Assembly (NCBI GenBank): GCA_002737365.1 | Contig: NSIL01000027.1 | Coordinates: 1-32,751, forward strand | Direction of reading: 5' to 3' | Source of the DNA: Acidobacterium sp. | Lineage (GTDB): Bacteria > Acidobacteriota > Vicinamibacteria > Vicinamibacterales > UBA2999 | Length of the DNA stretch: 32,751 nucleotides | Shown here: one piece after another, positions 1-32,751 of the stretch | Numbering within the stretch: the first letter of the stretch is position 1 | How the letters are laid out: every line of letters begins with the position of its first letter | Made by a program: the position numbers and the translations under genes | The notes under the pieces: model-generated | The model's database searches: none | What the model was told of the DNA's origin: nothing | The model's input: the letters and a program-made list of their open reading frames with translations, nothing else

Positions 1-1
1 C

Positions 2-411
2 GGCGCGCTACTGGTCATCGGCCTGTCGGCCAGCGTGCATGCCCAGGTCGGCAACACGCCCGGATCCGGCTTCACCACCATCATCGGCAGCGCGATGCGT
101 TACGTCATGGCCTACGAGCAGAAGTAGCGCGGCCCACGCTAATCAAGACCACGCGCGGGCGCGACCTGGCGCTGACCGGACACCTCTGGATCGATCCGTT
201 CACGGGCACGGTGGTGAAGACTGATCTGAACGCCGCCGATCCCGCGGTGCGCTGCGCAATCACCGTGACCTATCGACAAGATGAGGCGCTGGATTTCTGG
301 GTGCCGTCCCAGATGGATGAGTACTACAAGGCGGCGCCGAGCCTGGACGAAGTGCTCGCCACGGCCACCTACTCGAACGTCCGGCGCTTCCTCAAGCCGT
401 CAGTGAATTAG
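2..411 (+). pseudogene. Decayed secreted protein, N- and C-terminal remnants in different frames
   Basis: Frame 2 (2-127) reads GALLVIGLSASVHAQ, the end of a signal peptide with an AxA-like cleavage site, and continues to SAMRYVMAYEQK before a TAG at 125-127. From about 128 the sense-like frame shifts to frame 1, reading GHLWIDPFTGTVVKTDL, then ITVTYRQDEALDFWVPSQM, and ending ATYSNVRRFLKPSVN at 411. From memory, both pieces resemble the two ends of an acidobacterial secreted protein family in which an N-terminal YxxxYE segment and a C-terminal TGxLWIDPxTG...TYSNxRRF segment are separated by a long middle. Here they are almost adjacent, which suggests an internal deletion with loss of frame. 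The 5' end lies outside the window. The alternative is two unrelated small ORFs. The C-terminal part alone could be called from an ATG at 211. Confidence 0.5.
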
Positions 412-450
412 CCACAGAGGACACCGAGGACGCTCCCTGTGTCCTCGGTG
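408..450. repeat. Dispersed CCACAGAGGACAC repeat forming a hairpin, likely terminator
   Basis: The repeat begins TTAGCCACAGAGGACACCG and its TAG is the stop codon of the upstream remnant. ACCGAGGAC (423-431) pairs with GTCCTCGGT (441-449) around a 9-nt loop. It sits between convergent coding regions, so a role as a transcription terminator is plausible. Related copies lie at 5117-5150, 7774-7798 and 9104-9157. Confidence 0.6.
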
Positions 451-456
451 GTTGCA

Positions 457-2040
457 TTATGGCGTCGGCAGCGCCGGCATCTTGTCCTTCGGCAGCCGCG
501 GCAGCAGCTGATCTCTCATCGCCAGGTGGTAGACCGCCGCCGCAATCACCATCGCCGACTGCTGCGCATCGTCTTCGATGACGCGCTCGAAGGTGTCGAG
601 GTTGGTGTGCCAGGTGTGTGAGTTGTATTCAATCGGATCCTGCGCGACGCCAATGCCGGGCAGGCCCGCTTCGTTGAACGAGGTCGAGTCGGTGCCGCCA
701 CGGCGACGGCTCTGCGTGGCGCTGACGCCGAAGAAGCCGTTGTCGGCGAACGACTTGGTGGCGCCGCTCAGGATCGCGGCGGCCTCGGCGGGACCAAACA
801 CCGACATGCCGCGCGCGCGACCCGTGCCGCCATCGATGTTGAAGTAGCCGGCGAAGTTGGCGTGCTCGGGCTTGGGGTTCTCGACCATGCCGAAGTGTTC
901 CTTCACATATGCCTGCGAGCCGAGCAATCCTTGTTCCTCGCCGCTCCACAGCGCCACGCGAATCGTGCGGCGCGGCTTCACGCCAAGGGCGTTCAAAATA
1001 CGGATGGCTTCGAGCATGGTCGCGCAGCCGATGGCGTTGTCGGTGGCACCCGTTGCTGAGTGCCAGGAATCGATGTGACCGCCGAGCATCACCACTTCTT
1101 GTGCTTTGTCGGTACCGGAAATTTCCGCAATCACGTTGTAGGCGGTCGCGCCCTCGGGATAGCTCTTGTTGACGATGTTCATCTCGAGTTCGACGGGGGT
1201 GCCATCGGCCATGATGCGCGACAGGCGGCCGTAGTCCTCATTGCGCATTACGACGGTGGGAACCGCCTTGGCGATGTCGAAGGTGCGGTTGTTGAAGGCG
1301 CGAATCTGGCCATGCTCACGGCCCGCGTCATTCACGCGTCCGGCGGCGCCGGCGGTGACCAGGAACTGATCCACCTGTTCGGCGACCTGTCCCGCGGGGA
1401 CGACGTTCGGGTTGGGAGGCGCGGGAGGACCGCCGCCGGGGAAGCCGCCGCCGGCGGGCGCGGTACCGTCGTACTGTGCGCGGACGTCGTTGTCCTCGCG
1501 ACGCTTTTGCGGCGTGAGAATCGTGACGCGCACCTGAGTGGCCGCGCCGACCATCACGAACTTGCCTTTGACCTTGGCGCGGTTGTCAGCAAAGAACTTG
1601 GTCAGCACCTCTTTGGTCGGCTGGTTCGGCACGATCAACTGCACCGCCTGCGCGGTGACCGGGCCGTTGGTACCTGGCGTCCACGCCAGCGCTTCGGTGA
1701 CCAGTGAATCTTTCACGGGCGCGGTGACGTGCACCGACAGCTTTTCGTTCACCCAGCCCGGGTGGCCAAAAGTCCACGGTTCGAGATGCGCGTTCTTCAG
1801 GCCCCAGGCGGTGGTTTCTTTCACCACCCAGTCTTGCGCCGCCTTCAGGTTGGGCGACCCGGTGAGTCGCGGACCATACCTGTCAGTCAGGAAATGAAGC
1901 GTTCGAAGAATCTGGGAGTTGTCGGTGGCTTCACGGCGAATCTTCCACTGGATGTCTTTGTCGATCTTCTCCTGCGCGGTCGGCGTGCCGATCGACAGGG
2001 CGGCAATAGCAAAGGTGAGGGCAAATGTGGTGTAACGCAT
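457..2040 (-). CDS. Secreted M28 family zinc aminopeptidase
   Basis: This encodes an exported metallopeptidase of the M28 (aminopeptidase Y/S) type, about 527 residues long. A signal peptide runs [23 protein letters not shown]. The middle (about residues 115-300) looks like a PA-type insert and holds a Gly/Pro-rich loop, [16 protein letters not shown]. Near residue 320 the M28 zinc motifs follow in order: GGHIDSWHS (His and Asp), ATDNA (bridging Asp), [12 protein letters not shown] (Glu-Glu), NIDGG (Asp) and [11 protein letters not shown] (last His). All ligands appear intact. An in-frame ATG at 2049 would add three residues, but it overlaps the TACAAT box at 2053-2048. I therefore prefer 2040, which leaves that box 7 nt upstream. 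The likely role is releasing amino acids from peptides in the periplasm or medium. The gene is divergent from the aconitase-family gene. Confidence 0.93.
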
Positions 2041-2047
2041 GGGCGGC

Positions 2048-2053
2048 ATTGTA
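2048..2053 (-). promoter_or_regulatory. Putative -10 box (TACAAT) for the M28 gene
   Basis: On the minus strand TACAAT lies 7 nt before the ATG at 2040 with no Shine-Dalgarno sequence between them. This spacing places the transcription start at or near the A of the start codon and suggests a leaderless mRNA. I see no convincing -35 hexamer. Confidence 0.4.
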
Positions 2054-2055
2054 TG

Positions 2056-2081
2056 CCCGGATCCCGGATCCCGGATCCCGG
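2056..2081. repeat. Short tandem CCCGGAT repeat, three units
   Basis: CCCGGAT occurs three times in succession, followed by CCCGG, in the narrow gap between the divergent M28 and aconitase-family genes. A shorter related block (CCGGGTCCCGGATCCCG) lies at 10371-10387 between the dipeptidase and response regulator genes. The repeat separates two opposing -10-like boxes. No function is evident. Confidence 0.6.
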
Positions 2082-2086
2082 CAAGC

Positions 2087-2092
2087 TACAAT
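2087..2092 (+). promoter_or_regulatory. Putative -10 box (TACAAT) for the aconitase-family gene
   Basis: TACAAT ends 9 nt before the ATG at 2102, and no Shine-Dalgarno sequence precedes that ATG. The same hexamer and spacing occur before the gene at 13029. A leaderless or nearly leaderless transcript is inferred. No -35 element is recognisable across the CCCGGAT repeat. Confidence 0.4.
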
Positions 2093-2101
2093 CGATCCGT
2101 T

Positions 2102-4138
2102 ATGCAGATCGCGAAACCCGCCATCATGAAGCCCGGCGTCACCCTCGACACCTTGCCCAAGCCGCGTCCGGCCGATCTCGCCGGCACCGACGCCAGCCGG
2201 AGCATTCGCGGCACGGCCCTGATCATGTGGGACCCGAATAACCCGGGCAAGAAACGCGACGCCATCGACACCGACCAGATCACGCCGGCCGCCGATTGCG
2301 TGTCGGAAAGCCTGGCGACGCTCGACGAACGGTGGAAGGCCGGATCCTTCCGCTACCTGATGGCTGATTTCCGCGCCCGCGTGCATCGAGGTGAGACGTT
2401 CGTGATTGCCGGCGATCGCTTCGCCATCGGCAGTTCGCGCGAGATGTCGCCAGCCGGCCTCAAGGCGATCGCCGAAGAAGTGGGCCTGGAGATGGTGATC
2501 ATCTGCGGCCACAACATGGGCGACATCTTCCGCCGCAACTCGTTCAACCTCGGCCTGCACGTGGTGCAGAGTCCAGAGGCCGTGGCCGATGCGAAGGACG
2601 GCGACCAGTTCACGTTTGAAACCGTGTCGCGGCAGATCGTCAACGTGACGCAGGGCAAGGCTTACGCGCCCGTGCCGCTCAGCCCGAAGGAAGACGAGAT
2701 TCGCCAGAGCGGCGGCATCTTCGCGGTCGGCCGGCGTGAGTTCCGCTCGTCGGTCGAGCGTAAGCCCGAGGTGATCTTCCCCAGCGCGAAGCTCGCGCGC
2801 ACCATGTCGACGACGGCGCAGATCGTATGGGCGCATCGCGTCGACAAAGACGCCGAGGTCGCACCAGGCGCGACCCTGCGCGTCTATGCCGACCTGCTAC
2901 CGGCATCGGACGGCACGGCGCCGTTCTCCATCCACACCTTCAACCAGATCACCGGCGGCAATGCGATCCTGCCGCGCCAGGCCGCGGTGGCCAACGATCA
3001 CTTTGTCTTCACCGGCAAGGCAGATGACGACAAGCAGACCGGGATTGGGCGGCAGTTCGCGGCGTTCCACGACATCAAGAAGCCGTACTACGCCACGCCC
3101 GGCGACGGCATCTTTCATTTCTATTTCCCCGAGCAAGGCCTGGTGTTGCCGGGCCAGTTCATTCCCGGCGCCGACTCGCACAGCCGTGCCTACGGTGCCT
3201 ACGGCGCGGTCGGCATGGGTGTGGGCTCGACCACGCTCGGCTTCGGCTGGTCGACCGGCTACATCTACTTCACCATGGCCAAAGAGCGCCGGGTCACCTT
3301 CCGCGGCACGCTCAGTCCGTGGGTGACCGGCAAGGACATCGTGCTCGAGTTGCTGCGCCGCTGGGGCGCCAAGCAGTCGCAGGGCATGTCGGTGGAGCTG
3401 GTGGATGCCGACCAGCAACTACCGATCGCGTTTCGCAACACCATCGCCAACATGATGGCGGAAGCTGAGGCGCTGAACGGCGTCTTCGCGCCGGACCAAA
3501 TTACCGCTGCGTGGTACCGCGCCAAGGGGATGAACGAGCTGCCGTATCCACAGTTTGGTTGCGGCCCCGATGCGACGTTCGAGATCGATGAAGAGCTGGT
3601 GCTGAACGAGATCACGCCGATGATCGCCAAGCCGTTCAGCCCCGGCAACGCGTTCCCGGCTGAAGAAGTGGCGCGCGAGCGCATCGAGTTCGACAAGGCG
3701 ATGATCGGCTCGTGCACCAACGGCAGCTACGACGACCTGCTGTCGGCGGCGCTGGTGCTGGTGGCCGCGCGCGCGACGGGGCTGACGAAGGTGCAGAAGG
3801 AGCTGGTGGTGTTTCCTGGCTCCGGCGGCGTCAAGCTGCTGATCGAGCGCCCGGATCCACGGCTCGGTGGTGAATCCATTGCCGACGTGTTCCGCGGCGT
3901 TGGCGGCCAGATCCGCGCGTCGTGGTGCGGGCCGTGCTTCGGGCAGGGCAGCGATGCCCTCGAGAAGGGCCAGCGCGCCATCACCTCGTTCAACCGCAAC
4001 TGGCAGAACCGCATGGGCCTCGGCGGCGAAGGGTACCTGGCGTCGCCGGCGGTGGTCGCGGCCTCGGCGCTTGCCGGTTACATGGCACCGCCGACAGAAC
4101 TCGGGTTGCTGTGGGATGCCGAGAAGTACGGAGTGTAG
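2102..4138 (+). CDS. Aconitase-family hydro-lyase, swivel domain N-terminal
   Basis: This is a cytoplasmic [4Fe-4S] dehydratase/isomerase of about 678 residues in the aconitase / isopropylmalate isomerase / homoaconitase superfamily. Residues 1-190 are the small swivel domain, with GDRFAIGSSREMSPAGLKAI carrying the GSSR substrate loop. The large domain follows, with GADSHSRAYGAYGAVGMG (DSH active-site motif), then the cluster cysteines in IGSCTNGS (one) and SWCGPCFGQG (two). All three cluster ligands are present. Canonical aconitases have the swivel domain C-terminal, and LeuC/LeuD are separate proteins, so the order here is inverted. An open frame reaches upstream to 2039, but it would cross the CCCGGAT repeat and the -10-like box, so I chose 2102. 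The substrate is not assignable; no leu, lys or citrate-pathway genes flank it. Confidence 0.88.
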   Translation: MQIAKPAIMKPGVTLDTLPKPRPADLAGTDASRSIRGTALIMWDPNNPGKKRDAIDTDQITPAADCVSESLATLDERWKAGSFRYLMADFRARVHRGETFVIAGDRFAIGSSREMSPAGLKAIAEEVGLEMVIICGHNMGDIFRRNSFNLGLHVVQSPEAVADAKDGDQFTFETVSRQIVNVTQGKAYAPVPLSPKEDEIRQSGGIFAVGRREFRSSVERKPEVIFPSAKLARTMSTTAQIVWAHRVDKDAEVAPGATLRVYADLLPASDGTAPFSIHTFNQITGGNAILPRQAAVANDHFVFTGKADDDKQTGIGRQFAAFHDIKKPYYATPGDGIFHFYFPEQGLVLPGQFIPGADSHSRAYGAYGAVGMGVGSTTLGFGWSTGYIYFTMAKERRVTFRGTLSPWVTGKDIVLELLRRWGAKQSQGMSVELVDADQQLPIAFRNTIANMMAEAEALNGVFAPDQITAAWYRAKGMNELPYPQFGCGPDATFEIDEELVLNEITPMIAKPFSPGNAFPAEEVARERIEFDKAMIGSCTNGSYDDLLSAALVLVAARATGLTKVQKELVVFPGSGGVKLLIERPDPRLGGESIADVFRGVGGQIRASWCGPCFGQGSDALEKGQRAITSFNRNWQNRMGLGGEGYLASPAVVAASALAGYMAPPTELGLLWDAEKYGV

Positions 4139-4157
4139 AGGGTCAGGACTTTTGCAA

Positions 4158-4163
4158 TAAGCT
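4158..4163 (+). promoter_or_regulatory. Putative -10 box (TAAGCT) for the class A-like hydrolase
   Basis: TAAGCT ends 6 nt before the GTG start at 4170, and the intervening CTAGGCGC-type sequence is not a ribosome binding site. The position fits the leaderless pattern seen elsewhere in the window. Read-through from the gene ending at 4138 is the alternative. Confidence 0.3.
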
Positions 4164-4169
4164 AGGCGC

Positions 4170-5093
4170 GTGAAATCCGTCGTCTTGATGCTGGCGATCG
4201 GCCTGGCCGCGCTTCCGGCCGCCGCGCAGCCGTCGCCCTTGCAGGTGTTCCTCGCGCGCACTGTGGCGGAGTTCCCTGGCCACGCCGGCATCTGGGTCAA
4301 GCACCTCACCACCGGTGAATCCGCCGGGATCCAGGACACCGAGCTGTTCAACAGCGCCAGCGTGATCAAGTTGCCGGTGCTGGTGCTGGCGTTCCAGATG
4401 GCCGACCGCGGCGAGCTCAAGCTCGATGAGCGCATCACCATCACGAAAGAAGACCTCCGCGGCGGCTCCGGCATTTTCCGCTACCACGACACCGGCCTGC
4501 AGCCGACCCTCCGCGACGTACTGCTGCAGATGGTCATCACCAGCGACAATACGGCGACCGACCTGTCGATTGCGAAGGTGGGCGGTGTGGCGAAGGTCAA
4601 TGCGTGGCTCAGGGACAAGGGTTATGCCCCTTCGACCGGCTCCGGGCCTGGCGGCGGCATGCGGTTGGTGCAGACCACCGGCGAGCTGTTCACCAAGTAC
4701 AACGCCCTGACGCCAACGGATGATCGCAACGGCAAGACCAATAGTGATCGCGCCTACTGGCTGGGCGAGATCAGCGCGCGTGCCACCGGCCAGATGCTCG
4801 AGGCGATCGAGAAGAAGACCATGGCCTCGCCGGCCAGTTGCGATGCGATGCTGCGGATGCTGCGCGCCCAGCAGGCCGGGCAGCGCCGCTTGAATCACTA
4901 CCTCTCGGTGCCAGTCGCGCACAAGACCGGCGACTTTCCGCCGGTGCTGGCCAACGACGTCGGCATCATCTACGCCCGTTCCGGACCGCTCGTCGTGTCG
5001 TTCCTCGGTAACGCGATTACCGGTAACTACGGCGAGGCAGAAGACCGCATCGGCCGGTTTGCGCAACGACTGGTGGAGTACTTCGACAAATGA
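4170..5093 (+). CDS. Secreted class A beta-lactamase-like serine hydrolase
   Basis: This encodes a 307-residue penicillin-binding-fold hydrolase. A signal peptide (MKSVVLMLAIGLAALPAAAQ) is followed by the class A signature residues: SVIK at about S64 (nucleophile and Lys), SDNTATD near residue 122 (SDN loop) and HKTGD near residue 252 (KTG). I cannot find the ExxLN omega-loop motif that holds the deacylating glutamate. Where it would lie there is a segment containing NSDRAYWLGEIS. This argues against efficient beta-lactam hydrolysis and for a peptidase or cell-wall role. The start is GTG, with a -10-like TAAGCT 6 nt upstream. The stop overlaps the ATG of the M14 gene (ATGA), so the two are probably translated together. 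Confidence 0.85.
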   Translation: MKSVVLMLAIGLAALPAAAQPSPLQVFLARTVAEFPGHAGIWVKHLTTGESAGIQDTELFNSASVIKLPVLVLAFQMADRGELKLDERITITKEDLRGGSGIFRYHDTGLQPTLRDVLLQMVITSDNTATDLSIAKVGGVAKVNAWLRDKGYAPSTGSGPGGGMRLVQTTGELFTKYNALTPTDDRNGKTNSDRAYWLGEISARATGQMLEAIEKKTMASPASCDAMLRMLRAQQAGQRRLNHYLSVPVAHKTGDFPPVLANDVGIIYARSGPLVVSFLGNAITGNYGEAEDRIGRFAQRLVEYFDK

Positions 5094-7777
5094 GCAGGCG
5101 TATTGTTCTGATTGTGGTGGCTCTGTGTTCTCTGAGTCCTCTGTGGCCAACGTCTGCGCACGCGCAGGAGCCACCGCTGTGGCCCGGGGCGAAGTATGAC
5201 CTGGCCATCCCCACCATCAAGCAGGTCCTCGGCCACGATCACGGCGAGGTCATCACGCCGCCCGAAGGCATCGCGCAGTATCTGCAGGCGCTGCAGAAGG
5301 CCGCGCCCACGCGCACGCGCCTGATCGAATACGCGAAATCCTGGGAAGGACGGCCGCTCTGGCTGCTCGTGGTCGGCAGCGTCGACCGCATCGCCAAGCT
5401 CGACCAGGTCAAGGCCAACCTGCGGCGCTTTGCCGATCCCCGCAGCGTCTCGGCTGCTGACGGCGACCGCCTCGCCCGCGAGCTGCCGGTCGTCGTATGG
5501 CTGGTGCACGGGGTCCACGGCAACGAGATCTCCTCCGCGGACGCGGCGCTGGCCGAGGCGTACCATCTGCTGGCGTCGCAGGGCGATGCCGGTGTGGACG
5601 CGGTCACGCGCGACGCCCTGGTGCTGATCGACCCGATGCAGAACCCCGACGGCCGGGCGCGGTTCGTGTTCCAGAATCTGCACGGCCGGGCCGCCGCGCC
5701 CGACTCGGCGCCGTATTCGGCCGAGCACGACGAGCCGTGGCCCGGTGGCCGTGTCAACCACTACAACTTCGACATGAATCGCGACTGGTTTGCGCAGTCG
5801 CAGCCCGAGACCCGCGGCCGCATCAGGATTGGCCTGGAGTACGTGCCGCAGGTCACCGTTGACTTGCACGAGCAGGGCGGCGACAACGCCTATTACTTCG
5901 CGCCACCCGCGGATCCGCTGAACCCGCACATCACCAAGAGCCAAATCGCGGCGTGGGAATTGATCGGCCGCGCCAACGGCGCGCGCTTCGACGAGCGCGG
6001 CTGGGCCTATTACATCCGCGAGGTCTACGACGCGTTCTATCCCGGCTACGGCGACTCGTGGCCGACCTTCCAGGGTTCGATCGGCATGACCTACGAGCAG
6101 GCGTCGGCGCGAGGCCTGGCGTTTGCGCGCAGCGACGGCGACACCCTGACCTATCGCGATGGCGTGATGCATCACTTCAACGCCGCCATTACCACGGCGA
6201 TCACGGCGGCGCGCAATCGCGAGCGGCTGATGCGCGACTACCTCGACTACCGCCGCAGCGCGATCGCGGAAGGTGAGAAAGGCCCGATTCGCGAGTACTT
6301 GATCGTGCCGGGCCAGGATCCCTCGAGAGCGGACTTGCTGGCGCGTAACCTGGCGACGCAGGGCATCGACGTGCGCCGCGCCGACGAACTCATCAAGCTC
6401 GGCACTCGCACCCTGCCGATCGGCACCTACCTCGTCTCCAACGCGCAGCCCACGGCGCGGATGGCGCGCAACCTGCTCGATCCAAGGACTGAGCAGCCCG
6501 CCGAGTTCATTCGCAAGCAGGAAGAGCGCCGCAAGATGCGCCTGAACGATCAGATCTACGACATCACGGCCTGGAACCTGCCGATGCTGTTTGATGTTGA
6601 GATGGTCACCAGCGCCACGGCGGTCAGTGTCAAGGCGACGCCGGTGCCGTCGCAGTACGACGCGCCGATGCCGGCGCGCACCATTGCCGCCGCCAAGGTC
6701 GGCTACCTGATGCCCTGGGGCTCGGGCGCCGTCGCGCTCTCGGCCGATGCCCTCAAACAGGGCATTCGCATTCGCAGCGTGGGCGGCGCGTTCACGCACA
6801 ACGGTCGCTCATACCCCATTGGCACCGCGTTCTTTCGTACGGTGGAGAATCCGGCGGATCTCAATGCGAAGCTGGCCACCCTGGCCGCGCGCCACCGCGT
6901 GGAGATCGTGCCGATTGACTCATCGTGGGTCGATGACGGCACCTCGCTCGGCAGTAACGATGTCCAGGCGCTGAAGGCACCGAAGGTACTGTTGGTGTGG
7001 GACACACCGACCAACACGCTGTCGGCCGGCTGGACCCGCTACGTGCTCGAGCGCCGCTTCGGCCAGAGCGTCACGGCCGTGCGCACCAGCTCGCTCGCCC
7101 GCGCCAACTTCAACGACTACGACGTGATCGTGATGCCGTCCGGCAACTTCGCCGGCACCATCAACGATGCCGTGCTCAATCGCGTGAAGGACTGGCTGCG
7201 CAGTGGCGGGACGCTGGTCACTATGGCTGAAGCGACGCGATGGGCAACCGGCGCGAGCGTCGGGCTGTTGGATACCACTGGCCTGCTCAAGGACGGCAAG
7301 CCGGATGTGGCTCCGGCTGGTGGGGCGGGTGGGGCTGGTGGGGCGGGTGCGGCGGGTGCGGCGGCGCCGAAGCCGGGTGAGGCGTTTGACTATGACAAGG
7401 CGATTCAGCCCGATCGCGAGCGACCGGCCTCGCAGCCCGGCGCCATCCTGCGCGTCACGCTCGACACCAATCACTGGCTGACCGCCGGCAGTGACGCGGA
7501 GACGCAAGTGCTGATCGAAGGCAACCGCGTGTTCGCGCCACTCAAGTTGAACAGTGGCCGCAACGTCGGCATCTACGGCACCAAGGACAAGTTGATCGCG
7601 TCGGGATTGATCTGGCCCGAGGCGCAGGACATCCTGGTGCAGAAGGCGTTCCTGATGCATCAGCCATTCGGTCAGGGTCACGTCATCGGGTTCGCCGAGG
7701 ACCCAAACTATCGCGCGTTTACGGAGTCGACCATGCTTCTGTTCATGAACGCTGTGCTACTCGGACCGGGTTATTAG
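5090..7777 (+). CDS. Secreted M14 zinc carboxypeptidase with C-terminal GATase-like domain
   Basis: This is a large (895-residue) exported M14-family metallopeptidase. The signal peptide MSRRIVLIVVALCSLSPLWP ends with TSAHAQ. Part of its hydrophobic core is encoded by a copy of the dispersed CTCTGTG repeat. The peptidase domain covers roughly residues 40-400: WLVHGVHGNEISS (HxxE zinc motif, His near 143), DPMQNPDGR, FDMNRDW, TVDLHEQGGD (third zinc His, about 260) and TYEQASARG (candidate catalytic Glu). From about residue 630, VLLVWDTPTNTLSAGW and IVMPSGNFAGTI resemble a class I glutamine-amidotransferase-like fold, as seen in long M14 homologues. A Gly/Ala linker (PAGGAGGAGGAGAAGAAAP) around residue 745 interrupts it. 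The 4-nt overlap with the upstream hydrolase implies translational coupling. The likely role is trimming peptides from the C-terminus outside the cytoplasm. Confidence 0.92.
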   Translation: MSRRIVLIVVALCSLSPLWPTSAHAQEPPLWPGAKYDLAIPTIKQVLGHDHGEVITPPEGIAQYLQALQKAAPTRTRLIEYAKSWEGRPLWLLVVGSVDRIAKLDQVKANLRRFADPRSVSAADGDRLARELPVVVWLVHGVHGNEISSADAALAEAYHLLASQGDAGVDAVTRDALVLIDPMQNPDGRARFVFQNLHGRAAAPDSAPYSAEHDEPWPGGRVNHYNFDMNRDWFAQSQPETRGRIRIGLEYVPQVTVDLHEQGGDNAYYFAPPADPLNPHITKSQIAAWELIGRANGARFDERGWAYYIREVYDAFYPGYGDSWPTFQGSIGMTYEQASARGLAFARSDGDTLTYRDGVMHHFNAAITTAITAARNRERLMRDYLDYRRSAIAEGEKGPIREYLIVPGQDPSRADLLARNLATQGIDVRRADELIKLGTRTLPIGTYLVSNAQPTARMARNLLDPRTEQPAEFIRKQEERRKMRLNDQIYDITAWNLPMLFDVEMVTSATAVSVKATPVPSQYDAPMPARTIAAAKVGYLMPWGSGAVALSADALKQGIRIRSVGGAFTHNGRSYPIGTAFFRTVENPADLNAKLATLAARHRVEIVPIDSSWVDDGTSLGSNDVQALKAPKVLLVWDTPTNTLSAGWTRYVLERRFGQSVTAVRTSSLARANFNDYDVIVMPSGNFAGTINDAVLNRVKDWLRSGGTLVTMAEATRWATGASVGLLDTTGLLKDGKPDVAPAGGAGGAGGAGAAGAAAPKPGEAFDYDKAIQPDRERPASQPGAILRVTLDTNHWLTAGSDAETQVLIEGNRVFAPLKLNSGRNVGIYGTKDKLIASGLIWPEAQDILVQKAFLMHQPFGQGHVIGFAEDPNYRAFTESTMLLFMNAVLLGPGY
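5117..5150. repeat. Dispersed repeat copy inside the M14 signal-peptide codons
   Basis: Positions 5120-5150 match 9127-9157 at 27 of 31 bases by direct comparison; both contain CTCTGTGTTCTC and GTCCTCTGTGGC. The other copies lie at gene ends, but this one falls 24 nt after the preceding stop codon and is translated as part of the signal peptide (ALCSLSPLWP). Confidence 0.75.
7322..7356 (+). other. Potential G-quadruplex in the M14 linker codons
   Basis: The coding strand holds G-runs at 7322-7325, 7327-7329, 7331-7334, 7340-7343, 7345-7347 and 7354-7356, separated by 1-6 nt. This meets the usual G3+N1-7 rule. The tract encodes the Gly/Ala-rich linker. It may be only a consequence of GGN/GCG codons. 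Confidence 0.5.
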
Positions 7778-7798
7778 CCACAGAGGACACAGAGAATA
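7774..7798 (+). repeat. Dispersed CCACAGAGGACAC repeat after the M14 gene
   Basis: The sequence TTAGCCACAGAGGACACAGA begins at 7774, and its TAG (7775-7777) is the M14 stop codon. Here only one arm is present, followed by ACTTTTGGGGGG, so no strong hairpin forms. It separates the M14 gene from the next hydrolase gene by 36 nt. Confidence 0.65.
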
Positions 7799-7813
7799 CT
7801 TTTGGGGGGAACG

Positions 7814-8974
7814 ATGAGAAGAGACACCGGTCGGCGGCCTCAGCTTGGTAAATATGTATGCGCCCTCGCCATTCTAGTGGCGACCGGCCTCACGCTGACA
7901 GCCCAGAACACGCCGTACTATCCACCGGCGGGTCCGTGGGCGAAGAAGTCTCCCGCGGAGCTGGGCATGGATCCCGCCAAGCTTGCGGAAGCGGTGGCGT
8001 GGGCGCAGACGCGCGAGTCGAACCGCGAGATGGACTTCTCCGACCAGGAGCGCATTTTCGGCTCGTTGCTCGGATCGGTCCCGAACATTCGCGCGCACAC
8101 CAACGGTGTCGTGATCTACAAGGGCTACGCGGTGGCCGAGTTCGGCGATCCCACCTGGGCGGATCCCACCTACTCGGTCGCCAAGAGCATGCTCTCCACC
8201 GTGGCCGGCGTCGCCGTGCGCGACGGCAAGATCGCCGCACTCGATCAGTTGGTCGGCACCACGATCAAAGATGGCGGCTACGACTCACCGCGCAACCAGC
8301 AGGTCACCTGGCAGATGCACCTGCAGCAGGAGAGCGAGTGGGAAGGCAACATGTTCGGCAAGCAGGATAACTTCATCGGCAAGGAAGCCTTCGGCCAGGG
8401 CGAGATGAAGCCGCGCGAGCAGATGAAGCCCGGCACGCGCTACGAATACAACGACGTGCGCATCAATCGCTTCTCACTGTCGCTGCTGCGGGCGTTTCAG
8501 AAACCCGTGCCCGACGTGTTCCGCGATGAGGTCATGAACCCGATCGGCGCCTCGAACACCTGGCGCTGGATTCCCTATGCCAACAGCTTCGTCGAGCTGA
8601 ACGGCAAGAAGGTGGCGTCGGTCAGCGGCGGCACGCGCTGGGGCGGCGGCATGTGGATCAACTCGTGGGACATGGCGCGCTTCGGCTACTTGTGGCTGCG
8701 TGGCGGCAAGTGGGGCGACAAGCAGATCGTGCCCGCTGGCTACGTGAAAGCGGCGCTCACGCCGAGCGCGCACGGACCTGACTATGGCTACTTGTGGTGG
8801 CTCAACCGAAGCGGCAAGGGCCTGCCGGGTCTGCCCGGGAATGCGTTCTGGGCCAATGGCGCCGGCACCAACAGCATCACGGTGTTGCCCGATCAGGATC
8901 TGGTCGTAGTGTGGCGGTGGCACTCCGGAAATCCGGCCGAGTTCGTCAAGCGAATCACCGCAGCGATCAAGTAA
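7814..8974 (+). CDS. Secreted class C beta-lactamase-type serine hydrolase
   Basis: This encodes a 386-residue exported serine hydrolase of the beta-lactamase / DD-peptidase class C superfamily. The N-terminus has a long basic stretch and then a hydrophobic core, KYVCALAILVATGLTLTAQ. Ser121 lies in YSVAKSML (SxxK nucleophile motif). YEYNDVRIN around residue 215 is the candidate YxN-type motif, and ANGAGTNSITVLP near the C-terminus is in the place of the KTG/HxG element. An in-frame TTG exists at 7802, but GGGGGGA (7804-7810) just before the ATG at 7814 is the only Shine-Dalgarno-like sequence, so I use 7814. The substrate is unknown; an esterase or D-amino-acid peptidase is as likely as anything else. 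It follows the M14 gene on the same strand. Confidence 0.87.
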   Translation: MRRDTGRRPQLGKYVCALAILVATGLTLTAQNTPYYPPAGPWAKKSPAELGMDPAKLAEAVAWAQTRESNREMDFSDQERIFGSLLGSVPNIRAHTNGVVIYKGYAVAEFGDPTWADPTYSVAKSMLSTVAGVAVRDGKIAALDQLVGTTIKDGGYDSPRNQQVTWQMHLQQESEWEGNMFGKQDNFIGKEAFGQGEMKPREQMKPGTRYEYNDVRINRFSLSLLRAFQKPVPDVFRDEVMNPIGASNTWRWIPYANSFVELNGKKVASVSGGTRWGGGMWINSWDMARFGYLWLRGGKWGDKQIVPAGYVKAALTPSAHGPDYGYLWWLNRSGKGLPGLPGNAFWANGAGTNSITVLPDQDLVVVWRWHSGNPAEFVKRITAAIK

Positions 8975-8984
8975 CTACCAACCG

Positions 8985-9107
8985 GCGCCGCGCGAGTTGA
9001 CTCGTGCGGCGCGCCAGGAAGAGCGGCTGCTGGCGAGCGGCCCGCGCGCCGCTGAAGACCCGAACTACCGCGCCGGCACCTGGCGCCTGATCCGGTACAT
9101 CTATTAG
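8985..9107 (+). pseudogene. Possible C-terminal gene remnant (EDPNYRAGTWRLIRYIY)
   Basis: After the hydrolase stop, a frame without a clear start reads ELTRAARQEERLLASGPRAA, continues EDPNYRAGTWRLIRYIY, and stops at 9105-9107. The composition and ending look like the tail of a real protein. EDPNYRA also occurs near the C-terminus of the upstream M14 product, which may be coincidence. As with real genes here, the stop is fused to the dispersed repeat. I cannot name the parent gene. Confidence 0.3.
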
Positions 9108-9157
9108 CCACAGAGGACACCGCTATCCTCTGTGTTCTCGGTGTCCTCTGTGGCTAA
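9104..9157. terminator. Perfect 19-bp hairpin of the dispersed repeat, bidirectional terminator
   Basis: TTAGCCACAGAGGACACCG (9104-9122) is the exact reverse complement of CGGTGTCCTCTGTGGCTAA (9139-9157), with a 16-nt loop. It lies between a plus-strand gene end and the minus-strand dipeptidase stop (9158-9160), the usual site for a shared terminator. There is no U-run, so factor-independent termination is inferred from structure and position only. It is the most complete copy of the repeat in the window. Confidence 0.7.
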
Positions 9158-10348
9158 TTACTTAGCGTCGAGCTGTTCGATGGTCGCCGTCGACGGTTGG
9201 CGTGTCTTCTGCAGCCTGGCGGCAACGGCCTCTGCCTGTTTCATCACGCGCAGCACATTCAGGCCCAGGATTTTCTTGAGGTCCTCGTCCGTGTAACCAC
9301 GCTTGATCAGCTCCGCGGTCAGGTCCGGATACTTCGACACGTCCTCGAGACCCACTACCACCTGCGTGATGCCGTCGAAGTCGCCGCCGAGCCCGAGGTG
9401 GTCGATGCCGGCGACCTTGCGGATGTGATCGATGTGGTCGGCCACCTGCGCCAGCGTGGCCTTGGGGGGCGTGGGTCCGCGCTCCGCGGCGGGCTTGGCG
9501 TCGTAGTCCGCGACCGCCTGCGAGATGAAGCCCGGCACGAATGTCACCATCACCACGCCGCCGTTCCTGGCGGTCAGCTGCAGCACGTTGTCGGGCACGT
9601 TGCGAGGCACGTTACAGATTGCCCGGGCCGACGAGTGCGAGAAGATCACCGGCGCCTCGCTCACGCGCAAGGCATCCGCCATGGTGTCGGATGACACGTG
9701 GCTGAGATCGACCAGCATCCCCATTCGGTTCATTTCGCGAACCACCTCTTCGCCGAACTTCGACAGACCGCCGACCGCCGGCTTGTCGGCGGCGGCGTCC
9801 GCCCAGCGCAAGTTGCCGTTGTGGGTCAGCGTCAGGTAGCGTGCGCCGAGGGCGAAAAACATGCGCAGCGTCGGCAGGGAGTCGTCGATCGAATGCCCGC
9901 CCTCCATGCCGATCAGCGAGCCAATGCGGCCGGCCTTGAACGACCGCTCGACGTCGGCAGCGGTGTAGGCCATCTCGAATGTCTCGGGCCACCGCTTCGT
10001 CATGCGATGCACGATGTCGATTTGTTCCAAGGTGACGCGGACCGCCTCCTGGCCCGTCATCGTTGACGGCGTGTAGACCGACCAGAACTGTCCGCCCAGG
10101 CCGCCCAGCCGCAGCCGCGGAATGTCGGTCATCAGCGACGGCACCGGCTTGGAGATCTCCGCCTTGCTGAAGTCGCGGCCCGGATCCAATCCGCGTAGCG
10201 CCCAGGGGTAATCGTTGTGCCCGTCGATCAGTGGCACCTGCTGATGGAGCGCCCGGGCTCTGGTGAGCGGGTCTTGGGCCAATGCCGGGTTGCCAACGAT
10301 TATCACGGTGACGGTAACCAACGCGAGCAGTGAAAGGTATCGGAACAT
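9158..10348 (-). CDS. Secreted membrane-type dipeptidase, M19 family
   Basis: This is a 396-residue exported zinc dipeptidase of the renal dipeptidase family, cleaving dipeptides (often also D-amino-acid or beta-lactam-like substrates in the family). The signal peptide is MFRYLSLLALVTVTVIIVGN then PALAQ. Metal and active-site motifs are all present: IDGHNDYPW (His44, Asp46), GMEGGHSIDD (bridging Glu), VDLSHVSSDTM (His), FSHSSARAICNVPRN (His and Arg) and LGGDFDGI (Asp). An in-frame start at 10366 would add MWQDLT. The ATG at 10348 has AGGA 7 nt upstream and gives a clean signal peptide, so I chose it. It probably finishes degradation of peptides released by the neighbouring exopeptidases. Confidence 0.93.
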   Translation of the reverse strand: MFRYLSLLALVTVTVIIVGNPALAQDPLTRARALHQQVPLIDGHNDYPWALRGLDPGRDFSKAEISKPVPSLMTDIPRLRLGGLGGQFWSVYTPSTMTGQEAVRVTLEQIDIVHRMTKRWPETFEMAYTAADVERSFKAGRIGSLIGMEGGHSIDDSLPTLRMFFALGARYLTLTHNGNLRWADAAADKPAVGGLSKFGEEVVREMNRMGMLVDLSHVSSDTMADALRVSEAPVIFSHSSARAICNVPRNVPDNVLQLTARNGGVVMVTFVPGFISQAVADYDAKPAAERGPTPPKATLAQVADHIDHIRKVAGIDHLGLGGDFDGITQVVVGLEDVSKYPDLTAELIKRGYTDEDLKKILGLNVLRVMKQAEAVAARLQKTRQPSTATIEQLDAK

Positions 10349-10387
10349 GGTGAGATCCTGCCACAAGCTGCCGGGTCCCGGATCCCG

Positions 10388-11164
10388 TCAGATTCGCAAG
10401 AGCGTGTCGCGCAGCACCCGCGCCTGGATGCGGCTGACCGCCAGCGTCTGGCCGTTCGCCATCTGCACCTGATAGGTGCCCCCGGGCATGGGACTGACCT
10501 TCTGAATCTGGTCCACGGCCGCCAGCGTGCCCCGGCTCAAGCGCACGAACCGCCGCGGGTCGAGTCGCGACTCGAGCGCGTGCAGGCGATGCGAAATGGT
10601 GAACCGCTCGTTGGCAACGGTGGTGAGGTGGAGCAGCTCACCCTCGGCGACGACCGAGGCAATCTGCCTGACTGGCAGAATCACGGTTTCGTCTCGCCGG
10701 CGCACCGGAATCCGCTCGAGGTAGCTCCGGCGCGCCGCGCTGTCGAGCGCGGCCGAAGCCGCCGTCAGGCCACTGGCGCGCTCGGACGCCGTCCCCTCGG
10801 CCCGGGTTCGCGCGCGGTCAATGGTCGTGGCCAGGCGCTCGCGCTCGACCGGCTTTAGCAGGTAATCGATCGCATTCAACTCAAACGCCTGCACCGCGAA
10901 CTCGTCGTAGGCGGTGACGAAGGCGATTGACGGGGTGGCGCCGGCCTTGACCAGCCGCGCCACGTCGAGGCCACCCGCCTCTGGCATGTTGAGGTCGAGC
11001 AGCGCGAGATCGGGTTTCAGCGACTCGATCAGGTCGATGGCCTCCGTCCCGCTCGCCGCTTCGCCGACCACCTCGACCTGCGGAAACGTCTTCAGCAGGT
11101 TGATCAAGAAGCGCCGGGCCGGCCGCTCATCGTCGGCCAGTACGACCCGCAACAGCTTGGGCAT
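10388..11164 (-). CDS. LytTR-type response regulator
   Basis: This is a cytoplasmic DNA-binding response regulator of 258 residues. The receiver domain (about 5-120) has the acidic pair ADDE (D11, D12), the phospho-acceptor Asp57 in LLDLNMP, VTAYDE and the conserved Lys in YLLKPVE. The LytTR DNA-binding domain (about 155-258) contains RRRDETVILPVRQIASVVAE, RRFVRLSRGTLAAVDQI and a conserved end. The ATG at 11164 has AAGG 9 nt upstream, whereas the in-frame ATG at 11173 sits directly on that motif. The start overlaps the 3' end of the kinase gene by 38 nt, so the two are coupled partners. Target genes are not identifiable. Confidence 0.92.
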   Translation of the reverse strand: MPKLLRVVLADDERPARRFLINLLKTFPQVEVVGEAASGTEAIDLIESLKPDLALLDLNMPEAGGLDVARLVKAGATPSIAFVTAYDEFAVQAFELNAIDYLLKPVERERLATTIDRARTRAEGTASERASGLTAASAALDSAARRSYLERIPVRRRDETVILPVRQIASVVAEGELLHLTTVANERFTISHRLHALESRLDPRRFVRLSRGTLAAVDQIQKVSPMPGGTYQVQMANGQTLAVSRIQARVLRDTLLRI

Positions 11165-13001
11165 CGCGATCATCCTTGTCTATTCCAGCCGCCTGAGCCA
11201 GCGGCAACACCAGCTCGGCGACGGTGCCTCGAGCGAGTTCAGCCGTGAGCGTCAGCGACGCGCTTTCACCGTAATGGCCGGCCAATCGCCGCCTGAGGTT
11301 GTCCACACCCACATGATCTGTGGCGTCAGGGGGCGCCGCTGGTTGCAACGGCGCACCCGTGTTGCGCACGGCGATGCGCAGGCGGTCGACGCCACCGGCG
11401 GTGTCGATGCGAGCCGTGACCTCGACATCGCCACCGGTCGTGCTGGGGGCGACGCCGTGCTTGATCGCGTTCTCGACCAGCGGCTGGACGACCAGCGCCG
11501 GAATTCGCAACAGGCGTAGTGCCGGCGGCACGTCGATGCGCACGCGCAGCCGCTCCTCGAAACGCTCATGCTCAATCTTCAGGTAGTGCTCAACCAGTTC
11601 GATCTCGCGGCCCAGGGTCGTGAAGTCGCCTTCAGACCGCAACACCCCGCGCAGCAGGGCCGTCAGCTGCATCAGGGTGTTGATGGCGCGAGGCGGTGCT
11701 GACTCGATCAGGTATCCGATCGTGGTCAACGCATTGAACAGGAAGTGCGGGTTGACCTGGGCGCGCAGCGCCTTCAGCTCGGCCTCGGCGGTCAGCTTCT
11801 GCATTTCCTCTTCGCGCAGTCGCACTTCGTAGCGTTCGTTCGTCAGCCGGATCTGATCGATACGGCGGGCGGCGGTTCCGACGACGGTCTTGACCAGCGC
11901 GAGGTCGTCCGACAGCAGCCGGCGGCCGCCAGTCAGCTCGCCGACCTTGACCACGAACCGTGGCTGGTCGGTCACTGGAACCAGCGCCTGCGTGGTCTTG
12001 GGTGGCGTGGCGGCCGCATCCGGGCCGTCTTCCACCCACCACACGCGTTGCGCATCCAGCGCCGGCGCCAGTCGCTCGGTCACGGTGTCGAGCACGCCCT
12101 CGATCGAGTTCTTCGACTGCAGCGCCTGGCCAATGCCGGCGCCGAGCGCCGCGTAGTCCATGCGGCCCAGTAGCGACTGATCCACGAAACGGACGAGGCG
12201 ACGGTGCAGCCAGGGCGAGACGAGCGACGTGCCGACCCACAACGCCATCAGGACGCCGGCGGCCAGCGGTCCGGCCGGCAGCATGGTCGCCAGGTTGTAG
12301 CCGGTGAAAGCAATCGCGACGAGCGCAATCAACGTGAGCGCCTGCTTGAGGAACAGGTCGGCCAGCGCGAACCGGTAGTCCTGGTAGAGAATGGCAAACG
12401 CCAGCGGGATGGCGGCGTGGTGCCCGATCAACTCTACCGCCCAGCCGTCTCCCGCCGCGTGAAAGCGGCCGAGGTGCGACGCCGACACTGCGAACAGTGC
12501 GAGCGCCAGGACCCACAACACCCGTTGACCGTTTGCCTGCGACCGCGTCAGCACGCCTAACGCCACGATCATCAAGCCATAACAGATCGTCAGGATCAGA
12601 AACGCGAGCGACGAGGGTTCGGGATTACCGGTGATCACCGTTTGCAGGTGCAGCACCGAGGCGGCGATGCTGCAGCCATACGCGATCACGGTGATGACGA
12701 TGCCGCGCGGCAGGGCGCGGGCGACCGAATGCACCACCACCGCCGCCAGCAGGCCGAGCGCCGGAAACGACATCGCCCACAGGCCGATCGATTCGTTGAA
12801 GTAGCCCAGGCGTGGCAAGGCATAGGCCGTCAGTTCGCCGAAGTTCCAGATCAGCCCGAGGACGGCAGTCGCCAGCGGCAGGAAGTGGCCTGGCTTGTCT
12901 GGGCCACCCCTCAGCACCAGCGCCAGCAACATCGCGTATAGCGTCGTGCCGGTGATAAACCCGACCAGGTTGAGCACTTCCGACGCGTTCGGTGCGATCA
13001 C
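11127..13001 (-). CDS. LytS/YehU-type membrane sensor histidine kinase
   Basis: This is an inner-membrane kinase of 624 residues that would phosphorylate the regulator encoded just downstream. Residues 1-240 hold several hydrophobic segments, about seven to eight (for example LVGFITGTTLYAMLLALVL and LFLKQALTLIALVAIAF). A GAF-like region spans roughly 285-395. The His_kinase domain carries LRAQVNPHFLFNALTTIGYL with the phospho-accepting His near 419. The ATPase part has VVQPLVENAIKHGVAP (N box) and VGVDNLRRRLAGHYG (G box). The GTG start at 13001 has no ribosome binding site but has TAGAAT 6 nt upstream. The signal sensed is unknown. The gene is divergent from the E1 dehydrogenase gene, from which it shares a 27-nt gap. 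Confidence 0.92.
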   Translation of the reverse strand: MIAPNASEVLNLVGFITGTTLYAMLLALVLRGGPDKPGHFLPLATAVLGLIWNFGELTAYALPRLGYFNESIGLWAMSFPALGLLAAVVVHSVARALPRGIVITVIAYGCSIAASVLHLQTVITGNPEPSSLAFLILTICYGLMIVALGVLTRSQANGQRVLWVLALALFAVSASHLGRFHAAGDGWAVELIGHHAAIPLAFAILYQDYRFALADLFLKQALTLIALVAIAFTGYNLATMLPAGPLAAGVLMALWVGTSLVSPWLHRRLVRFVDQSLLGRMDYAALGAGIGQALQSKNSIEGVLDTVTERLAPALDAQRVWWVEDGPDAAATPPKTTQALVPVTDQPRFVVKVGELTGGRRLLSDDLALVKTVVGTAARRIDQIRLTNERYEVRLREEEMQKLTAEAELKALRAQVNPHFLFNALTTIGYLIESAPPRAINTLMQLTALLRGVLRSEGDFTTLGREIELVEHYLKIEHERFEERLRVRIDVPPALRLLRIPALVVQPLVENAIKHGVAPSTTGGDVEVTARIDTAGGVDRLRIAVRNTGAPLQPAAPPDATDHVGVDNLRRRLAGHYGESASLTLTAELARGTVAELVLPLAQAAGIDKDDRDAQAVAGRTGRR

Positions 13002-13007
13002 GGATCG

Positions 13008-13019
13008 ATTCTATACAAT
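13008..13019. promoter_or_regulatory. Back-to-back -10 boxes of two divergent genes
   Basis: On the minus strand TAGAAT (13013-13008) ends 6 nt before the kinase GTG at 13001. On the plus strand TACAAT (13014-13019) ends 9 nt before the E1 gene ATG at 13029. The two hexamers are directly adjacent in a 12-bp AT-rich island, and neither gene has a Shine-Dalgarno sequence. Divergent leaderless transcription with mutual interference is inferred. Confidence 0.45.
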
Positions 13020-13028
13020 GGCGTATCC

Positions 13029-15521
13029 ATGTCCCGCACGGTTGATGCCACGAAACTCACTGGTCTCGCCAGCCGATTTGCCGCGTTTGTGGCCGAGCGC
13101 CACCCCTTTGCCCTGACGATCGCGCTTGAGGCATTCGACCGCGCCGGCGTTGGCGCCATCAAAAGCCGCGATGCTGTGAAGCTGGATGCCGCGCGCATCC
13201 CGTTCCGACGCGCGCTCGCCAAGACCTTGTACGACCAGGTCGCCGCGCCTGAGGGCATCGCCGAGACGACCCCTGGCACCTCCGCGATCAAGCGACTGGA
13301 ACAGGCGCGCGCGGAAGTCGTGGACGCCTGCGACGGCTTCCTGCGGCGTGCCGCCATCGAGGCGTCGCTGACCAAGGCCGAGCGCAAAGAAATTCTCAAG
13401 GGCATGTGTCTCACGCGCAGCGTTGATAATCGCCTGAAGCAGTTCTTCATGGGCGGTGAGGTTCGCTGGGGTGACATGGCGTTTCAGGGCAAGGGCTTTC
13501 GATCGCTCGGCCAGGAAGCCATCTATGCCGGCGCGATTCGCTTGCACCGTGGCGAGGCGTATCGCAAGGCTGATGGCACCTGGAACGGCGACGTCCTGGC
13601 ACCGGTGATTCGCGACCTCGGCATGACGCTGGCCATGCGGCATGACGAAGAAGCCGTGGCGATGGTGTTGCGCGCGCAAATGGGCAAGTCGGGTCCGCCC
13701 ATGGACGGCAAGGACTTGCACACCGGCGACTTCGAGTGGGGCGTGCTGCCGGCGGCGGCGCCGCTGGCGGTGGGCTCGCTGACCATGGCCGGCATGGCGA
13801 TGGCGTTCTCGCTCGAGGGAAGCGATCGCATCGCCCTCTCGTTCATCGGCGAAGGTGGCTCGTCGCTCGGTGAGTGGCACGAGGCGATCAACACCTGCGC
13901 GGCCGCGAAGCTGCCGGCCATCTTCTGCGTCCAGAACAACCAGACGGCGCTGTCGACGCCGGTGCGCGACAACTCCGCCAGCCGCGTCTTTGCCGACAAG
14001 GCGGCGGGCTACGGCGTCCCCGGCCTGACCATTGATGGCACCGATCCCGACGAAGTGGCGGCGGCCTTTACCTGGGCGGCCGAGCGGGCGCGGGCCGGCG
14101 AGGGCGTGACGCTGATCGAAGTGGTGGCCATGCGCATGTGCGGCCACGCCCATCACGACGACATGCTGTACCTCGGCAAGGATCAGCCGCCGTCGTGGGA
14201 GTATCACCAGTTGTTCGAGACCGGCTACGCCAATCGCGAGCTCTACGAGTACTGGTCGAAGCGCGATCCGATCCCGATGTATGCCCGCCGGCTCGAGGCC
14301 GAGGGCGTGATCAAGGTGGGCGATCTGGATGCGCTCAAGGCGTGGGCCGACGAACTGGTCGAAGGCCAGGCGCAGGCGGTGATCAAGGCGCCGTGGCCAA
14401 GGCCCGAGATGGCCGGCGTCGGCGTCCACTACGACGAGAACCCGCGCGAGCGGGTTGAAGTGCTCGAGCCAGCCCGCCGCCTCGCCGTGCCGGCGGCGGC
14501 CTCGCTGCCACCGCTCGAGACCGGGCTGCCGTTCGACAAGAAGGGCAACACCTTCCTCGAGGCGGTCATGCTCGGGGTCGGCGATGCGCTCAGGGCCGAC
14601 CCGCGCGTGTTCGTCTACGGCGAAGACGTTGGCGGCCAGTATGGCAATGCGTTTCTGCTGCTGAAGCCGTTGCTGAGGGAGTTTGGCGATCGCATCCGCA
14701 ACTCGCCGCTCGCCGAAGGCGCCGTGCTGGGCGTGTGTGTCGGTGCCGCGCTGGCCGGGCAGCGGCCGATTGGCGAGATGCAGTTCAACGATTTTGTCGC
14801 CACCGGCTTCAATCAACTGGTCAACAACGCAGCGAAGATCCGTTATCGCTGGGGCGGCAGCGTGCCGATGGTGGTGCGCATGCCGTGGGGTGGGCTGCGT
14901 CACGCCGGACCGTACCACAGCCAGAATACCGAGCCGTGGTTCTATCGCACCCCGGGCCTCAAGATCGTCGTCCCGTCCACGCCGGAAGATGCGCGGGCGC
15001 TGATGGCCGCCGCCGTCGCTGATCCCGATCCGGTGTTGTTCTACGAGCACATCGCGCTCTACCGCGATCCGCGGATCAAGCAGGCATTGCCGGCGGAAGC
15101 ACCGGCGCCGCTCGCGCTGGGTAAGGCGGCGCTACGGCGAGCGGGTTCCGATCTGGTGATGATTTCGTATGGCGCCTACGTGCACCATTGCCTGCGCGTA
15201 GCCGAGAAACTGTCGGCCGAGGGCGTCGAGGCGTCGGTGCTCGACCTACGGAGTCTTGCCCCGCTCGACCGCGAGGCCATTCTCGCCGTCGCCCGGCACT
15301 GCAACCGGGTGCTGATTGTGCACGAAGACTCGCGCACCGGCGGCATTGGCGAGAGCCTGGCCGCCATCATCCAGGAAGAGGCGTTCGAGGCGCTGGATGC
15401 GCCCATTCGCATCCTCGGCGCGCTCGATACGCCCGTGCCGTACTCGCCACCGCTCGAAGCCGTGTTCCTGGTCAGTGAAGACGAGATCGAGCAGGCGGCG
15501 CGACTGCTGGCCGCCTACTGA
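13029..15521 (+). CDS. Fused E1 alpha/beta subunit of a 2-oxoacid dehydrogenase complex
   Basis: This is an 830-residue cytoplasmic thiamine-diphosphate enzyme that would decarboxylate a 2-oxoacid and reductively acylate a lipoyl E2. Residues 1-110 are an N-terminal extension I do not recognise. About 120-440 is the E1 alpha part, with GEGGSSLGEWHEAIN and CVQNNQTALSTPV forming the ThDP/Mg site. About 490-830 is the E1 beta part: VFVYGEDVGGQYGNAF, NSPLAEGAVLGV (catalytic Glu), RHAGPYHSQNTEPWF (active-site His), then VVPSTPEDARALM and VLFYEHIALYR. In most bacteria alpha and beta are separate genes. Substrate (pyruvate versus branched-chain) is not resolved, and no E2 or E3 gene is nearby. The stop lies 1 nt from that of the convergent gene. 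Confidence 0.9.
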   Translation: MSRTVDATKLTGLASRFAAFVAERHPFALTIALEAFDRAGVGAIKSRDAVKLDAARIPFRRALAKTLYDQVAAPEGIAETTPGTSAIKRLEQARAEVVDACDGFLRRAAIEASLTKAERKEILKGMCLTRSVDNRLKQFFMGGEVRWGDMAFQGKGFRSLGQEAIYAGAIRLHRGEAYRKADGTWNGDVLAPVIRDLGMTLAMRHDEEAVAMVLRAQMGKSGPPMDGKDLHTGDFEWGVLPAAAPLAVGSLTMAGMAMAFSLEGSDRIALSFIGEGGSSLGEWHEAINTCAAAKLPAIFCVQNNQTALSTPVRDNSASRVFADKAAGYGVPGLTIDGTDPDEVAAAFTWAAERARAGEGVTLIEVVAMRMCGHAHHDDMLYLGKDQPPSWEYHQLFETGYANRELYEYWSKRDPIPMYARRLEAEGVIKVGDLDALKAWADELVEGQAQAVIKAPWPRPEMAGVGVHYDENPRERVEVLEPARRLAVPAAASLPPLETGLPFDKKGNTFLEAVMLGVGDALRADPRVFVYGEDVGGQYGNAFLLLKPLLREFGDRIRNSPLAEGAVLGVCVGAALAGQRPIGEMQFNDFVATGFNQLVNNAAKIRYRWGGSVPMVVRMPWGGLRHAGPYHSQNTEPWFYRTPGLKIVVPSTPEDARALMAAAVADPDPVLFYEHIALYRDPRIKQALPAEAPAPLALGKAALRRAGSDLVMISYGAYVHHCLRVAEKLSAEGVEASVLDLRSLAPLDREAILAVARHCNRVLIVHEDSRTGGIGESLAAIIQEEAFEALDAPIRILGALDTPVPYSPPLEAVFLVSEDEIEQAARLLAAY

Positions 15522-15522
15522 C

Positions 15523-15885
15523 CTATTTCTTCTTCGCCGCCGTGAAGTCGGCCTGGCCCATGCCGAAGTCGAGCATGCCCTTGATGGTGTCGCCGTCGAC
15601 GTCACCGGTCACCTTGATCTCGAGCGGACCCTGGGGGCCGTCAACGCTGAAGGTCAGCGCCAGCGCCTTGCCCTTGAGCGTGCCCTTGACCGGCACCGTG
15701 CCTTGCGGGCTGTCGATGGTGCCGGTCACGACCTCGCCATCCTGCGTGAGGGCGGCGGCGGCCGTAAGCGCGCCTTGCGGCCCGTTGATGTTCAGCTCCC
15801 ACGCACCTGTCACCGATCCCTGCGCATACGGCGCCACGCTGAGAGTGAACGTGAACACGACCGCGAGTGAAATTGCTCGAAACAT
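15523..15885 (-). CDS. Small secreted protein of unknown function
   Basis: This encodes 120 residues with a clear signal peptide, MFRAISLAVVFTFTLSVAPY then AQG. The mature part alternates short polar and hydrophobic stretches (GAWELNINGPQG, TQDGEVVTGTID, KGTLKGKALALTFS, TGDVDGDTIKGML) typical of a small beta-barrel, and ends in AAKKK. I recognise the general type from Acidobacteria but no defined function. The start is well supported by GGAGG 6 nt upstream. Its stop is one base from that of the E1 gene, so no separate terminator fits between them. Confidence 0.85.
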   Translation of the reverse strand: MFRAISLAVVFTFTLSVAPYAQGSVTGAWELNINGPQGALTAAAALTQDGEVVTGTIDSPQGTVPVKGTLKGKALALTFSVDGPQGPLEIKVTGDVDGDTIKGMLDFGMGQADFTAAKKK

Positions 15886-16011
15886 GTGAAGCCTCCAGAA
15901 AGTGAACGAACTACGGTAACAAAAATCAGTCGGTCAAGCGAACGGCGATCTCACCCCGGTCGCGATCTCATACGACCAGCCGTGCCACGGGCCCGTGACC
16001 ACGCCGCGCCC

Positions 16012-16024
16012 GGTGTCTGACACC
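16012..16024. repeat. Palindrome GGTGTCTGACACC, REP-like
   Basis: GGTGTC and GACACC are perfect inverted arms around a single T, ending one base before the last codon of the M28-PDZ gene. It closely resembles one arm of the hairpin at 30687-30738. Such palindromes are typical cores of REP elements mobilised by TnpA_REP (RAYT) transposases. No such transposase is in the window. Confidence 0.5.
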
Positions 16025-16025
16025 G

Positions 16026-17843
16026 CTATTTCCGCGCCGCCGGCGTCAGCGACGTCTCGCGCTTCTCGCTGCCACGCATGTAGAGCACTTTCGCCGGCTG
16101 GCCGATCTTCAGCAACTCCAGCGCAAACGTGTAGTCGTAGATGTTGGTGATCGACTGGCCAGCAATCTCGATCACCACGTCACCTTTGGCCAGCCCCGCC
16201 TGTTCCGCCGGACCACCGCCGATGACGCCGCCCAGCAGCAGGCCCTTCACATCCGACGCGTAGTCGGGAATCGTGCCTGTGAACAGGCGCAGGCCCGCGC
16301 GGCCGCCGGTCTCGGTTTTCTGCTCGACCTTGGTGAACAACGGCGCCTCGGGCGAATCCATCAGGCGCTTGATCACGCCCGACGCCAGCTCGCCGACCCG
16401 CACGAGATCCTCGTAGTTGATCTTGTCAGCGGTGTCGCTCGGCCGGTGGTACTCCTGATGGGCACCGGTGAAAAACGTCAGGCACGCCACGCTGGCGGTA
16501 TTGAAGCTGCCGACGTCAGTCGGCTGGTAGGGATCCTCCTGCAGCACCAGGTCGAAGCCGGCAGCGATGTTGGCCTGCTCGAGCAGCTTCGGCCACATCG
16601 CGCTGGTGCCCGTCGCCTGCACGGTGAGCTTGTTGTCAGCGACGCGGCCGACCATGTCGAAGTTGAGGTACCCCGCCAGGGCGTCGAGCGGCACCGGCGG
16701 CTTGGCCACAAACGCGGCCGAGCCCAGCAGGCCCAGTTCTTCTCCCGACCATAAGGCGATCAGCAGGTGGCGCTTGCGCGGCTGCGTGCTGAGCGCCTCA
16801 CCGATGGCCAGCACCGTCGCCGTGCCCGACGCGTTGTCATCGGCCCCGTGGTGAATGGCGTTGGCCTCTTCCTTGCCGGCCAGCGAGCCGCCGGTCGTGC
16901 CGCGGCCGAGGTGATCGTAGTGCGCGCCGACCGCGACCCACGGCTTGACCACGCCGGTCAGTGGCGTCGTCGCCGGCAGGTACGCGACGACGTTGTTGCC
17001 GGTTTGCTGCTGGCGGATCACGTTGGTCTTGAGCGTCACCGTAATGCCCGGGATGGCGAAGCCCGCCACATGCGGGTTGCCGCTGTCGAATTCCTTCTGC
17101 ACCGCGCCAAGCGACTTGCCTGCCGCCGCCATGATCGGCGCAAACGCATCGCCGCTGACGCTGGCCGCGGCAATGCCCGAACCGGCAATCGCGGTATCAA
17201 AGCTCATCGGCACCACGGTGCCGGCATTAGGCGAGTTTGGACCGGTGATCACGATCATGCCTTTGGCGCCGCGCTGGCGCGCCGCCTGGGCCTTGTAGCG
17301 AAGATCGGCGTAGCGCGCGAGAATGGCGCGCGTCTTCTGATCGGCGTCTTCCGGGAAGTAGCGGAACACGACGACGATCTTGTCCTTGACTTCGAGACCG
17401 GCGTAGCTGTCGTAGCCGAAGTTTTGCGCCTCGGGCACCACCAGCCCATATCCGGCAAACACCACGCGCCCAGTAGCCTCGACCGTATCGGAGAACGACA
17501 ATGCCTGGACGATGGCCGCGCCCGTGAAGGTCTGCGCGCCGCCCGCGTCCCTGGTGATCGTCATCGTGGTGCCGCCGTCCTTCGAGCCGGCGGTGAACGT
17601 GAACGGCATGCGGAAGTCGGTCAAGCCCGGCAGCGGCTTGGCGCCGATCCGCTTCAGCTCGCTGATGATGTAGTCGGCGGCCAGCTTCTCACCGGGCGAA
17701 CCCGTGAGCCGGCCCTCGAACTTGTCGGCTGCCAGCGTCTCGACCTGCGTCTTGGTCCGCGACTGCACGGCGGTGGATTGCGCATGCGGCGCAGCAACGG
17801 CCGCGAGCGCGATTAACAGCGAAGCGCGAAGTGAGTTCTTCAT
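16026..17843 (-). CDS. Secreted M28 peptidase with C-terminal PDZ domain
   Basis: This encodes 605 residues. The signal peptide MKNSLRASLLIALAAVAAPH ends with AQ. Residues about 110-240 form a PA-like domain (GRVVFAGYGLVVPE, GAKGMIVITGPNSPN). The M28 catalytic core from about 300 has VGAHYDHLGRG (His, Asp), GADDNASGT (bridging Asp), WSGEELGLLGS (Glu-Glu), NFDMVGR (Asp) and EYHRPSDTADKI (His). A PDZ domain closes the protein (about 510-600: GVIGGGPAEQAGLAKGDVVI, NIYDYTFAL). The start is fixed by the ATGA overlap with the end of the upstream propeller gene; upstream in-frame codons belong to that gene. It is probably an aminopeptidase with substrate or partner docking through the PDZ domain. 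Confidence 0.93.
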   Translation of the reverse strand: MKNSLRASLLIALAAVAAPHAQSTAVQSRTKTQVETLAADKFEGRLTGSPGEKLAADYIISELKRIGAKPLPGLTDFRMPFTFTAGSKDGGTTMTITRDAGGAQTFTGAAIVQALSFSDTVEATGRVVFAGYGLVVPEAQNFGYDSYAGLEVKDKIVVVFRYFPEDADQKTRAILARYADLRYKAQAARQRGAKGMIVITGPNSPNAGTVVPMSFDTAIAGSGIAAASVSGDAFAPIMAAAGKSLGAVQKEFDSGNPHVAGFAIPGITVTLKTNVIRQQQTGNNVVAYLPATTPLTGVVKPWVAVGAHYDHLGRGTTGGSLAGKEEANAIHHGADDNASGTATVLAIGEALSTQPRKRHLLIALWSGEELGLLGSAAFVAKPPVPLDALAGYLNFDMVGRVADNKLTVQATGTSAMWPKLLEQANIAAGFDLVLQEDPYQPTDVGSFNTASVACLTFFTGAHQEYHRPSDTADKINYEDLVRVGELASGVIKRLMDSPEAPLFTKVEQKTETGGRAGLRLFTGTIPDYASDVKGLLLGGVIGGGPAEQAGLAKGDVVIEIAGQSITNIYDYTFALELLKIGQPAKVLYMRGSEKRETSLTPAARK

Positions 17844-18982
17844 TTGGTGTTGGCCTTCCGAGGCGGAGCCGCCTTGAGCGCCGCCATCGCGGCCTCGTGA
17901 TTCCACTGCGCCAGGTAAATCTGCCCAGCCGATCCCGGGCCGCCGGCTCGAGCCGAGGTGAACGCCATCTGGGTGCCGTCAGGCGAGGGCACCGGCAGGC
18001 CATCGAAGCCGGGGGTGTGGGTGATCTGGACCGGTTCCTTGATGCCCGCCTTGTCGACCATGAACACTTCGAAGTTCTCGAAGCCGAGCTTGTTCGAGGC
18101 GAACACGAAGTACTCGCCCGACGGATGCTCGTACGGCGCCCAGCTCATGGCAGCGAAGTCGGTGATCTGCCTCTTGTCGGTGCCGTCCGGCTTCATCGTC
18201 CAGACGTTGGCGATTAGCCCGTTCTCTTCGAAGTGGCGCCAGACGATGCGGCCGTCCTTGGTGAAGAAGGTGCCGCCGTCGTAACCGGCCCAGTCGGTGA
18301 GGCGCTTCTGCTCAGTGCCGTCGGCCTTCATGATGTAGACCTCGGCGAAGAACGAGGCGTCGAGCGTGAGCTGCTTCTGCTCGGCCGGCGACAGTGTGCG
18401 GTTGTAGGCATCGCGCATCGACGAGAACACAATCCACTGGCCATCTGGTGAGTAGCCGCCTTCGGCGTCGTAGCCCTTCGCCGTGGTCAACTGCTTCATG
18501 GCACCGGTTTTTTCGCTATACGCGAAGATGTCCATCTCCGGGTCGTAGTCCCACGCGTAGCGGCGCTCCTTGCCCGAGGCGCGGAAGTCGAGTTCGTCCT
18601 TCTGGTACTGCAGCGACTTGGGATCGAGGTGCGTCGAGCCGAACATGATCTCGTCGCTGCCGGGACGGAAGAACGCGCACGTCGTCTTGCCCATGCCGGG
18701 CGAGACGCGCTTGGTGTCGCCGGTGGCGAAGTCGAGCACGAAGATTTGGTAGAACGGGTTGGCGGGGTCGCGCTCGCTCTGGAAGACCAGGCGCTTGCCG
18801 TCGGGCGACCAGTAACCTTCACCGGCGCGCTTGCCCTCGACCGTCAGCCGGCGGACGCGGCTCAGAAAGGTTCGCTCACCTGTCGGGGCTTGCGTGGCCA
18901 CCGGCACCGCCGCCGACAAGAACACGGCCGCCGAACACAGCGACACGGCGGCAAATACTCTTTTCGTCAAGACGTCAGGCAT
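17840..18982 (-). CDS. Secreted TolB/PD40-type beta-propeller protein
   Basis: This encodes 380 residues with a signal peptide (VFAAVSLCSAAVFLSAAVPV, then ATQA). Repeated blades carry the PD40 signature: GEGYWSPDGKRLVFQSERD, EGGYSPDGQWIVFSSMRD, MKADGTEQKRLTDW, MKPDGTDKRQITDF and LPVPSPDGTQMAFTSARAG. This is a binding or scaffold fold; no catalytic domain is present. Such proteins often accompany secreted peptidases, and here it is translationally coupled (ATGA) to the M28-PDZ peptidase. It is preceded by a GGGGA Shine-Dalgarno-like sequence 4 nt before the ATG. A TAGAAT box about 27 nt upstream could give a second promoter inside the operon. Confidence 0.88.
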   Translation of the reverse strand: MPDVLTKRVFAAVSLCSAAVFLSAAVPVATQAPTGERTFLSRVRRLTVEGKRAGEGYWSPDGKRLVFQSERDPANPFYQIFVLDFATGDTKRVSPGMGKTTCAFFRPGSDEIMFGSTHLDPKSLQYQKDELDFRASGKERRYAWDYDPEMDIFAYSEKTGAMKQLTTAKGYDAEGGYSPDGQWIVFSSMRDAYNRTLSPAEQKQLTLDASFFAEVYIMKADGTEQKRLTDWAGYDGGTFFTKDGRIVWRHFEENGLIANVWTMKPDGTDKRQITDFAAMSWAPYEHPSGEYFVFASNKLGFENFEVFMVDKAGIKEPVQITHTPGFDGLPVPSPDGTQMAFTSARAGGPGSAGQIYLAQWNHEAAMAALKAAPPRKANTK

Positions 18983-19008
18983 TTGGTCCCCACAAATCGA
19001 AGCCCTTC

Positions 19009-19014
19009 ATTCTA
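19009..19014 (-). promoter_or_regulatory. Putative -10 box (TAGAAT) for the propeller/M28-PDZ pair
   Basis: TAGAAT on the minus strand lies in the 44-nt gap between two same-strand genes, giving a short leader of roughly 20 nt with a GGGGA ribosome binding site. A matching -35 is not evident. Confidence 0.35.
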
Positions 19015-19026
19015 CCGGGTTCGGGG

Positions 19027-19701
19027 CTATTTCATCGGCACGCTGAGGTCGGTTGGTTTACCGGCTGTGACCGTGATTTTCTGCGGCGCGCTCTTCAACG
19101 ACTCGTGCCAGATGCGTAGCTCGTAGGTGCCGGGCGGGATGTTGTCGAGCGCGAAGCGCCCATCGGCTGCCGAGATCGCCGCGGCATTGTCGGTCACGAC
19201 CATCCACCCGCGCATCCAGGGATGGGTATTGCACACCAGCCGCACGTTGCCGGCGGCGCCAATCGGCTTGGTGATGGTCAGGCCGGGGATGGGCAGGGCG
19301 ACGTTGAACAGCGTCCGCCCGCTGTCGGTTTGCGCGTGGGTCGTGTGGAGAACCGCATCCTTGCTGGTGGTCTTCACGTTGGCGTTCGGACGCACAATCT
19401 GCACCCGCGGCGCGAAGGCGCACTTGTCGTTGGTGATCGTGGCTTCGGCCGCGGCCGCACGCTTGACGCCGGTCAGCACCACGACCGCGTTGGCCAGGCG
19501 GCCCTGTCCGTCAACCACGATGGCGTGGTCCGGCAGTTCGTGGCCGCACACCTTCTGATCGATCGTCACCCGCACCGGCGCCAGCCCCTTGGCGGTTGTC
19601 GTGATCGTTCCGGTGATGCTGCCGGTTTGCGCGTGTGCCGTGGTGGCTAGTGTCGCGCACGCAAGGGCTCCAAGAACTCCCAGACCAGATAACCGACGCA
19701 T
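19027..19701 (-). CDS. Secreted protein with cupredoxin-like copper motif and CarboxypepD-type domain
   Basis: This encodes 224 residues. The signal peptide MRRLSGLGVLGALACATLAT ends TAHAQ. The middle reads KVCGHELPDHAIVVDGQG, then RLANAVVVLTGVK, and near residue 153 it has CNTHPWMRGWMVV. C-x2-H-x2-M is the ligand loop of type 1 copper proteins such as amicyanin. The C-terminal part (SAADGRFALDNIPPGTYELR, WHES) is a carboxypeptidase-regulatory-like beta-sandwich. A periplasmic electron carrier or copper-binding surface protein is inferred. I could not verify the remaining copper histidine. The ATG at 19701 is supported by a GAGAGGGTGG stretch upstream; longer in-frame starts lie inside the preceding gene. 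It overlaps that gene by 55 nt. Confidence 0.82.
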   Translation of the reverse strand: MRRLSGLGVLGALACATLATTAHAQTGSITGTITTTAKGLAPVRVTIDQKVCGHELPDHAIVVDGQGRLANAVVVLTGVKRAAAAEATITNDKCAFAPRVQIVRPNANVKTTSKDAVLHTTHAQTDSGRTLFNVALPIPGLTITKPIGAAGNVRLVCNTHPWMRGWMVVTDNAAAISAADGRFALDNIPPGTYELRIWHESLKSAPQKITVTAGKPTDLSVPMK

Positions 19702-20069
19702 GACACCACCCTCTCGCCGCAGTACTTGACGGGAATCGAGACTCCGAGCGACGCGGCCAACGCGCCCGTGCCGGTGAGACCTTTGCGAACCTGCGGAGTC
19801 ACCCATAGCTTCTGGTTCTCCCCGTTCAGCTCGACGCCGAGCGTCCAGTTATTCGGTGCTGCGCTGCTGTCGCGTCCGACGTACAGATTGTAGAGATACG
19901 CGCGATCGACCAGGGTATCGACCGGCACGATGACGAACTCGTTCTCTGGAAACGCCTTCTCGGTGATGATCGGCCGCGCGCACCACGCCCCCCACATTTC
20001 GGGGATGGTGGTGGGCTGGACGAGTTGGCCACCCAGGCTGAGCGTGGCGGCGAGAAGAAGCGACGTCAA
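19647..20069 (-). CDS. Small secreted protein of unknown function
   Basis: This encodes about 140 residues from a TTG start. LTSLLLAATLSLGGQL looks like a short signal sequence. The body (PEMWGAWCARPIITEKAFPE, YLYNLYVGRDSSAAPNNWTL, KLWVTPQVRKGL) has normal protein-like composition but matches nothing I recognise. Two cysteines near the end (VKYCGERVVSCVGY) could form a disulfide. CATAGT lies 7 nt before the TTG, and GAAGG directly abuts it, so either leaderless initiation or a different start is possible. Its 3' end overlaps the next gene by 55 nt in another frame, which supports cotranscription but also lowers certainty. Confidence 0.5.
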   Translation of the reverse strand: MTSLLLAATLSLGGQLVQPTTIPEMWGAWCARPIITEKAFPENEFVIVPVDTLVDRAYLYNLYVGRDSSAAPNNWTLGVELNGENQKLWVTPQVRKGLTGTGALAASLGVSIPVKYCGERVVSCVGYLVWEFLEPLRARH

Positions 20070-20143
20070 CCTTCGGACTATGCCGGATCGGTGTGCGAAT
20101 CGCCAAGACGCGGCCGGTGCTGTCGGCTCGCGACCGAGAGGGA

Positions 20144-20180
20144 TTGCCTTTCCAATTGAAAGTAGTTAAAATCACTACTT
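20144..20180 (+). promoter_or_regulatory. Promoter and operator of the toxin-antitoxin operon
   Basis: TTGCCT (20144-20149) and TAAAAT (20167-20172) are separated by exactly 17 bp, a good sigma70-type promoter. A perfect inverted repeat, AAGTAGT (20160-20166) and ACTACTT (20174-20180) with a 7-nt spacer, straddles the -10. An operator here fits autorepression by the antitoxin or antitoxin-toxin complex, as known for Phd and VapB families. Confidence 0.65.
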
Positions 20181-20194
20181 CAGGAAATACGAAT

Positions 20195-20440
20195 ATGAAC
20201 ACTTCCATTTCGGCGGCCACCGCCAATCGCGATTTCTCGACGCTGCTCCGCAAGGTCCGCGGCGGCGCGACGTTTGTGGTGACGTCGCATGGACGACCCG
20301 TGGCTCGGCTGGTGCCCGTGGCCGCCGGGGCGATGCTGGCTGGAACGGCTAAGAAGACACTGTTCCAGCGGCTGGCCGCGGCTCCCGTGCTTGATGCCGG
20401 CCGGTGGACCCGCGATGAACTCTACGAGGACGAACGATGA
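20195..20440 (+). CDS. Phd/YefM-type antitoxin
   Basis: This encodes an 81-residue antitoxin. The N-terminal half, SAATANRDFSTLLRKV followed by RGGATFVVTSHGRPVARLVP, is the classic Phd/YefM DNA-binding fold. The C-terminal tail (GRWTRDELYEDER) is acidic and would wrap the toxin. AGGA sits 9 nt before the ATG at 20195. The 4-nt ATGA overlap with the PIN gene is typical of toxin-antitoxin pairs. Autoregulation is expected through the inverted repeat at 20160-20180. An upstream in-frame ATG at 20093 would read through the promoter and is rejected. Confidence 0.9.
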   Translation: MNTSISAATANRDFSTLLRKVRGGATFVVTSHGRPVARLVPVAAGAMLAGTAKKTLFQRLAAAPVLDAGRWTRDELYEDER

Positions 20441-20883
20441 ACGTCGCCGTGGACACCAACATCCTTGCCTACGCCGAAGGCATCAACGGATTGCACAACC
20501 GCGACGAGGCCATCGCGTTGCTGCAAGCGCTTCCCCCGGAGTCCACGCTGGTGCCGGTGCAGGCGCTTGGTGAGTTGTTCACGGCACTCGTCCGCAAGGC
20601 CCGCAAGTCCCGCGCCGAAGCTGCGGCCGCCGTGCTTAGTTGGGGCGACGCCTTTCCGTTGATCGAGACCTCGAACGAGGTGCTGCTGGCGGCCACCGAC
20701 CTGGCCCAGGCGCATCAACTCAGTCTTTGGGATGCCGTCATGCTATCGGCGGCCGCCGACGCGCGGTGCCGGCTGCTGCTGTCCGAGGATCTGCAGGATG
20801 GCTTCACCTGGCGCGGTGTGACGGTCATCAATCCGTTCGCGGCGCGGCGACACCCCTTGCTCGAGGCCCTCATCCAGGCCTGA
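20437..20883 (+). CDS. PIN-domain ribonuclease toxin, VapC-like
   Basis: This encodes a 148-residue PIN nuclease. The acidic metal-binding residues are in place: Asp6 in AVDTNILAYA, Glu46 in ALGELF, Asp99 in LWDAVMLSAA, and the Glu/Asp pair at about 117-118 in LLLSEDLQDG. It ends with VTVINPF, standard for VapC. It would cleave RNA (in characterised VapCs, often tRNA or 23S rRNA) when released from the antitoxin. It is coupled to the antitoxin by the ATGA overlap. Nothing suggests decay. Confidence 0.92.
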   Translation: MNVAVDTNILAYAEGINGLHNRDEAIALLQALPPESTLVPVQALGELFTALVRKARKSRAEAAAAVLSWGDAFPLIETSNEVLLAATDLAQAHQLSLWDAVMLSAAADARCRLLLSEDLQDGFTWRGVTVINPFAARRHPLLEALIQA

Positions 20884-20984
20884 GTGCCGTTCGTCGGCAG
20901 GAATCGACCATTCATGGTCACCAACCCACAGGTGAGCGCCTTCCGTTCGCCTGGCGGTCCGCTCCCTACTAGGCTGTATGCACC

Positions 20985-23159
<2,175 letters not shown>

Positions 23160-23214
23160 ACTAGCGCGCCAGATGCGCCTCGCTCCTGATCTCGCCGTTC
23201 TCCTGAGCTCTTCC

Positions 23215-26088
23215 TTAGAAGCGGTATTTCACGCCGAGCTTGAAGACGCGCGCGGCGATGATCTCGGTCGGCTGCAGGTAGGTCGAGCCCACGCGGTTGG
23301 TCTGCGCCGTGATGGTGTTGGTGTTTAACGAGTTGAACAAGTCGAAGGTGCCTTCCAGTGACTGGTTGCCCCAGGTCTTGAACCGCTTCGAGACGCGACT
23401 ATCCCAAATCTTCGTCCATCCGTAGCGGCCTGCCTGCGAGTCGACACGCACGGGTACCAGCACGTTGTTGGCATCGCGGATCTGCACTTCGCGGAAGTAA
23501 TAGTCACCGCTCTGGGCCAACAGCGACGTCGAGTACATCAAGCCCCAGGGCAGGTTGTAGCTGCCGCTGACGCGCATGGCGTAGTTCCACGACGGCTTGG
23601 CGAACGCGAAGTTCTGCACGCCGTAGTTGGTCCCCGTGACCGTGCCGGTGCCATACAGCGCTTCGTTCGGGTTGCGCGGGGTGTTGTCCTGCAGGTCGCG
23701 ATAATCAGCGTCGAACGACACCAGGAAGGTGTAGTTATTCGACAACTGCTTGTTCAGCGTGGTGCCGAACGCGTGGTAGCTGTTGTTGCCGGTGGCCTTC
23801 ACGATGCGCTCGATGTTCTGGCCGAACGTCGGGTAGGTGCGCGGCACCGAGTAGATGGTCAGCACCTTGTCGTCGGCGGTGCCGGTGGTGTTGTCACGAC
23901 CCGGGTCGATGCCGGTCGTGGTCTGCGTGTACGCGTCGTACGGCAGGGCGAGGTTGACCGCCTGGTTGCCGTTGCCGTCCTTCTTGTGCACGTAGTTGAA
24001 CTGGACGGTCAACACGCGGCTCAGGCCCAGGTCGAGCCCGGCGGTGTACTCCTCGACGAACGGTCCCTTCAGGTCCGGCGTGAACGAACGCGTCAAGCCG
24101 CCGCCCGAGGTGGACGTCAGGTTGGCGGGCACCGGCACGTAGGGAATGCGGCCATCCCAGTTCGAGTAGGTGCGCGTGATGATCGCGTTCGGGTTGACGT
24201 CGGCCGCGCCTGGGCCGGGGTTGGCCGAGGCGCCTGAACTGCCGCCCACGTAGCGGCCGTAGCTGGCGCGCACCGCGACGCGTCCCTCGCCGGTGATGTC
24301 ATAGACGGCGGAAATGCGCGGCACGAACGTCTGGTAGATCGGGAAGTTGTCTTCGCCCTTCGCCGCGAAGATGTTGGCCGTGGCAAACGGGCCGGTGCCC
24401 GGGTTGCCCTGCTCCGGCAGGAAGCTCGAGTAGCGGTCGAAGCGAATGCCGACATTCAGCGTCAATTTGCGGCTCACCGTGATCTTGTCGTTGAAGTACG
24501 CCGAGTTGTACCACTCGCCAGAGCCGGTGGTGTTCGGGTAGTCGTAGACCAGGACCGAGTCGGGCCGCGTGAAGCAGCCGTCGTAGTTGGCGGACTCGTT
24601 GCAGGCCGCGTCGCCGGCGACGCTGCGGTAGCGGTACTGCTGCTGGTTCGGGTAGCCGATGTTCTTGGTTTCGATGATGTTCCGCCAGCCGAGATAGCCC
24701 GTCTTCAGTTCATGGTTCTTGCCCCACATGTTGGCGAAGTAGGCGAACGTCGCGCCGTACTGCCAGCGCCGAGGCATCCGGTCGGTTTCGAGGAACGCGC
24801 CGCGCACGGCCGTCGTTGACAGGTCGCTCTTGCGCACGTCGGTCGTCCATGGCACGTCCGGCCACCAGTAGCCACCACGCTGCAGGCTGGCATCGAAGGT
24901 CGCGCGCGACGACAGGACCGACAGCCACTTGAACGACGGTCCGACCAGAGAAAACGAGTCCTGGTTCTGCGTCGATTCGAGCGGCACAAAGCGGCTGGCC
25001 GTGCGATAGGGCTGCCACTTGCGGCCGACCTGGCCCATGGCCTCGAACTTGTTGCTCTTGGTCACCTGGTAGGTGACCTTCAGCGTCGGGTCCTGCAGCT
25101 TGGTGTAGAACTCAACCTGCTGCTTGTCCGACAACTGAATGAAGCCAGGAATCAGCTGGCCGGACTCGGCGTCGCGGTGGCTCGCGTAGAACCACAGGCG
25201 GTCCTTCAGCACCGGGCCGCCGATTTCGCCGTAGAAGTCCTTCTGGCTGGTGAACTTGTTGACGCCGGGCGCGTAGCCCTTGGCCAGCAACTTGGAGGTG
25301 ACGTTGGTGCCCTGGAAATCGCCCGACTGGTAGTTGGCCGAGCCAAGGCCCTTGAACTTGTTACCGCCAGACTTGACCACCAGGTTCATGGTCACGCCGG
25401 GATTCATGGCGTCAGCGCCCTTGGCCGCCGTCGTGATCTGCGCTTCTTCATAGGTGCCAAAGTCGCCGTAGGTCTGATCCCAGATCATGCCGTCATAGCT
25501 GACCACGCCGCCGCCGGCGCGTCCGAACGTGCGCGCGCCAGGGCCCGAGCCGGTGCCGAAGCTCGACCCGCCGACGTCCAACGAGGTCGCATAGAGACCC
25601 GGAATCATCGAAACCAGCGCTGTCAGGCTGCGGCTGGATGGCAGGTCGTCAAGCTTCTGCTGATCCCAGTTGACCGCGATATTCGCCGATTCGAGGTCGA
25701 TGGTCGGTGACTGGCTCGTGACCGTGACGCTTTCCTGCAGCGTCGCCACTTCCAGCTTGCCGTTGATCGTGGCTGTCGCGCCGGCATTCAGGTTGACGCC
25801 TTCGATGTTCAGGGTGGCGAACCCCGGCAACTCGAACGACACCTTGTACTGGCCACCCGACAGCAGCGTGAAGCGATACACGCCTTGCTCATTCGAGACC
25901 GTCGTGCGTGCTCCGCCGATCATGTTGGGACTGGCAATTGATACCGTGACGCCAGGCAAGGCCCCGCCGCTGGCGTCCGTCGCCCGGCCCGTAATTGCAC
26001 CGGTCTGTTGCTGCGCCTCCGCCGAGCCTGCCAGCGCAATAGCCAGCGCCAGCGAACTCAACACCACACTCCAAGACTTCCAATTCAC
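23215..26088 (-). CDS. TonB-dependent receptor with N-terminal CarboxypepD domain (Oar-like)
   Basis: This is an outer-membrane receptor of about 957 residues of the type abundant in Acidobacteria. It has a signal peptide (SVVLSSLALAIALAGSAEAQ), then a carboxypeptidase-regulatory domain (GAITGRATDASGGALPGVTV, EQGVYRFTLLSGGQYKVSF). A plug-like region starts TVTSQSPTIDLESANIA, followed by a long barrel ending VFKLGVKYRF with terminal Phe. The GTG at 26088 has AAGGAG 6 nt upstream and is preferred over an in-frame GTG at 26109, which lacks one and adds seven residues. The ligand is unknown; large oligomers such as peptides or glycans are typical guesses. A TATAAA box lies about 72 nt upstream. 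Confidence 0.9.
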   Translation of the reverse strand: MNWKSWSVVLSSLALAIALAGSAEAQQQTGAITGRATDASGGALPGVTVSIASPNMIGGARTTVSNEQGVYRFTLLSGGQYKVSFELPGFATLNIEGVNLNAGATATINGKLEVATLQESVTVTSQSPTIDLESANIAVNWDQQKLDDLPSSRSLTALVSMIPGLYATSLDVGGSSFGTGSGPGARTFGRAGGGVVSYDGMIWDQTYGDFGTYEEAQITTAAKGADAMNPGVTMNLVVKSGGNKFKGLGSANYQSGDFQGTNVTSKLLAKGYAPGVNKFTSQKDFYGEIGGPVLKDRLWFYASHRDAESGQLIPGFIQLSDKQQVEFYTKLQDPTLKVTYQVTKSNKFEAMGQVGRKWQPYRTASRFVPLESTQNQDSFSLVGPSFKWLSVLSSRATFDASLQRGGYWWPDVPWTTDVRKSDLSTTAVRGAFLETDRMPRRWQYGATFAYFANMWGKNHELKTGYLGWRNIIETKNIGYPNQQQYRYRSVAGDAACNESANYDGCFTRPDSVLVYDYPNTTGSGEWYNSAYFNDKITVSRKLTLNVGIRFDRYSSFLPEQGNPGTGPFATANIFAAKGEDNFPIYQTFVPRISAVYDITGEGRVAVRASYGRYVGGSSGASANPGPGAADVNPNAIITRTYSNWDGRIPYVPVPANLTSTSGGGLTRSFTPDLKGPFVEEYTAGLDLGLSRVLTVQFNYVHKKDGNGNQAVNLALPYDAYTQTTTGIDPGRDNTTGTADDKVLTIYSVPRTYPTFGQNIERIVKATGNNSYHAFGTTLNKQLSNNYTFLVSFDADYRDLQDNTPRNPNEALYGTGTVTGTNYGVQNFAFAKPSWNYAMRVSGSYNLPWGLMYSTSLLAQSGDYYFREVQIRDANNVLVPVRVDSQAGRYGWTKIWDSRVSKRFKTWGNQSLEGTFDLFNSLNTNTITAQTNRVGSTYLQPTEIIAARVFKLGVKYRF

Positions 26089-26126
26089 AGACGACTCCTT
26101 GTCGAGCACTCACCCCATGAAGACAG

Positions 26127-26137
26127 GGGACGGTCCC
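26127..26137. repeat. Palindrome GGGACGGTCCC
   Basis: GGGAC and GTCCC flank a single G in the leader region of the Oar-like receptor gene. From memory, GGGGACGGTCCC is a frequent short repeat in GC-rich soil bacteria, but I cannot confirm copy number here. An operator is the alternative. Confidence 0.35.
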
Positions 26138-26159
26138 AGGGCGGACTCGATCAGGGAAC

Positions 26160-26165
26160 TTTATA
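26160..26165 (-). promoter_or_regulatory. Putative -10 box (TATAAA) for the Oar-like receptor
   Basis: On the minus strand TGCTATAAAG is the most AT-rich stretch between the divergent receptor and M28 genes. It would give a leader of about 65 nt with the AAGGAG ribosome binding site. No good -35 is visible. Confidence 0.4.
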
Positions 26166-26212
26166 GCACTGATTTCGCCACGAAGTTCACGGCGTTGCAC
26201 CCCTCATGCTGC

Positions 26213-26218
26213 GATAAT
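26213..26218 (+). promoter_or_regulatory. Putative -10 box (GATAAT) for the third M28 gene
   Basis: GATAAT ends 8 nt before the ATG at 26227. The intervening CAAACCCC has no ribosome binding site, so a leaderless transcript is inferred. Confidence 0.4.
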
Positions 26219-26226
26219 CAAACCCC

Positions 26227-27597
26227 ATGCGCCAATTGCTTGCCCTCGTGCTGACCTCGGTTGTCTTCACCGCCTCCCCATCCGCGCAAGGCCGTCCGGC
26301 GTGGCTCGATCCGTACCGCGAGAACGCGGAGAAGCTGATGAAGGCGGCTACCGCCGATCAGTTTGCGTGGGACCGTGTCGCCGAGCTGACCGATACCTAC
26401 GGCCAGCGCCTCAGCGGATCCGAAAATCTCAATCGCGCCATCGCGTGGGCGGTGGCGACCATGAAGACAGACGGTCTCGACAACGTTCACACCGAGCGCG
26501 TGATGGTGCCGAAGTGGGTGCGTGGCGTCGAGAGCCTGGAGATCACCAACCCGCCGCATCATGTCGTGCCCATGATCGGACTCGGCGGCAGCGTCGCCAC
26601 GCCGCCGGACGGCATCGAGGCCGAGGTCCTAGTCGTCGCCAACGGCGCCGAGCTGACCAGGCGTGCGGCCGAGGCCAACGGCAAGATCGTGTTGTTCAAC
26701 GTGCCCTACACGAACTACGGCGAGACCGTGGCCTACCGCTCGGGCGGAGCCACCATGGCGGCGCAGCATGGCGCCGTGGCCGCGCTGGTGCGCGCGGTCG
26801 GACCGACCGGGTTGCGCACGCCCCATACCGGCGGCATGAACTACGGCGACGGCGTCGCGAAGATCCCGACCGCCGCCATTCCGGTTGAGGACGCCCTGCG
26901 CATCCAGCGGCTCAGCAACCGCGGCATCAAGGTGCGCCTGCGCCTCAAGATGGCGGCGCATTTCGAGGCCGACGTCGAGTCCTTCAACGTCGTCGGTGAG
27001 ATTCGCGGCAGCGAGAAGCCCGGCGAAATCGTGCTGGTCGGTGGTCACTTCGATTCATGGGATCCCGGCACCGGCGCCTCGGACGATGGCGTGGGGTGCG
27101 TGGTGACGTGGGAGGCCGCGCGCCTGATGAAGAAACTGAACATCCGCCCGAAGCGCACCGTGCGCGTGGTCCTGTTCACGAACGAAGAGAACGGCATGCG
27201 CGGTGGCAATGGCTATCGCGATCAGCATGAGCAGGAAGCCGCCAACCACATCCTGGCGTTCGAGTCCGACTCGGGCGTGTTCGCACCCGCGAGCCTGGGC
27301 TTCTCGGGCTCCGCCGCGGCGCGCCAGATCATCAGCGACATCGCTACCCTGCTGACGCCTCTCGGCCTGCAGAACATCGGCCCGGGCGGCGGCGGTGCCG
27401 ACATCGGTCCCATTGCCACGCTCGGCAAGGTGCCGATGATGGCCTACTCGGGCGACTCGACGAAGTACTTCACCATTCACCACACGCCGGCCGACACGGT
27501 GGACCGGATTGAGCCGGCCGAGGTCTCGAAGGCGGCGGCCGCGATCGCGGCGATGATTTACGTGGTGGCCGAGATGCCGCAGGCGCTGCCGAAATGA
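26227..27597 (+). CDS. Secreted M28 family zinc peptidase
   Basis: This encodes a 456-residue exported M28 peptidase, shorter than the first in the window and lacking a PDZ domain. The signal peptide is MRQLLALVLTSVVFTASPSA then QG. A PA-like insert covers roughly 115-240 (EAEVLVVANGAELTRRAAEA, ALVRAVGPTGLRTPHTGGMN). Zinc motifs: VGGHFDSWDPG near residue 273 (His, Asp), ASDDGVG (bridging Asp), FTNEENGMRGG (Glu-Glu), FESDSG (Asp) and HHTPADTVDRI (His). It resembles the M28 product at 457-2040 in layout but differs in sequence. The stop overlaps the next gene start (ATGA). Likely role: amino-acid release from extracellular peptides. Confidence 0.93.
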   Translation: MRQLLALVLTSVVFTASPSAQGRPAWLDPYRENAEKLMKAATADQFAWDRVAELTDTYGQRLSGSENLNRAIAWAVATMKTDGLDNVHTERVMVPKWVRGVESLEITNPPHHVVPMIGLGGSVATPPDGIEAEVLVVANGAELTRRAAEANGKIVLFNVPYTNYGETVAYRSGGATMAAQHGAVAALVRAVGPTGLRTPHTGGMNYGDGVAKIPTAAIPVEDALRIQRLSNRGIKVRLRLKMAAHFEADVESFNVVGEIRGSEKPGEIVLVGGHFDSWDPGTGASDDGVGCVVTWEAARLMKKLNIRPKRTVRVVLFTNEENGMRGGNGYRDQHEQEAANHILAFESDSGVFAPASLGFSGSAAARQIISDIATLLTPLGLQNIGPGGGGADIGPIATLGKVPMMAYSGDSTKYFTIHHTPADTVDRIEPAEVSKAAAAIAAMIYVVAEMPQALPK

Positions 27598-27962
27598 TCG
27601 CCGTCCTCGTCGCGACACTACTCTCGCTGGCGACCCAGCCGGCTCCCACCGCGACCGATGCGACGGTGGTCGTGTCGGGCGCCACCGCGTCAGTCTACGT
27701 GGCGATCAACAACCCGACGATGTACGACATCTACGTGGTGTCGGCGACGAGTGACGCGGCGGGGAAGGTGGAACTCTACTCCGCCGACAAGCCGGTCGAC
27801 AACATGACGGTCGCGGCGTACGGGTGGTTGGAACTGAGGGCGGGCGGGATGTTCCTGCGCTTGTCGGACCTGAAGCGCGAACTGAAGGCAGGCGATTCAA
27901 TCACCATCACGATGGTGACCGACGGCGGTGTCACGATCCTGGCGGTTGCGGCCGTAAAGTAG
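27594..27962 (+). CDS. PCu(A)C/DUF461-like secreted protein lacking copper histidines
   Basis: This encodes 122 residues with a short signal sequence (MIAVLVATLLSLATQPAPTA). The body follows the PCu(A)C copper-chaperone pattern: TASVYVAINNPTMYDIYVVS matches the family's N/P-rich strand, GKVELY the ELH position, and LELRAGGMFLRLSDLKRELK with AGDSITITM the HLMLxxLxxPLxxGD region. In the family, copper is bound by two His and two Met (H-x-M type motif). Here the first His is Tyr and the HLML segment is MFLRL, so both histidines are missing while Met residues remain. It probably does not bind copper in the standard way. It is translationally coupled to the M28 peptidase by a 4-nt overlap. Confidence 0.72.
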   Translation: MIAVLVATLLSLATQPAPTATDATVVVSGATASVYVAINNPTMYDIYVVSATSDAAGKVELYSADKPVDNMTVAAYGWLELRAGGMFLRLSDLKRELKAGDSITITMVTDGGVTILAVAAVK

Positions 27963-27986
27963 GGCCCCCCTGTTAGGGGGGCCCTA
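27960..27986. terminator. Strong 11-bp GC hairpin, bidirectional terminator
   Basis: TAGGGCCCCCC (27960-27970) pairs perfectly with GGGGGGCCCTA (27976-27986) around the loop TGTTA. The stem includes the stop codon of the PCu(A)C-like gene and ends 4 nt before the stop of the convergent cytochrome gene. It lacks a T-run, but position and stability make a shared terminator likely. Confidence 0.75.
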
Positions 27987-27990
27987 CCCG

Positions 27991-28413
27991 TTAGCCCTTC
28001 TTGATCGTGAAAGCGCCCGGCGCGCCCTCGCGGTACTTCGCGTGGCAGGTCTGGCAGGTGCCACCGAGTTCCTTCATCGCGCCCATAATCGCTTCGGGGC
28101 CCGACGCCTTGGCAATGGCATCGGCATGCTTCATTGCCGCGGCCGCCCATTCGGCGGCTTCGGTGTTCTTGCGTTCGGTCCAGAACCCCTGCACGTCCTT
28201 GAACAGGGCCACCATCTTGGTGGCTTCGGCCGAAATACCGGCCGCGTTCATTTCTTTGGCGGCGCCGCGCATGGCGCCGTTGGCTGCACCGACAGCCTTC
28301 ATCAGCTTGTCGTAGTCTTCATCGGTCTTGGCCTGCGCGAGCGAGCTCACCGACATCGTGACGGCGAACGCCAAGGCCAATCCGGCCGCTGTTAGAAAAC
28401 GAGTAACGCGCAT
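27991..28413 (-). CDS. Cytochrome c', periplasmic four-helix type
   Basis: This encodes 140 residues. A signal peptide (MRVTRFLTAAGLALAFAVTM, then SVSSLAQA) is followed by a helical body (DEDYDKLMKAVGAANGAMRG, NTEAAEWAAAAMKHADAIAK). A single haem-binding CQTCH sits 21 residues from the end, followed by AKYREG. A C-terminal CxxCH in a four-helix bundle is diagnostic of class II cytochromes c (cytochrome c'), which bind NO/CO or carry electrons in the periplasm. The ATG at 28413 has GGAGGA 3 nt upstream; a longer in-frame start is rejected. No c-type maturation or oxidase genes are nearby, so its partner is unknown. Confidence 0.88.
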   Translation of the reverse strand: MRVTRFLTAAGLALAFAVTMSVSSLAQAKTDEDYDKLMKAVGAANGAMRGAAKEMNAAGISAEATKMVALFKDVQGFWTERKNTEAAEWAAAAMKHADAIAKASGPEAIMGAMKELGGTCQTCHAKYREGAPGAFTIKKG

Positions 28414-28490
28414 GTGTCCTCCCGGGACGTTGAGGGCAGCAAAATGCGGCCCAGTGCGCCCGAAGAATACCATGACGCCATAGTGCCCGG

Positions 28491-28577
28491 ATGACGAAAG
28501 GCACCCTCGGCCTCACCCTCGCCCTGGCCGTCACGGCCTCGGTGACCTGCCTGGAACTTGGCTCCAGGCGGGTCTTT
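28491..28577 (+). other. Orphan signal-peptide-like start, possible gene remnant
   Basis: From the ATG at 28491 the frame reads MTKGTLGLTLALAVTASVTC, a good export-signal core, but then continues into sequence antisense to the glutaminyl cyclase gene. CATAGT (28479-28484) lies 6 nt upstream, like the leaderless starts elsewhere. GCCTGGA (28549-28555) and TCCAGGC (28563-28569) form a hairpin followed by GGGTCTTTCT, so a short transcript could end there. It could be a truncated gene start or chance. Confidence 0.25.
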
Positions 28578-29345
28578 CTATGGCACCGAGATTTGGTAGA
28601 GGCGCGGCCACTTCTTGCCGGTCACATAGATGCGGCGAGTGGACTTGTCGTAGGCGATGCCGTTCAACACGTCGGCCGGCGGCTGCCGCTGGTTGCGCGG
28701 CCACAACGACGCCAGGTCGATCCACGCATTCACCTCACCAGTGTTCGGTGAGATTCTCGCCACGCGATCGGTCATCCAGACGTTGGCCCAGATCTCGCCC
28801 TCGACCCACTCCAGCTCGTTCAACTGCGGCACCGGGCGCCCGGCGTCGCGCACGCGGATGGTCTTCGTCACCGCTTGGGTCTTGGGATCAAGGAATGTGA
28901 GCGAGTCGGTGCCGTCGCTCATCACCAGTCCGCCGGCCGGATCATAGGCCAAGCCCCAGCCCTCGCCTTGGTAGGGGAAGGTCCGTTTGTGCTTGAGCGT
29001 CTTGCGGTCGTAGACGAAGCCGCGCTGATGCTGCCAGGTGAGCTGCAGCAACTCGTCGCCGACCAGCGCGAGTCCCTCCGCGAAGAACGCGCTGTCGACC
29101 TTGACCTCCTGCAGCACCTTGCCAGTTGCGATCTCGACCCGTCGCACAGACGACTCGCCGTTTAGCCCGGTGCTCTCGTAGAACTCGCCCTCCGCGAACA
29201 CCAGCCCCTGCGTAAACGCCCCCGGATCGTGTGGAAACGTCGCCACGACCTTGAAGCTCTGCACCGGCGCCGGTTGGCGCTGTGCTTCCGTCGCCGGTGC
29301 GTACGCCAGGACGGTCATGGCAATTAGCAGCGTCGGGTACTTCAC
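28578..29345 (-). CDS. Secreted glutaminyl-peptide cyclotransferase, beta-propeller type
   Basis: This encodes 255 residues of the plant/bacterial glutaminyl cyclase family, which converts N-terminal glutamine of peptides to pyroglutamate. A signal peptide (MKYPTLLIAMTVLAYAPATE, then AQ) precedes the five-bladed propeller. Family motifs: FPHDPGAFTQGLVF, GEFYESTGLNGESSVR, FAEGLALVGDELLQLTWQ, FPYQGEGWGLAYD, VMSDGTDSLTFLDP, LNELEWVEGEIWANVW and DVLNGIAYD. The gene starts with GTG overlapping the stop of the M24 aminopeptidase gene (GTGA), so the two are coupled. Pairing of an aminopeptidase with an N-terminal blocking enzyme is notable. Confidence 0.92.
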   Translation of the reverse strand: MKYPTLLIAMTVLAYAPATEAQRQPAPVQSFKVVATFPHDPGAFTQGLVFAEGEFYESTGLNGESSVRRVEIATGKVLQEVKVDSAFFAEGLALVGDELLQLTWQHQRGFVYDRKTLKHKRTFPYQGEGWGLAYDPAGGLVMSDGTDSLTFLDPKTQAVTKTIRVRDAGRPVPQLNELEWVEGEIWANVWMTDRVARISPNTGEVNAWIDLASLWPRNQRQPPADVLNGIAYDKSTRRIYVTGKKWPRLYQISVP

Positions 29346-30670
29346 GGCTTAATCAGGTAGAACGACTCTTGCCGTCCGTCGATCCAGTCCCACTTGCCGC
29401 CGGGCATGATCGCAGCGTCTTCTTCCAGCGCGAACCGCACCGGCTGGTTGCCCCACTCGGGCACGTTGAACGTGACGTTCAGCTCGATCGAGTGCCACGT
29501 ATTCGGCCGGAACACGTAGTCGCCGCGCACCGGCACGCCCTGTTGATAGTCGGTCATCCCAATCGGCGGGCCGGCGGCGTGGCCGTGATAGCCCACCGGG
29601 TGGCAATAGATCAACGGCACGAGGCCTTCCTTCTTCGCCTGGGCCAGCGCGTCAGCAAGCGCCTGGTTACCGGTGCGCTCGAGCCGTGCGTACTGCATGG
29701 TCAGGTCCTGCAGCCGATTGGCCGCCTTCAGCCCCGCTTTCAATCCCGCCGGGGCATCGGTTTCGCCCGGCTTCAGCACGTACGCGTTGTGCTGCGTGTC
29801 GGTGGAGAAGCCCATGTAGACGATCCCGAAGTCGGTGTGGAGCATGTCACCGGGAAGAATCACGCCGCGCGGGCTGGTCTTCTCGCCCTGGCGGAAAATC
29901 GTCACCGACGGCTGGAACCACTTGCCGAGGCCGAGCTCGACGACGCGCTGCCGCATCCACCACACGACGTCCTCGTTCGTCGTCTTGCCGGGCGAGATCA
30001 CCTTGTTCGAGAACGCCTCGCGAATCACCATGTGCGCCACTTTCATCGCGTGGCGATAGGCCTCGAGCTCTTCGGGCAGCTTGACTTCGAGCCAGCCGAC
30101 CGCGAGCATCTCGGCCGACTTGATCTTGGCCGCGTGCGCGGGACCGAGCGCCTCGACCAGGCGGCGCTTCTCGTTGGCGGTGATGCCGTCGGCGTGCTGC
30201 CACGCGTCGGATTCGTTAATGCCGATCACCTTGGGGTTCTTCTCGTCCACCAGCTTGCGCAGCGCGTCGTGCTGGCCGTCGTTGGTCGAGGGCACCATCG
30301 GGAAGATGCCGTCGTAGTCGAAGCGGCCAATGGAATACCGCTCGGCCGGCTTGCCGCCGCCGGGGTTGAAGAACACCAGGATGGTGCGGCGCCGCGACGC
30401 GAAGTAGGTCAGCGGCGACATCGACGCGAACACCGGATCCTCGTTGTACTCGCGCGTCGGGATGATCCACATGTCGATGCCCTCGCGGGTCATCAGGCCG
30501 GCCAGCAGCGTGTCGAACCGCTGCTTGATCCACGGCGTGACCAGCTCGTTCTGCTCACGATGGCTGAGCACGCGCTCGGTGGGATCAGGATACTTAGTGG
30601 ACTGCGCGTCGCCGGCGAGCGTGGCGATGGCGAGCATGAGGCAAACGGATGCAGCGAGTCGGCGATTCAT
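29342..30670 (-). CDS. Secreted M24 family Xaa-Pro aminopeptidase-like protein
   Basis: This encodes 442 residues. The signal peptide MNRRLAASVCLMLAIATLAG continues DAQS. A creatinase-like N-domain (about 40-200) precedes the pita-bread fold. Metal ligands appear complete: HTDFGIVYMGFSTDTQHNAY holds both Asp residues, YCHPVGYHGHAAGP the His, SIELNVTF the first Glu and FALEEDA the second. M24 enzymes remove N-terminal residues, often before proline. The open frame continues far upstream, across the REP-like hairpin and into the next gene, so the ATG at 30670 is chosen because it gives a clean signal peptide. CATACT lies 6 nt before it. The stop overlaps the glutaminyl cyclase start. Confidence 0.9.
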   Translation of the reverse strand: MNRRLAASVCLMLAIATLAGDAQSTKYPDPTERVLSHREQNELVTPWIKQRFDTLLAGLMTREGIDMWIIPTREYNEDPVFASMSPLTYFASRRRTILVFFNPGGGKPAERYSIGRFDYDGIFPMVPSTNDGQHDALRKLVDEKNPKVIGINESDAWQHADGITANEKRRLVEALGPAHAAKIKSAEMLAVGWLEVKLPEELEAYRHAMKVAHMVIREAFSNKVISPGKTTNEDVVWWMRQRVVELGLGKWFQPSVTIFRQGEKTSPRGVILPGDMLHTDFGIVYMGFSTDTQHNAYVLKPGETDAPAGLKAGLKAANRLQDLTMQYARLERTGNQALADALAQAKKEGLVPLIYCHPVGYHGHAAGPPIGMTDYQQGVPVRGDYVFRPNTWHSIELNVTFNVPEWGNQPVRFALEEDAAIMPGGKWDWIDGRQESFYLIKP

Positions 30671-30686
30671 CCCGATAGTATGTACG

Positions 30687-30738
30687 GTGTCAGGCACCAT
30701 TCCAAGAAGTACGCAGTTCTTGGAATGGTGCCTGACCC
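30687..30738. repeat. REP-like 20-bp perfect hairpin
   Basis: GTCAGGCACCATTCCAAGAA (30689-30708) is the exact reverse complement of TTCTTGGAATGGTGCCTGAC (30717-30736), with an 8-nt loop. The outer part GGTGTCAGGCACC is itself nearly palindromic. This is characteristic of REP elements (paired as BIMEs). It lies between the divergent M24 and NHL-propeller genes, just upstream of the M24 start. Confidence 0.75.
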
Positions 30739-30827
30739 GCGAGCCCGCACCGTGCGTATGGTGCAGCAGATCGAAAAAGCGATAGACGACGACATCAAGA
30801 GCCGGCGTGTGAGGTATGGTGAGCGCT

Positions 30828-31955
30828 ATGGTGATGGCCTTCCGTCCGTTCCTGCTTGTCGTGGTGGCCGTGGCGGCGCTGTCGGTGTGCGCGCGGGCGC
30901 TTGAATCGCAAGCGGCCCGCAGTGCCGCGCCATCGTTCCAGGTCGATCCTACGTGGCCCAAGTTGCCCAAGCAGTGGATTCTGGGCCAGGTCTCTGGCGT
31001 TGCCGTGGACGCGCGCGACCATGTCTGGGTGCTGCAGCGGCCGTGGTCGCTCAACAGCGACGAGATCGCCAAGAACCCCGACGCCGAATGCTGCACCGCA
31101 CCCCCTCCCGTGATGGAGTTCGACAGCTCTGGCAACTACGTGCAGGGGTGGGGCGGCAAGCCGGCCGACGGCAGCTACGAATGGCCCGAAGACGAGCACG
31201 GTATTCACGTCGATCACAAAGGCAACGTGTGGGTGTCGTCGGCGGGCGGGCCGCGCATGGGCGAGGGCAAGGAGAACTTCCTGGTGAAGTTCACCAGCAC
31301 CGGCAAGTTCCTGTTGCAGATCGGCCGCCGCGCCATGAGCAAGGGCAGCCTCGATACCGCCAACCTGAACAACGCCGCCGATATGTGGGTGCACCCGCCG
31401 ACCAACGAGGTGTTCGTGGCCGACGGCTATCGCAATCGCCGCGTCATCGTGTTCGACGCCGACACCGGCGCCTTCAAGCGGATGTGGGGCGCCTACGGCA
31501 ACACGCCGGACGACCGCGCGCCAAAGACGTTTGTCGGCGAGGGCCCAGGCCCGGCGCAGTTCAACACCGTGCACGGCATCAAGGTGTCGAACGACGGCTT
31601 GGTCTACGTCAACGATCGGCTCAACAACCGTCTGCAGGTGTTTACGCTCGAGGGCACGTTCAAGAACGAGATCTTCATCGAGCGGAAGACGCAGTTGCTG
31701 GGGACGTCGTTCAACACCGCGTTCTCGCCCGACCGCGAGCAGCGCTGGCTGTATCTGGCCGACGCCGGCAACGGCCGCGTCCACATCTTCGATCGCAAGA
31801 GCCTGGCGGAAGTGGGCGCCTTCGGCCGCATTGGCCGCTATGCGGGGCAGTTCATCTTCATGCACAACCTCGCCAGCGACTCGCGCGGCCACCTCTACGT
31901 AAGCGAAGTCGGCAACGGCCGACGAGTGCAGAAGTTCGTGTTGCAGCCGCGATAG
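30828..31955 (+). CDS. Secreted NHL-repeat beta-propeller protein
   Basis: This encodes about 375 residues. The signal peptide includes AFRPFLLVVVAVAALSVCAR. The mature part is a six-bladed NHL-type propeller: LGQVSGVAVDARDHVWVLQR, PEDEHGIHVDHKGNVWVSSA, EVFVADGYRNRRVIVFD, TVHGIKVSNDGLVYVNDRLN, WLYLADAGNGRVHIFDR and HLYVSEVGNGRRVQKF. Homologues are often labelled peptidyl-alpha-hydroxyglycine alpha-amidating-lyase-like or SMP-30-like, but activity is unproven. Three in-frame starts compete: 30816, 30828 and 30834. TATGGT (30815-30820) is a -10-like box 7 nt before 30828, which I use. The DUF2911 gene follows 38 nt later on the same strand and is probably in the same operon. Confidence 0.87.
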   Translation: MVMAFRPFLLVVVAVAALSVCARALESQAARSAAPSFQVDPTWPKLPKQWILGQVSGVAVDARDHVWVLQRPWSLNSDEIAKNPDAECCTAPPPVMEFDSSGNYVQGWGGKPADGSYEWPEDEHGIHVDHKGNVWVSSAGGPRMGEGKENFLVKFTSTGKFLLQIGRRAMSKGSLDTANLNNAADMWVHPPTNEVFVADGYRNRRVIVFDADTGAFKRMWGAYGNTPDDRAPKTFVGEGPGPAQFNTVHGIKVSNDGLVYVNDRLNNRLQVFTLEGTFKNEIFIERKTQLLGTSFNTAFSPDREQRWLYLADAGNGRVHIFDRKSLAEVGAFGRIGRYAGQFIFMHNLASDSRGHLYVSEVGNGRRVQKFVLQPR

Positions 31956-31993
31956 CTGCCAAAGTTACCAACCCCTTGATCAGGAGAGTTCGC

Positions 31994-32650
31994 ATGCGCG
32001 TTCGATCAGTTCTTTCAGTGGCAGTGTTGTGTGGCGCGATGGGCGCCGCGGTGTTGGCCCAGGCCATCCCGGAGGTGAAGCTGGTGCCATCGCCGCAAGG
32101 CCAGGCGGCGATCCAGGTGGCGGGCCGGTGGGAGAAGACCGCCGAGGGCGGACAGGCCTATCGCGACGGCAAGTGGATCGTGGTGGACTACGGCCGCCCG
32201 CTGCTGCGCGGCCGCACTGGCATTTTCGGCGCCGGTGCCAACTACGGCAAGACCGTCAACGCCGGCGCCCCGGTGTGGCGTGCCGGTGCCAACAACACCA
32301 CGCGAGTGACGACGCAGGTGCCGTTGCAGATTGGCGGCAAGACCCTGGCTCCAGGCATCTACAACGTGTTCGTTGACCTGAAGCCAGGCAACTGGACGCT
32401 GGTGATGAGCAATCAGCCCGTTCAGGAGACGTTCGATCCGAACGACAAGGTCCGCCTGTCGGGCGCCACCAACTACGACCCGAAGTTCGATCTGCTTCGA
32501 GCGCCGATGGCGGTCAGCGCCAACGGGTCATCGATGGAGCAGTTCACCATCGGGTTTGCCGACGTTACCGATGCCAGCGCGACGTTGATGATGGCGTGGG
32601 ACCGGACGGTCGCCACCATCGGGTTCATGGTCGTCGCGGGATCGAAGTAA
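31994..32650 (+). CDS. Secreted DUF2911 family protein
   Basis: This encodes 218 residues with a signal peptide (MRVRSVLSVAVLCGAMGAAV, then LAQA). The central and C-terminal part is the DUF2911 fold: KTVNAGAPVWRAGANNTTRV, GGKTLAPGIYNVFVDL, NWTLVMSNQ, DKVRLSGATNYDPKFDLL, MEQFTIGFADV and ATLMMAWDRT. The function of this family is unknown. It is common in Bacteroidota and Acidobacteriota and predicted extracytoplasmic. AGGAGAG lies 5 nt before the ATG. It appears cotranscribed with the NHL propeller gene upstream. Confidence 0.88.
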   Translation: MRVRSVLSVAVLCGAMGAAVLAQAIPEVKLVPSPQGQAAIQVAGRWEKTAEGGQAYRDGKWIVVDYGRPLLRGRTGIFGAGANYGKTVNAGAPVWRAGANNTTRVTTQVPLQIGGKTLAPGIYNVFVDLKPGNWTLVMSNQPVQETFDPNDKVRLSGATNYDPKFDLLRAPMAVSANGSSMEQFTIGFADVTDASATLMMAWDRTVATIGFMVVAGSK

Positions 32651-32661
32651 CCGCCCGGCGC

Positions 32662-32667
32662 TATACT
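32662..32667 (+). promoter_or_regulatory. Putative -10 box (TATACT) for the gene at the window edge
   Basis: TATACT ends 6 nt before the GTG at 32674 with no Shine-Dalgarno sequence between. It is the closest match to the TATAAT consensus among the leaderless candidates. No -35 is evident. Confidence 0.45.
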
Positions 32668-32673
32668 GCCGTC

Positions 32674-32751
32674 GTGGATACTACGGGGCTGCCCGGTGCA
32701 GCGCTGATCGAGCAGGGGTTGCGCGACCTGGCCATGGGCCACGAGTCCGAG
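32674..32751 (+). CDS. Start of an unidentified protein (partial, runs off the window)
   Basis: From GTG the frame reads MDTTGLPGAALIEQGLRDLA then MGHESE and continues past the end. From memory, the GLRDLA segment resembles small acidobacterial proteins that begin with an IxxGLxDLAxG motif, but 26 residues are too few for a call. It is supported mainly by the TATACT box at 32662-32667 and by the open frame. It has no signal peptide in the visible part. Confidence 0.5.
   Translation, partial: MDTTGLPGAALIEQGLRDLAMGHESE

Follow-up and report, generated by a model that had tools for sequence, protein, structure and literature searches.

A PCu(A)C-fold protein subfamily without the copper site, found in one order of Acidobacteriota and encoded beside an M28 peptidase in one genus

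What does a protein with the fold of a PCu(A)C copper chaperone do once its copper ligands are gone, and does the peptidase gene next to it hold the answer? The question arises from a locus in the window (the whole stretch of acidobacterial DNA analysed, 32,751 nucleotides), where a small open reading frame (ORF) starts on the stop codon of an M28 family metallopeptidase ORF. A preliminary description had seen in the small ORF a PCu(A)C-like protein without copper histidines, coupled to a peptidase and not to oxidase assembly genes, and had proposed a repurposed fold, perhaps a peptidase partner. The features of the locus, in window coordinates, are:

26227–27597, + strand: M28 family metallopeptidase ORF, 456 amino acids (aa) (PF04389 Peptidase_M28, 100.6 bits; signal peptide by eye)
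27594–27962, + strand: 122-aa protein with a predicted PCu(A)C fold, a member of the MY subfamily, which lacks the copper site (PF04314, AlphaFold2 model, VIA-align)
27594–27597, + strand: ATGA start/stop overlap, the ATG of the small ORF lying on the TGA of the M28 ORF (sequence)
27711–27725, + strand: codons of the NPTMY loop, residues 40–44 (Met43-Tyr44 invariant across the subfamily)
27777–27779, + strand: Tyr62 codon, at the position of the first copper His (alignment)
27780–27794, + strand: residues 63–67, approximate site of the shortened Met-bearing hairpin (alignment)
27852–27860, + strand: Phe87-Leu88-Arg89, at the position of the canonical HxM (alignment)
27959–27987, no strand: perfect 13-bp palindrome that overlaps the small ORF's stop codon and separates converging genes (folding energy −29.3 kcal/mol, z −4.1)
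27991–28473, − strand: converging neighbour, cytochrome c′-like protein (PF01322, 28.1 bits, cut-off 26.5)

The coupling to an M28 peptidase is as the preliminary description had it, with the ATGA overlap in place at 27594–27597 and a Peptidase_M28 match (100.6 bits) upstream. This gene layout suggests that, in the window's genus, the small protein would be translated together with the exported M28 peptidase. The 27594–27962 product is probably exported as well, to judge by eye from its signal peptide. Where the ATGA overlap is present (four genomes), no Lys or Arg stands at the start of the signal peptide (MIA.., MIS..); same-genus relatives without the overlap start MT.LRT.. or MRT... A shortened n-region of the signal peptide may be a consequence of the overlap. 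The palindrome at 27959–27987 is the sole copy in the genome, has no T run and is absent from the predicted terminator-like sites; it is possibly a two-way terminator. Further downstream (28578–30700), a glutamine cyclotransferase-type ORF (PF05096, 325 bits) overlaps an M24-peptidase-like ORF recognised by eye, for which two tries gave no Pfam match. Rfam gave no match over 25900–28700, PADLOC gave none, and NCBIfam offered no model for the 27594–27962 protein.

The small protein matches PF04314 PCuAC at 48.7 bits (cut-off 29.4, E 7.9e-13, Pfam), which bears out the PCu(A)C signature first seen in the letters of the sequence, and its best match in the PDB is the PCu(A)C protein TTHA1943 (2k6w, 9.8e-7, phmmer). 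We built AlphaFold2 models from a four-row alignment consisting of the window protein and three relatives. The best of the five models has a mean pLDDT of 83.0, and the other four have 63.7, 62.5, 48.9 and 43.1. In a VIA-align comparison, the top match of the model is AccA (9yah, Z 12.1, rmsd 2.0, 98 residues aligned), and the Streptomyces lividans Cu(I) chaperone 3zja (Z 11.9), PmoF2 (Z 10.7), PmoF1 (Z 10.4) and 2k6w (Z 10.3) also score highly. PCu(A)C and PmoF proteins account for all nine rows whose Z exceeds 9, giving the model a cupredoxin-like PCuAC fold; below them come many middling matches to unrelated sandwich folds. These data are best explained if the 27594–27962 protein is a descendant of the PCu(A)C copper chaperones with, as predicted, their cupredoxin-like architecture.

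The copper site itself has been dismantled. The defining motif of PCu(A)C proteins is given as HXnMX21/22HXM in the excerpt of PMC13006917 consulted, and in the form H(M)X10MX21HXM in that of PMC9145763. In the window protein, the alignment places Tyr62 at the first ligand His, Phe87 at the second and Arg89 at the Met that goes with the second; the HxM Met and the hairpin Met are gone along with the shortened hairpin. Neither His nor Cys occurs anywhere in the protein, which has only four Met after the start. Judged from this alignment, none of the four Cu(I) ligands remains. The replacement of both copper His is thus confirmed, and the loss is wider than had been claimed. The substitution earlier written as HLML to MFLRL holds as a loss, although its register was off by one; the correct pairing is GGLHLML to GGMFLRL.

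How far does this condition extend? A PF04314 search of 99 related genomes gave 37 matches in 28 genomes, and the scores are bimodal, with 16 matches at 119–141 bits and 21 at 37–85 bits. We aligned the 21 members of the low-scoring group (alignment A1), all of which match PF04314 (21 of 21), and searched the resulting profile over 162 genomes of the window's order. Within the order there are 25 full copies of the low type, here the MY subfamily, in 24 genomes belonging to two families, and 17 canonical copies. Left out of these counts are an incomplete second copy (G463b), a second, longer locus in G003, and L001–L003, the three loci given by a genome-contig search with the window protein alone, which to judge by length and match duplicate the contigs of G008, G005 and G002. 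The incomplete copy (L115, 11482–11664) shares its contig with a full one (G463), to which it is near-identical over the part they have in common; it may be either a fragment or an assembly artefact. Over 396 genomes spread across Acidobacteriota, the low type was present in 11, all 11 from the window's order. Nine matches from outside the order (L082, L083, L087–L093) have no NP.MY motif, and we read them as canonical or as weak and divergent. As judged from these profile searches, whose scope is Acidobacteriota, the MY subfamily was found only in two families of one order, a restriction that holds within that scope. In 14 of the 24 genomes with an MY copy, the assembly contains no canonical PCu(A)C copy. 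The window genome has no second PCuAC match, and three SCO1 matches lie elsewhere in it.

Comparison of the ligand columns separates the two types sharply. All 17 canonical copies carry the first His, the HxM Met, the hairpin Met, the second His and the second-site Met. Among the 25 MY copies, the first three of these are present in none, the second His in 15 and the second-site Met in one. Orthologues of the peptidase pair that keep the full His/Met site were sought, and none was found among the 25 subfamily copies; the complete Cu(I) site is present in 0 of 25. Conversely, Met43 and Tyr44 occur in 25 of 25 MY copies and in 0 of 17 canonical ones, forming part of an NP[TSG]MY loop that is invariant in all 25 and new relative to the canonical proteins. 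The strand order of the AlphaFold2 model (E31–39, loop 40–45, E46–53, E56–63) would place this Met-Tyr loop, together with residue 62, at one end of the barrel, the former copper end. With the second His still present in 15 of the 25 copies, the loss of ligands looks stepwise. In one genome of the M28-linked genus (G002), the first His and the hairpin Met are lost, but the second His is still there together with its Met. From the aligned columns, the window's branch looks to be at the far end of ligand loss, the second His having been lost later there.

Phylogenetic analysis and estimates of selection indicate that the MY proteins form a maintained group. The tree was built from 106 of 137 alignment columns, with the ligand, MY and hairpin columns removed, and is unrooted. 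In the resulting tree, the 25 MY sequences fall on one side and the 17 canonical sequences on the other, with a branch support of 99/97; one MY row, G460b, sits on a long branch and its place is unsure. Because the canonical motif is widespread, we take this unrooted tree to indicate a single origin of the MY type from canonical PCu(A)C proteins. The dN/dS ratio is 0.147–0.339 in 11 of 11 MY pairs tried, as against 0.055 and 0.239 in two canonical pairs; the window's own pairs (0.17–0.34) are looser than most other pairs. Such values indicate purifying selection, not decay. On the profile score, the 25 copies and the dN/dS values, we reject a chance match or a pseudogene.

The genomic context of the two types differs as clearly as their ligands. 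SCO1 linkage is usual, though not universal, for PCu(A)C genes. By tblastn (E ≤ 1e-10), SCO1 lies downstream on the same strand in 17 of 17 canonical loci and in the retrieved flanks of 0 of 25 MY loci; the SCO1/SenC identity was established on one representative (Pfam, 141 bits), and in all 14 canonical loci with gene calls SCO1 is the next gene. The preliminary statement that the small gene is not coupled to oxidase assembly genes therefore holds for SCO1, the one such family examined. Subunit COX2 (PF00116) occurs in 93 of the 99 relatives, with and without the MY protein, so the MY gene does not track the presence of an oxidase. Other neighbours vary by genus. In a third genus, all 4 of 4 MY copies have a creatininase-family gene within 200 bases downstream, and in G013 an M14 peptidase gene precedes the MY copy. 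A histidine kinase and Fis-type response regulator lie between M28 and the MY gene in a second genus, upstream of 4 of 4 copies, and a pair of this kind is near 3 of the 17 canonical genes. One example is at 7802–9663 (− strand) of L042, with similar pairs in L040, L041 and L045; in looser clusters, kinase- or regulator-type genes lie near a few more copies, both MY and canonical. It is possible that such pairs near both types of gene reflect a shared regulon.

Could the protein simply be a partner of the peptidase, binding or stabilising the M28 enzyme encoded alongside? Within the window's genus, the arrangement is suggestive: M28 stands immediately upstream of the MY gene in 8 of 9 genomes, with the four-base ATGA overlap in 4 of 9, and in the ninth (G003) it is also upstream on the same strand, at a distance of 8.5 kb. 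In the second genus, M28 is 2–5 kb upstream in all four MY-carrying genomes. At E ≤ 1e-100, M28 is present in 66 of the 99 genomes. Its occurrence in 20 of the 21 with the MY protein favours a link, yet it also stands in 46 of the 78 without, so the enzyme does not need the MY protein (kinship among the genomes is ignored in these counts). For the remaining 12 of the 25 MY copies, M28 was not found in the retrieved flanks, some of them limited in length (the shortest being 1.0 kb). The pair is adjacent in 8 of 25 copies and within 9 kb in 13 of 25, and it is not conserved across the subfamily, contrary to what a general pairing would lead one to expect. An M28 neighbour is in any case unsurprising, since the 3.05-Mb genome has 21 M28 stretches over the cut-off; the 32.8-kb contig itself holds three M28 domains (window positions 535–1137, 16380–16994 and 26986–27555). 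Moreover, the converging cytochrome c′-like gene, which cannot be co-transcribed with the MY gene, accompanies it almost as consistently: in the window's genus it is the next gene in 7 of 9 genomes and lies no more than about 1.1 kb away in 8 of 9, so the M28 adjacency may be mere synteny. We read the M28–MY pair as the arrangement of one genus within a conserved synteny and not as a specific complex. We reject M28 as a general partner on the genus-local adjacency, on how common M28 is without MY and on the 21 stretches, and the enzyme is probably not a general client of the MY protein. What survives of the suggested peptidase partnership is a weak, genus-level case, which we consider improbable. 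The same position downstream of M28 could instead preserve a decaying relic whose function is lost. The loss of the second His in the window's branch, the dN/dS of up to 0.34 in its pairs and a signal peptide whose start was cut back to the ATGA overlap would fit such a relic; against these stand the lack of internal stops within the match in any of the copies listed, residues that are invariant across two families and a dN/dS below 0.35 in 11 of 11 pairs, which together make decay very improbable.

Two further readings leave the protein functional and do not involve the peptidase. It may still be a metal protein, with a changed site for copper or another metal formed by Met43, other Met, Tyr or Asp/Glu residues, and by the second His in most relatives. 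The retention of that His in 15 of 25 copies and the invariance of Met43 are compatible with such a site, and the PCuAC domains of PmoF illustrate that the fold is able to move its copper site (excerpt of PMC13006917). However, the window protein has no His or Cys and only four Met after the start, the known site is complete in no MY copy, and SCO1, the one copper gene examined as a neighbour, is near none of them; we regard a relocated metal site as unlikely. Alternatively, the MY protein may be a copper-free respiratory subunit or assembly helper, or it may partner the nearby two-component system, provided this is of the redox RegB/RegA type, a label we assume here. The first fold row after the PCu(A)C and PmoF proteins is indeed a chain of the Mycobacterium smegmatis supercomplex (8ovd chain W, Z 8.0, rmsd 7.6), presumably LpqE, and the kinase/regulator pair lies upstream of every copy in one genus. 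LpqE is suggested to prevent an open conformation (excerpt of PMC8523172). A Z of 8 is, however, typical of common sandwich folds, the fold row does not carry the name LpqE, a sequence search with the subfamily profile returns no such chain, and COX2 is present in relatives both with and without the MY protein. For the two-component system, Pfam gives just general kinase and regulator domains. A respiratory or two-component role thus seems to us rather improbable.

The reading that we prefer is that the MY protein is an order-specific PCu(A)C protein without the copper site that acts as a metal-free binding module, a proposal to which we give an even chance. The PCu(A)C fold has probably been reused here for something other than copper carriage, and the repurposing suggested at the outset is now supported by a conserved copper-site-less subfamily, a supported branch, a new invariant signature and the lack of a SCO1 neighbour. 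Because the fold is conserved without the known metal site, we infer a small metal-free binding module that would act in the periplasm or on the cell surface. Its contact surface would be the barrel end that once held copper and that, in the predicted model, now carries the Met-Tyr loop. We conjecture, more tentatively and with some doubt, that the module is an adaptor whose copper pocket was dismantled in steps and whose invariant Met-Tyr loop binds an exported partner, possibly a respiratory or hydrolytic enzyme.

PF04314 bears the name 'copper chaperone', and since a whole clade scores above its cut-off without the known copper site, that name would mislead for MY proteins. In the open literature searched, parts of which were available as excerpts, we found no account of PCu(A)C proteins forming a clade devoid of any copper site, a weak absence. 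The MY clade also constitutes a natural series in which the ligands of a metallochaperone are lost successively while the fold remains under selection, so that surface recognition by PCu(A)C proteins beyond copper transfer partners can be asked about directly.

Three known systems frame the MY protein. The PCu(A)C chaperones (TTHA1943/2k6w, AccA/9yah and 3zja) are its closest relatives by PF04314 match and predicted fold; unlike them, MY proteins lack the HXnMX21/22HXM motif, have a shortened hairpin, carry the NP[TSG]MY loop and have no SCO1 neighbour. PmoF1 and PmoF2 of methanotrophs (6p16, 6p1g) likewise have a PCuAC fold without the primary-site motif, and bind copper by a His brace with HX10H ligands (excerpt of PMC13006917). 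The window protein lacks the His-brace ligands; with no His, it cannot form such a brace, and the MY-subfamily profile matches PmoF weakly (E 0.014). LpqE shares a loosely similar sandwich fold, provided that 8ovd chain W is LpqE as we assume. It differs in being lipid-anchored in mycobacteria and in having no sequence match to the MY-subfamily profile. In the mycobacterial III2IV2 supercomplex, LpqE holds the cytochrome domain and is described as a structural subunit. By analogy, an LpqE-like sandwich serving as a structural clamp is a possible precedent for the MY protein.
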